Shown here piece by piece: positions 1-50,331 of a stretch of 50,331 nt of DNA. How positions within the stretch are numbered: position 1 is the stretch's first letter; each line of letters starts with the position of its first letter. The stretch is taken from contig JAOADJ010000007.1 in NCBI GenBank assembly GCA_026417375.1, positions 1 to 50,331 on the forward strand, given 5' to 3'. The translations under genes were made by a program, and so were the position numbers. The stretch is from Melioribacteraceae bacterium (GTDB lineage Bacteria; Bacteroidota; Ignavibacteria; Ignavibacteriales; Melioribacteraceae). The notes below the pieces were generated by a model. It was not told where the DNA came from, ran no database searches, and saw only the letters and a program-made list of their open reading frames with translations.

Positions 1-540
1 GGGATAACCAGCAACTCCAATACAAATATCCATAGGTTCAGCGTCCAATAAACCATCTTCAATGTATTTACCATTATTTAAATCTACAATTTGACGAACA
101 AGATCAATTGCATAATCATTTGCAGATCTTCCAAATTTAAGAGGCTTTTTATAAGCCTGATCATCTCCGCGAACAACTAAAACATTATCAATACCTAAAT
201 AGTGAATTTCAATCAAAAAATCTTCAGTTTCTTCACGAGTAAAACCACTGCATAAAACATGCGGAACAGCATCGATGTTATATTTATTTTGAATTAATGC
301 ACAAAGTCCAAGTGTACCTGGTCTTTTGCGTTTAATTTTCATTTGAACAGAACCATCTGGCGTTTCTTCATAAATCACTTCTGCAGCATGGCTTGTTATA
401 TCAATAAAAGGTGGATTGTATTTTACTAAATCATCTAGAACTTGCAGTAACTGTTTTACGTTTCCTCCACGTTTTGGTGGAATTATTTCAAAACTGATTA
501 ATGTATTTTTTGCATTCTCTAAATGTTCAATTACTTTCAT
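1..540 (-). CDS. metF: Methylenetetrahydrofolate reductase, 3' end outside the window
   Basis: Reduces 5,10-methylenetetrahydrofolate to 5-methyltetrahydrofolate for methionine synthesis, a cytoplasmic flavoenzyme. The reading frame starts at the ATG at 540 and stays open to base 1, giving 180 residues of a family that is usually about 290-320 long. The N-terminus shows the family signature FEIIPPKRGGN; Glu18 matches the general-acid glutamate of the first strand. Later segments such as DITSHAAEV and LVVRGD fit the TIM barrel and the folate/FAD site. It is cut by the window edge, not broken. The upstream gap (541-591) is short and shows no clear promoter. Confidence 0.9.
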   Translation of the reverse strand, partial: MKVIEHLENAKNTLISFEIIPPKRGGNVKQLLQVLDDLVKYNPPFIDITSHAAEVIYEETPDGSVQMKIKRKRPGTLGLCALIQNKYNIDAVPHVLCSGFTREETEDFLIEIHYLGIDNVLVVRGDDQAYKKPLKFGRSANDYAIDLVRQIVDLNNGKYIEDGLLDAEPMDICIGVAGYP

Positions 541-591
541 ATTTCCCTAAATATTATCAGTTGCAATTTAATATTTTTATTTGATTTCCAC

Positions 592-3054
592 TTAATCAGG
601 AATTAATATCAGTTTATGTTTTGATGTTTTAATAAATTCTTTTTCATTAAGTGTTAATTTAATATAATTTCCCTTTAACCATTTATTTGTCATATCTTTA
701 TAATTATTACTCAAAAAATGTCCTGCTTGTCCCGTCGGTAAAATAAAATAAAAATTATATGGTTGGGCAAAATCAAAAATATATCTCATTGACGGACCTA
801 AATAGTTTTCAAATTTTTTTCTTTTTGAAGTATCTTTTGTTTCACTTTTTTCATCAAATAAATCACTAAAAGAATATTCAGTATTAAATATTGTAGTGCC
901 ATCTCCGCCAATTGAAAATTCCCCGACATTTATAATATTATCAATTAACGATGATTGACCACTAAACATATGTTTAAATGATACCTGATGAATTTTTCCC
1001 CACTGCCAATTTTCAATTTCCTTTCCATATTTTTTTTCCAATTCACTTAAAGCATCGGATAAACTTTTTCTAATTATATCTTCTTTTGTTTCTGCTTCTT
1101 GTGTTTTTATGTTATCATAAAATGATGTTTCTGATGTTAATATTTCTAAAATTTTTCTATATGGTACATTTGCAACAAAAACATATTCTCTTAAAAGATG
1201 ATTACTAAACTCATCACCCCAAACATTTTTAATAAAATTTTTCAAAAAGAAAGAATAAATAGTTGGTGTTTGACTAATTGGATTAAATTCATAATTCCAA
1301 TTTTCAAAAAGTAAAAGTGATGTTTCTAAATTTTTATCTTTGATTTTCACATCTTTGAATGAATCTAAAATATATTTTGTAATTGCTTTTGCATAAGGTG
1401 AAATAAAATCATTTTGATATTTCATGAAATCTTCAACAGAATGTTTTGTTTTATTTGTTAATAATTCTGTAATTCTTTCAATTCTTGATGAAGGTTCCCA
1501 CAAATTTGAAATATGAATCGGGTAATCTTTTATAGTTTTATTATTAGCAGATGCAATAAAATTTTGAGGTGGATTAAATAATTTTGGTAATTGTTCAAAA
1601 GGAACATAACCCTGCCAATCTGAATTTGAAGTTGTTCCATCGTAAACTAATGTTGGCGAATTATTTTTTCTTATCGGGAGACGAACTGCACAAACATAAC
1701 CGATATTATTTTCTTTATCTGCATAAACAAAATTTTGTCCCGGTATAGTAAAATATTTTAATGCTTCATTAAAATCGTTCCAGTTTTTTGCTCTATTTAA
1801 GAGTATTGAAGAATACACTTCATCGCTAAACTCAAAACCAGTCCATCGCATACTCATAGTTGCAATATTAACTTCACTTTTAGGAAAAAGTTTATTGTAA
1901 GGATGAATGTCTGTTATTATTGGTCCGCGATGTGTTTTTTTAATTTCATAAACTACGTTTGTTGAGTCTTTTACTTTTATAGTATCTTTATTAATAATTA
2001 GATTTTTCCACGCTCCGTCAATAAAATATTTTGTTTTAGATGAATCAATTTTTTCTAAATAAAAATCTGCATCATCAGCCATAACATTAGTCATTGCCCA
2101 TGCAATATTTTTATTTTTACCAATAACAATAGATGGTAACCCGGGAATAGTAAATCCTTCTGCATTCCAGTTTTGACTTCTTATCATTACAAAAAACCAT
2201 TTGCCCGGTTGACTAAAAGCTAAATGTGGATCATTTGCAATTATTGGTTTACCTGAACTTGATTTATAAGAATTGACAACCCAATTATTTGAACCAATAT
2301 GTGTTCCAACAAATCCAATAAATTTTCTATAACTTCTATCAATATCTATTATTTCAGATGAAATCAATTTTGAGTTTTTTAATTGTTGTGGAATTATTGT
2401 AGGTGCATTTTCGGGATAGTGTGGAATTAATTCTTTTGCTTTTTCTTCACCAAATTTTTGAACAAGTTGCGAAAAAACAATATCTGTCCACCAACTTATA
2501 TTTAATTCCCAACCCATTAATTTTGCAATCATTAAACTATGTTCAGGTTTCCATAGTTCAGGATCATATCCAAGGATATCAAATTCAACTTGATACTTAC
2601 CTTTACTATACTTAATAAATTCATTAACACCATTTGAATATGCAATTAAAATTTTTTGAGATAGTGGATTTATTTTATAAAAATTTTCTTTTGATATTTT
2701 TTTTATTCCCATTGTTCTAAACATTTTATCAATTGTTAATAGTTTAGAGCCAAAGATTTCACTCAATCTACCTTCACCTGCTCTTCTTGAAATATCCATC
2801 TGAAAAAATCTTTCCTGAGCATGCAAAAATCCTAATGCAAATGCAGCTTCTTCATCTTCTTTGGCAATAATCAATGGAATGGCGTTTTCATCACGATAAA
2901 TTTCAATTCTATTCTTTAAATGATGAACTTTTATTTCGTCATCATAAATTGGCAATGATTTTTTCAACATAAAATATGAAATAATAAATCCAACCAATAT
3001 CAAACATAGAAAAACAAGTGAAAAACCAATTGTTATCTTTTTCCAATTCTTCAT
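592..3054 (-). CDS. Penicillin acylase family Ntn-hydrolase, membrane-anchored
   Basis: Member of the penicillin/acyl-homoserine-lactone acylase family, which hydrolyses amide-linked acyl groups after self-cleavage into two chains. The 820-residue product begins with a basic stretch and one hydrophobic segment (about residues 9-30), a signal anchor or uncleaved signal. The catalytic serine is seen in GSNNWVV (Ser255, predicted new N-terminus of the beta chain), and the alpha-chain region has the typical ALGFLHAQERFFQMD motif near residue 73. An AAGGAAA ribosome site lies upstream of the ATG. Substrate cannot be told from sequence; quorum-signal or lactam cleavage are both possible. It is divergent from rmuC. 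Confidence 0.88.
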   Translation of the reverse strand: MKNWKKITIGFSLVFLCLILVGFIISYFMLKKSLPIYDDEIKVHHLKNRIEIYRDENAIPLIIAKEDEEAAFALGFLHAQERFFQMDISRRAGEGRLSEIFGSKLLTIDKMFRTMGIKKISKENFYKINPLSQKILIAYSNGVNEFIKYSKGKYQVEFDILGYDPELWKPEHSLMIAKLMGWELNISWWTDIVFSQLVQKFGEEKAKELIPHYPENAPTIIPQQLKNSKLISSEIIDIDRSYRKFIGFVGTHIGSNNWVVNSYKSSSGKPIIANDPHLAFSQPGKWFFVMIRSQNWNAEGFTIPGLPSIVIGKNKNIAWAMTNVMADDADFYLEKIDSSKTKYFIDGAWKNLIINKDTIKVKDSTNVVYEIKKTHRGPIITDIHPYNKLFPKSEVNIATMSMRWTGFEFSDEVYSSILLNRAKNWNDFNEALKYFTIPGQNFVYADKENNIGYVCAVRLPIRKNNSPTLVYDGTTSNSDWQGYVPFEQLPKLFNPPQNFIASANNKTIKDYPIHISNLWEPSSRIERITELLTNKTKHSVEDFMKYQNDFISPYAKAITKYILDSFKDVKIKDKNLETSLLLFENWNYEFNPISQTPTIYSFFLKNFIKNVWGDEFSNHLLREYVFVANVPYRKILEILTSETSFYDNIKTQEAETKEDIIRKSLSDALSELEKKYGKEIENWQWGKIHQVSFKHMFSGQSSLIDNIINVGEFSIGGDGTTIFNTEYSFSDLFDEKSETKDTSKRKKFENYLGPSMRYIFDFAQPYNFYFILPTGQAGHFLSNNYKDMTNKWLKGNYIKLTLNEKEFIKTSKHKLILIPD

Positions 3055-3158
3055 TTTATCTTTCCTTAGAATTTACATATCTAATTTATAAATTGATTAA
3101 TTGAAATTGAATATATTTAACATGGTTGTTTTATAAACTTTTTTAGTAAGGGAAAAAC

Positions 3159-4436
3159 ATGGAAATAATTTTAATAGTTACAACAACAATAAGTGTGTTA
3201 GGATTGATTTTAATATTTATCATATATAGAAAAATAAATTTATTTCAAGGTAACAATAACAAAGAAGAATTTGAAAGAATTGAAAAATCTTTTCGTGATG
3301 AAATTTCAAGAAGCAGAACAGAAATAAATACGATTTCAAAAGCTCAAAGAGATGAAATAAGAAATTCCGTAAATGATTTTGCATCACAATTAATGATGAA
3401 CATAAATTCTATTTCTGAAATGCAAAAAAATCAATTAAATATTTTTGCCGACCAACTAAAAAATTTAACTCAAACTAACGAAGAAAAATTTAATCGCTTA
3501 CAAGAAAAAGTTGAAAGTCAGTTGAAAGAAATTCAAGACAAAAATGAAAAAAAACTTGACGAAATGAGAATTACTGTTGATGAAAAATTACATTCAACTT
3601 TAGAAAGAAGATTGAGTGAATCTTTCTCTTTAGTTAGTGATAGACTTGAAGCTGTTAGAGAAGGACTTGGTGAAATGAGAAATCTTGCAAGTGGTGTTGG
3701 AGATTTAAAGAAATTATTTTCTAACGTGAAATCACGGGGATTTTGGGGAGAAATACAATTAGAAAATTTAATAGATCAAATTTTAACCCGAGATCAATTT
3801 GAAAAAAATATTATTACAAAAAAAGGCAGCAATGATAGAGTAGAATTTGCAATTAAAATGCCCGGAAGAAATGATATAAATAACTTTTGCTATTTACCAA
3901 TTGATGCAAAATTTCCTATTGAAAATTATCAAAGATTAATAAATGCTCAAGAAATTGGAGATATCGCTTTAGTCGAAGAATATTCAAAAGCAATTGAAAC
4001 CAACATTAAACTTGAAGCAAAAAAAATAAATGAAAAATATATTGATCCACCAAATACCACTGATGTTGCAATTATGTTTTTACCAATAGAAGGATTATTT
4101 GCTGAAGTTTTAAGAAGACCCGGATTATTTGAAAAAATTCAGACTGATTTCAAAGTTATAATTGCAGGTCCAACTACAATCTCTGCTATATTAAATAGTT
4201 TACAAATGGGATTTAGAACACTTGCAATAGAAAAACGCTCGAGCGAAGTTTGGAATATTTTAAGTAGTGTAAAAACTGAATTTGCAAAATTCGGTGAAGT
4301 GCTTGATAAAACACAAGAAAAACTTGAACAAGCCAGTAAACAAATTGATAGTGCTAAAACAAGAACAAGAGCAATTGAAAGAAAATTAAAAGATGTTGAA
4401 GTAATTCCAGGTGATGAAATAAAATTAATCGAATAA
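3159..4436 (+). CDS. rmuC: RmuC-family DNA recombination protein
   Basis: RmuC proteins limit inversions at short inverted repeats; the domain is related to nucleases. The 425-residue product has an N-terminal membrane segment (about 2-22), a long charged coiled coil (about 35-180), and the RmuC domain, marked by GFWGEIQLENLIDQILTRDQF and by PIDAKFPIENYQRL. A second coiled coil near 385-415 ends the protein. The length and the order anchor-coil-domain are usual for the family. GGG-rich ribosome site precedes the ATG. It has its own transcription direction relative to the acylase gene and is followed by a 157-base gap without recognisable elements. Confidence 0.92.
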   Translation: MEIILIVTTTISVLGLILIFIIYRKINLFQGNNNKEEFERIEKSFRDEISRSRTEINTISKAQRDEIRNSVNDFASQLMMNINSISEMQKNQLNIFADQLKNLTQTNEEKFNRLQEKVESQLKEIQDKNEKKLDEMRITVDEKLHSTLERRLSESFSLVSDRLEAVREGLGEMRNLASGVGDLKKLFSNVKSRGFWGEIQLENLIDQILTRDQFEKNIITKKGSNDRVEFAIKMPGRNDINNFCYLPIDAKFPIENYQRLINAQEIGDIALVEEYSKAIETNIKLEAKKINEKYIDPPNTTDVAIMFLPIEGLFAEVLRRPGLFEKIQTDFKVIIAGPTTISAILNSLQMGFRTLAIEKRSSEVWNILSSVKTEFAKFGEVLDKTQEKLEQASKQIDSAKTRTRAIERKLKDVEVIPGDEIKLIE

Positions 4437-4593
4437 AATTTTTTATCAACATTTAAATTTTTTTTAATAAATAACAAATAAATTCTCCATTCACCGATAT
4501 TTTTCCACCATTCGCCGAAAAGTTGTTTCCAATCGTAAAACTCTAATCTATTTTTACCGTCAGAATTTGTGAACAAAAAAAGGAGAAAATAAA

Positions 4594-5274
4594 ATGGCTC
4601 GCGAATTTCATGGAAGAGTGGTTATTGGAATAATGTTAGTATTAATTGGTTTATTATTCTTTTTAGAAAATCATGAACCTTTTAATGAATTAATTCCAAG
4701 CTTTATATATAAATGGGAATTTTTCTTCATCCTTTTTGGATTATTATTCTTTCTTTTATCAAGAAATAAAATAGCTGGTATAATTTTCTTTTCAATTGGA
4801 CTTTTTAATTTAGTACCTGAATTATGGCCTTTGGTTTTCATTTTCATTGGAATTTATATTTTAATTGGATTCAAAGGGTTAAAGAATTTTAGCTTTTCAG
4901 GTCCAAATGATAATGTAGAAAAAGATAAAAATTACTTAGAACAAATAAGCATTTTTGGTGGTGGTTCAAAAGTTTTTTTAAGTGATAATTTTAAAGGTGG
5001 AAATATAATTTCAATTTTTGGTGGTTCAGAAGTTAATTTAACCGGCAGCAAATTAGCAGAGGGTGAAAATATTTTAGAAACAACATCAATCTTTGGTGGA
5101 TCAACTATTGTGATTCCTAATGATTGGAATGTAATAACAGATGTTCTTCCAATTTTTGGTGGTTTCAGTGATAAAAGAAAAAGAGATCCAAACCAAATAA
5201 TTGATACCAACAAAACATTAATAATCAAAGGTGTTGCAATTTTTGGTGGTGGCGAAGTTAAATCAACAATTTAA
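4594..5274 (+). CDS. LiaF-like membrane protein with IFGG toastrack domain (first copy)
   Basis: The 226-residue protein has about four membrane segments in residues 10-95 (LiaI/LiaF-like transmembrane region, DUF5668 type) followed by a soluble C-terminal domain of the LiaF/DUF2154 'cell wall-active antibiotics response' type. That domain is built of short beta repeats: five IFGG motifs occur between about residues 112 and 220. LiaF proteins sense or inhibit envelope-stress kinases in Firmicutes; the role here is inferred from the kinase and regulator genes that follow with only short gaps. An AGGAG ribosome site sits 7 bases before the ATG. It is first in a likely four-gene operon. Confidence 0.82.
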   Translation: MAREFHGRVVIGIMLVLIGLLFFLENHEPFNELIPSFIYKWEFFFILFGLLFFLLSRNKIAGIIFFSIGLFNLVPELWPLVFIFIGIYILIGFKGLKNFSFSGPNDNVEKDKNYLEQISIFGGGSKVFLSDNFKGGNIISIFGGSEVNLTGSKLAEGENILETTSIFGGSTIVIPNDWNVITDVLPIFGGFSDKRKRDPNQIIDTNKTLIIKGVAIFGGGEVKSTI

Positions 5275-5288
5275 AAAATAGGATAGTT

Positions 5289-6014
5289 ATGAACTCGAAT
5301 AAATTAAAAAATTATATAGGAATATTTTTTATACTCATAGGTGTGCTTTGGTTATTTGAAAATTTTGACCTAATATTTTTTGGATTTCCTTTAGGAAAAT
5401 TAATTTTTTCATGGCACACCTTTGCAATAATTTTTGGGGCAATTTTAATTTCGAACAATTCAAAATCATTCGGCGGATATTTTTTCATAACCATAGGATT
5501 AATCAGTTTGCTAAAGCATATTCCTTTTAATCCATTGGTTTCATTTTTAACATTTGGAAATTTATGGCCACTTATTTTGATAGGTATTGGAATATGGATG
5601 ATAATGAATTTAAGATCAGATAAGTATGAAAATAAAATCAATTTTGACTTTACTGAAAAAGTTGATTCAACAAATGAAAATTTGATTAATGAATCAGTTC
5701 AATTTACATCAATGAAAAAAATAATTAACTCCGAAAATTTTTCCGGTGGAAATATTAATGTTTGGTTTGGCGAATTAAAATTAGACCTAACTCAATCAAA
5801 ACTTAAAGAAGGTGATAATACACTAAACGTAAATATAATGTTTGGAAGTTTAGAATTAAGAGTTCCAACAGACTGGAAAGTAAATACAAGTATATCAGCA
5901 ACTTTTGGTGGAATAGATGACAAAAGAATTGCAAAGCTTATAAACGTGCAAAGCAACTCTACATTGATGATTAAAGGATCTGTTGCTTTTGGCGGTTGTG
6001 AAATTTCTTATTAG
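5289..6014 (+). CDS. LiaF-like membrane protein with toastrack domain (second copy)
   Basis: A 241-residue paralogue of the preceding gene, 14 bases downstream. It has membrane segments in about residues 8-110 and a C-terminal LiaF-like beta domain in which the repeat motif has drifted (WFGELKLDL, MFGSLELRV, TFGGIDDKR, AFGGCEISY). The conserved spacing of these motifs relative to the first copy suggests an old tandem duplication rather than a recent one. The two products may form a heteromeric sensor, which is inference. The next gene, a LytS-type kinase, begins 7 bases after its stop. Confidence 0.8.
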   Translation: MNSNKLKNYIGIFFILIGVLWLFENFDLIFFGFPLGKLIFSWHTFAIIFGAILISNNSKSFGGYFFITIGLISLLKHIPFNPLVSFLTFGNLWPLILIGIGIWMIMNLRSDKYENKINFDFTEKVDSTNENLINESVQFTSMKKIINSENFSGGNINVWFGELKLDLTQSKLKEGDNTLNVNIMFGSLELRVPTDWKVNTSISATFGGIDDKRIAKLINVQSNSTLMIKGSVAFGGCEISY

Positions 6015-6021
6015 GTGAAAA

Positions 6022-7071
6022 ATGACTAATCCATTCACAACAAACAGAAAAATTTTTGCTTCATATACTTTGATCTGGTTATTTATTTTTATTGCATCAA
6101 TTATTCTTATATTTTTTACTCAGGATATAAAAATCAATTCTGCGGTTATTGATTCTGCTATTTTTACTTTTATTTACTTCATATTAGGAATTGGAGTTTG
6201 GTACACTGTAAGATTCAATTCACTAGAAACCTATAAAACTCCAAAGTTAATTTTAAATCATTTTGTTGCATCAATCTTAACATCAACTATATGGATTACA
6301 ACTGGCTCATTAATCTCATTAAATATACTTAGTGATGATCCAAATTATGTTCTTTTTATAAATTCATCATACATATGGAGATTTTTAATCGGTATTTTAT
6401 TTTACATAGTTTTAATTTCTATTGACTACTTGATTATTTATTATAATAATTTTCAAGAAAAAGTATTGAAGGAATCGGAATTAAAATCACTTGTTAAAGA
6501 AGCAGAGCTGAACGCTTTGAAATATCAAATTAATCCACATTTTATTTTTAATAGCCTGAATTCAATTAGCTCCCTGACCATTTCAAATCCACAACTTGCA
6601 CAGGAAATGACAATTAAACTTTCTACTTTTTTGAGAAATACTCTTTCAAGAAATGATTCACAAAAAAGTAAACTTATAGATGAAATTAATGCAGCAAAAC
6701 TTTACCTAGAAATTGAAAAAATTAGATTTGATGATAAGTTCGAATTAATTGAAGAAATTGATTTAGAATGTAAGAATTTTGAAGTGCCAAGTATGATACT
6801 TCAACCACTTTTTGAAAATTCAATTAAACATGGAGTTTATGAAAGTCTAGAAAAAGTTACCATAAAACTTTCTTGCCATAAAGAAAATAATTTTATTAAA
6901 ATATCTGTGGAAAATGATTTTGATAATAAAAGTATTTCCAAAAAAGGTGCTGGAATTGGTTTAAAAAATATTTATAATAGGATGAAATTAATTTATGGAC
7001 AAGAAAATCTGGTTGAAGTCATCAAAGAAAAAAGCAAATTTATTGTAAACATTTATATACCAAACAATTAA
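6022..7071 (+). CDS. LytS/YehU-type sensor histidine kinase
   Basis: Membrane histidine kinase of the His_kinase (PF06580) family. The 349-residue protein has four hydrophobic segments in about residues 12-142, no extracytoplasmic sensor domain of any size, then a coiled linker, the H-box YQINPHFIFNSLNSIS with phospho-acceptor His173, and an ATPase domain with the N-box PLFENSIKHGV and a glycine-rich GAGIGLKNIYNRM. Kinases of this family pair with LytTR regulators, and such a gene starts one base after the stop. With two LiaF-like genes immediately upstream, the input is probably envelope state sensed by those proteins; this is inference from context. Confidence 0.92.
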   Translation: MTNPFTTNRKIFASYTLIWLFIFIASIILIFFTQDIKINSAVIDSAIFTFIYFILGIGVWYTVRFNSLETYKTPKLILNHFVASILTSTIWITTGSLISLNILSDDPNYVLFINSSYIWRFLIGILFYIVLISIDYLIIYYNNFQEKVLKESELKSLVKEAELNALKYQINPHFIFNSLNSISSLTISNPQLAQEMTIKLSTFLRNTLSRNDSQKSKLIDEINAAKLYLEIEKIRFDDKFELIEEIDLECKNFEVPSMILQPLFENSIKHGVYESLEKVTIKLSCHKENNFIKISVENDFDNKSISKKGAGIGLKNIYNRMKLIYGQENLVEVIKEKSKFIVNIYIPNN

Positions 7072-7072
7072 C

Positions 7073-7822
7073 ATGGAAAAAATTAAAACTGTAATAATTG
7101 ACGATGAAAAATTAGCAAGAGATATAATCAAAAATTTTTTATCAACTAACAACGAATTCGAAATTATTGCTGAAGCATCTAATGGTTTTGAAGGAATAAA
7201 ATTAATTAACGAATTAAAGCCAGATTTAATTTTTCTTGATGTCCAAATGCCAAAAATAAATGGATTTGAAATGCTTGAACTAATTGAAAATCCACCTTTA
7301 ATTATTTTTACAACAGCATTTGACCAATACGCAATAAAAGCATTCGAAATTAATGCCATTGATTATCTACTAAAACCATTTTCAAAAGAAAGATTTAATG
7401 AATCACTCGAAAGAATAAAAAAAATTCATTTAGAAAATGATAAATCTAAAATTGAAATTTTTAATAAAATATCTAACAACCTACCGAATCAAGAAAATTT
7501 AGAAAGAATTGTTTTTAAAAATGGATCTAAAATAAATGTTATTGATGTTGAAAATATTATTTTTATTGAAGCACAAGATGATTACACAATGTTTTATACT
7601 AAAGAGGGAAACTTTCTCAAACAAAAAACAATGAAATATTTTGAAGAAAATTTAGACCCCAAAAAATTTATTAGAACACATCGTTCTTACATCGTCAAAC
7701 TTGATCAAATTAAACAAATTGACATAATTGAAAAAGAATCATATCAACTAACTTTATTTAATTCAAAAAAATTGCCAGTAAGTAAATCGGGTTATTCAAA
7801 ACTAAAAGAGCTTTTCAATTAA
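7073..7822 (+). CDS. LytTR-family response regulator
   Basis: DNA-binding response regulator, 249 residues. The receiver domain (about 4-120) has the acidic pair DD near residue 10, the phospho-acceptor Asp56 in FLDVQMP, and the conserved Lys in LLKPF. The LytTR DNA-binding domain follows from about residue 150 (IIFIEAQDDYTMFYT, FIRTHRSYIVKL). It is separated from the kinase gene by one base, so the two are surely co-transcribed and probably translationally coupled. Targets are unknown; autoregulation of the operon starting near 4594 is likely but unproven, as no matching pair of repeats was recognised upstream. Confidence 0.94.
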   Translation: MEKIKTVIIDDEKLARDIIKNFLSTNNEFEIIAEASNGFEGIKLINELKPDLIFLDVQMPKINGFEMLELIENPPLIIFTTAFDQYAIKAFEINAIDYLLKPFSKERFNESLERIKKIHLENDKSKIEIFNKISNNLPNQENLERIVFKNGSKINVIDVENIIFIEAQDDYTMFYTKEGNFLKQKTMKYFEENLDPKKFIRTHRSYIVKLDQIKQIDIIEKESYQLTLFNSKKLPVSKSGYSKLKELFN

Positions 7823-7831
7823 TTATAAAAA

Positions 7832-7862
7832 TTGAAGTTCTACTTATCACTACTTATATTTG
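7832..7862 (+). promoter_or_regulatory. Bacteroidota-type promoter for the aldehyde dehydrogenase gene
   Basis: A TTG at 7832-7834 is followed after 20 bases by TATATTTG at 7855-7862, an exact match to the -7 consensus TAnnTTTG. The start codon of the next gene is 23 bases further on. The same arrangement recurs elsewhere in this window. Confidence 0.6.
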
Positions 7863-7885
7863 GTTTGTAAAACTATGGTAATAAA

Positions 7886-9469
7886 ATGAACATTGACAAA
7901 GATTTACTTTCAATTCAGGAAGCAAGAAATTTAGCAAAAGCTGCAAAAGAAGCTCAATTAGAATTCAAACATTATAATCAAGAGCAAGTTGATAAAATAG
8001 TAAAAGCAATGGCAGATGCTGGGTATAAAGAAGCTGAGCGTTTAGCAAGACTAGCACATGAAGAAACAGGATTTGGAAAAGTATCGGATAAAATTATTAA
8101 AAATCAGTTTGGTAGCAGAACTGTTTGGGAATCGATTAAAGACTTAAAAACTGTTGGTGTAATAAGTGTATTAAAAAATGGTAAAATAGTTAAAATAGCT
8201 GAACCAATGGGAGTTGTTGCTGCATTAGTACCATCAACAAATCCAACATCAACAGCCATGTTCAAATCTATAATATCATTAAAATGTAGAAACGGAATTG
8301 TAATTTCACCTCATCCTAAAGCATTAAAATGTACACTCGAGGCAACAAAAGTAATGACCGAAGCTGCTGAAAAAGCTGGCGCACCAAAAGGATTAATTCA
8401 ATGTTTACCAATACCAACAATTGAAGCAACAAACGCATTAATGCATGATAAAAATATTGCAGTAATTTTGGCAACTGGTGGAATGCCAATGGTTCATGCT
8501 GCATATTCAGCTGGTAAACCTGCTTATGGAGTTGGTGCTGGTAATGTACCTGCTTACATCGATAGAAGTGCTAATATTCAAAAAGCTGTTGCAGATATAA
8601 TTTTCGGAACTACCTTTGATAATGGAGTTTTGTGTTCCTCTGAACAAGCAATGGTTGTTGACCGACCTATAAAAGAAAAAGTAATTGATGAAGCCAAAAG
8701 AAAAGGTGCTTATTTTCTCAATGAAGAAGAAAAAAAGAAACTTGAAAATAAAATTGCAAAAGGTGCAAAATTAAATCCTGAAATAGTTGGTAAGTCTGCA
8801 AAATGGATTGCTGATTTTGTTGGAATAAATGTTCCGGATAGTACAACAGTTCTTATTGCAGAATGTGATTCGGTTGGTAAAGATGAACCACTTTCAATTG
8901 AAAAGCTATCTCCGATTCTCGCTTTTTACACAGTTGAAAATTGGATGGAGGGATGTCATCGTTGTATTGAACTTTTAGAATTTGGAGGAATTGGACACAC
9001 TCTAGTAATTCATGCAAACGATAAAGAAATAATAATGAAATTTGCTTTAGAAAAACCTGCATTTAGAATTGTTGTCAATACACCATCTTCGGTTGGTGCT
9101 GTTGGATATTCGACTGGATTAACTCCTTCAATGACTCTAGGTCCCGGAACCTGGGGTGGTTCTATTATTTCTGAAAATGTTTCAGCTATGCATTTAATGA
9201 ATATAAAAACATTAGCATTTGAAACACTTGAAATAAACAAAGGAAATTCTGTCAATTCATTTGAAGGTTATTTTTCTGAAAATACAAAACCAAATTCGGA
9301 AATTAATTTTACCAAAGAAATTGAAAATAGATTAAGAGCAAGAGCCGGTAATCCTGTTGTTAAACCTTTTATAAATCATGAGAGTAAAAGTGTAAAATCC
9401 TCATCCAGCTTTGGTAGTGGTATTTCAGAAGAGGAAATACAAAAAATAATTAAAGATTTTTCAAAATAA
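7886..9469 (+). CDS. Acetaldehyde dehydrogenase (acylating), EutE/PduP-like, with extended C-terminus
   Basis: Converts an aldehyde, CoA and NAD+ to acyl-CoA and NADH (or the reverse). The 527-residue protein carries the acylating-ALDH fold: cofactor segment LVPSTNPTSTAMFK (about 115-127), ATGGMPMV near 196-203, and the catalytic Cys250 in FDNGVLCSSEQ. The core resembles EutE/PduP and the first half of AdhE, but no alcohol dehydrogenase domain follows. Family members are usually about 460-490 long; here about 80 extra residues contain a helix (INFTKEIENRLRARAGN), a Ser/Gly-rich linker (about 497-514) and a short final amphipathic helix EEEIQKIIKDFSK. That tail resembles bacterial microcompartment encapsulation peptides, although no shell gene is in this window. 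Monocistronic by its own promoter. Confidence 0.9.
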   Translation: MNIDKDLLSIQEARNLAKAAKEAQLEFKHYNQEQVDKIVKAMADAGYKEAERLARLAHEETGFGKVSDKIIKNQFGSRTVWESIKDLKTVGVISVLKNGKIVKIAEPMGVVAALVPSTNPTSTAMFKSIISLKCRNGIVISPHPKALKCTLEATKVMTEAAEKAGAPKGLIQCLPIPTIEATNALMHDKNIAVILATGGMPMVHAAYSAGKPAYGVGAGNVPAYIDRSANIQKAVADIIFGTTFDNGVLCSSEQAMVVDRPIKEKVIDEAKRKGAYFLNEEEKKKLENKIAKGAKLNPEIVGKSAKWIADFVGINVPDSTTVLIAECDSVGKDEPLSIEKLSPILAFYTVENWMEGCHRCIELLEFGGIGHTLVIHANDKEIIMKFALEKPAFRIVVNTPSSVGAVGYSTGLTPSMTLGPGTWGGSIISENVSAMHLMNIKTLAFETLEINKGNSVNSFEGYFSENTKPNSEINFTKEIENRLRARAGNPVVKPFINHESKSVKSSSSFGSGISEEEIQKIIKDFSK

Positions 9470-9510
9470 TATTTAGTGATGTTTAGCATACCTTAAGTAT
9501 TTTTAAATAT

Positions 9511-9518
9511 TATATTTG
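9511..9518 (+). promoter_or_regulatory. -7 promoter element (TATATTTG) before the 58-residue gene
   Basis: An exact TAnnTTTG element lies 21 bases before the ATG at 9540, the same distance as at the other promoters in this window. No good TTG partner is visible about 20 bases upstream, so it is only half a promoter by sequence. Confidence 0.4.
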
Positions 9519-9539
9519 AATGAAAGTATTTGAGGATAT

Positions 9540-9716
9540 ATGTCTTTTCAAAAGAATTGGTCGATTGAAAAGGGGGATTATAAAAGAGATGACGACACAA
9601 CTTGGTCATATTTTAGGAAGAAACAGAGAAAGAAAAACATAAAACTTTTTATCTTTATTATATTATACACTATTGCAGTATCTGGTTTAACATATTTTTT
9701 AATTACAATTATTTAA
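9540..9716 (+). CDS. Small single-span membrane protein, 58 residues
   Basis: I do not recognise a family. The frame runs ATG 9540 to TAA 9714-9716. The N-terminal half is hydrophilic and charged ([19 protein letters not shown]), then a strongly basic patch [10 protein letters not shown], then one hydrophobic helix of about 21 residues up to the C-terminus, which predicts an inner-membrane protein with the N-terminus in the cytoplasm (positive-inside rule). Support for it being real: an exact -7 element 21 bases upstream, a GAGGA ribosome site just before the ATG, and coding up to the neighbouring gene. It converges on lptB; the two stop codons overlap in the palindrome TTAA at 9713-9716. Function unknown. 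Confidence 0.6.
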
Positions 9717-10456
9717 TTATAACGGTCGAGTTTAAATTTTTCACCAAGATATAATTTTCTAACATCGTCATCTTCGGCTAAATTATTTGCAGTACCTTCT
9801 TTGAATATTGAGCCATTTATTAAAATGTAAGCTCTATTTACTATACTTAGAGTTTCATGTACATTATGATCTGTTATTAAAATTCCTATTCCACGATTTT
9901 TAAGATTTGCAACAATGTTCATAATATCTTCAACAGCAATTGGATCTACACCTGCAAATGGTTCATCGAGTAAAATAAATTTGGGATCGGTTGCTAAAGC
10001 TCTTGCAATTTCACATCTCCTTCTTTCACCACCACTTAATTGAAATCCCATATTTTTTCTTACTTTTTCTAAACCTAATTCATTAATAAGTTTTTCTAAT
10101 TTTTCATTTCTCTGTTGAGAAGTTAAATCCATTACCTGAAGTACTGCCATAATATTATCTTCAACAGTTAATTTTCTAAAAACAGATGCTTCTTGTGGAA
10201 GATACCCTATTCCCATTCTTGCTCTTTTGTACATTGGTTCTTTTGTAATTTCAGTTTGCTCAAGAAAAACTTTTCCATCGTTTGGTTTTATCATTCCAAC
10301 AATCATATAAAATGTTGTTGTTTTTCCGGCTCCATTTGGTCCAAGTAATCCAACAACTTCTCCTTGAGTAACATTGATTGAAACTTTGTTTACAACAGTT
10401 CTTTTTTTATAAATCTTTATTAAGTGTTCACTTCTTAAGTTGAGATTTTGTGACAT
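9713..10456 (-). CDS. lptB: LPS export ABC transporter ATPase LptB
   Basis: Cytoplasmic ATPase that powers extraction of LPS from the inner membrane by LptFGC. The 247-residue product has Walker A GPNGAGKT (39-46), the Q-loop region YLPQEAS, signature [15 protein letters not shown] from residue 140, Walker B ILLDEP (161-166), and the LptB-typical [12 protein letters not shown]. Length is as expected. It lies directly downstream of the LptA-like gene, whose 3' end it overlaps by 29 bases, and lptC and kdsD follow upstream in the same direction. lptF and lptG are not in this window. Confidence 0.95.
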
Positions 10457-11837
10457 TATATTTTTTGTCCTTTTCTAAATAAAATAAAATATTTTTTCTG
10501 ATTGAAAGTAATTCATCCTTTGATGGTCTGTTTTCATAAATTTTAAAAGTTGGAATAGTAAATTCTTTTTCCTTTCCTTCAATTATATTTTCAGGGAAAT
10601 ACTCACTTTGTGGCTTTCCAAAAAGTTTTACATCACTTACTTCTTTGTCCTGAAAATATATTCGAGCAGTTTCAGAACTTGATTTTATTAATCCATTTTT
10701 TTTACCATCATCAAATACATAATAGATACTCAATACATTTCGAAAAACTTCTGTTAACTCTATGTTATCGTTTCCAAAATAAATATTTATTCTTTTACCG
10801 GAAATTTGGTCATATCGGAAATTATAATTTTCATTTTCAGAAATTATTGATGAATTATTTTTTAGTTGAATTTCTTTCAATCTTTTATTTTTAATATAAA
10901 TGTAAATTGAATCTCCTATTAATTGAGCATTATCATACCAAATGATAGGTGGGTTAGTATCTTCTTCTTGTTTTATTATTTCAATTGAATCATTATTTTG
11001 ATAAAAAACAGTATTTGAATTGATTGATGAAAACATATTTTGATTTATTCTCACGTTTTCTTTTGCTATTAACTTATTATTAGTTGAATCGTTATAAGCT
11101 TCCATTTTTATTGATGAAACAACTAAAGTATCAGCTTTATCTTCTGTTTTTTCAATTCTTAAAAGAAGTGGTGTACCCCAAATTGTGGAAATCTTTTTTA
11201 TACCATCATCATTTAATCTATCGCAAAAAAGTGAAATATTATTTGTTGAGTTATAAAGTCGGATGTTATTATACGCATCGGTAAATTTTGTTTGTCGTAA
11301 ATAAATTAAGCTATCTGCCAATAAAACTGAAGCTGTATCTTGAACAACAACATTTCCAACTGCAATTGCTTTGTCATCATTGTCATAATAATTTAGTTTA
11401 TCTGTAAATAATTTAGTAATTCCCTCTTCAAGAGTAACATTATCAAAAAAGTAAGATCTTTTTTCTTCGAAGTAATAATAACCTTTTTTAGATTTTAGTT
11501 TTACATGACCATCAGTTAAATTTATTCCCGCATCTGAAAAAGCAATCTGAGTATTACCAAAATATTTTCCTTTAGATGTTTTAACTTCAATACTATCCTG
11601 AGTTACAACAACTTTTCCAATCAATTCTGCTTCATTTTTTGCTAAGTATTGAATTGCTTTATCACATGTTATTCTTACTTTTCCTTGTGTTAAAATTACA
11701 TTTCCATGTAGTTCACGAATTGATTCACCGTTAATTACTTTACCTACTAAGCTATCACCAATTGCAATTATTGGATTTTCATTTTGAGCATAAATTGATA
11801 CCGAAAAAATTATTACTATAAAAATTTTTTTAATCAT
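10428..11837 (-). CDS. LptA/OstA-like periplasmic LPS transport protein, long form
   Basis: The 469-residue product has a signal peptide (about 1-18, ending SIYAQ) and a series of OstA/LptA-type beta-jellyroll repeats: [36 protein letters not shown] and similar. LptA bridges the periplasm in the LPS export machine. Canonical LptA is about 180 residues, so this is much longer, as is common for OstA-like proteins in Bacteroidota relatives; the extra length may form a longer bridge. Position between lptC and lptB supports the role. The last 29 bases overlap lptB. Confidence 0.82.
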
Positions 11838-12373
11838 TTTTTTACTTCAGAAAAAGTTGCTGTATATGTTGGTCGGAACACAACATAGTTATTTAAGCTT
11901 TGATCAGATTCCAAGCCATAACCTTCAATTAATTCTTTCTTTGTTTTTATTGAAACAAATTTATCTGTGACAATTTTTTGGTCATTATTTCTCCACATAA
12001 GCATTTCTGTTTTAAGAACAACACCACTATCATTCTGAGCAATTACATTATCAAAGGCATACATATCTCGGGTAATATCATCTACTTTTCCTTTATCAGC
12101 AGTTAATTGCGATGCATTTTTTTGTTGTTTATCATAAAACTCGATTCTAATTTTTTCAAGGAGAGTTTCTTTTTTAATTTCATATTTAAGCAGATGATTT
12201 GCATAAAGTATAGCTTTTAATTTTCCATCTTCAGAAAAATAAACTTTTGAATTCCAACTTTCATGAGATGGAATTTCACCAACTAATTTATTTGTTTCAA
12301 TTTGGGGTTGAACTTTTTCTCTATTGCAGCCAAATAAAACTAACAGAAGAAAAAAATAACATAATTTTTTCAT
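11834..12373 (-). CDS. lptC: LptC-like lipoprotein, LPS export
   Basis: A 179-residue LptC-family protein. LptC is normally held in the inner membrane by an N-terminal helix and hands LPS from LptFG to LptA. Here the N-terminus is a lipoprotein signal with lipobox LFGC (Cys16), so the protein is probably lipid-anchored instead. The remainder is beta-rich with the DUF1239 pattern (ANHLLKYEIKKETLLEKIRIEFYD and ITRDMYAFDNVIAQNDSG, in part). It overlaps the LptA-like gene by 4 bases and the upstream kdsD stop by 4 bases, indicating tight coupling. Confidence 0.83.
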   Translation of the reverse strand: MKKLCYFFLLLVLFGCNREKVQPQIETNKLVGEIPSHESWNSKVYFSEDGKLKAILYANHLLKYEIKKETLLEKIRIEFYDKQQKNASQLTADKGKVDDITRDMYAFDNVIAQNDSGVVLKTEMLMWRNNDQKIVTDKFVSIKTKKELIEGYGLESDQSLNNYVVFRPTYTATFSEVKK

Positions 12374-13347
12374 CTTTCGCGTAAACCTAATTTCACTAAA
12401 TCATGAAGATGAATCATTCCAATAGGAATTTTATCATTATCGACAACAATTAAAGATGTGATATTATATTGTTCCATTAACTGAAGTGCAAAAGATGCTA
12501 ATAAATCTGGTGAAATTGTTTTGGGATTTTTTGTCATAACATCAACAGCTTTTAAATCTTTTATATCAATTGTTTTTTCAAGTAATCTTCTTAAATCACC
12601 ATCTGTTATAATTCCACTAAGTTTGCCATTATCATTTACAACGCAAGTAGTTCCTAATCTTTTAGAAGTAATTTCAAGAATTGCATCTTTTAATGATGTG
12701 TTTTCATTTACAATTGGAACATCTTTACCTGAATACATAATTTCAGAAATTTTTAATGCTAATCTTTTTCCTAAACTTCCGCCAGGATGTAATAGTGCAA
12801 AATCTTCGGCAGTAAAGCCTCTTAATTCTAAAAGAGATATTGCTAAAGCATCACCCATTACAAGAGAAGCAGTTGTTGAAGATGTCGGAGCTAAATCAAA
12901 AGGACAGGCTTCTTCTTTCACTGAAACATCTAAAATTATATCACAATCTTTTGCAAGTTTAGAAAATTTATCTCCAATCATGGCAATTAATTTTACACCA
13001 ATTCTTTTAAACATAGGGACTAAATTTATTAATTCTTCTGTGTTGCCACTTTTCGATATTAAAATTACAATGTCATCTTTTCTAACCATACCAAGATCGC
13101 CGTGAAGTGCATCGGTTGGGTGCATAAATATTGCAGCTGTTCCGGTTGAATTCATAGTTGCAACTATTTTTCTTGCAATCAATCCCGATTTACCCATTCC
13201 TGTAAATACAACTCTGCCTTTTGAATTAAAAATAAGTTTTACCGCATCTGCAAAATTTTCATCTATGTTGTTAATTAAATTATTTATTGCTTCTGATTCA
13301 ATACTAACAACTTTTTTACCGATATCAATAATTTCAGAAGAATTCAT
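12370..13347 (-). CDS. kdsD: Arabinose-5-phosphate isomerase (SIS plus two CBS domains)
   Basis: Isomerises ribulose 5-phosphate to arabinose 5-phosphate, the first committed step of Kdo synthesis. The 325-residue product has the SIS domain (about 30-180) with GMGKSGLIARKIVATMNSTG and MHPTDALHGDLGMV, then two CBS domains (about 205-325) with ITDGDLRRLL. Length and domain order match KdsD/GutQ. It has a good ribosome site (TAGGAGA) and sits three bases after an unknown gene and close to kdsC and kdsA, so most of the Kdo pathway is in one transcription unit. Confidence 0.95.
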   Translation of the reverse strand: MNSSEIIDIGKKVVSIESEAINNLINNIDENFADAVKLIFNSKGRVVFTGMGKSGLIARKIVATMNSTGTAAIFMHPTDALHGDLGMVRKDDIVILISKSGNTEELINLVPMFKRIGVKLIAMIGDKFSKLAKDCDIILDVSVKEEACPFDLAPTSSTTASLVMGDALAISLLELRGFTAEDFALLHPGGSLGKRLALKISEIMYSGKDVPIVNENTSLKDAILEITSKRLGTTCVVNDNGKLSGIITDGDLRRLLEKTIDIKDLKAVDVMTKNPKTISPDLLASFALQLMEQYNITSLIVVDNDKIPIGMIHLHDLVKLGLRER

Positions 13348-13350
13348 TAA

Positions 13351-14094
13351 CTATCTCCTAAGAAAATCGAAAAAGGATTTTTTTCTTTGAATCATTTTAG
13401 GATCGAATAATGAATAATCTAATTCAATTCTGTTCCACATTTTGTTATAAAGCAGAAATGCCTGACCTAACTTTTCATTAGAATAATTTTCCAGATTTTC
13501 GAAAAGTAAATTTGGATTGAGTGCAACTTCAGGATTTTTTTCATCCATCAATAACATTAATTCATTATAAAAATTAGTAACAGGAATTAAATAATTTACT
13601 TCATCTTTAGCGTTATAAGTCCAAATTTTTCTGTGAACTGGAGCTATTGCTAATACTAAAGAATTCAAAATCAAATGAATTTCTTTAACATAAGAATTAT
13701 CGTAAGGAGCTTTTTGTCCCGGCGTCCAATCTGAATAAGTCCATCGGTATAACTCTTTCATTTCATTTATTTTGGGAGTTAGTTCAAAATTCTGAATATC
13801 AATTTCAATTTGGTCATTATCTTGATGATGAATTGTAACATAAATTTCATGGTCGCTGTACACAATTTTTGAAATTGCAAAAATTGGAGTTGCAGATTCT
13901 TCAGTATCAATTTCAGTCCCGGGAGTACCGAGAATTAAATTGCCACCACCAAACCGCCCGTAACCTAAAACAAACGAGTTATTAATTTTATCACGATAAA
14001 TTTTATAACCCAATTTGTTTTCCGGCAAGGCAGAAAAAAGTAAATCTTTTTCATTTTCTGTTAATTCACGAGGGAAATTTTTATTCTCTTCCAT
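13351..14094 (-). CDS. Unknown protein encoded inside the Kdo gene cluster
   Basis: I do not recognise this 247-residue protein. It has no signal peptide or membrane segment and appears soluble and acidic. Visible features: a glycine-rich stretch YGRFGGGNLILGTPG near residue 45, an aromatic segment YRWTYSDWTPGQ near 127, and a basic C-terminus QRKKSFFDFLRR. It lies 2 bases after kdsC and 3 bases before kdsD with no gaps, so it must be co-expressed with Kdo synthesis genes. This context suggests an envelope-linked role, but no motif supports an enzymatic assignment. Confidence 0.75.
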   Translation of the reverse strand: MEENKNFPRELTENEKDLLFSALPENKLGYKIYRDKINNSFVLGYGRFGGGNLILGTPGTEIDTEESATPIFAISKIVYSDHEIYVTIHHQDNDQIEIDIQNFELTPKINEMKELYRWTYSDWTPGQKAPYDNSYVKEIHLILNSLVLAIAPVHRKIWTYNAKDEVNYLIPVTNFYNELMLLMDEKNPEVALNPNLLFENLENYSNEKLGQAFLLYNKMWNRIELDYSLFDPKMIQRKKSFFDFLRR

Positions 14095-14096
14095 AT

Positions 14097-14579
14097 TTAT
14101 TTTTTTGATTGTTTTATATATTCTAAAATTTCTTCAATTACAAAACCACTTTTACTTTTTGTTACAAATGTTACTACTCTTTTAACTTCTCTTCTGCCAT
14201 CAAAAGGACATGCTGATATTTTGCATTTTTGAAGAAGTGGAATATCTAACAAATCATCTCCAAGATAAAATACTTCTTCATATGTTATTTTTTTTTCATT
14301 AATTATTTTATTTGCCAATTCTAATTTATTAATTGAACCATCTAAGATGAAGCATAAATTTTTAGATTTTAATCTATTAACAATTTCACTTCTGCTTGCT
14401 GTTATAATTCCTAATTCAAGATTCAAACTTCTAAATTCATTGCAGTAAAATCTGAGTTTATCAATTAAATCATCTTCCGATTTATCATTATGAACAAAAT
14501 TTTTCGGTATTAAACAACCTTCCAAATCAAATAAAAATAACTTAATCCCAGAAAAATTTTTTAGAATTTCATTTTTCAT
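14097..14579 (-). CDS. kdsC: KdsC-like HAD phosphatase (Kdo-8-phosphate phosphatase)
   Basis: Expected to remove phosphate from Kdo 8-phosphate. The 160-residue length, motif IITASRSE (II), Lys in the LANKIINE helix (III) and GDDLLDIPLL (IV) match the C0-type KdsC family, and it overlaps kdsA by 11 bases. Odd point: motif I reads FDLEGCL, so the nucleophile Asp18 is followed at +2 by Glu20 instead of the acid/base Asp that HAD phosphatases need. The enzyme may still work with Glu, may be slow, or may have another role. No second kdsC is in this window. Confidence 0.82.
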   Translation of the reverse strand: MKNEILKNFSGIKLFLFDLEGCLIPKNFVHNDKSEDDLIDKLRFYCNEFRSLNLELGIITASRSEIVNRLKSKNLCFILDGSINKLELANKIINEKKITYEEVFYLGDDLLDIPLLQKCKISACPFDGRREVKRVVTFVTKSKSGFVIEEILEYIKQSKK

Positions 14580-15384
14580 TTTTTACAATTTCATCAATTT
14601 TTTTTATTGTAATCAACAACTCTTTCAAATTATTTAAAGGCAATTGGCTTGCAGCATCACTCAAAGCTTTATCAGGATAAGGATGAACTTCTAAAAATAA
14701 ACCATCAATTCCAACTGCTGCAGCTGCTTTTGCTAATGTTGGAATAAATTCTCTTTCTCCACCACTTTCAGTTCCTTTGCTTGGTAACTGAACTGCGTGT
14801 GTTGCATCCATAATTACAGGATAACCAAATTTTTTCATTATTTGTAAACTTCTCATATCAACAACTAAATTATGATAACCGAAAGTTGTTCCTCTTTCAG
14901 TCAACCATATTTTTTTATTTTTTGTTGATTCAATTTTTTGAATCACATGTTTCATATCATCAGGAGCAAGAAACTGTCCTTTTTTTACATTAATAATTTT
15001 ACCCGTTTTACCTGCAGCAACTAATAAATCTGTTTGTCTTGATAAAAATGCTGGTATTTGTAAAATATCAGCAACATGAGAAACAGATTCAATTTCTCTT
15101 TCATCATGAATATCTGTCAAAACACAAACCTGAAATTCTTTCCTTACTTTTGATAAAATATTTAATGCTTTTTCAAAAGCAATACCGCTGAAAGAATTAA
15201 TGCTTGTTCTGTTTGCTTTTTTATAGCTTGATTTAAATACAAATGGAATATTTAAATCATCAGTAATTTTTTTAATTTCTTCAGCAGTCTTCATTGTTGT
15301 TTTTTCATTTTCAACAACGCATGGACCAGCGATGAGAACAAATGGTTCTCCATTTCCTATTTTAATTTTTTTTGCGTTAATCAT
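14569..15384 (-). CDS. kdsA: 3-deoxy-8-phosphooctulonate synthase
   Basis: Condenses arabinose 5-phosphate with phosphoenolpyruvate to Kdo 8-phosphate. Start chosen at the ATG at 15384 (271 residues) because AAGGTG lies just before it; a GTG two codons upstream has no ribosome site. Motifs: VLIAGPCVVEN, FKSSYKKANRTS, WLTERGTTFGYHNLVVDMRS, MDATHAVQLP and FLEVHP. The Cys in AGPCVVEN together with the later His, Glu and Asp suggests the metal-dependent class, as in Aquifex, rather than the E. coli class. It lies between ruvB and kdsC in the same operon. Confidence 0.95.
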   Translation of the reverse strand: MINAKKIKIGNGEPFVLIAGPCVVENEKTTMKTAEEIKKITDDLNIPFVFKSSYKKANRTSINSFSGIAFEKALNILSKVRKEFQVCVLTDIHDEREIESVSHVADILQIPAFLSRQTDLLVAAGKTGKIINVKKGQFLAPDDMKHVIQKIESTKNKKIWLTERGTTFGYHNLVVDMRSLQIMKKFGYPVIMDATHAVQLPSKGTESGGEREFIPTLAKAAAAVGIDGLFLEVHPYPDKALSDAASQLPLNNLKELLITIKKIDEIVKNEK

Positions 15385-15393
15385 ATACACCTT

Positions 15394-16428
15394 TTATTTA
15401 TCAAAAAGATTTACTTGATTATTAAAACGATTTATACTTTTGTTAAAATGTTTATAAGCTAATTCAGTTGCTTCTCGCCCTCTTGGTGTTCTTTGTATAA
15501 ATCCTTGCTGTATTAAAAAAGGTTCATAAACTTCTTCAATTGTTCCCGGATCTTCATTCACAGCAACAGAAAGAGAATTTAGTCCGACTGGTCCACCACT
15601 AAATTTTTCAATAATAGTTAATATTATATCTTTATCCATTTCATCTAAACCAAAATCATCAACTTCAAGAGCATTAAGTGCTTTTTTTGCTATATCTAAA
15701 TCAATAATATTTTTGTTTTCAAAATCTGCAAAGTCGCGTGTTCTTCTCAATAACCTGTTAGCAATTCTTGGAGTACCACGTGAACGTTTTGCAATTTCAA
15801 CAGATGCATTTTCATCAATATTAATATTCAAAATTTTAGCGGAACGATTAATTATTTTTGTTATTAATTCACTTTCATAATAATCTAATCTGCTTTTTAT
15901 TCCAAAACGATCTCGCAAAGGTGCGGTTAATAAACCAGCACGGGTTGTAGCCCCGATTAAAGTATAAGGAGGTAATTTTATTTGAACTGTTCTGGCATTT
16001 GGACCACTATCAATCATAATATCAAGTTTAAAATCTTCCATTGCAGAATAAAGATACTCTTCAACTACAGGACTTAGCCGATGAATTTCATCAATAAATA
16101 AAACAGATTTTTCTTCTAAGTTTGTTAATAATCCTGCTAAGTCGCCCGGCTTTTCTAAAACGGGTCCACTTGTTATTTTAATTTTAACACCTAGTTCGTT
16201 TGCAATAATATGAGCAAGAGTTGTTTTGCCCAAACCCGGAGGTCCTGTTAATAAAACATGATCTAAACTTTCCCCTCTTTTTTTTGCAGCTCCAATAAAA
16301 ACTTTTAAGTTGTCTGTAATTTTTGTTTGTCCGGTAAAATCTGCAAAGGTTTTCGGACGAATTGAGTTTTCAATTTTTTTCTCTTCTTCGTTTGCAAAGG
16401 GGTTTATATTTTCAGTTCGTTTGCTCAA
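15394..16428 (-). CDS. ruvB: Holliday junction branch migration helicase RuvB
   Basis: AAA+ motor of the RuvABC resolvase. The 344-residue protein has Walker A GPPGLGKT (62-69), Walker [11 protein letters not shown], sensor 1 [19 protein letters not shown], the arginine-finger region, and the C-terminal winged helix ([23 protein letters not shown], in part). The start is a TTG at 16428 placed 17 bases inside the 3' end of the upstream membrane-protein gene; no ATG exists near it, and the residues from this TTG align with normal RuvB N-termini, so coupled initiation is likely. ruvA and ruvC are not here; the position inside the kds operon is unusual but may only be local order. Confidence 0.96.
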
Positions 16429-17527
16429 TTGGTTTCTTTTTGTTTTTTAATTTTTTACTAAATGCAAATTTATACTTTTCAAGTAAATGTACCATTAAAA
16501 TCATTAATAAAATTAATGATATTGCTGCTAATATTGAACCGGCGAGACTCAATGATTTTGGCCAAAACATATAAAAACCAGGTATCCATGCACTTCCATA
16601 TAAAATAATAACATGAACTGCATAAATGATTAATGTATATCTTCCTACCTGCTTTATTATTTCCGGAATTTCATCAACAAATAGAGAAATAGTTGCCATT
16701 ATGCTATTTAATAATAGAACAACTCCAAGTCTTAAAAAAATTACAAATAAATTATCTGTTATAAAATATTTATATCCAAAAAATTTATTTTGAATAAATG
16801 AAGTTAATAAAGCAAGTATAAGAAATAATAATCCAATTCCGCTAAGTTTTAATACAAATTTTTTTTCTTTGAATATTCCGGGATTTTTGGCGAGATAAAC
16901 GCCTAATATCCCGCCGGTTATTACATAACCACTCCACGGAAAAATTGGAAATAATGATCCTGTTTTATGATAAAACCAGGCAGCAAAAGGGATTGGTAAA
17001 AAATTAGCCCAGTTAATTTGTTCAGTAAAATTCCACATAATGAAAAAAAATAAAGCAGCAATTGAATAAACCAAATAAATATTAACTTTAAATTTCTCTG
17101 AGATGTATGAAAGAAAAATTAAAAATAAAATTCCTGTTCCAATTAAATGGAGAGCATCAACCTGAAAAAAGATCATCCATTGTTCGAATGAAACAATACT
17201 GAATTCAATTACTCTGTGTGTCGGAAATCTTAGTAAATATGCAATTAACACTAACAAGATAAATCTTTGAATTCCTTTTATAACTCTTGGGTTTTCATGA
17301 AATGTTTTACCTGATAAATTAAATAAATAACTAAAAGCAACTCCGGATGAAATCATAAAAATTGGAGCTGTAAATCCACGCATGGTAACCCAAAAATTAT
17401 AAAGCAAAGAATCACTAGTTCTATATTCGTCGGATAAAAAAGCATCAATAGTATGTCCCTGAACCATCATAAGAACAGCAAGAGCTCTCATTAAATCAAT
17501 AAAAATTATACGTTCTTGTTTAATCAT
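16412..17527 (-). CDS. DUF1624/acyltransferase-like multi-span membrane protein
   Basis: A 371-residue protein with about ten hydrophobic segments. The N-terminus [20 protein letters not shown] matches the DUF1624/YeiB and heparan-glucosaminide acetyltransferase-like group, in which the His after the first helix is a candidate catalytic residue for transferring acyl groups across the membrane. A role in modifying envelope sugars would fit the neighbouring Kdo genes but is inference. The 3' end overlaps ruvB by 17 bases. Its upstream region holds the terminator of the preceding gene and no clear promoter. Confidence 0.75.
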
Positions 17528-17548
17528 AATAATATTTTAAAAATAAAA

Positions 17549-17564
17549 CCCCACTTTCGTGGGG
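17549..17564 (-). terminator. Rho-independent terminator after the B12-binding subunit gene
   Basis: On the minus strand CCCCAC-GAAA-GTGGGG forms a perfect 6-bp stem with a GAAA tetraloop, followed by TTTTATTTTT. It lies 32 bases past the stop at 17597 and separates that gene from the membrane-protein/ruvB/kds transcript. Confidence 0.88.
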
Positions 17565-17596
17565 AAATAATTTTTTAACTAATTATAAAAATCAGA

Positions 17597-18004
17597 TTAA
17601 TTTTTTGGATGTTCATTTACCCAATTTTCTAAAAATTTTACAATGTATTGTGTAGAAGTTCCAGGTGTAAACAATTCACCTACTCCCATTTCTTTTAATT
17701 TCTTTAAATCATCTTCCGGAATAATTCCTCCACCAAAAAGAAGAATATCATTTACATTTTTTTCTTTCATTAATTCAAGAATTCTTGGGAAGATTGTCAT
17801 GTGTGCACCAGAAAGAATACTGATACCAATTGCATCAACATCTTCTTGAATTGCAGCTTCAACAATCATTTCGGGTGTTTGTCTTAATCCAGTATAAATA
17901 ACTTCCATACCAGCATCTCTCAATGCAGCAGCAACAACTTTAGCTCCTCGGTCATGACCATCTAATCCTGCTTTTGCGACTAAAACACGAATTTTTCTAT
18001 TCAT
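17597..18004 (-). CDS. Stand-alone B12-binding subunit of methylmalonyl-CoA mutase-type enzyme
   Basis: The 135-residue protein is only the cobalamin-binding C-terminal domain of acyl-CoA mutases. The B12 signature is complete: DGHDRGA (the lower-ligand His in DxHxxG, about residues 15-20), SILSGAH near 64-70, and GGGIIPEDD. In split mutases a separate large subunit binds the acyl-CoA; that gene is not in this window. The gene has its own promoter-like sequence upstream and a strong terminator downstream, so it is monocistronic. A GGAG ribosome site precedes the ATG. Substrate (methylmalonyl-CoA, isobutyryl-CoA or other) depends on the missing partner. Confidence 0.9.
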
Positions 18005-18028
18005 TCTTGTACTCCAAACTTATTACTA

Positions 18029-18059
18029 CAAAAATAATATGCTTAATTAGAAAAGACAA
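18029..18059 (-). promoter_or_regulatory. Bacteroidota-type promoter for the B12-binding subunit gene
   Basis: Read on the minus strand, TTG (18059-18057) is followed after 20 bases by TATTTTTG (18036-18029), matching TAnnTTTG. The ATG at 18004 is 24 bases downstream. Confidence 0.55.
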
Positions 18060-18074
18060 TTTGAGATTTTTTGA

Positions 18075-18845
18075 TTACTTAGTTCTTTTTTCGTTTTTAG
18101 TTTGTTTTTCAAAAAACCTGCGTGCTATTTCTAAATCTTTGGGTGTATCAACTGAAAGACTATCATACTCAGTAACTACAATTTTAATTTTGTAACCATT
18201 TTCAAGAAACCGGAGTTGTTCCAATTTTTCTATTTGTTCTAAATCAGTTGGTTTTAGTTTTGTGAAATTCAGAAGTGCTTCTCTACGATAAACATATAAG
18301 CCAATATGTTTATAAATTTCTGCTGTTTGTATTCTTTCAAGATTTGTTCTTGCATCTCTTACAAAAGGAATTGGACTACGTGAAAAATACATTGCAAAAT
18401 TATGATAATCAAAAACTACTTTTACAACAGAAGGTGATTTCATTTCATCAACGTTAGTTATTCTTCTTGCAAGCGTTGATAATTTTACTTCTTTATCGAA
18501 CAAATGTGGTTCAATTGCCTGATCAATCATTTTCCCTTTAATAAAAGGTTCATCTCCCTGAATATTTACAATTATTTCGGCTTCGGGAATTTTTTCTACA
18601 ACATAAGCAATTCTATCTGAACCACTTGTGCAATCTTTTGGAGTCATGTAAACTTCTGCACCAAAATTTTTGCAAACCTGATAAACTTTTTCATCATCTA
18701 CTGCAATTACTACTTTATCTAACAATCTGGATTTTTTTGCACTTAAATAAGTATGTTGAATCATAGGTTTACCACCAATATTGGCAAGTGGTTTTCCTAA
18801 TAATCTTGATGACGCGAATCGAGCGGGAATAATTCCTATTTTCAT
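18075..18845 (-). CDS. kdsB: CMP-Kdo synthetase (3-deoxy-manno-octulosonate cytidylyltransferase)
   Basis: Activates Kdo with CTP to CMP-Kdo in the cytoplasm, before transfer to lipid A. The 256-residue protein shows the family N-terminus IIPARFASSRLLGKPLANIGGKPMIQHTY, in part, with the nucleotide loop ARFASSRLLGKPL, plus VNIQGDEPFI (metal-binding Asp) and HIGLYVYRREALLNF. Length is normal for the family with a short basic tail. It lies one base after gatC and is the fourth Kdo gene in this window, although the mutase subunit gene lies between it and the rest. Confidence 0.95.
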   Translation of the reverse strand: MKIGIIPARFASSRLLGKPLANIGGKPMIQHTYLSAKKSRLLDKVVIAVDDEKVYQVCKNFGAEVYMTPKDCTSGSDRIAYVVEKIPEAEIIVNIQGDEPFIKGKMIDQAIEPHLFDKEVKLSTLARRITNVDEMKSPSVVKVVFDYHNFAMYFSRSPIPFVRDARTNLERIQTAEIYKHIGLYVYRREALLNFTKLKPTDLEQIEKLEQLRFLENGYKIKIVVTEYDSLSVDTPKDLEIARRFFEKQTKNEKRTK

Positions 18846-18846
18846 T

Positions 18847-19140
18847 TTATTGTTGACTAATTACTTTTGGGACATGGAAAAATTCTTCATTTCTTGCTGG
18901 TGAATTTTTTAAAGCATCTTCTGTTGAAACCGATTTTTTCAATTCATCATTTCGAAATACATTATTTGTTTCAAATGGGTGTGCAAGTGGTTCTACATTT
19001 GAAGTGTCTAATTCATTCAGCTTTTCTATATATAAAAGTATTTCATTGAATTGCGAAGTAAATTTTTCTAATTCACTTTCATCAAATTTAAGTTTTGCAA
19101 GTGAAGCAATATAAATAACATCTTCTTTTTTTACAGACAT
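18847..19140 (-). CDS. gatC: Asp-tRNA(Asn)/Glu-tRNA(Gln) amidotransferase subunit C
   Basis: Small scaffolding subunit of the GatCAB amidotransferase, which converts mischarged Glu-tRNA(Gln) or Asp-tRNA(Asn). The 97-residue protein has the GatC pattern: VIYIASLAKLKFDESELEKF, then FNEILLYIEKLNELDTSNVEP and the conserved PLAHPFE..N.FRND segment, and a C-terminal SPARNEEFFHVPKVI. gatA and gatB are not nearby. It is packed between the VWA lipoprotein gene (1-base gap) and kdsB (1-base gap). Confidence 0.93.
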   Translation of the reverse strand: MSVKKEDVIYIASLAKLKFDESELEKFTSQFNEILLYIEKLNELDTSNVEPLAHPFETNNVFRNDELKKSVSTEDALKNSPARNEEFFHVPKVISQQ

Positions 19141-19141
19141 T

Positions 19142-20431
19142 TTACCAACCTTGATATGTTACATTTACACTTTCTAAACTTCCTCTTAAACGAATTGTAA
19201 TTGTGTGAGATCTAAATCCTCTTTTAGGACTTGTTACAGTTAATAAATAAAAACTTTGAGAATAATTATTAAGGTATTCTCTTATACTGGTTAAAAATTG
19301 TGTTACATTTCCATTTGAAGCGTTGAAATAACCTGAAACACCTATCATTTTTAATATATCTTCTCTTAAATCGCCAGCATAACCAATTGTATAAACTCTT
19401 TTTCCTGCAACTGCATTTGTAGCTTCAGCAAGCGTTCTTTTTCCGGCAGTATCATCACCATCGGATAAAACAATCATAATCGGTTGATTGACTTTTTTTA
19501 CTGTTAAACTGCTAATTAATTTATTTGCTACATCAGAAACAGCTCCATAAAAATCTGTTGATCTTACACCATTTTGAATGTTACTGATTTCATTAATTGC
19601 TTGTTGAGCTGTTAACTGAGTTGGTATCTGACCACCTTTTGGTTTTAAAGTTTCACTAAATTCATAAACATAAAAAGATGAAATAAAAGCTGCTGGTGAA
19701 CTTAAAAAAGTAACAATAGAAGTTGCATCGGCTTTCATTTTTTGTAAGATGGAATTATCTGTAACACTTGAACTGTTATCAATCAAAATATGAACTGGCA
19801 TCAAAATATTTTCTGTTTTCTGATTTACAAAAGATAAATTTGATTCTCTTAATGGTTCGCCATCTTCAAGTATTTCAAAATCGCTTAACTTTAATCCGGT
19901 AATACCATTTCCTGATGCATCAACAACCTGAAATAAAATCGGAATATCGTGATCAATATTTATATGACTTTCATAATCATGTACTTTAATAAAGTATGAT
20001 GAAGTTTGTGGAATATCTTCAGTTTGAAAATAATAAGTTGGTGAATCTGTCCATGTACCATTTGGAAGTAAAGCTCTAACTCTCCATGCATACCAGGTTA
20101 AATATGATAACTTTCCTGTAAAAAATTTTGTTGTGGTTAATCCATTTCCTTTTGGTGTTGTTAACCAGGATGTTGCTGAAGGTAAAGTTCCATTATTCGA
20201 TGTTGGTTCTAAAAAAACCTGAAAAACTGTTCCAATTTGTGCTGTTGAAGTCCAACTTAAGTCAATACCATAAACCTGGATTCCTTTTGTTCCATCTTTT
20301 GGACTTTGAATTTGTATTACTGAATTATTTGGTGAAGTTGGATTTTCGGTATTTCCATCAAAAGAACAACTATTCATAATGAGAAAAATTATTGCGAGTG
20401 CAATTTTTATTTTTCTCATAAAATTAGTCAT
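19142..20431 (-). CDS. Lipoprotein with a fibronectin-like domain and a von Willebrand A domain
   Basis: The 429-residue protein has a lipoprotein signal ending in MNSC, an N-terminal beta domain with the aromatic pattern of a fibronectin type III fold (WTSTAQIGTVFQV, TWYAWRVRALLPNG), an intermediate region (DFEILEDGEPL), and a VWA domain from about residue 207 with MIDAS motif LIDNSSSVTD, later SDGDDT. VWA domains bind metal and protein ligands; the protein is probably exposed at the cell envelope. Start chosen at 20431 because AAGGAAA lies in front; a second ATG four codons in would also give a normal signal peptide. A strong promoter match lies 24 bases upstream. Confidence 0.82.
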   Translation of the reverse strand: MTNFMRKIKIALAIIFLIMNSCSFDGNTENPTSPNNSVIQIQSPKDGTKGIQVYGIDLSWTSTAQIGTVFQVFLEPTSNNGTLPSATSWLTTPKGNGLTTTKFFTGKLSYLTWYAWRVRALLPNGTWTDSPTYYFQTEDIPQTSSYFIKVHDYESHINIDHDIPILFQVVDASGNGITGLKLSDFEILEDGEPLRESNLSFVNQKTENILMPVHILIDNSSSVTDNSILQKMKADATSIVTFLSSPAAFISSFYVYEFSETLKPKGGQIPTQLTAQQAINEISNIQNGVRSTDFYGAVSDVANKLISSLTVKKVNQPIMIVLSDGDDTAGKRTLAEATNAVAGKRVYTIGYAGDLREDILKMIGVSGYFNASNGNVTQFLTSIREYLNNYSQSFYLLTVTSPKRGFRSHTITIRLRGSLESVNVTYQGW

Positions 20432-20455
20432 TAGTTTTCCTTCAAAATTCTATTT

Positions 20456-20488
20456 CAAATATAAAAATAAAAATTATTCTTCTACAAA
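20456..20488 (-). promoter_or_regulatory. Bacteroidota-type promoter for the VWA lipoprotein / gatC / kdsB unit
   Basis: On the minus strand TTTG (20488-20485) is followed after 21 bases by TATATTTG (20463-20456), both exact consensus boxes, 24 bases before the ATG at 20431. The -33 box lies inside the last codons of the upstream protease gene. Confidence 0.68.
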
Positions 20489-21579
20489 GAATTAATATGT
20501 GCTTTTCTTTTTTTGATGGAGGGATGACTATAAAAAAACCATTCTACAAATGGATGCGGTTCTTGATCTCCAAGATTTTGTTCTGTTAGTTTCTCAAGTG
20601 TATTTATAAATGCTTCTTTTTTGTTCGTTGATTTCACAGCAAACGAATCAGCTTCATATTCAAATTTTCTTGAAATCCAATTTGTTATTGGTTGGAAAAA
20701 TAATCCTATAATTGTTGCCCAAATTATTAAAATCGGCAAAGATGAAATTTGTGTAATATTTTGAAATCCAAACCATTCTAATGATACTAAATGTAAATTT
20801 GCTATCAGATAAAAAATTAAAAAACTTGATATGGTCCCTATTAAAATATTTTTTTGAATATGTTTTAGTTTATAGTGTCCTAGTTCATGTGCTATTACTG
20901 TTTCTATTTCATCAGCAGAATAGTTTTCAAGTAAAGTATCGCCTAACAAAATTCTTTTTGTTTTTCCTAAACCTGTAAAAGCTGCATTTGCTTTTTTTGT
21001 ATTCTTACTCATATTGAATTTAAATACATTTTCAACTTTAAGACCCGCCAATTTTGAAAGGTTTATAATTCTTTCTTTTAATTCTTCATTTTCAATCGGA
21101 GTAATTTTATAGAATAATGGTAGAATAAGAATTGGTAAAATTTGGGCTAATACAACTGATACAAAAAACATAATTATTGAAAATGGCAACCACCATAAAT
21201 TTCCAAATTTTGAAATAATAAAATAAAATAAGATTAAAAGTGGCAATCCAATTGTTAATCCAACTAACGTTCCTTTAACATTTTCCCAAAGCCATTTCAA
21301 AAAAGTTTGATTTGATAAATTGTATTTATGTTCAAGATAAAAATCAGTGTAATAATTCAAAGGAAAGAAAAATATTGATTGAACAAAACCAATCAACAAA
21401 GTAAAGAATATTAAAATTAAGTAGTTATTCGTTGTAAATTGACTTAAATAATTTTCCAGCTTAGAACTATAACCTAAAAAAACAAATAAGAATAAAAGTA
21501 TAAATGAAATTATTCCTTCGGTTATGCCCCAAAATAGTTTAATGTTATTATATTTTTTTGCTTTTGAATTTTCTATCAT
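20482..21579 (-). CDS. M48 family (Ste24-like) membrane zinc metallopeptidase
   Basis: A 365-residue integral-membrane protease. It has several hydrophobic helices in the first 165 residues, the zinc motif HELGH (231-235), a third-ligand candidate in KFEYEADSFAV, and the Ste24-type segment FKFNMSKNTKKANAAFTG. CAAX-type M48 proteases in bacteria do membrane protein quality control. Its start overlaps the BatE stop by 4 bases (ATGA), so it is translated with the Bat operon, which suggests a linked envelope-maintenance role; that is inference. Confidence 0.88.
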   Translation of the reverse strand: MIENSKAKKYNNIKLFWGITEGIISFILLFLFVFLGYSSKLENYLSQFTTNNYLILIFFTLLIGFVQSIFFFPLNYYTDFYLEHKYNLSNQTFLKWLWENVKGTLVGLTIGLPLLILFYFIISKFGNLWWLPFSIIMFFVSVVLAQILPILILPLFYKITPIENEELKERIINLSKLAGLKVENVFKFNMSKNTKKANAAFTGLGKTKRILLGDTLLENYSADEIETVIAHELGHYKLKHIQKNILIGTISSFLIFYLIANLHLVSLEWFGFQNITQISSLPILIIWATIIGLFFQPITNWISRKFEYEADSFAVKSTNKKEAFINTLEKLTEQNLGDQEPHPFVEWFFYSHPSIKKRKAHINSL

Positions 21580-22325
21580 ATTCTTCCAAAACTATTTTTT
21601 TCTATCCAGCCAATTTTTCCATCAAGAAGTTTTATTTTCACCCAGTTGCCAACTTCATCTTCAATAGTAAATTTAATTCCTTCATGAATTACAAAATTAT
21701 CATTACTTTTTTCATCGGGAGAAGTTTTAGCAGTATAAACTTGTTCTGTTAAAACACCATAATTCAAATCCTTTTCACGAGTAATTCTGGAAATAAATAT
21801 TATCACAAAAATTATTAGTACGGCTAATGAAATTGAACCAACAAGAAATGATATTCTTTGCAAAGAAATTTTTCCTGAAAAAAAATAGATAGCAATACTT
21901 CCAAGTAAAATCCATAAAATAAAAACTATAATAATTTGTTGAGTTGTAGAAGGAATAAAAGTAATTAAACTTTCCCACCACAAAATGATAAATAATTTTG
22001 GGACTTCAGAAATTTTATCAACTGTGCGGGCATTAGCTAATTTAAGATTGAATTGCAGATCTTCATCACTTGGATCGAGTTTTAATCCTCTTTCATAATT
22101 CAAAATTGCAAAACCTATTTTCCCTTCTCTGAAATATGCATTGCCAAGATTATAATAAAGAGGTGCGCTTTCGTATCCCTGTTCTATAAGTTTTTGATAA
22201 AGAGAAATTGCTTCCTGATAATTTTGTTGTTTATACAAGTCATTAGCTTTATTCATTAATTCTTCAGGCGATTGAGCAAATAGATTAATTGATAAAACAA
22301 AAATTAGAATTAAAAATTTTTTCAT
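21576..22325 (-). CDS. batE: BatE: TPR protein with SH3-like C-terminal domain
   Basis: The 249-residue product has a signal peptide (1-17), two or three tetratricopeptide repeats (about 20-90: ANDLYKQQNYQEAISLYQKL, APLYYNLGNAYFREGKI), two membrane helices (about 125-180), and a final bacterial SH3-like domain (VHEGIKFTIEDEVGNWVKIKLLDGKIGWI, in part). This matches BatE of the Bacteroides aerotolerance operon. It lies directly after batD with a 4-base overlap. The TPRs probably contact BatD/BatC in the periplasm. Confidence 0.83.
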   Translation of the reverse strand: MKKFLILIFVLSINLFAQSPEELMNKANDLYKQQNYQEAISLYQKLIEQGYESAPLYYNLGNAYFREGKIGFAILNYERGLKLDPSDEDLQFNLKLANARTVDKISEVPKLFIILWWESLITFIPSTTQQIIIVFILWILLGSIAIYFFSGKISLQRISFLVGSISLAVLIIFVIIFISRITREKDLNYGVLTEQVYTAKTSPDEKSNDNFVIHEGIKFTIEDEVGNWVKIKLLDGKIGWIEKNSFGRI

Positions 22326-24145
22326 TTCTTACCTCCAATCCTTGAATCAAGCTCAACGATTACTTTTATCGTTTCTTCATATAGATCATCTGCTTGCATT
22401 TGCATTTCTGCTTGTGGAGCGTACCGTGCGAATACACATTTATCTGCAACATTTTTTACTCTTTGTAATAATTCTTCACTCACATTTTTATTTCTTAATT
22501 TTTCAATGGCTAGATCAATTGTAAATTCAGATCTTTGAATTGTTAATTTATCTTCTAAATAACCATACAACGCAAGAGATAATTCATTATAAAAATTTGA
22601 TGTTTGTAATTTTTCTAAAGCTGCCTTAGCAAGTTTTAATCTTTTACGTGCTTCCTTTTCAGCTTTCTGATATTTCATTAACTGAATATTACCATAAAGT
22701 TTATCTCTTCTTTGCTTAATTATTAACGCACCCGCCAATAAAATAATTGGTGATATTGTTGCAAACCAAAACCAATTTTTAATTAATGTTATTTCTGGTT
22801 TTAATTCTAATTGAAAATCTTTTGTCTTAATGTATCGAATATCTTCGCTTAAAATTTTTATATCTTCTTTATCAAATGATTGTGATACAAACTCATCACT
22901 TGCTCCTTTTTTAACATTGATTCTATAAGCTTCCGATTTTAAGGTTACATATTTTTTTGTGGATGGATTAAAAAAAGTAAATTCAACAGGAGGTATTTCC
23001 TTTACACCAGGTGAACGAGGAATAATTAAATAATCAATAATTTTTTGACCACTAACAATTGCACCATTATTTATGTTTTCAATTACTTTTGGTTCATATT
23101 TTTCAAATCCGGCAGGCAACTGTAATTGCGGAATATTTAACAGTTTAATATTTCCACTTCCGGAAATATTAATTCTTAATCTCAAAGATTCATTAGTAGC
23201 AACATCTTTTTTATCAATTTCACTTTTCATTGAGAAATTACCAACAGCGCCAGAGAAGGAAGCAGGAGCGCCTGAAGGTAATGGGTCAACCTGAACTTTA
23301 ATTGTATTTGATTTAGATAGTAAATCAATAGTTTCTGTTCTATTAAAAAATGAATCGTTGAAAAAATCATCGAAGAGATCATTTCCAGTTCTTTTCTTTT
23401 TAACAATTACAGGAATATTTAATTCAAAAGGTGTAACATTTAACATTCCTGTTTTTGTTGGGAAAAGAGCAACCTGTTTTATTTTTGCAACACGATATCT
23501 TTCTCCCCGAAACATTTCAAGATCAAAATTAATTTGTTTGATTGGCTGAATTTCTTCTGCCCAAAAACCTTCATAAGATGGAAGTTTTGAAATTTGTGGC
23601 GATGCAATATTTAATTTAGTATAGAGTTTATAAGTAACTGTGATTTGTTCACCTTGCAAAACTTTTGTTTTATTCGCTTCGGCTATGATGAAAACATTTT
23701 TTGATAAATCTTCTTTTACATTTGAATTACTGGAGTGATTTGATTGTCGTTGAACTCCTTTTTCAACTTTTATTTTCAATGGTTGAGTTGAATACTTTTT
23801 TCCTTCATATGTAATTGATGCTGAACCAATGGTAAATTCACCTAAATTCTGTGCAAGTAAAATGTAGGAAAAGGTTAAAGATCCACTAGTTCTTCCATTA
23901 ATAATAGTCATACTGGATGATTGATTTGGTCCGGTTAAAATTCTAAATCCATTAAAAGATGGAGGGATGAAATTGCTGATATTATTTATATCGCTACCTT
24001 CGAAAATAAAATCGATTTGAAACTGTTCTCCTTCGCCTACAATTGTTCTATCAACAGATGCAGTAAATTTTTGTGAAAACAAATTATTTGTTGTAATTAA
24101 TAAAAATATAAACGACAAAATTTTTATGTAATTAATTTTTAACAT
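22322..24145 (-). CDS. batD: BatD: secreted/anchored Ig-like repeat protein
   Basis: BatD-family protein, about 607 residues. A signal peptide (to about residue 25) is followed by several Ig-like beta domains (TASVDRTIVGEGEQFQIDF, FIIAEANKTKVLQGEQITVTYKL, in part), one membrane helix near residue 445-465, and a cytoplasmic helical tail. The start was set at the second ATG (24145) because GGAG lies 5 bases before it but only 2 before the first ATG (24148). Part of the Bat system with VWA proteins BatA and BatB encoded upstream. Confidence 0.87.
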   Translation of the reverse strand: MLKINYIKILSFIFLLITTNNLFSQKFTASVDRTIVGEGEQFQIDFIFEGSDINNISNFIPPSFNGFRILTGPNQSSSMTIINGRTSGSLTFSYILLAQNLGEFTIGSASITYEGKKYSTQPLKIKVEKGVQRQSNHSSNSNVKEDLSKNVFIIAEANKTKVLQGEQITVTYKLYTKLNIASPQISKLPSYEGFWAEEIQPIKQINFDLEMFRGERYRVAKIKQVALFPTKTGMLNVTPFELNIPVIVKKKRTGNDLFDDFFNDSFFNRTETIDLLSKSNTIKVQVDPLPSGAPASFSGAVGNFSMKSEIDKKDVATNESLRLRINISGSGNIKLLNIPQLQLPAGFEKYEPKVIENINNGAIVSGQKIIDYLIIPRSPGVKEIPPVEFTFFNPSTKKYVTLKSEAYRINVKKGASDEFVSQSFDKEDIKILSEDIRYIKTKDFQLELKPEITLIKNWFWFATISPIILLAGALIIKQRRDKLYGNIQLMKYQKAEKEARKRLKLAKAALEKLQTSNFYNELSLALYGYLEDKLTIQRSEFTIDLAIEKLRNKNVSEELLQRVKNVADKCVFARYAPQAEMQMQADDLYEETIKVIVELDSRIGGKK

Positions 24146-24194
24146 CATTACTCCAACATCATTTTTCGATTAATAAATTTTCGTTTTCATTTTC

Positions 24195-24872
24195 TTACCA
24201 ATCTTTATCAGTAGAATAAACTTTACCTTGAACTTTTCTTAATTTCTTTTGCATATCTTTTTCATTGTTTTTCAAGGCATCAAGAATTCGTTGTGCTTCT
24301 TCTTTCGAAATTTGATTTTTTTGCTGTTGCTGCTGTTGTTGATTTTGCTCTTTTTTGTTATCCTGATTTTTATTTTGCTCTTGTTGTTGATCTTGATTTT
24401 TATTTTGGTCTTGTTTTTTATCGTTCTTGTTTTGTTGATTTTGCTTTTGTTGATTTTGCTTCAACATATTCAAAGCATATGAAAGATTATACTTTGTGTC
24501 CAAATCATTTGGATTTAATTTCAAAGCTTGTTTATAGGCATTAATTCCATCTTTAAATTCATTTTTTTTAATTAACGCATTTCCGATGTTATGATATACA
24601 GCTGCTTTCTCTTTTTCATTTTCAGTTAATGGAATAGAATTTTGAAATGATTGAATTGCCTCATCATATCTTCCTTGTTTATAATATGCATCACCTAAAT
24701 TAAAATTACTATGAAATGACTTATTATTTTTCTCCAGACTTTTTTTGAATTTTACTTCGGCATCAGAATATTTTTTTTCTTTGTATAAATCAACTCCATC
24801 ATTGTTTAAACTTCTTTGACTTTGAGCAAGAACTAAAGATGAAATAAAAATCAAGAAAATTATTTTTTTCAT
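24195..24872 (-). CDS. batC: BatC: TPR protein with a Gln/Asn-rich tract
   Basis: The 225-residue protein has a signal peptide (1-16), about three TPRs (roughly 22-135: GNALIKKNEFKDGINAYKQA and similar), then a low-complexity run of Gln, Asn, Lys and Asp at about 138-187, and a short charged C-terminal helix. Size and TPR content match BatC of the Bat operon. The tract is made of CAA/AAC/AAA-rich codons and could vary in length by slippage. Overlaps the batB stop by 4 bases. Confidence 0.82.
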   Translation of the reverse strand: MKKIIFLIFISSLVLAQSQRSLNNDGVDLYKEKKYSDAEVKFKKSLEKNNKSFHSNFNLGDAYYKQGRYDEAIQSFQNSIPLTENEKEKAAVYHNIGNALIKKNEFKDGINAYKQALKLNPNDLDTKYNLSYALNMLKQNQQKQNQQNKNDKKQDQNKNQDQQQEQNKNQDNKKEQNQQQQQQQKNQISKEEAQRILDALKNNEKDMQKKLRKVQGKVYSTDKDW

Positions 24873-25915
24873 CGTATCTCTCCTTTTCTCAATTCTTCCA
24901 GCTTAACTATCCATTTTGTTTTCTTAGATGTAATTCTAAATTCAATTAACAATAGAAAAATTGCGGGTATTAAAAACCAATAAAATTTATCTTCATAATC
25001 GGTTATTCTTTTTGAACCATATTCAGATTCCTGAATTTTAGCAAGGTCATTATAAATTTTATCAAGTTCATCTTCAGAATTTGTTCCCCGATAATATTTA
25101 CCATTTCCTTGTTCAGTAATTTTCTTTAAGGTTTCTTCATCTAATTTTGTTAAAACAATTTCTCCTTGATTATCTTTTTTATAACCGATTTGAACGCCAT
25201 CTTCATTATAAATTGGAATAGGAGTTCCAGCTGTTGAACCAAGACCAATAGCATAAATAGAAACATTTTTAGAATTAGCTTCTTTTAGTGGTTCATCAAT
25301 ATTTCCTTCATGATCTTCACCATCAGTAATAATAACAATTGCTTTATTTGTTGGGTCTTCATATTTAAATGATCGAAGAGCTAAATCCAATGCATCACCA
25401 ATATTTGTTCCGGGTTGAGGAACAGTATTAAAATCGACAGCATTTAAAAATAAATTTGCTGCTGAATAATCAGAAGTTAATGGAAATTGTATAAATGCTT
25501 GTCCAGCAAAAACAATTAAACCAATTCTGTCTCCATTTAATCTTTGCATCAATTTTGAAATTTCGAATTTTGCTTTTTCTAATCTGTTTGGTTTAATGTC
25601 TTCAGCAGCCATGCTTCGGGAAACATCAAGTAAAATATATACATCAATTCCAACTTGTTTTGCTTCTTCTATCTTTGTACCAATTCTTGGGTTTGCAACA
25701 CCAACTATTGTAAAAGTTAAAGCAATCATTAAAATGATAAACTTTAACATTTCTTTGAAATTATTTTTTTCAGGTATAATTTCTTTTTGAAGATTTTCTG
25801 ATATAAAAACGTTCAAAACTTCTTTTTGTTTTTTTCTGTTCAATAAGTACAGTAAAACAAGAAAAGGAATAACTAATAAAAGATATAATATTTCGGGATT
25901 TTCAAATCTTATCAT
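24869..25915 (-). CDS. batB: BatB: membrane VWA-domain protein
   Basis: A 348-residue protein with two membrane helices at the N-terminus (about 9-26 and 56-76), a VWA domain (about 90-290) with a complete MIDAS DVSRS (Asp97, Ser99, Ser101) and TDGEDHEGN, and a C-terminal membrane helix near 320. BatA and BatB are paralogous VWA proteins of the aerotolerance operon, thought to form a complex with MoxR. It overlaps batA by 4 bases and batC by 4 bases. MIDAS residues are intact, so metal binding is expected. Confidence 0.9.
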   Translation of the reverse strand: MIRFENPEILYLLLVIPFLVLLYLLNRKKQKEVLNVFISENLQKEIIPEKNNFKEMLKFIILMIALTFTIVGVANPRIGTKIEEAKQVGIDVYILLDVSRSMAAEDIKPNRLEKAKFEISKLMQRLNGDRIGLIVFAGQAFIQFPLTSDYSAANLFLNAVDFNTVPQPGTNIGDALDLALRSFKYEDPTNKAIVIITDGEDHEGNIDEPLKEANSKNVSIYAIGLGSTAGTPIPIYNEDGVQIGYKKDNQGEIVLTKLDEETLKKITEQGNGKYYRGTNSEDELDKIYNDLAKIQESEYGSKRITDYEDKFYWFLIPAIFLLLIEFRITSKKTKWIVKLEELRKGEIR

Positions 25916-26907
25916 GGAATTTTTTTCAAATAAGTTTTAGAAATAACAACTTGAGTTAAAATTAAAACCATTCCAGAAAATGCCCACCAAAAGTAAAGTT
26001 CTTTAGCATGACGATATGAAGTTACTTCAACTCTTGTTTTTTCCATTTTATCAATTTCATCATAAATCTGCGCTAGTTTTTTATTGTTTGTAGCTCTAAA
26101 ATATTTACCACCAGTAATTGAGGAAATTTGTTTTAATAAATTTTCATCTATCTCAACAGGTACCATCTGATAACGAATTCCAAAAGGAGTTTGAAATGGA
26201 TATGGTGCTTCACCAATAGAACCAACACCGATTGAATAAATTCTAATACCAAATTTAGCTGCAATCTGTGCTGCTGTTATTGGATCAATTTGACCTGCAT
26301 TATTAACACCATCAGTTAATAAAATCATTACTTTACTTTTTGCCTTGCTATCTTTTAATCTATTAACTCCATTTGCAATTGCATTTCCAATTGCAGTTCC
26401 ATCTTCAATCATTCCCATTTTTATTTCACGTAATAAATTTTTTAAAACTGAATAATCTATTGTCAATGGACATTGTGTAAAACTATCACCGGAAAAAATT
26501 ACAAGTCCGATTTGATCAACTGTTCGGCCATTAATAAATTCTTCTGTAACTTTTTTTGCAGCTTCTAATCTGTTTGGTTTAAAATCTTCTGCGAGCATAC
26601 TTCCTGAAATATCAAGAACCATTGCTATATCAATTCCTTCGGTATAAATATTTTCTCCACTGCTAAAACTTTGTGGACGAGCAGCTGCTATAATTAATAA
26701 TATTAAACCAATTAAGGTGAGTACATTCGGTAAGTGAATTAATTTTTCTTTTAGTGTAACAGGTGCTTTTCCAAAAAACTGAAGTGATGAGAAGTTAACA
26801 TTTGGTGTAATTGAATTTTTATTCTTCCAAAACCAATATGCTAAAGCAAAAACAAAAATTAGTAATGTAAACATCCATGGATAAGCAAAAGTAACATCGC
26901 TAAACAT
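25912..26907 (-). CDS. batA: BatA: membrane VWA-domain protein
   Basis: A 331-residue protein with N-terminal membrane helices (about 9-26 and 58-76), a VWA domain with MIDAS DISGS (Asp98 onward) and LLTDGVNNAG, and a final membrane helix. The start was set at the ATG at 26907: GGAGAG lies 4-6 bases before it, and the resulting N-terminus MFSDVTFAYPWMF fits BatA better than the ATG 12 bases upstream. It overlaps the upstream BatD-like gene by 8 bases. Sister of BatB in the same operon. Confidence 0.9.
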   Translation of the reverse strand: MFSDVTFAYPWMFTLLIFVFALAYWFWKNKNSITPNVNFSSLQFFGKAPVTLKEKLIHLPNVLTLIGLILLIIAAARPQSFSSGENIYTEGIDIAMVLDISGSMLAEDFKPNRLEAAKKVTEEFINGRTVDQIGLVIFSGDSFTQCPLTIDYSVLKNLLREIKMGMIEDGTAIGNAIANGVNRLKDSKAKSKVMILLTDGVNNAGQIDPITAAQIAAKFGIRIYSIGVGSIGEAPYPFQTPFGIRYQMVPVEIDENLLKQISSITGGKYFRATNNKKLAQIYDEIDKMEKTRVEVTSYRHAKELYFWWAFSGMVLILTQVVISKTYLKKIP

Positions 26908-27850
26908 TTTGCTCTCCATTTTTTTGTTCTTCTAATTTTATAATTGGAATTGTTTTGTTTACAATTTCATAAGCCTGAGAAAGCATTTCTTCATTTAATT
27001 TTGGAATAGGTTCGTATTTAGCAAACTTTACTAGATCTGCATTAGAGAAAAAGTTTTCTGCAATTGTAAAAATATCTTTAGCTTCATCAATAATTGATAA
27101 TATTGGCAATATTTCTGATGATGGCATTTCTAAAGCACGGAATTTAAATCTGTTTTCAAAATACTCGCGTATTATTTCGGTCAATTCAGAATGATACTCT
27201 TTAACATTTCCATTTTGCCATAATTTTTTTTCTTTTAATAAATCTAATTTTTGAATAGCAATTTCGTGAGGTTGTAAAATTATTTCAGGTGCTTTTATTT
27301 CATCTTTAATTTTTTTCTTTTTCAGATATTTTACTAATAAATAGATAGCAACAAACAGAATAGTAACTGAAATAATAATTAATGCAATTACCCACCATGG
27401 TAATGGAATTTTTATAGGTTCTTTAATTTCACGAATATCTTCCTGTGGGTTTACTTCTAATGTTTTAACTAAAATTGTAAAAGGAGTTGTTGCAATAACT
27501 TTTTTTTCACTTACATTATTTTCATAATAAAATATTTTTAATGAAGGTATTTCAACTTTGCCTGAATCATATTTACTAAAAATAAATTTATGTAATTCAA
27601 TTATCTTTTCATTTTCTTCTTTTTTATCCACCGGATATAATTTTATAAACTCTAATACTTTTAAACTATCCTTAATATTTGGTAATTCAGTTTTAATTTT
27701 TTTATCGTGGTTAATTTGGAGAGAGAAAGTAATATAATCACCTACTTTATATTCTGTTGTGTCTGTAAAAGCAGTAACCGAAATTGATTGAGAATAAATT
27801 GATTTAGTAATTAATATCAATAAAAATAATAAACGAAAATATTTTACCAT
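26900..27850 (-). CDS. BatD-like single-span envelope protein between DUF58 and BatA genes
   Basis: The 316-residue protein has a signal peptide (1-20), an Ig-like domain (about 22-135; FTDTTEYKVGDYITFSLQI), a membrane helix near 150-172, and a cytoplasmic helical domain (about 190-310; EYHSELTEIIREYFENRF). The layout resembles a shortened BatD, or the DUF4381-like proteins found at this spot in MoxR-VWA operons. GGAGAAAAG precedes the ATG. I infer it is an adaptor linking the periplasmic and cytoplasmic parts of the complex; the exact family is uncertain. Confidence 0.72.
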   Translation of the reverse strand: MVKYFRLLFLLILITKSIYSQSISVTAFTDTTEYKVGDYITFSLQINHDKKIKTELPNIKDSLKVLEFIKLYPVDKKEENEKIIELHKFIFSKYDSGKVEIPSLKIFYYENNVSEKKVIATTPFTILVKTLEVNPQEDIREIKEPIKIPLPWWVIALIIISVTILFVAIYLLVKYLKKKKIKDEIKAPEIILQPHEIAIQKLDLLKEKKLWQNGNVKEYHSELTEIIREYFENRFKFRALEMPSSEILPILSIIDEAKDIFTIAENFFSNADLVKFAKYEPIPKLNEEMLSQAYEIVNKTIPIIKLEEQKNGEQNV

Positions 27851-28719
27851 CTTTTCTCCCGAAGTTTAAAGAAGTCAACCAAAGGTTTCACATACGATTT
27901 CGAAGTTTCAATTTCTATTGAATCTAATCTGCTGGAAATAAAAAGTGATTTTCTGTTTTCTCTTAAATTTTTTGAATATTCTTCAAAAGCGTTTTGGATT
28001 TTTTTATCACTTGTATCTATATATCTAATTTCACCGGTTTCAGAATCATAAAATTTAACAAGTCCTGCATTGAATAATTTTTTCTCTCTTTGATCTTCTA
28101 AAACAATCCCAATTAAATCATGTTTACGTCCAACAATTTTTAAGATTTTGTCATAACCGGCATCCAGAAAATCTGAGATTAAAAAAACGATAGCTTTCTT
28201 TTTAATTGTGTGATTAAAATATTCAAGTGCACTTTTAATATTTGAACCTTTTCTTTGTGGTTCAAAAGAAAGAACTTCACGAATAATTCTGAGTGAATGT
28301 GTTTTTCCTTTTTTTGGTGGAATAAATTTTTCAATTCGATCTGTAAAAAGAATTAACCCGACTTTATCATTATTCTTCAAAGCAGAAAAAGCAAGGACTG
28401 CACTTAATTCTGCTGCAATTTTTTGTTTTGTTTTATCAACAGAACCAAAGGAAAGTGAACCACTCATATCAACTAAAAGCATAACAGTAAGTTCACGTTC
28501 TTCTTCAAATATTTTAACATAAGGATGTCCAAAACGTGCTGTAACATTCCAATCAATATTTCTGATATCATCGCCGATAGTATATTCTCTCACTTCAGAA
28601 AATTCCATTCCTCTTCCTTTAAAAACAGAATGGTATTCTCCGCTAAAAACTTCGTTTACAACTCCACGAGTTTTTATTTCAATTTGTTTTACCTGTTTTA
28701 ATAATTCTTTTGAAATCAT
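27844..28719 (-). CDS. DUF58 (VWA-like) protein of the MoxR/Bat system
   Basis: A 291-residue soluble protein. It carries the DUF58 core EYTIGDDIRNIDWNVTARFG followed by a VWA-like fold with VDMSGSLSFG, and KAIVFLISDFLDAGYD. DUF58 proteins are regular partners of MoxR ATPases in VWA operons. The gene lies 88 bases after moxR, and overlaps the next gene by 7 bases. Start ATG is at 28719; the gap before it has no exact -7 box, so expression probably comes from upstream of moxR. Confidence 0.9.
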   Translation of the reverse strand: MISKELLKQVKQIEIKTRGVVNEVFSGEYHSVFKGRGMEFSEVREYTIGDDIRNIDWNVTARFGHPYVKIFEEERELTVMLLVDMSGSLSFGSVDKTKQKIAAELSAVLAFSALKNNDKVGLILFTDRIEKFIPPKKGKTHSLRIIREVLSFEPQRKGSNIKSALEYFNHTIKKKAIVFLISDFLDAGYDKILKIVGRKHDLIGIVLEDQREKKLFNAGLVKFYDSETGEIRYIDTSDKKIQNAFEEYSKNLRENRKSLFISSRLDSIEIETSKSYVKPLVDFFKLREKRW

Positions 28720-28807
28720 AATCTTTTATTTGAATAATTTCATTTCATAACATCATAAACTAATTTTAAATCAATCAATTACTTAAACGTATATTTTATA
28801 AATATGA

Positions 28808-29791
28808 TTAAGGAACTTCAACTGCATTAAGTATTTTATTAATTATTGTTTCAGAAGTAATATCTTCAGCTTCAGCTTCATAAGTAACAGCAATGCGATG
28901 TCTTAAAACATCAGAACAAATTGTTCTGACATCTTCGGGAATTACATAACCGCGCCGTCTTATGAAAGCAATTGCTCTTGCACCTAAAGCAAGATTTATT
29001 GTTGCTCTTGGAGAAGCACCATAAGCAATAAGATCTGTAAGTTCTTCAAGTCCAAAATCTTTTGGTGAACGTGTTGCAAAAACTATATCTAAAATATATT
29101 TCTCAATTTTTTCATCAACATAAATTTCATGAACTAATTTTCTTGCTCTTAAAATATCTTCAGGGGAAATTACAGCATTAATTTGCGGCAAATCTTGTGA
29201 AGTATTTAACCTCATTATTTTTTGTTCTTCTTCCCTTGTTGGATAAGTAATTTTAACTTTCAGCATGAAACGATCTACTTGTGCTTCCGGAAGTGGATAA
29301 GTTCCTTCCTGTTCAATAGGATTTTGTGTTGCAAGAACTAAAAATGGTTCATCGAGTTTAAATGTTGTATCTCCGATTGTAACTTGTCTTTCTTGCATTG
29401 CTTCCAATAATGCACTTTGTACTTTTGCGGGTGCGCGGTTTATTTCATCTGCTAAAATAAAGTTAGAAAAGATTGGTCCTTTTTTTATTGCAAAGTTTCC
29501 ATCTTTTTGATTGTAAATCATTGTACCTAATAAATCGGCAGGTAATAAATCTGGTGTGAACTGAATTCTTTGAAACTTTGCTTTCATTGTTGCAGCTAAT
29601 GATTTTATTGCAAGTGTTTTTGCTAAACCAGGTACACCTTCAAGTAAAATGTGTCCATTGCCAAGTAAGCCAACTACAAGTCTTTCAACCATTGACTTTT
29701 GACCGACAATAGTTTTGCTTATTTCATTAAACAAAATATCAATGAACTCACTTTCTTTTCGAATTTTTTCATTCAATAAAGTTATATCCAA
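28808..29791 (-). CDS. MoxR-family AAA+ ATPase
   Basis: Chaperone-like AAA+ ATPase (AAA_3) that acts with VWA proteins. The 327-residue product has Walker A EGVPGLAKT, Walker B FILADEINRAP, the MoxR motif LLEAMQERQVTIG, LATQNPIEQEGTYPLPEAQ (in part) with sensor 1, and GASPRATINL with sensor 2. The start is TTG at 29791, with a strong AAAGGAGAG ribosome site in front and no usable ATG near. It is the first gene of the Bat operon. Confidence 0.94.
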   Translation of the reverse strand: MDITLLNEKIRKESEFIDILFNEISKTIVGQKSMVERLVVGLLGNGHILLEGVPGLAKTLAIKSLAATMKAKFQRIQFTPDLLPADLLGTMIYNQKDGNFAIKKGPIFSNFILADEINRAPAKVQSALLEAMQERQVTIGDTTFKLDEPFLVLATQNPIEQEGTYPLPEAQVDRFMLKVKITYPTREEEQKIMRLNTSQDLPQINAVISPEDILRARKLVHEIYVDEKIEKYILDIVFATRSPKDFGLEELTDLIAYGASPRATINLALGARAIAFIRRRGYVIPEDVRTICSDVLRHRIAVTYEAEAEDITSETIINKILNAVEVP

Positions 29792-29859
29792 TTCTTTTCT
29801 CTCCTTTTTTGTTTGCTTCTACAAATTAAAATTGAAGTAGGTTTCGTTTTTTTGAGGTG

Positions 29860-29867
29860 CAAATATA
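29860..29867 (-). promoter_or_regulatory. -7 promoter element upstream of moxR
   Basis: TATATTTG on the minus strand matches TAnnTTTG exactly, 68 bases before the TTG start. No TTG box is seen at 19-21 bases upstream, so this is weaker evidence than for the other promoters. Confidence 0.3.
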
Positions 29868-29893
29868 TTGATTTTGATTTCTACTTTCTCTTT

Positions 29894-31081
29894 TTATTCA
29901 TTTATTACTTTGAGCATTGCAAATTTAAGATACACTGTTTCAGGCATTGCTGGCAAAATCGGATGATCTAAAGATGCATGATTAAAATGAAACAGCTGAA
30001 TTTTTTTGTTCACTTTGGTTGCTGCGTTTTTTATTATTGACAAAAAATCCTCATGATTTATATGATGTGAACATGATGAAGTAAACAATAATCCACCATC
30101 ATTTAATAAATTCATTGCTAGTCTGTTTAATTTTTCATAACCTTTAATTGCTGTTGGAATTGACTTTTTGCTTTTTGCAAAAGCTGGTGGATCGATATTA
30201 ACAACATCATATTTTTTATTTTTTAATATTTCTTCTTCCATAAAATCAAAAACATCAGAGTTGATTAATTCAACTTTTGTGTCAAATTTATTTAGTGCTA
30301 AATTATTTTTTACGTTTTCAATTTCAGTAATTGATGAATCCACGAATGTTACTTTTGAACATTTATTATAAATTGCATGTAATCCAAATCCTCCGGAATT
30401 ACAAAAACAATCCAACACATTTTTGTTTGTGCAAAATTTTCCAAAATATTCTCTGTTATCACATTGATCAAAGAAGAAACCGGTTTTTTGACCGACATTA
30501 AAATCAACTTTATATTTAATTATTCCATCGTCAATCAATTCAGTCTCTTTCTCACCAAAATAAATTTTATCTTCTTCATTTAACCCTTCAAGTTTTCTAA
30601 AATATGAATCATGCTTTGTAAAAATATTTTTTGCATTAAATTTTTCTTTTAATATTTTCAAAATGATTTCAATATTTTTTTCAATTCCTGCAGAATAAAT
30701 TTGAAGAACAAATATATTATTGTATTTATCAATTATTAATCCGGGTAAAAAATCACTCTCGCTAAAAACAAGTCGATAAGAATCTCGATTTGGATAAAAC
30801 TGTTTTCTTAGTTCGAATGCCTGAACTAATCTGTCTTCAATTATTTTTTCAATTAATATTTCCTTTTGTTTAGATAAAACTCTAACAGCAATTAAAGAAT
30901 TTGCATTATAAAAACCTTTTGCCAAAAAATTTCCTGTAAAATCAAAAACGTCAACCAGATCACCATTTTCGGGATTGTTTTCAATTTTTAGAATTTCATT
31001 ACTAAATATCCAAAGATGCCCTTTTTTAATTCTTCTATCTTCATTTTTTTTCAGAACTACTTTTTTCAATTTATAATCCAA
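29894..31081 (-). CDS. RlmI-like 23S rRNA (cytosine-5) methyltransferase family protein
   Basis: Class I SAM-dependent rRNA methyltransferase of the RlmI/RlmK-type PUA-MTase group. The 395-residue protein begins with a PUA domain (KKNEDRRIKKGHLWIFSNEI, in part), then the family motif NVGQKTGFFFDQCDNRE, SAM motif I LDCFCNSGGFGLHA, VNIDPPAFAKSKK, and the catalytic-cysteine segment TSSCSHHI. The start is TTG at 31081, since an in-frame stop lies just upstream and no ATG is available nearby; no ribosome site is evident. Function by family: ribosome modification. Confidence 0.86.
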   Translation of the reverse strand: MDYKLKKVVLKKNEDRRIKKGHLWIFSNEILKIENNPENGDLVDVFDFTGNFLAKGFYNANSLIAVRVLSKQKEILIEKIIEDRLVQAFELRKQFYPNRDSYRLVFSESDFLPGLIIDKYNNIFVLQIYSAGIEKNIEIILKILKEKFNAKNIFTKHDSYFRKLEGLNEEDKIYFGEKETELIDDGIIKYKVDFNVGQKTGFFFDQCDNREYFGKFCTNKNVLDCFCNSGGFGLHAIYNKCSKVTFVDSSITEIENVKNNLALNKFDTKVELINSDVFDFMEEEILKNKKYDVVNIDPPAFAKSKKSIPTAIKGYEKLNRLAMNLLNDGGLLFTSSCSHHINHEDFLSIIKNAATKVNKKIQLFHFNHASLDHPILPAMPETVYLKFAMLKVINE

Positions 31082-31167
31082 ATTTGTTATTTAAATATAC
31101 CAATTTGAACTTAGCTTAAAACATAGAAATTAATTTGTTAAATTAGATTCAAATAAAAAGATCAAAT

Positions 31168-32625
31168 ATGAACCCGACTGAAATATTAAAGAAATTTTTT
31201 AATTATGAATCATTTCGTGGTGAACAAGAAAATATCATAAACACTTTAGTTTATAAAAAGAATCATTGCTTAGTTTTAATGCCAACTGGTGGTGGTAAAT
31301 CTTTATGTTACCAAGTGCCGGCATTAATGTTCGAAGGTGGAACAATTGTTATTAGTCCATTAATAGCTTTAATGCAAGATCAGGTTGATGCATTAAAAAA
31401 GAAAAATATCCCGGCAGAATTTATTAATTCATCTGTACCACCTGATAAAAGAAAACAAAGATTACAAAAGTTTGTAGAAGGAAAAACTAAATTACTTTAT
31501 GTTACCCCTGAAAGGTTTAGAAAGGAAGAATTTATAGATGAAATAAAAAAAGTCAAAATTGATTTACTTGCAGTTGATGAAGCACATTGTATTAGTGAAT
31601 GGGGTCACGATTTCCGTCCAGATTACTCACGTATTGCTGAATTTAGAAATTTAATTGGAAATCCTTTGACAATTGCATTAACTGCTACTGCAACAATTGA
31701 AGTACAAAAAGACATTATTTCTAAACTTGGACTTAAAGAATCAGGTATTCAAATTTTTCATCAAGGAATTCAAAGACCAAATTTAAAATTAGAAGCAATA
31801 GAAGTTTATGATGAAAAAGATACATTAAAAAATATTTTAGATGTAATTAAAAATTACAATGGTTCGGGAATTATATATTTTTCATTAATCAAGACACTTG
31901 AAAATTTTTCTCAATTGTTACAAGACAAAAAAATCAACCACAAAATTTATCATGGTAAATTAGATTCAACATTAAGAAAAAAAACACAAAGAGAATTTTT
32001 AGATAATAAAGAAAAATTAATTCTTGCAACAAATGCTTTTGGAATGGGAATAGACAAACCTGATATACGATTTGTTATTCATGCAGAAGTTCCATCATCA
32101 ATTGAATCATATTATCAGGAAATTGGAAGAGCCGGAAGAGACAATAAACCTTCACTTTGTTTATTAATTTATAATCAACAGGATTTATACACACAAATGG
32201 AATTTATTAAATGGGCAAATCCCGATGCAAATTTTTACTCTAGACTTTATGATTTAATAAAATCAAAAAATCACGAAATAAATAATTTCGGAATTGAATA
32301 TTTAAGAGAAGAATTAAGTTGGAAAAACAAAAATGATTTTCGTTTAGAAACAGCATTAGCAATGTTCGATAGATATGGAATAACAGAAGGAGATATTGAA
32401 ACAAAAGACTTAACTATAGTAAATGAATTACCATTTGAGTTAAGTAATGAAAAATATTTAAATGAAAAACTTAAAAGAGATAATTTAAAATTACTTTCAA
32501 TGGTTCAATATTTTAGAACCGAAAAATGCAGAAGAAAGTTTATTTCAGAATACTTTGGATTTTTCGATGAAAATGATTGTGGAAATTGTGATATATGTAA
32601 TCAAATTATAAAACAAGATGAATAA
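31168..32625 (+). CDS. RecQ-family DNA helicase, short form
   Basis: ATP-dependent 3'-5' DNA helicase. The 485-residue protein has motif I MPTGGGKSLCYQVPAL, motif II DEAHCISEWGHDFRP (aromatic-loop RecQ signature), motif III ALTATAT, motif VI EIGRAGRDNKPS and the zinc-binding cysteines (EKCRRKF plus CGNCDIC) at the C-terminus. It ends right after the zinc domain and has no winged-helix or HRDC domain, whereas E. coli RecQ is 609 long. Short RecQ forms are common in Bacteroidota relatives. It is the last core gene before the accessory region. Confidence 0.92.
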   Translation: MNPTEILKKFFNYESFRGEQENIINTLVYKKNHCLVLMPTGGGKSLCYQVPALMFEGGTIVISPLIALMQDQVDALKKKNIPAEFINSSVPPDKRKQRLQKFVEGKTKLLYVTPERFRKEEFIDEIKKVKIDLLAVDEAHCISEWGHDFRPDYSRIAEFRNLIGNPLTIALTATATIEVQKDIISKLGLKESGIQIFHQGIQRPNLKLEAIEVYDEKDTLKNILDVIKNYNGSGIIYFSLIKTLENFSQLLQDKKINHKIYHGKLDSTLRKKTQREFLDNKEKLILATNAFGMGIDKPDIRFVIHAEVPSSIESYYQEIGRAGRDNKPSLCLLIYNQQDLYTQMEFIKWANPDANFYSRLYDLIKSKNHEINNFGIEYLREELSWKNKNDFRLETALAMFDRYGITEGDIETKDLTIVNELPFELSNEKYLNEKLKRDNLKLLSMVQYFRTEKCRRKFISEYFGFFDENDCGNCDICNQIIKQDE

Positions 32626-32944
32626 TAATTTAATTTCAGTTCACTTTAGTGAACTGATAAAAGAAAAAAAGTAAGAATTTTTACATAATTTGTAATATCT
32701 AAAAATCTTTGTTTGCTTGATTTATAGATAGAAATCACATTAAAAATTTCAAGACGAATTTACCCCCAGAAGATTATAATTATTTATTGCTTTGTTAGTT
32801 TTTGCAGCTATCACCACTTGTATTATTTTGATTTATTTTATTTTTTTAAGTAATAAAAAATTTCTAGAAAATATTATTTGAGGGCTCAAGAATAAAATTA
32901 TATATTACATCAAAATAATTCTAAAATTAAAATTAAATAAATAA
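32626..32944 (+). other. Intergenic gap between recQ and the defence cassette
   Basis: 319 AT-rich bases. It holds one orphan hairpin (32637-32656, listed separately) and a short open stretch (32792-32881) that would encode a hydrophobic peptide but lacks an ATG and ribosome site. I see no tRNA, no att-like direct repeat and no exact promoter match. A promoter for the downstream cassette is expected here but cannot be pinpointed. Confidence 0.6.
32637..32656 (+). repeat. Orphan hairpin of the RAYT-associated family
   Basis: CAGTTCACTTTAGTGAACTG is a perfect 9-bp stem with a TT loop, identical to the third hairpin of unit 4 (42035-42054). It lies 11 bases after the recQ stop. The following bases (ataaaagaaa) also resemble unit 4. 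It may act as a recQ 3'-end hairpin, but no T-run follows. Confidence 0.85.
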
Positions 32945-35900
32945 ATGCTTATTGATAACAAAACAAAAATTAATGTAAATGAATACTATAAAGTTTTCGA
33001 CTTTATAAAAAATTATACTGATAAAGGTAATCTGGATATTGTTACTGGTTACTTTTCAGTAAATGCTTTAGCAATGATTAATGATGAGCTCAATTCAGTT
33101 GAAAAATTTCAAATGATTTTAGGAAATTTGATTAAGAATGAATTACTAGAAGATAAAATTATTGATCTTCTAAATGGAAATCCTGGAATTATTTCAACAC
33201 TTTCTTTAAGTACTACAGCAAAAAAAGCTGTCGAATTTTTACAACAAGACAAGGTAGTAGTTAAAACAATTCAAAAAAACTTTTGTCATGCAAAATCGTA
33301 TCTTTACAGTGACAAAACCATTACTAAAAATTATTTTATTGTTGGCAGTTCAAACCTTACAGATGCTGGTCTTGGAATTAAAGAAAGTTCAAATATAGAA
33401 TTAAACATTGCTAAACACGACTATGAAGATGAATTCAAAAGCCTGAAAATTTGGTTTGATGAATTGTGGGATAAAGTAGCGGTAGATAAAATCGAATTGT
33501 CCAATAAAACAAAAATCAATGTGAAGGAATATTTCATTGAACTGATTAAAAATCTTTTCAAAGAATACACACCAAAAGATCTTTATTACAAAATCCTTTA
33601 CGAAATGTTTAAGGACGATATTTTACAATTTACAGGTAGCGAAGAATTCAGACGTGAAATAACACATTTAGAAGAAACAATTGTTTATAAAACCCTATAC
33701 CCGTATCAACAAAAAGGCGCAATTAGTTTAATTAAAATGCTTCAAAAATTTAATGGAGCAATATTAGCTGATGCTGTTGGATTGGGTAAAACTTGGACTG
33801 CACTAGCTGTTATGAAATATTTCGAACTAAAGGGATACACTGTTCTACTCCTTTGTCCTAAAAAACTCTCAAACAACTGGCAGCAATACAAAGTAGGGCA
33901 GCAAAGCAGATTTGAAAAGGATGAAATTGATTTTTACATAAGGTATCACACTGATTTGCAAGAAGGACGTTTTGAAAGATACAACGATAAAACACTTCGA
34001 TATTTCAAAACAAGACCTAAACTTTTAGTTGTTATTGATGAAAGCCACAATTTACGTAACGACAAATCATCTCGCTACAAATTTCTGATCGAAGAATTGT
34101 TATTGCCTGAAAACAAAACGCGCGATGTAAAAGTATTACAACTTTCTGCAACACCAATAAATAATAAACTGATAGATATTCGTAATCAGTTCAAATTAAT
34201 GTCAAAAGGGCTGGATGATGGATTTAAAGAAACCGAATTAGAAATTGATAGCCTTGAAAGTATTTTTAGAATTGTTCAAAAAGATTTTAATGAATGGTCA
34301 AACCTTGAAGAACGAAAAATATCTGATCTTATTGCTAAGTTTCCTAAAAAATTTGAAAAATTGACTGATGCTTTAATTGTTGCTAGAACTAGAAAATTAA
34401 TAGAAAGTGAATTCGGTGAAATTAGTTTTCCCAGGAAAAATAAGCCTATTAATGAATTCATAACCCCTGAAAATATCGGGGAATTTAAATCATTTGAGGA
34501 TATACTTGAAGGGATTTCGATTAATATGACCGCTTACCGTCCTGCTGATTACATTGGAAATATCCAACCTAAAAGTGTTCTTGAAGACGAGAAACAACGC
34601 CAAAAGTTCTTGGTTAAAATGATGTATATCCTTTTGATGAAACGACTTGAATCAAGTTGGTTTTCATTCAAAAATACTATAGAGAACATTTTGAATCATC
34701 ACAAAAATGCTTTGAATAAAGTAGAGCAGTTTTTACAAAGTAAAAATGACAGTTCTATTGAAGATGATTTAACTGAAGAAGAAAAAGAAGAAATTGATGA
34801 AGCAGCATCAGAGATTAATGGCGAAATTAATGAAACAATTACTTTAGGAAAGAAAAGCCCAATTCCTCTTTCTTCTATTACTAACATTGAAAATTTTAAA
34901 ATGCACCTAGAAGCAGATATTGAAAAGCTTGATAAACTCAAAACTAATTTAGACAAATACCAAGAAGATTTTAACAACAGAAAAACGCAAGATGAAAAAC
35001 TGAACAAATTAATTAAACACATCACCAGTAAACAATCAACTTCGGAAAACAAGAAAGTTTTAATTTTTACAGTATTTGCAGACACTGCCAAATTTCTTTA
35101 TGATCAACTTATCAAAAGTGGCATCAAAAATTTAGCTTATGTTACAGGTTCTCATAGCGAATCTTATGATGGTTATTCTGGTGAAAAATTCGAAACTATT
35201 TTAGAACGTTTTGCTCCTTTCACAAAACTTTATAATGAAAAAGATTGGTCCGAATTTTATGAGAACCACCTTGGTTTTGATTCTACTTATTATAAGAATG
35301 GAAAATGGATTGTTCCCTATGAAAAATGGCTTGAACTTATAGAATTGTATGATAATTCAACAAAAACGAAAATTGAAAATCCAATTGATGTATTGATAGC
35401 AACAGATTGTTTAAGTGAAGGGCAGAATTTACAGGACTGCGATACTGTTGTGAATTATGATATTCATTGGAATCCGGTTCGTATTATACAGCGAATGGGT
35501 AGAATTGACCGCATTGGCTCACCAAACAAAACTATAACAGGAATTAATTTTTGGCCAAGTAAAAGCTACGACGATTATCTCAAACTCAAAAGACGAGTAG
35601 AAAGTAGAATGGCATTAATGACAGTCGTAGGAACAGAACTAGATGAAAAGATGACTCCTGAATTGGAAAAAATCCTCGAAGAAAATCCAATTATTTCAAA
35701 ACAATCACAAAAGATGTTAGAACAATTGCAAATAACTTGGGAAGATGTTGAAACCAATGAAGATACTCTTGGTTTTAATGACCTTTCTTTAGAGCAATTT
35801 CGACAAGAACTTTATGAGTTCTTCAAACAGAATGAAGATTTCTTCAGAAAAATACCAAACGGTGTTTTTACTGGTTTCAAATTTAGACCATTAGGTAAAT

Positions 35901-36346
35901 TTCAATCAATGCCAGATAGTATTATAGCTCTATTAGGATATCCCAAAAGACCTGATGAAGATGAAAATTTTATTTATAATGAAGTTCACTTATTACATCA
36001 AAACATTGATGAATTTTCTGAAAATAACGATAGTAGAAATAACAGTCGAATAGTTTTAATAAACAATCAGGAAATTTTAACTTTCCTTCGCTCTCATAAA
36101 CATGAGCAAAGATATGTTCCGAAAAATATTGACAACGGTGATACATCCGCTTTAAATAAACTCGCAGATGCCCTTGGCACTTGGATTAAAGCTCAAGTAA
36201 CACCCTTAGCTGTGAATGAAATTCAAGATTTGTTTACTGGTAATATTTCTCCAAAGAGTATTTCACCAGAACAAAAGAAATTAGAAGAAAAATTTAAACC
36301 CGAAAATTTTGATTTAATCAATTGGTTTGTTATATCAAACAGGTAA
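32945..36346 (+). CDS. PLD-nuclease / SNF2-type helicase fusion, putative defence protein
   Basis: The 1133-residue protein has an N-terminal phospholipase D-like domain (about 1-180) with a single HKD-type motif (His115, Lys117, then [12 protein letters not shown] and a Glu near 152), and a large SF2/SNF2 helicase: Walker A DAVGLGKT (276-283), DESHNLRN (365-372), [10 protein letters not shown], and the C-terminal lobe with [21 protein letters not shown] and [16 protein letters not shown] domains of this kind are nucleases that work as dimers. The gene precedes KilA-N and methyltransferase genes by 6-base gaps. I infer an effector or translocase-nuclease of a restriction-like system, similar in logic to HsdR but with a PLD nuclease. 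Known DISARM and BREX sets do not match. Confidence 0.85.
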
Positions 36347-36352
36347 TTGATT

Positions 36353-37177
36353 ATGGCAAAGAGTTCTAAAATTGATGTAAAAGGAACTGAAATAACTATT
36401 CTCAAAAATCTAAATGATGATTTTATTTCCTTAACAGATATTGCAAGACATAAGGATGCCGAGCATACCGATACCATTATCCAAAACTGGATGCGCAACC
36501 GGAATACGATTGAGTTATTGGGTTTTTGGGAAAGCATTTATAACCCCAATTTTAAACCCCTCGAATTCGAGGGCTTTAGAAAACAAGCTGGATTAAACAG
36601 TTTTGTTATGACTCCAAAAAAATGGATTGAATCAACTAAAGCAATAGGTATTATTTCAAAATCTGGACGTAATGGTGGAACTTTTGCTCACAAAGACATT
36701 GCTTTTGAATTTGCTTCCTGGATTTCCATTGAATTCAAACTTTATGTCATTAAAGAATTCCAACGCCTGAAAGCAGATGAAAACAACCGCTTGCAACTGG
36801 AGTGGAACCTGCAGCGAACTTTAGCCAAAATAAATTATCGCATCCATACTGATGCTATTAAAGATAATCTTATTCCAAAAGAACTTTCTAAATTACAAAT
36901 TCAGTTTATGTATGCCGATGAAGCCGATTTGTTGAATGTTGCTTTATTTGGGATTACTGCAAAACAATGGAGAGATATTAATCCCGAAAAAGAAGGAAAT
37001 ATTAGAGATTATGCAACAATAGAACAATTAGTTGTTTTGTCAAACCTCGAAAGCATTAATGCTGTACTTATTCATCAAGGTTTATCACAAACAGAAAGAC
37101 TAAAACAACTCAACCAAATTGCCATTCAACAGATGAAGTCTTTAGTTAATAATATTAACACCAATAAATTGAAGTAG
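36353..37177 (+). CDS. KilA-N domain protein
   Basis: A 274-residue protein with an N-terminal KilA-N DNA-binding domain (about 15-125: DFISLTDIARHKDAEHTDT, NWMRNRNTIELLGFWE, KSGRNGGTFAHKDIAFEFAS and EFKLYVIKEFQRLK), followed by a helical C-terminal region with WRDINPEKEGNIRDYATIEQ. KilA-N proteins come from large DNA viruses and phages and also sit within bacterial R-M operons; the function there is unclear (regulator or specificity accessory). Start set at the ATG at 36353; an in-frame TTG two codons earlier is less likely. It lies 6 bases after the helicase stop and 6 before the methyltransferase. Confidence 0.88.
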   Translation: MAKSSKIDVKGTEITILKNLNDDFISLTDIARHKDAEHTDTIIQNWMRNRNTIELLGFWESIYNPNFKPLEFEGFRKQAGLNSFVMTPKKWIESTKAIGIISKSGRNGGTFAHKDIAFEFASWISIEFKLYVIKEFQRLKADENNRLQLEWNLQRTLAKINYRIHTDAIKDNLIPKELSKLQIQFMYADEADLLNVALFGITAKQWRDINPEKEGNIRDYATIEQLVVLSNLESINAVLIHQGLSQTERLKQLNQIAIQQMKSLVNNINTNKLK

Positions 37178-37183
37178 CCAACA

Positions 37184-40100
37184 ATGAATCTTTCTATATT
37201 TAATACTACCAATCTTTTTGAAGCAGCAACAGACTTATTTCAACAGCTCGGTATAAAACTTAACTCCAACACCGCTTTACCAATTCCAACAAAAGATATT
37301 TTAAAAGAACATTATAGAAACAACGACACTTTTAATGCCATAGACAAAACCTACTTTATTGGAATTATTGAAGATAGTGTTTTTCAAAATACTTTGTTTG
37401 AAGAAAAATACAACGCTCAAAATGCTCTCCAACACGCTGAAAAAAACTACAATGGTTTAATGCTTTTTGCTTTAGAATTAACAAAGCAGCCAACAAGAAC
37501 TGAAATTTCTGAAATTACAAGAGTTTTTAACCGCATTAGCCAAAAAATGCCTGTTGCATTGGTACTTAAATATTTTGTTGAAAATGAAGCTGTAATTTCC
37601 ATTTCAATTAGTGAACGCTTTAAATTCCTGCAAAACTGGAGACAAGGAGAGAAAGCTGGAAAAGTTATTATTCTTCGTGATATTCGTACTCAAAATCCTC
37701 ATACAGGTCACTTGCTTATTTTGAAAGACCTTCAAAATCACAATGCTTTAGATTTCAATCAGCTTCATCAACATTGGTTACAAATATTAGATGTAAGTAT
37801 TCTAAATAAAAAATTCTTCAAGGAAATTTCTAACTGGTATTTTTCTGCACTTAACAAAGTTTCTTTTCCTGATGATTTAGAGAAAAATAAAGAGATACGC
37901 AATGCAACTAACCTCATTCGTCTTATTACAAGAATTATTTTTATTTGGTTTATTAAAGAAAAAAAATTGGTTCCAGCTTCATTGTTCAACAAAGATTTTC
38001 TAAGAGAAATTTTAAAAGATTTCAACAAAAACGAAAAATCGCACAACTATTACAACGCTATTTTGCAAAACCTCTTTTTTGCAACACTCAACCAAAAAAT
38101 TAAAAATCGGAAGTTCACCAAAGATGGGGATATCAAAACCAACAAAGAAGAATATGGTGTAAAAAACCTGTTCCGTTATGCTGACTTGTTTACTATTTCT
38201 GAAAAAGAAGTATTAGACTTATTCAAAGACATTCCTTTCTTAAATGGTGGTTTATTTGACTGTTTAGACAAGCCTGATGAAGACGGGAAAATAGAATATG
38301 TTGATGGATTTAGTCGTAATCCAAAGAAACGTGCTATTGTGCCCGATTACATTTTCTTTAGCGAAGAAAAAGAAGTTGACCTAAACGAAGTTTACGGAAC
38401 AAAAAACAAACAATATATTTCTAGAGGTTTGATAAACATTTTACAGAGTTACAAATTTACAGTTGCTGAAAACACTCCGATAGAAGAAGAAATTGCCCTT
38501 GACCCGGAATTATTGGGTAAAGTTTTTGAAAACCTATTGGCAAGTTATAATCCGGAAACAAAAACAACTGCAAGAAAGCAGACCGGTAGCTTTTACACTC
38601 CCCGCGAAATTGTAAATTATATGGTGGATAATTCAATAATCGCATATTTAAAACAACAAATTATATCTAAACCAAATGGAAAAATTGAATTAGGAAGTCA
38701 GCAAGTAGATATGTTTGGTAACGATGCTCGTGTAGGACAACTAAAACTTGAAACCCCAGTTGAACCCAATCGCTGGAAAGACAAAGAGAAAATACTTGAG
38801 AAAAATTTAAGAAAATTATTAAGCTATGAAACTGATCAGCCCTTTGATAATACAGAAGATGTTAAAAATATTATTTTTTATATCTACAACTGCAAAATAT
38901 TAGACCCTGCCTGCGGTTCAGGTGCTTTTCCAATGGGTATTTTACAAAAAATGGTACACATTCTTAAAAAACTTGATCCTGAAAATATATTCTGGCGCGA
39001 ACTGCAACGCAAAAAAGCTATTGATGAAACCCAATCTGCCTTTAATATTGGAAATAAAGAAGAAAGAGCAAAACGATTAGCTGAGATAAACGATGTATTT
39101 GAAAATAATTCTAGCGATTATGGTCGTAAACTCTATTTGATTGAAAACTGTATTTATGGAATAGATATACAACCAATTGCTGTGCAAATTGCCAAGCTAC
39201 GTTTTTTTATTTCGTTGGTGATTGACCAAAAAGTAGATAAAAGCAAAGAAAATTTTGGAGTTCGCAGTTTGCCTAATCTTGAAACCAAATTTGTGGCTGC
39301 CAATGCACTGATTGGATTAGATAAACCAGAGCAAACCACTTTACGCAACCCCGAAATAGAATCGAAAGAAAACGAATTGAAAGAACTTCGCCACAAATAT
39401 TTTACCGCCAGCACACGTAAAGAAAAAATATCTTTGCAAAAGCAAGATAAAAAACTACGACTCGAAATTGCCAAGATGCTACAGAAAGATGGCTGGGATA
39501 ATAAGGTAGCAGAACAAATTGCCTCCTTTGATCCCTACGACCAAAACCACTTTGCCGATTGGTTTGACCCAGAGTGGATGTTTGGAATAATAGTATCCGA
39601 ATCTTCTGGATTTGATATTGTAATTGGTAATCCGCCGTATATTCAATTGCAAAAAGATAGTGGCAGATTATCTAAGTTATATCAAAACCAAAAATATAAA
39701 ACATTTGCTTCTACTGGTGATATCTATACTTTGTTTTATGAAAAAGGAATGAATTTATTAAAACTCAATGGGCATTTGTGCTACATTACTTCTAATAAAT
39801 GGATGCGGGCTGGTTATGGTGAAAAGCTTAGACAATATTTCTCAGAGCTTAAACCCATTTTATTGATTGATTTAGGTCCTGGTGTTTTTGAAAATGCTAC
39901 CGTAGATACTAATATTCTTTTGGTACAAAAAAACTTTAATAAAACACACAAGCTAATAGCACTTACTTTACAAAAACAAAATGGTGAAGTAGATATCTCT
40001 GCTCAAGTAGAAAAAAATAGTGTTGTTTTGAATAAATTAAACAAAGATGCCTGGTTTATTGGTAGCAGTGCTGAACAACAGCTCAAAGAAAAGATTGAAC

Positions 40101-40996
40101 GTATTGGCAAGCCACTCAAAGAATGGGATGTGAATATCTATCGTGGAGTATTAACAGGTTTAAACGAAGCATTTATCATTACCACCGAAAAGCGTAACGA
40201 AATACTTACCAATTGTAAAGACGAAGAAGAACGTCGCCACACCGAAGCAATCATTAAACCTATCTTGCGTGGCAGAGATATCAAACGTTACTACTACGAT
40301 TGGGCGGGGCTGTGGGTGATTGGAACTTTTCCAGCACTGAAACTAAATATTGAAGATTATCCAGCATTAAAAAAATATTTTCTTGATAATTTTGACATTC
40401 GGCAATTGGAACAATCGGGTAAAAAATATCCTAAATTAGGCTTTGATGCACGTAAGAAAACAGGCAATAAATGGTTTGAAACCCAAGATCAAATTGTCTA
40501 CTACCCAGAGTTTGAGAAGGAAAAGGTGGTGTGGACACCAGTTAATTCTGAATATAGTTTTACTATTCTCCCTAAAGGTATTTACTTTAATAATTCTATT
40601 TTTATGATAACGGGTATTAATGTAAAATACTTTTGTGGGTTGTTTAATTCAAAAATAATTAGATATTATTTAACATTTCTATTTTCATCAGAAGAAAATT
40701 ACACATATGCATCTAAAGTAAATATGGAAAATATCCCTCTTTCCCCCATCACCTCCTCCAATCAGCCGATTGTGTCACAAATAGAATCGCTGGTAGACCA
40801 AATCCTCGCGGCCAAAAAGCCTGCTTCGGCAAGCTCAGCATCCACTCCGCAAACCGACATCAGCCACTGGGAGCGCGAGATAGACATATTAGTTTACAAA
40901 CTCTATAACCTCACCTACGAAGAAGTTAAAATAATAGACCCAGCAATAGAACAAACAATATCAAAAGAAGAGTATGAGAAGCTAAATATTAATTAG
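37184..40996 (+). CDS. Eco57I/PglX-like N6-adenine DNA methyltransferase
   Basis: A 1270-residue gamma-class adenine methyltransferase. SAM motif I DPACGSGAFPMG is near residue 573 and catalytic motif IV IGNPPYIQL near 813, a large separation typical of PglX and type IIG enzymes. The preceding GSFYTPREIVNYMVD is the helical N6-MTase region. A target-recognition-like region follows (IYRGVLTGLNEAFIIT, PILRGRDIKRYYYDW). I could not see a convincing PD-(D/E)xK nuclease in the first 300 residues, so cutting may depend on the PLD-helicase encoded upstream. The far C-terminus carries a small low-complexity linker PASASSAST, probably from a repeat insertion. GC content near the 3' part is higher than in neighbouring core genes, suggesting transfer. 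Confidence 0.87.
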   Translation: MNLSIFNTTNLFEAATDLFQQLGIKLNSNTALPIPTKDILKEHYRNNDTFNAIDKTYFIGIIEDSVFQNTLFEEKYNAQNALQHAEKNYNGLMLFALELTKQPTRTEISEITRVFNRISQKMPVALVLKYFVENEAVISISISERFKFLQNWRQGEKAGKVIILRDIRTQNPHTGHLLILKDLQNHNALDFNQLHQHWLQILDVSILNKKFFKEISNWYFSALNKVSFPDDLEKNKEIRNATNLIRLITRIIFIWFIKEKKLVPASLFNKDFLREILKDFNKNEKSHNYYNAILQNLFFATLNQKIKNRKFTKDGDIKTNKEEYGVKNLFRYADLFTISEKEVLDLFKDIPFLNGGLFDCLDKPDEDGKIEYVDGFSRNPKKRAIVPDYIFFSEEKEVDLNEVYGTKNKQYISRGLINILQSYKFTVAENTPIEEEIALDPELLGKVFENLLASYNPETKTTARKQTGSFYTPREIVNYMVDNSIIAYLKQQIISKPNGKIELGSQQVDMFGNDARVGQLKLETPVEPNRWKDKEKILEKNLRKLLSYETDQPFDNTEDVKNIIFYIYNCKILDPACGSGAFPMGILQKMVHILKKLDPENIFWRELQRKKAIDETQSAFNIGNKEERAKRLAEINDVFENNSSDYGRKLYLIENCIYGIDIQPIAVQIAKLRFFISLVIDQKVDKSKENFGVRSLPNLETKFVAANALIGLDKPEQTTLRNPEIESKENELKELRHKYFTASTRKEKISLQKQDKKLRLEIAKMLQKDGWDNKVAEQIASFDPYDQNHFADWFDPEWMFGIIVSESSGFDIVIGNPPYIQLQKDSGRLSKLYQNQKYKTFASTGDIYTLFYEKGMNLLKLNGHLCYITSNKWMRAGYGEKLRQYFSELKPILLIDLGPGVFENATVDTNILLVQKNFNKTHKLIALTLQKQNGEVDISAQVEKNSVVLNKLNKDAWFIGSSAEQQLKEKIERIGKPLKEWDVNIYRGVLTGLNEAFIITTEKRNEILTNCKDEEERRHTEAIIKPILRGRDIKRYYYDWAGLWVIGTFPALKLNIEDYPALKKYFLDNFDIRQLEQSGKKYPKLGFDARKKTGNKWFETQDQIVYYPEFEKEKVVWTPVNSEYSFTILPKGIYFNNSIFMITGINVKYFCGLFNSKIIRYYLTFLFSSEENYTYASKVNMENIPLSPITSSNQPIVSQIESLVDQILAAKKPASASSASTPQTDISHWEREIDILVYKLYNLTYEEVKIIDPAIEQTISKEEYEKLNIN
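40821..40840 (+). repeat. In-frame REP-like insertion inside the methyltransferase gene
   Basis: CTGCTTCGGCAAGCTCAGCA is GC-rich against its surroundings and resembles the widespread CTTCGxCAAGCTCAG repeat. It encodes the low-complexity linker PASASSA just before the conserved REIDILVYKLYNL end of the enzyme. Similarity to that repeat class is from memory. Confidence 0.45.
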
Positions 40997-41003
40997 TAAT
41001 AAA

Positions 41004-41152
41004 ATGTGGCTAAAGCCATTATATTTTTCCCATAATTCAATCACTTGGCTGAAGCCAAGTGCTATAAAAAATAAATTTTTAATATAATTGCACTTGACTT
41101 TAGTCAAGTGAGAAAGAAAAGAGCAAGAATAAAATTCTGGCTTCAGCCACAT
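41004..41152 (+). repeat. Hairpin unit 1
   Basis: Hairpins: A 41007-41018 (TGGCT-AA-AGCCA), B 41042-41061 (CACTTGGCT-GA-AGCCAAGTG), C 41091-41110 (CACTTGACT-TT-AGTCAAGTG), D 41138-41149 (TGGCT-TC-AGCCA). It may also act as the transcription end of the methyltransferase operon. Confidence 0.85.
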
Positions 41153-41163
41153 TAAATCAATAT

Positions 41164-41315
41164 ATGAGGCTAAAGCCTTTTTGCTTTTTATTTTCTCAAT
41201 CATTCACTTGGCTAAAGCCAAGTGCTATAAGAAATAAATTTTTAATATAATTGCACTTGACTTTAGTCAAGTGAGAAAGAAAAGAGCAAGAATAAAATTC
41301 TGGCTTCAGCCACAT
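41164..41315 (+). repeat. Hairpin unit 2
   Basis: A 41167-41178 (AGGCT-AA-AGCCT), B 41205-41224, C 41254-41273, D 41301-41312. B, C and D repeat those of unit 1 exactly 163 bases later, with only a loop change (GA to AA) in B and isolated changes between hairpins. The 11-base gap before it (taaatcaatat) recurs before unit 3. Confidence 0.85.
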
Positions 41316-41326
41316 TAAATCAATAT

Positions 41327-41475
41327 ATGAGGCTAAAGCCATTTTGCTTTTTATTTTCTCAATCATTCACTTGGCTAAAGCCAAGTGCTATAAGAAATTA
41401 ATTTTTAATTTAATTACAGTTCACTTCAGTGAACTGAATTAAAAAATCAAAAAATATTCTTGGCTTTAGCCACAT
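41327..41475 (+). repeat. Hairpin unit 3, directly upstream of the transposase gene
   Basis: A 41331-41340 (GGCT-AA-AGCC), B 41368-41387, C 41417-41436 (CAGTTCACT-TC-AGTGAACTG, a different stem from units 1-2), D 41461-41472. D lies 19 bases before the transposase ATG, close to its ribosome site AAGGAG at 41479-41484, so it could affect translation or binding of the transposase to its own leader. Confidence 0.85.
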
Positions 41476-41491
41476 CACAAGGAGTTAAAAA

Positions 41492-41938
41492 ATGAGTTGG
41501 GTCAGAGTTTGGATTCATCTTGTATTCTCCACTAAAAACAGAGAGCCAGTACTTCACACCAAAGAATTAAGAGAAAAAGTATTTAATCACATAAAAGAAA
41601 ATGCAAAAGAAAAAGGAATCTGGCTCGATTCAATTAATGGCTACAAAGAACACATACATTGTTTAATCTCTCTAAGCAAAGAACAATCAATCAGCAAAGT
41701 AGCTCAACTAATCAAAGGGGAATCTTCCTTTTGGATAAACAAAAATAAATTGACTAAAACTAAATTTATTTGGCAAGATGATTATTGGGCTGTAAGTGTA
41801 AGTGAAAGCCATATTGAAAGTGTTAGGAAATATATTGAAGAACAAGAAGAACATCACAGATTAAAAACATTTACAGAAGAAGTTGATGAGTTTATGAAAA
41901 AATATGGTTGGAGTTTTGTTAAGAATGATTCTGGTTAA
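41492..41938 (+). CDS. RAYT-like Y1 transposase (IS200/IS605 TnpA superfamily)
   Basis: The 148-residue protein is a single-strand DNA transposase of the Y1/HUH type. The HUH motif is HIH (54-56) in YKEHIHCLIS, and the nucleophile is Tyr114 in VRKYIEEQEEHH; the family segment WQDDYWAVSVSES (about 95-107) is present. It makes a 5'-phosphotyrosine link to DNA at hairpin-marked sites. Full length with no frameshift, ribosome site AAGGAG 7 bases before ATG. It is flanked on both sides by hairpin units and has no tnpB or accessory gene, as expected for a domesticated RAYT rather than an IS200/605 element. Confidence 0.9.
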   Translation: MSWVRVWIHLVFSTKNREPVLHTKELREKVFNHIKENAKEKGIWLDSINGYKEHIHCLISLSKEQSISKVAQLIKGESSFWINKNKLTKTKFIWQDDYWAVSVSESHIESVRKYIEEQEEHHRLKTFTEEVDEFMKKYGWSFVKNDSG

Positions 41939-41940
41939 GA

Positions 41941-42095
41941 ATGAGGCTAAAGCCTTAAATTTTTCCAAGATTATTTTAATCACTTGGCTTAAGCCAAGTG
42001 CTATAAAAGTAAATAAATTTTTTTAATATTATAGCAGTTCACTTTAGTGAACTGAGAAAAGAAATTTATAGATATAAATCCGGCTTTAGCCACAT
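41941..42095 (+). repeat. Hairpin unit 4, directly downstream of the transposase gene
   Basis: A 41944-41955, B 41981-42000 (CACTTGGCTTAAGCCAAGTG, a perfect palindrome), C 42035-42054 (CAGTTCACT-TT-AGTGAACTG), D 42082-42091 (GGCT-TT-AGCC). It starts 2 bases after the transposase stop, so it also ends that transcript with a stack of hairpins. Confidence 0.85.
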
Positions 42096-42103
42096 TGGAA
42101 GAA

Positions 42104-42292
42104 ATGAGGCTAAAGCCTTATATATTTTCATAATTCTATAATCAGTCAGCTAAAGCAGACTGCAATTTTCTTAATAAATTCATTATCACTTGACTTCAGT
42201 GAGAAAAGAAGAAAAATATTTTTATAATTTAATAACACTTGACTTTAGTCAAGTGAAAAAGAATTAAAAAATCTATTTGGCTTTAGCCACAT
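42104..42292 (+). repeat. Hairpin unit 5, with an extra decayed hairpin
   Basis: A 42107-42118, an altered B at 42143-42162 (CAGTCAGCT-AA-AGCAGACTG, one A-A mismatch), a decayed C at 42187-42201, an intact C at 42236-42255 (CACTTGACT-TT-AGTCAAGTG), D 42278-42289. The 8-base gap before it (tggaagaa) is close to the sequence around the transposase stop. Confidence 0.8.
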
Positions 42293-42300
42293 TGTAAGAA

Positions 42301-42355
42301 ATGAGGCTAAAGCCTTTAGCTCTTTTTCAATAATTTAATCACTTGGCTGAATCCA
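42301..42355 (+). repeat. Hairpin unit 6, truncated
   Basis: A 42304-42315 is intact; B begins at 42340 (CACTTGGCTGAATCCA) and then diverges, so this unit is cut off or degraded. It marks the right edge of the array. The 105 bases up to the next start codon hold only the sthA promoter. Confidence 0.7.
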
Positions 42356-42406
42356 TATGAAAATTAGAAAAAATTTTTTTCAATATAATTTCAATTCAAT
42401 ATTAAA

Positions 42407-42439
42407 TTTCTATTAATTTGTTTTCATTCCATATATTTG
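42407..42439 (+). promoter_or_regulatory. Bacteroidota-type promoter for sthA
   Basis: TTTC at 42407-42410 (one mismatch to TTTG) is followed after 21 bases by an exact TATATTTG at 42432-42439, with the ATG 21 bases further on. Confidence 0.45.
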
Positions 42440-42460
42440 TAAAAAAAGAAAAATATTTAT

Positions 42461-43858
42461 ATGAATAAATTTGATGTATTTATAATTGGTAGCGGGCCTG
42501 GTGGCGAAGGTGCTGCTATGACTTGTGCTAAACAAGGTCTTAAAGTTGCCGTTTGTGATGAATTCTCTTTAGTTGGTGGAAGCAACACTCACAAAGGAAC
42601 AATTCCATCAAAAGCTTTACGTCATGCAAGTCAAATTTTAATGGATAACAAAAAATTACAAAATGCTCGTTATCAGGATTTACTTCTTAAAACAAGAGAA
42701 GTGATAAATTCACAGGTTGAATTACGAACAAGTTTCTATTTAAGAAATGATGTTGAATTAATTATTGGCAGAGCTTCTTTCATTGATGAAAACACAGTTG
42801 AAGTAGTTGAGCCATCAGGATTAAAGAAAAAATATCATGCTGAATATTTTATAATAGCAACTGGCTCACGTCCTTATCATCCACCAGATGTTGATTTTTC
42901 TCATCCCAGAATTGTTGATAGTGACAAACTTCTAAAAATTCCGGATAACCCAAAAACAATTTCAATTTATGGTGCTGGAGTAATTGGTTGTGAATATGCA
43001 TCTATTTTTCGTGGGTTAAGTATAAAAGTTAATCTTATTAATACACGTCATCAATTACTTTCATTTTTAGATGACGAAATTATTGATGCCCTTGCTTATC
43101 ATCTGAGAGAAAATGGAGTATTAATTCGTCATAATGAAGAGTATGAAAAAGTAGAAGCTGATGATAACGGTGTAACTATTTATTTAAAGTCCAATAAACA
43201 AATTAGAAGTGATTATTTACTTTGGGCTCAGGGACGAACCGGAAACTCTGATAGAATGAATTTAGAAAAATTAGGAATTGAAACAGATACGCGCGGTTCA
43301 ATTCCTGTTAATGAATTTTATCAAACTAAAATTCCAAATATTTATGCAGTCGGAGATGTTATTGGTTTTCCAAGTTTAGCAAGTGCTGCTTATGATCAAG
43401 GAAGATTTGCTGCACGGCATCTTACTCTTGGTGAAACTTCTGTGCTAAGACTCGAAGATATTCCAACAGGAATTTACACAATTCCAGAAATAAGTTCGGT
43501 TGGAATGACTGAAAAAGAATTAACTGCAAAAAAAATTCCTTATGAAGTTGGACATGCATTTTTCCGACACCTTGCAAGAGCACAAATTACAGGTAGAACA
43601 GTTGGTATGTTAAAAATTTTATTTCATCAGGAAACATTTGAAATTTTGGGAATACATTGTTTTGGTTATGAAGCATCTGAAATTATTCACATTGGTCAGG
43701 CAATTATGTCTCAAAAAAATGGTGGAAATACAATTAAATATTTTACAACAACTACATTCAACTATCCAACTATGGCAGAAGCATATCGTGTTGCAGCATT
43801 AAATGGTTTGAACAGAATTGAACTTGGTAAAATTCATGAAAAGAAAAAAACAAAATAA
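42461..43858 (+). CDS. sthA: Soluble pyridine nucleotide transhydrogenase (SthA-like)
   Basis: FAD enzyme that moves hydride between NADPH and NADH. The 465-residue protein has the FAD loop [12 protein letters not shown] (residues 8-19), [10 protein letters not shown], a second Rossmann [13 protein letters not shown], and the C-terminal dimer domain with [17 protein letters not shown]. In disulfide reductases of this fold an active CxxxxC follows; here the segment is [16 protein letters not shown], with no cysteine, as expected for a transhydrogenase that lacks a redox disulfide. E. coli SthA keeps one of the two, so even that is gone here. It begins just outside the hairpin array and overlaps the next gene by 23 bases. 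Confidence 0.92.
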
Positions 43859-44486
43859 TTTGTTTAAAGATTTTGATAAAAATGAAATAGACATATTTAA
43901 GAAATTCAAAACACCAATTGATATTCAACATTTTCTTAATGAAATAGATTATAATCCCGAATACATTACAAGATCTCCGAAAGAAATTTTAAAACATCGG
44001 AAAGCAAATTGTTTTGAAGGTGCTTTATTTGCAGCTGCAAGTTTAAGATATTTAGGTTATAAACCTTTGATAGTAGATATGATGGCAGAAAATGATGATG
44101 ACCATGTTATTGCTATTTTTAAACAAAATAATTTTTATGGTGCTGTTGCAAAATCTAATACAACATTACTACGCTTCAGAGAACCCGTTTATAAAACTTT
44201 AAGAGAATTAGTTCTTTCCTATTTCGAATTTTATTTCAACACTCTTGGTGAAAAATCATTAAGAAGTTACTCTAATCCTGTAAATCTTTCAAAGTTTGAT
44301 AAATACAATTGGATGACAACAGATAAAGATTTAGAATTTATCGGAGATTATCTTTTTGAAATTTATCATCACCGAATTCTTCCTAGGCAATCAATAAAAA
44401 AATTAAACATAGCAGATAAAGAAGTTGTTGATATTTGTTTCAGTAGTTCAATCCCAGAAGGGCTTTTCATTCCTGAAAAGAAATAA
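43836..44486 (+). CDS. Transglutaminase-like (papain-fold) protein of unknown function
   Basis: The frame could start at a TTG (43818) but the ATG at 43836 is preferred, giving 216 residues; the start lies within the 3' end of sthA. The pattern [20 protein letters not shown], with Cys59, and DDDHVIAIF, with His90, resembles the Cys-His pair of transglutaminase-like or papain-fold proteins, and YGAVAKSN follows. No signal peptide or membrane helix. Substrate unknown, and the third catalytic residue is not certain. Overlap with sthA means the two are co-translated. Confidence 0.65.
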
Positions 44487-44550
44487 ATCTTTCTATTTAA
44501 AAATCATTTCTTTATTATAATTACCAGAATTCAAAAATTATGGAGGAAGA

Positions 44551-47154
44551 ATGAATTGTTTTTTTTCTATAAAAAAATCTCTTTGGCTATTATTTCTTCT
44601 ATCGAATTTATTTTTTTTACCAAACAAAATATTTACACAAACACTTAAATCACCCGAAGAATTTTTAGGTTTTAAAGTTGGTACAGATTATAAAATTGCT
44701 GACTATGAAACAATTACAAAATACTTTAAACACTTATCTGAAAATTCAAAAAAAATATTATTTAAAAATATTGGCAAAACATCTCAGGGAAGAGATATGT
44801 TTATGTCAATTATTAGCACCGAAGAAAATCTTTCTCAACTTGACAAATACAAAAAAATAATTGATAAACTTTCTGATCCGCGAAAAACAAATCAACAAGA
44901 AGCTGAAGAATTAGCAAAAGAAGGCAAAATAGTTGTGTTGGTTACATGTAACATTCATTCAAATGAAATTGCTTCGGCACAAATGTCAATGGAATTAGCT
45001 TATGATTTAATAAATGGAAAAGCCTCTGAAAAATCATTAAATGCGTTAAAAGATGTAATTTTTGTTTTAATGCCCTCTATTAATCCCGATGGTACAACGA
45101 TGATTGTAAATTGGTATAATAAATATTTAGGAACCGAATTTGAAGGTTCACAAATGCCATATTTGTATCACATTTATTCCGGTCATGATAACAATCGTGA
45201 TTGGTTCATGTTTAATTTAAAAGAAACACAGAATGTTATTAAAGTTGCTTTTCATGATTTAATTCCGCAAGTGTGGTTAGATCAGCATCAAATGGGAAGC
45301 ACTGGGGCAAGATTATTTGTTGTTCCATATAAAGATCCGATTAACCCAAATGTAAATCCACTTATTTGGAGATGGCAAAATATTTTTGGTGGAATGAGTG
45401 CTCTCGATTTACAAAAACAAAATAAAACTGGTATAATAACACAAGCACTATTTGAAGGTTGGTGGGAAGGACCTGCAAGTGATTGTGGATTATGGCACAA
45501 TCAAATTTCTTTGCTTTCCGAAATGGCAAGTTGTAACATTGCTTCTCCGATTTATATTGATTCAGCTGAAGTTAGAGTTACACCTGAATTAACAACATAT
45601 GATATTAGAACAAATTATGTTTCTCCTTGGCGTGGTGGTTGGTGGCGTTTACGCGATATTGTTGAATATGAACTTGGTTTGACTTATAGTTTAATTGAAA
45701 CTTCTGCTCAATATAAAAATGAATTGCTTTTGAATTATTATAGAATGGCAAAAGAAGCTATTGAAGATGGTAAAAAAGGAAATCCTTTTGCTTATGTAAT
45801 TCCACGGGACCAAAAAGATCCACAAACTACCTCAAAGATGATTGAGATTTTACAACTTGGTGCAGTTGAAGTTAATTGGTGTGATAAAGAATTTAAACTT
45901 GGCAATACTATTTATCCCGCTAACAGTTACATTATTTATTTAGCTCAACCAAATGGAAAATATGTTAAAGATTTGTTTGAAGAACAGCGTTATCCTGATT
46001 TACGTAAATCAAGAAATGAAACTCCTATTCGTCCTTATGATGTTGCCGGGTGGACACTACCATATTTAATGGGAGTTAAATTCTTTACTATCGAAAAACC
46101 TTTTGACTTAGAAACAACATTATTAAATAATCCAAAATATGTTGAAGGATTTGTTGAAAATAAAAATGGAGATTACTTTGTTGCACCTGCTGGTTTAAAT
46201 ATAAATTCTTCACTTATCAACAAATTGCAAAAAAATAATATTTCTGTTTACTGGAATGTAAATGAAATAAATCAATTCAAAGAGGGATCTGTATTTATTC
46301 CAATTAATGAATCATCAAAAAAAATAATTAATGAATTAGCAAAAGAACTTCATTTAAATATTTATTCAGTTGAATTAAAAGATAAATCTGCTTTGAAAGA
46401 ATTAAAGAAAGTTCGAATTGCACTTTATCAACCTTACACTGCAAATATGGATGAAGGATGGACACGATTACTTTTAGAAAATTATCAGTTCGACTTTAAA
46501 AATATTTACAACAAAGATTTTAAAAACAAAAAATTAAAAGATCTTTATGATGTAATTATTTTACCAGATATGTCTGGCGACTTAATAAAAAATGGAAAAC
46601 CAAGTGGAGAGAATGCAAGATTTTACAGACCCAAACCTCAGGAATATGAAGGTGGAATTGAAAAAGAAGGTGTTGAAAATTTAAAAACTTTTGTTGAAAA
46701 AGATGGTGGTTATTTAATAACTCTTGGTCAAGCATGTAATTTTGCAATTGAAGATTTAGGTTTACGTGTAACAAACGTTTTAAAGAATATAAAACCAGAA
46801 GAATTTTATTGCCCTGGTTCACTAGTAAGAATGACTGTAAACAATCAAAATCCTATTGGTTTTGGATTTGATACCGAAACAATCGGTTATTTAAGTGATA
46901 ATATTGCATTTTCAACATCAATTCCTTTTGCAGATTATGACAGAAATGTGATTGTTCGTTATCCAACATCAAATATTTTAAAATCAGGATTTTTATTAGG
47001 TGAAGATTATCTTTATCGTCGTTCTGCAATTGTTGATGTAAAACAAAAGAAAGGACATGTAATTTTATTGGGATTCAAAGTTCAAAATCGTCATCAAACT
47101 TTTGGAACATTTAAATTTTTGTTTAATGCTATTCATAGTGCTGGATTATTTTAA
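44551..47154 (+). CDS. Secreted M14-family metallopeptidase
   Basis: The 867-residue protein has a signal peptide (1-30, ending IFTQ) and a zinc carboxypeptidase-like domain. Zinc ligands fit HSNE (His136, Glu139) with a further His in the DQHQMGS segment (about 246); INPDG and NNRDWFMFN are family-typical. The C-terminal ~400 residues contain glutamine-amidotransferase-like beta strands (ITLGQACNFAIEDLG) and no T9SS tail. It probably degrades peptides outside the inner membrane. GGAGGA ribosome site before the ATG. Confidence 0.86.
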   Translation: MNCFFSIKKSLWLLFLLSNLFFLPNKIFTQTLKSPEEFLGFKVGTDYKIADYETITKYFKHLSENSKKILFKNIGKTSQGRDMFMSIISTEENLSQLDKYKKIIDKLSDPRKTNQQEAEELAKEGKIVVLVTCNIHSNEIASAQMSMELAYDLINGKASEKSLNALKDVIFVLMPSINPDGTTMIVNWYNKYLGTEFEGSQMPYLYHIYSGHDNNRDWFMFNLKETQNVIKVAFHDLIPQVWLDQHQMGSTGARLFVVPYKDPINPNVNPLIWRWQNIFGGMSALDLQKQNKTGIITQALFEGWWEGPASDCGLWHNQISLLSEMASCNIASPIYIDSAEVRVTPELTTYDIRTNYVSPWRGGWWRLRDIVEYELGLTYSLIETSAQYKNELLLNYYRMAKEAIEDGKKGNPFAYVIPRDQKDPQTTSKMIEILQLGAVEVNWCDKEFKLGNTIYPANSYIIYLAQPNGKYVKDLFEEQRYPDLRKSRNETPIRPYDVAGWTLPYLMGVKFFTIEKPFDLETTLLNNPKYVEGFVENKNGDYFVAPAGLNINSSLINKLQKNNISVYWNVNEINQFKEGSVFIPINESSKKIINELAKELHLNIYSVELKDKSALKELKKVRIALYQPYTANMDEGWTRLLLENYQFDFKNIYNKDFKNKKLKDLYDVIILPDMSGDLIKNGKPSGENARFYRPKPQEYEGGIEKEGVENLKTFVEKDGGYLITLGQACNFAIEDLGLRVTNVLKNIKPEEFYCPGSLVRMTVNNQNPIGFGFDTETIGYLSDNIAFSTSIPFADYDRNVIVRYPTSNILKSGFLLGEDYLYRRSAIVDVKQKKGHVILLGFKVQNRHQTFGTFKFLFNAIHSAGLF

Positions 47155-47200
47155 TCTTTATTGAACTAATAATTGTTTAAAATTAAAATCGGAATAATCA

Positions 47201-48607
47201 ATGGATAAAATAAATTATTTAAAGAAAATAAATTCATGGGATATTGATTCTGCACGCCACATTCTTTCAAGAGCAATTTATGGATATACAAAAGCTGATA
47301 TTGATTTTGCTCTTTCATTTTCGTTAGATGATTTTGTAGACAAACATTTATTAAAAGATTTACCCGAACCTAATCCTCCAAAATATAATGATTCAGAATG
47401 GGTAAATTTACCTTATAATAGCTCTGATAGTAATCTTACAAATTACAGATATTCTTTAATATGGTGGTGGTTGGATTTAATGCTTAATCAAGGTTACTCA
47501 CTGAGAGAAAAAATGGTTTGGTTTTTCTCAAATCATTTTGTAACTGAATTTAATGTTGTTCAAATTCCTCAATACTTCTATATATCCAATCAATTATTTA
47601 GAAAATATGCTTTCGGAAATATTATAGAGCTAACTAAAAAAGTTACAATAGACCCCGCAATGCTAATTTATTTAAATGGAAATTTAAGTACAAAAACAGC
47701 TCCAAACGAAAACTACGCGAGAGAATTGTTCGAATTATTTACTTTGGGTATAGGAAATTATACGGAAGAAGATATTAAACAAGCAGCAAAAGCATTAACC
47801 GGCTGGCGTGTAGATAACACAAAACTAACAAGTTATTTTACAAATTCGAGATGGGATACAGGATCGAAAACAATTTTCAACAAAACCGGAAATTGGAATA
47901 ATGATGATGTAATAAATTTGATTTTTACTGAAAAATCTACACCTGCTTCAGAATTTATTTGTCGTAAACTTTATAAAGAATTTATTTATTACCTACCAAA
48001 TGAAGAATATGTAAAACAACTTGCCACATTAATGAGAAATAATAATTTTAACTTAAAGCCGGTTTTATCTTCATTATTTAAATCTCAGTATTTCCATTCA
48101 CAAGAAATTCGTGGAGCAAAAATTAAATCACCAATAGAATTTCTAATTTCTCTTATCAGATATTTTAATATTAAATATGATAATGATTTACTTAATCTTA
48201 TTAGAACTAAGTCAAAAGAATTAGAACAGGAAATTCTTAATCCTCCGGATGTTCGGGGGTGGGAAGGACAACGTAGATGGATTAATACAACTTCTTATCC
48301 GGCTAGAAATATTTTTTCAGATTCAATAATAAATGGAATAAAAATAAATAATAAAACATATAAGGTTGATGTCTTAACATATGCTCGTTCTTATCCAAGT
48401 TCTGAAAATGCAGTTGAATTTATAAATGACATAACAAAAGTTTTATTTCAATATCCATTAAGTCAAAAAAGGAAAGACTACTTACTTACTTCACTTTTAG
48501 ATGGAACTGCGGTTCAAAATTGGTCAACCTACAATACTGGTGCATCATCAAGACTTAGTAAATTTCTAATTGAATTGATGAGATTACCAGAATTCCAGTT
48601 ATCGTAG
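47201..48607 (+). CDS. DUF1800 protein
   Basis: The 468-residue protein matches the DUF1800 family: SARHILSRAIYGYTKADID, MVWFFSNHFVTE, the conserved NENYARELFELFTLGIGNYTE (in part), and LNPPDVRGWEGQRRWI-like segment near residue 348. DUF1800 genes nearly always precede a DUF1501 gene, as here (15-base gap). The molecular role is unknown; they occur in secreted-protein loci. Oddly no signal peptide is seen, while the partner is exported. A close ATG start with no clear ribosome site was taken. Confidence 0.87.
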   Translation: MDKINYLKKINSWDIDSARHILSRAIYGYTKADIDFALSFSLDDFVDKHLLKDLPEPNPPKYNDSEWVNLPYNSSDSNLTNYRYSLIWWWLDLMLNQGYSLREKMVWFFSNHFVTEFNVVQIPQYFYISNQLFRKYAFGNIIELTKKVTIDPAMLIYLNGNLSTKTAPNENYARELFELFTLGIGNYTEEDIKQAAKALTGWRVDNTKLTSYFTNSRWDTGSKTIFNKTGNWNNDDVINLIFTEKSTPASEFICRKLYKEFIYYLPNEEYVKQLATLMRNNNFNLKPVLSSLFKSQYFHSQEIRGAKIKSPIEFLISLIRYFNIKYDNDLLNLIRTKSKELEQEILNPPDVRGWEGQRRWINTTSYPARNIFSDSIINGIKINNKTYKVDVLTYARSYPSSENAVEFINDITKVLFQYPLSQKRKDYLLTSLLDGTAVQNWSTYNTGASSRLSKFLIELMRLPEFQLS

Positions 48608-48622
48608 ATTCAAGGAGCTAAT

Positions 48623-50155
48623 ATGAAAAGAAGAGAATTTCTAAAAAATTTTGGTGTTATTTCAACTGCTGGAACTGTTAGTTTAACATTGGGGGGTATT
48701 CCAATTAAAGCATTTGCCAAACCATTTCTCAACATAAATAATAAAACAGATAAAATTTTGGTTTTAATTCAACTCAAAGGTGGAAATGATGGAATAAATA
48801 CTGTTATACCACTTGATCAATATTCACTTTATGCAAATAATCGTCCATCAATTAAAATTGAAGAATCACAAATAATAAAACTTAATAACGCAACAGGGTT
48901 ACACCCTGCGTTGCAACAATTTCTGATTCTTTTCAACGAAGGCAAATTAAATTTAGTCCAAAATGTTGGTTATCAAAATCCAAACAGATCACATTTCAGA
49001 GCAACTGATATTTGGTTAACAGCTTCAGATTCAAATCAATTTTTATATGACGGTTGGGCAGCAAGATATTTATTAAAACAATTTCCTTCTTTTCCGGATT
49101 TACCTCCAGCACATCCAATGGGAATTCAGATAAGTTCTGTACCTTCTGCTTTATTTGATAGTGATAAAGGAAGTTTAGCTTTGAATTTTAGTGATCCTAA
49201 TTCTTTTTATACTTTAGTTAATGGAATGAAAGTTGACAACGATCCACCACCTTCGAACATTGCCGGCGATGAATTAAAATTTCTAAAAGAAGTTGCAACA
49301 TTATCAATTCAGTATGCAAATATTATTAAAGAAAAAGCAGACAAAGGAAACCCTACTTCAATTTATCCTTCTACTCGTCTTGGTCCCCAGTTAAAAATAG
49401 TTGCAGATTTAATTCTTGGTGGATTAGAAACACCTGTTTATTTAACTCAACTTGATGGGTTTGATACACACTCAAATCAATTAACTACACATCAAACATT
49501 ATTGCAAAATTTAGCTGATTCAATTTTAGCATTTCAACGTGATATGGAGAAAGGTGGCTTTGCAGATAAAGTTATTATTATGACTTTTTCCGAATTTGGA
49601 AGAAGAGTAAAAGAAAATGCAAGTTTGGGAACAGATCATGGTGCAGCTTTACCTGTTTTTATAATTGGTAATAAAGTTAATGGTGGAATTATTGGAGCTA
49701 ACTCTAATCTTTCAAACCTTGATAGTAATGGTGATATAAAATTTTTATTTGATTATCGTCAAATATATGCAACTATTTTAAAAGATCATTTCATTATGCC
49801 TTCAAATGAAATTAAAGGAATTTTATTTAATGATTTTTCTGTACTTCCAATTATTAAAGCTTCAACTGAAATTTCAGATTTTTCTCTTCCTGATGATTTT
49901 ATGTTATATCAAAATTTTCCTAATCCGTTTAATCCAATTACTACAATAAAATTTTCCTTAAGCAGCCCAACTTTTGCAACTCTTAAAGTATATGACATTC
50001 TCGGAAATGAAGTTACTACTCTTCTCAACGAATTTAAAAATGCTGGTAACTTTTCAATTACTTTTGATGCATCTAATCTTTCTAGTGGTACTTATTTTTA
50101 TACATTAAAAACAAAAGAATTTACTAACACTAAAAAAATGATATTAATAAAATAG
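48623..50155 (+). CDS. DUF1501 protein with Tat signal and type IX secretion tail
   Basis: The 510-residue protein starts with a twin-arginine signal (KRREFLK, then a hydrophobic stretch to about residue 32) and contains the DUF1501/sulfatase-like fold: LIQLKGGNDGINTVIP, NRSHFRATDIW, FSEFGRRVKENASLGTDHGA (in part). The last ~85 residues are a T9SS C-terminal sorting domain: YQNFPNPFNPITTIKFSL, LKVYDILGNEV, LSSGTYFYTLKT, ending KKMILIK. It is therefore predicted to cross the inner membrane folded by Tat and then the outer membrane by the type IX system. AAGGAG ribosome site. Followed by an insertion sequence. Confidence 0.92.
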   Translation: MKRREFLKNFGVISTAGTVSLTLGGIPIKAFAKPFLNINNKTDKILVLIQLKGGNDGINTVIPLDQYSLYANNRPSIKIEESQIIKLNNATGLHPALQQFLILFNEGKLNLVQNVGYQNPNRSHFRATDIWLTASDSNQFLYDGWAARYLLKQFPSFPDLPPAHPMGIQISSVPSALFDSDKGSLALNFSDPNSFYTLVNGMKVDNDPPPSNIAGDELKFLKEVATLSIQYANIIKEKADKGNPTSIYPSTRLGPQLKIVADLILGGLETPVYLTQLDGFDTHSNQLTTHQTLLQNLADSILAFQRDMEKGGFADKVIIMTFSEFGRRVKENASLGTDHGAALPVFIIGNKVNGGIIGANSNLSNLDSNGDIKFLFDYRQIYATILKDHFIMPSNEIKGILFNDFSVLPIIKASTEISDFSLPDDFMLYQNFPNPFNPITTIKFSLSSPTFATLKVYDILGNEVTTLLNEFKNAGNFSITFDASNLSSGTYFYTLKTKEFTNTKKMILIK

Positions 50156-50199
50156 AATTTGATTTTTCATAATCAACAATAAAATTCAAAAAAAAGAAG

Positions 50200-50227
50200 A
50201 GGCTGTCTCAAAAGGGCAGCCTTTTTT
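50200..50227 (+). terminator. Hairpin terminator in the IS left end
   Basis: Stem AGGCTGTC (50200-50207) pairs with GGCAGCCT (50215-50222, one G-T pair), loop of 7, followed by five T. It ends the DUF1501 transcript and would shield the transposase gene from outside transcription. Confidence 0.8.
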
Positions 50228-50256
50228 GTAAAATAGAAAAGATTTAAATAAGTTTG
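50225..50256 (+). promoter_or_regulatory. Bacteroidota-type promoter of the transposase
   Basis: TTTG (50225-50228), then 20 bases, then TAAGTTTG (50249-50256), both matching the consensus, 23 bases before the ATG at 50280. The -33 box overlaps the T-run of the terminator. Confidence 0.55.
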
Positions 50257-50279
50257 TCTGAAGAAGAAAGGAAAAATAA

Positions 50280-50331
50280 ATGGGACAAAGCGGGAAAGTA
50301 ATATTTAAGCCATATCATCAAAATCAAATCA
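50280..50331 (+). CDS. Transposase start, probably IS1182 family (partial)
   Basis: Only the first 17 codons lie in the window: MGQSGKVIFKPYHQNQI. The VIFKPYxQxQ opening is characteristic of IS1182-family DDE transposases as I recall them. The AAAGGA ribosome site and promoter are present, so the gene may be active. Not enough sequence to judge intactness. Confidence 0.55.
   Translation, partial: MGQSGKVIFKPYHQNQI

Follow-up and report, generated by a model that had tools for sequence, protein, structure and literature searches.

A probable REPtron-like locus of TnpA_Y1 subclass 1.2 with double-hairpin repeats in a Melioribacteraceae bacterium

Introduction

Enzymes of the IS200 type recognize hairpins in single-stranded DNA, and the position of the cut is chosen via a guide that lies 5' of the hairpin (PMC6006769). 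For a group 3 REP, the dinucleotide at the cut has been found to follow cross-pairing with position 4 of the guide together with position 3 or 2 (PMC8266576). Within the class 1 TnpA_Y1 proteins, subclass 1.2 is characterized by a Y---Q--HH motif, a HuH motif of the form DH[IV]H, a WQ, a length of ~148 aa, a C-terminal domain of its own, low copy number and occurrence in Bacteroidetes (PMC6006769), and in the available portions of the work that defines it the subclass is listed without REPs and generally without IS200-type terminal structures (Quentin et al. 2018, PMC6006769). We recognized no description of REPs for this subclass among the open-licence PMC papers that our searches returned.

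Here we analyze a hairpin array in a stretch of 50,331 nucleotides (hereafter the window; contig JAOADJ010000007.1) from a Melioribacteraceae bacterium. We conclude that it is probably a REPtron-like locus of TnpA_Y1 subclass 1.2 together with its cognate REP, a bipartite, double-hairpin repeat whose left (L) and right (R) forms are arranged as inverted, BIME/REPIN-like tandem units.

Results

The hairpin array and its half-units

A preliminary description of the array had noted about twenty perfect hairpins around a Y1 transposase, and direct reading together with palindrome scans bears this out: 21 hairpins lie within 41007-42315 (six A and five each of B, C and D), 18 of them with perfect stems, of 5 bp in A and D and 9 bp in B and C. 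The three remaining stems are imperfect: an A at 41330, a B at 42143 (8/9 pairs) and a D at 42081. Hairpin A reads ATG(A/T)GGCTAAAGCC(T/A) and hairpin D reads (T/C)GGCT-TY-AGCCACAT; the outermost pair of both is variable, and the inverted 14-base ends attributed to each unit are accordingly approximate. Adjacent 163-bp copies within the array are identical at 159/163 positions, and the Y1_Tnp gene (41492-41938, plus strand) is the sole gene inside it. A search of 40500-42900 against Rfam at a permissive threshold returned 12 matches, every one below its gathering score.

The order A-B-C-D, described earlier as a four-hairpin unit, is indeed seen, but the unit is better described as two double-hairpin half-units in inverted orientation: C-D has the form of A-B in reverse complement and shares its spacing, its loop orientation and the ATG ahead of hairpin 1. 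Half-units are also found singly and in C-D/A-B order, for which reason we reject A-B-C-D as one transposon. Five R-type half-units (hairpins A and B, plus strand) alternate with five L-type half-units (hairpins C and D, minus strand), and a degraded sixth R-type copy closes the array. Upstream of the gene are R1 (41002-41067, detector/model), L1 (41085-41154, a model match), R2 (41162-41230, supported by detector, model and DNA folding), L2 (41248-41317), R3 (41325-41393, with the imperfect outer pair in A) and L3 (41411-41477), which stands directly 5' of the gene. Directly 3' of the gene is R4 (41939-42006), followed by L4 (42029-42097, with the imperfect outer pair in D), R5 (42102-42168, with one mismatch in B) and L5 (42230-42294); from L2 to L5 each half-unit was found by both detector and model. 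By eye, an extra truncated C hairpin (~42182-42201, no strand assigned) can be read within unit 5 where a copy of repeat family D1 begins, and a B remnant (~42341-42358) beyond it belongs to the degraded R6 (42299-42365, plus strand, model E 4.6e-6), in which A is intact.

The half-unit detector gave nine matches on the real array slice (4 + 5 on the two strands), compared with a total of three over 1000 dinucleotide shuffles of the array, and no match in the remaining window outside the array. A lone degraded L-type copy at 32631-32688 (minus strand, C intact and D lost) was missed by the detector and later found by the model (E 2.4e-7).

Two features of the surroundings are recorded here as side observations. 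Beside the array, window positions 32945-40996 hold genes for a PLD-SNF2 helicase, a KilA-N protein (PADLOC PDC-S22, 1.4e-138) and a type IIG restriction-methyltransferase-like protein, a three-gene stretch that is probably a defense island. In genome G005, which is taken to be Stygiobacter electus, a different gene lies upstream of the array than in the window.

Architecture and covariation of the half-unit

Each half-unit, ~65 nt in size, consists of a guide (ATG here, as AATG or TATG), hairpin 1 with a TRAA loop, a spacer of 18-32 nt, hairpin 2 (its loop again TRAA), and a tail that is often C[A/T]AT, commonly CAAT or CTAT. These features were counted in alignment A1, which holds 66 of the 72 near-group half-units from 136 found overall; we removed the other six manually (one from each of L006 and L064, two from each of L009 and L071). 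The loop is TAAA or TGAA in 65/66 half-units for hairpin 1 and likewise in 65/66 for hairpin 2, and the tail starts with CA or CT in 43/66. The GT[AG]G foot that stands 5' of the hairpin in class 2 RAYT systems is absent; in its place 61/66 aligned half-units have the ATG guide.

The stems of the half-unit covary strongly. Across the 66 half-units, 95.3% of 792 cells are paired, and changes on both sides of a pair occur in 136 cells, against a shuffled mean of 36.9, and affect 10/12 pairs, counts that are inflated by the relatedness of the half-units. None of 500 shuffles matched the pairing, the both-side changes or the covariation score, the number of further pair types was equaled by 56/500 shuffles, and when the stem registers were slid only 10-34% of cells were paired. 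The same can be followed within the genus. The array lies beside an oxidoreductase gene and occupies the same place in the putative S. electus genome, but window units 1-4 have CACTTGGCT as their B stem, where that other array has CAGTTGGAT or CAGTCAGCT; since the array is syntenic and the stem differs, both arms of the B stem have changed jointly. When half-units were folded as single-stranded DNA, two of three were predicted to form both hairpins and one only hairpin 2, and the whole unit was predicted to fold best as one long hairpin.

L and R repeats have different stems and are placed inverted. Around the gene, an L repeat lies on the upstream side and an R repeat on the downstream side, each pointing outward. 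Across loci, hairpin-2 stems are identical in 69/128 same-orientation pairs compared with 13/189 opposite pairs, and at 39/46 loci having both orientations no hairpin-2 stem is common to the two. When 30 usable loci were scored, 22 were more alike within orientation, one was less so and seven were tied. This difference between L and R stems recalls the two REP subtypes of E. coli, Y and Z2 (PMC6006769).

Another family of palindromes, GTAGAGACGCGCTATAGCGCGTCTCTAC and GTAGAGACGTTGCATGCAACGTCTCTAC, adjoins half-units in the window's own genome (L006, 120-230 and 440-770; L145, 1260-1420 and 1640-1690).

The transposase

The window protein matches Pfam Y1_Tnp with an E value of 5.5e-27 and exceeds the cut-off of NCBIfam transpos_IS200 (68.1 bits, cut-off 55), whereas it falls below that of REP_Tyr_transpos (39.3 bits, cut-off 80). 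It is 148 aa long, with an EHIH (E where D stands in DH[IV]H), the motif YIEEQEEHH, a WQ and a conserved C-terminus containing KYGW; Y...Q..HH is present in 14/14 rows of alignment A2. By these features the protein matches TnpA_Y1 subclass 1.2 of Quentin 2018 (PMC6006769), an assignment made with the published motifs. The transposase had been called RAYT-like and the only gene of the array. It is the sole Y1_Tnp gene there, but the sub-threshold score against the REP model and the subclass 1.2 motif lead us to reject a class 2 RAYT identity.

In a profile search, the transposase matches among structures were all class 1-like TnpA, and in a Foldseek search the IS608 and ISDra2 TnpA chains came first with the E. 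coli TnpA_REP chain (4er8) thirtieth, although superposition on 4er8 has a lower rmsd (3.3) than that on the better-scoring IS608 and ISDra2 chains. The AlphaFold model used has a mean pLDDT of 82.6 and leaves a monomer or a dimer unsettled.

The nearest named relative is a protein of Stygiobacter electus (84%), in agreement with the Ignavibacteria setting proposed earlier for the host. The system is not peculiar to that setting, as a relative at E <= 1e-20 is encoded in 121/296 sampled genomes of the phylum, the window's own genome included.

Association of half-units with the gene

The half-unit detector was shaped on a discovery set of 44 loci, which includes three broken genes or fragments (L047, L053 and L062) and one locus (L044) that the script read as lacking the exact motif; an outward half-unit lies within 200 bp of the gene at 35/44 loci. 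One of five set-aside loci, L078, a distant relative meant as a control, also scored. We then assembled a test set of 58 loci by a written rule from protein matches, the list of which already existed when the rule was set down. For a subclass listed as having no associated REP, outward double hairpins were found within 300 bp of the gene at 33/58 of these loci, 30 of the 33 with G+C-containing stems, and 0/2,900 shuffled flanks passed; inward half-units were present at 19/58. An overlapping earlier selection of 58 loci, which departed from the rule by passing over 11 eligible loci in favor of 11 further down the list, chosen with their flanks unseen, had given 32/54 among the 54 loci scored, with 2/2,700 shuffles passing.

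The association is strongest in nearer relatives and fades with distance: by rank, the upper half of the test set scored at 21/29 loci and the lower half at 12/29 (three of these with AT-rich hairpins only), and with the same detector a more distant extra set, the 11 loci from further down the list, gave 2/11 with an outward half-unit. As a control, we hand-picked 23 Y1 loci outside the group; 19 were scorable, all 19 lacking the signature motif, and 0/19 passed at either 300 or 600 bp.

By genome, a hand count found model matches in 35/46 relatives with a protein match and in 4/12 without, the model favoring near relatives. The four genomes without a protein match (G010, G011, G023 and G050) have 6, 9, 3 and 4 model matches, respectively, and these repeats are perhaps orphans after gene loss. 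At two distant members that do have the motif, L054 and L059, the gene has hairpin arrays of other kinds on its flanks (CCCATAGATttATCTATGGG; GAACTTCtacGAAGTTC), which suggests further repeat types.

Guide, tail and the protein tree

To relate the repeats to their proteins, we used a tree of 93 proteins with 66 labeled rows, 39/90 of whose inner branches have support <80, and removed labels having fewer than three rows before counting changes. The guide changes 10 times on this tree, compared with a mean of 27.9 and a lowest value of 23 in 200 label shuffles; the corresponding values are 11, 23.3 and 19 for the tail and 9, 13.6 and 12 for the hairpin-1 core. Guide, hairpin-1 core and tail thus follow the protein tree. 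Paralogues within one genome also carry separate hairpin types (G005 C11/C34, G007 C25/C13 and G028 C100/C64); no half-unit was found at a third G005 paralogue (C10), whose locus is at a contig edge.

Under the cross-pairing rule of the group 3 REP (PMC8266576), an AATG guide predicts a CA or CT tail and an AAA guide predicts TT. Counted by half-unit, ATG guides have a CA or CT tail in 49/73 cases and AAA guides a TT tail in 19/21. The TTT guide class misfits, as AA is predicted and the tails are tt (9), ca (5), ct (2) and gt (1) (n = 17). By a hand count of loci on the tree, the predicted tail is present at 8/12 ATG and 8/17 AAA loci. Guide-tail cross-pairing in this family is a post hoc proposal that the counts partly contradict.

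Copies in the genome and an empty site

A search of the window's own genome for further units, as had been proposed, returned 46 matches to the model (E <= 0.1), spread over nine contigs. Four of these contigs (8, 13, 20 and 50) supplied model sequences and match by construction; the other five (2, 4, 44, 46 and 53) supplied none, nor did the copy at 32631. Further copies have probably been missed, since arrays lie at contig ends of the draft assembly. The number is in the tens, whereas E. coli K12 has around 600 REPs (PMC8266576).

The comparison for empty sites, also proposed in the preliminary description, came down effectively to one testable site, on C50, where an element present here is absent in G001, G002 and G003. 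The flanks are 345-360 bp apart here compared with 61 bp in G002, 149 bp in G003 and 78 bp in G001, and GGCT-NN-AGCC was not found in the junctions of these three genomes; G004 was excluded because its flanks are on different contigs. The C50 element also contains a nested repeat. As far as the alignment of flanks can tell, the site shows either a gain here or a loss in three congeners, and it does not tell which enzyme acted. At the C44 site just one flank is conserved in the comparison genomes. The C20 flanks are on different contigs in G001, G004 and G034, lie ~1.5 Mb apart in the one-contig G035, and are represented by a single flank in G002 and G003, which leaves no junction for comparison. 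The C20 array (G000 C20 ~160600-162240, L146) is the largest away from the gene and may mark a rearrangement junction. An absence of further units, or units at the same sites in all relatives, had been named as outcomes that would speak against the earlier reading; what we found are further units and an empty site.

In G028, many copies lie inside TIR-bounded repeats and some lack such ends. The inverted ends of these repeats read CAATGCTGTCAACTTA, and inside them are double-hairpin units or different hairpin arrays (L149-L167 and L324-L335); by eye there are apparent 9-bp flanking duplications at L157, L159 and L160. A second mobile element probably spreads the REP units in this genome. Copies of the repeat lacking the hairpin unit have other contents, and no clean empty version was seen among 12 stretches.

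Some insertion sequences target REPs, e.g. ISPpu9. Reminiscent of these, a repeat with ends like GGCTGTGTGAAAATT seems, by eye, to have entered hairpin C at its loop in two genomes (L010 ~1604-1740; L151, L165 and L161, the last being the same site as L329).

Discussion

The gene of the window is flanked by inverted-pair repeats that are also present elsewhere, which is the arrangement of a REPtron, and the view of the locus as a REP/BIME-like array of a Y1 transposase was right in kind. An alternative is that it is an IS200/IS605-type insertion sequence, or a set of its decayed miniatures, in which the half-units are ends that transpose with the gene. The protein does group with IS200 TnpA, half-units lie on both sides of the gene, and there are paralogues within single genomes. 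We nevertheless consider this unlikely: here two hairpins make up each end and are inverted on the two sides of the gene, instead of one subterminal hairpin per end on the same strand (PMC6006769), a single gene match stands against 46 half-unit matches (although the draft assembly may miss copies), and the position of the gene beside the oxidoreductase gene, shared with the putative S. electus genome, fits vertical residence.

Could the units instead be cargo, dispersed by other mobile elements while the Y1 protein moves none? The many G028 copies within inverted-end repeats, with their apparent target duplications, are what this would predict, but we saw no such ends around the own-genome copies read by eye, some G028 copies are also without them, and the link between hairpin type and protein type would be left unexplained; we regard this reading as quite improbable. 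Least probable of all, to the point of being remote, is that the hairpins are transcription terminators or RNA-stabilizing structures with a function in RNA, the transposase being a bystander. There are seven terminator-like sites where shuffles average 0.7, and the C50 copy seems by eye to start ~5 nt past a stop codon, yet the same architecture is found repeatedly next to genes of this type and at 0/19 other Y1 genes, and the guide and the tail, neither of them part of a stem, track the transposase tree.

On the REPtron-like reading, we infer a mechanism in which an IS200-like HUH transposase, probably as a dimer, would bind a half-unit by both of its hairpins in single-stranded DNA, e.g. 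the lagging-strand template. The guide at hairpin 1 would cross-pair with the tail, on the 3' side of hairpin 2, and in this way set the position of the nick; half-units and units would then be amplified and scattered as the enzyme cuts and rejoins them. More tentatively, and with somewhat more doubt than belief, we propose that subclass 1.2 as a whole may represent an unrecognized, phylum-wide REP family in which a dimer reads two hairpins, L and R are kept distinct and a guide that coevolves with the protein sets the cut.

The repeat is likely to be the cognate DNA element of a transposase subclass that was described as having none, and its occurrence suggests that class 1 Y1 transposases, and not those of class 2 alone, gave rise to REP-like systems. 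Because stems, guide and tail vary by clade and paralogue, it becomes possible to test directly how single-strand HUH enzymes recognize their DNA and choose the cut site, with dozens of natural protein-repeat pairs already available; if the proposal is true, the guide-tail pairs across species would amount to a natural series of retargeted single-strand nucleases.

How does the locus relate to described systems? TnpA_Y1 class 3 and subclass 2.6 likewise have REP-like structures without GT[AG]G, but these are other protein classes, and a two-hairpin repeat is not mentioned for them in the available portions of that study (PMC6006769). The IS200/IS605 elements IS608 and ISDra2 provide the closest solved structures and profile, and a hairpin plus a 5' guide is the chemistry that would be expected from them; they differ in that one-strand, single-hairpin ends were not seen here and that one gene match accompanies many repeats. 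The REPtrons of class 2 RAYTs share flanking repeats, inverted pairs, tandem arrays, a short conserved 5' sequence, two subtypes and copies elsewhere. In contrast to theirs, the repeat described here has two hairpins in a fixed order and spacing, its guide is ATG, AAA, TTT or another sequence instead of GT[AG]G, and its protein is class 1-like. The closest likeness in the protein itself is to TnpA_Y1 subclass 1.2 as published (PMC6006769), with which it shares the Y---Q--HH and HuH motifs, the WQ, the length of ~148 aa, the C-terminal stretch, the low copy number and the occurrence in Bacteroidetes, and from whose published account it departs in that many of the genes studied here are flanked by double-hairpin repeats.
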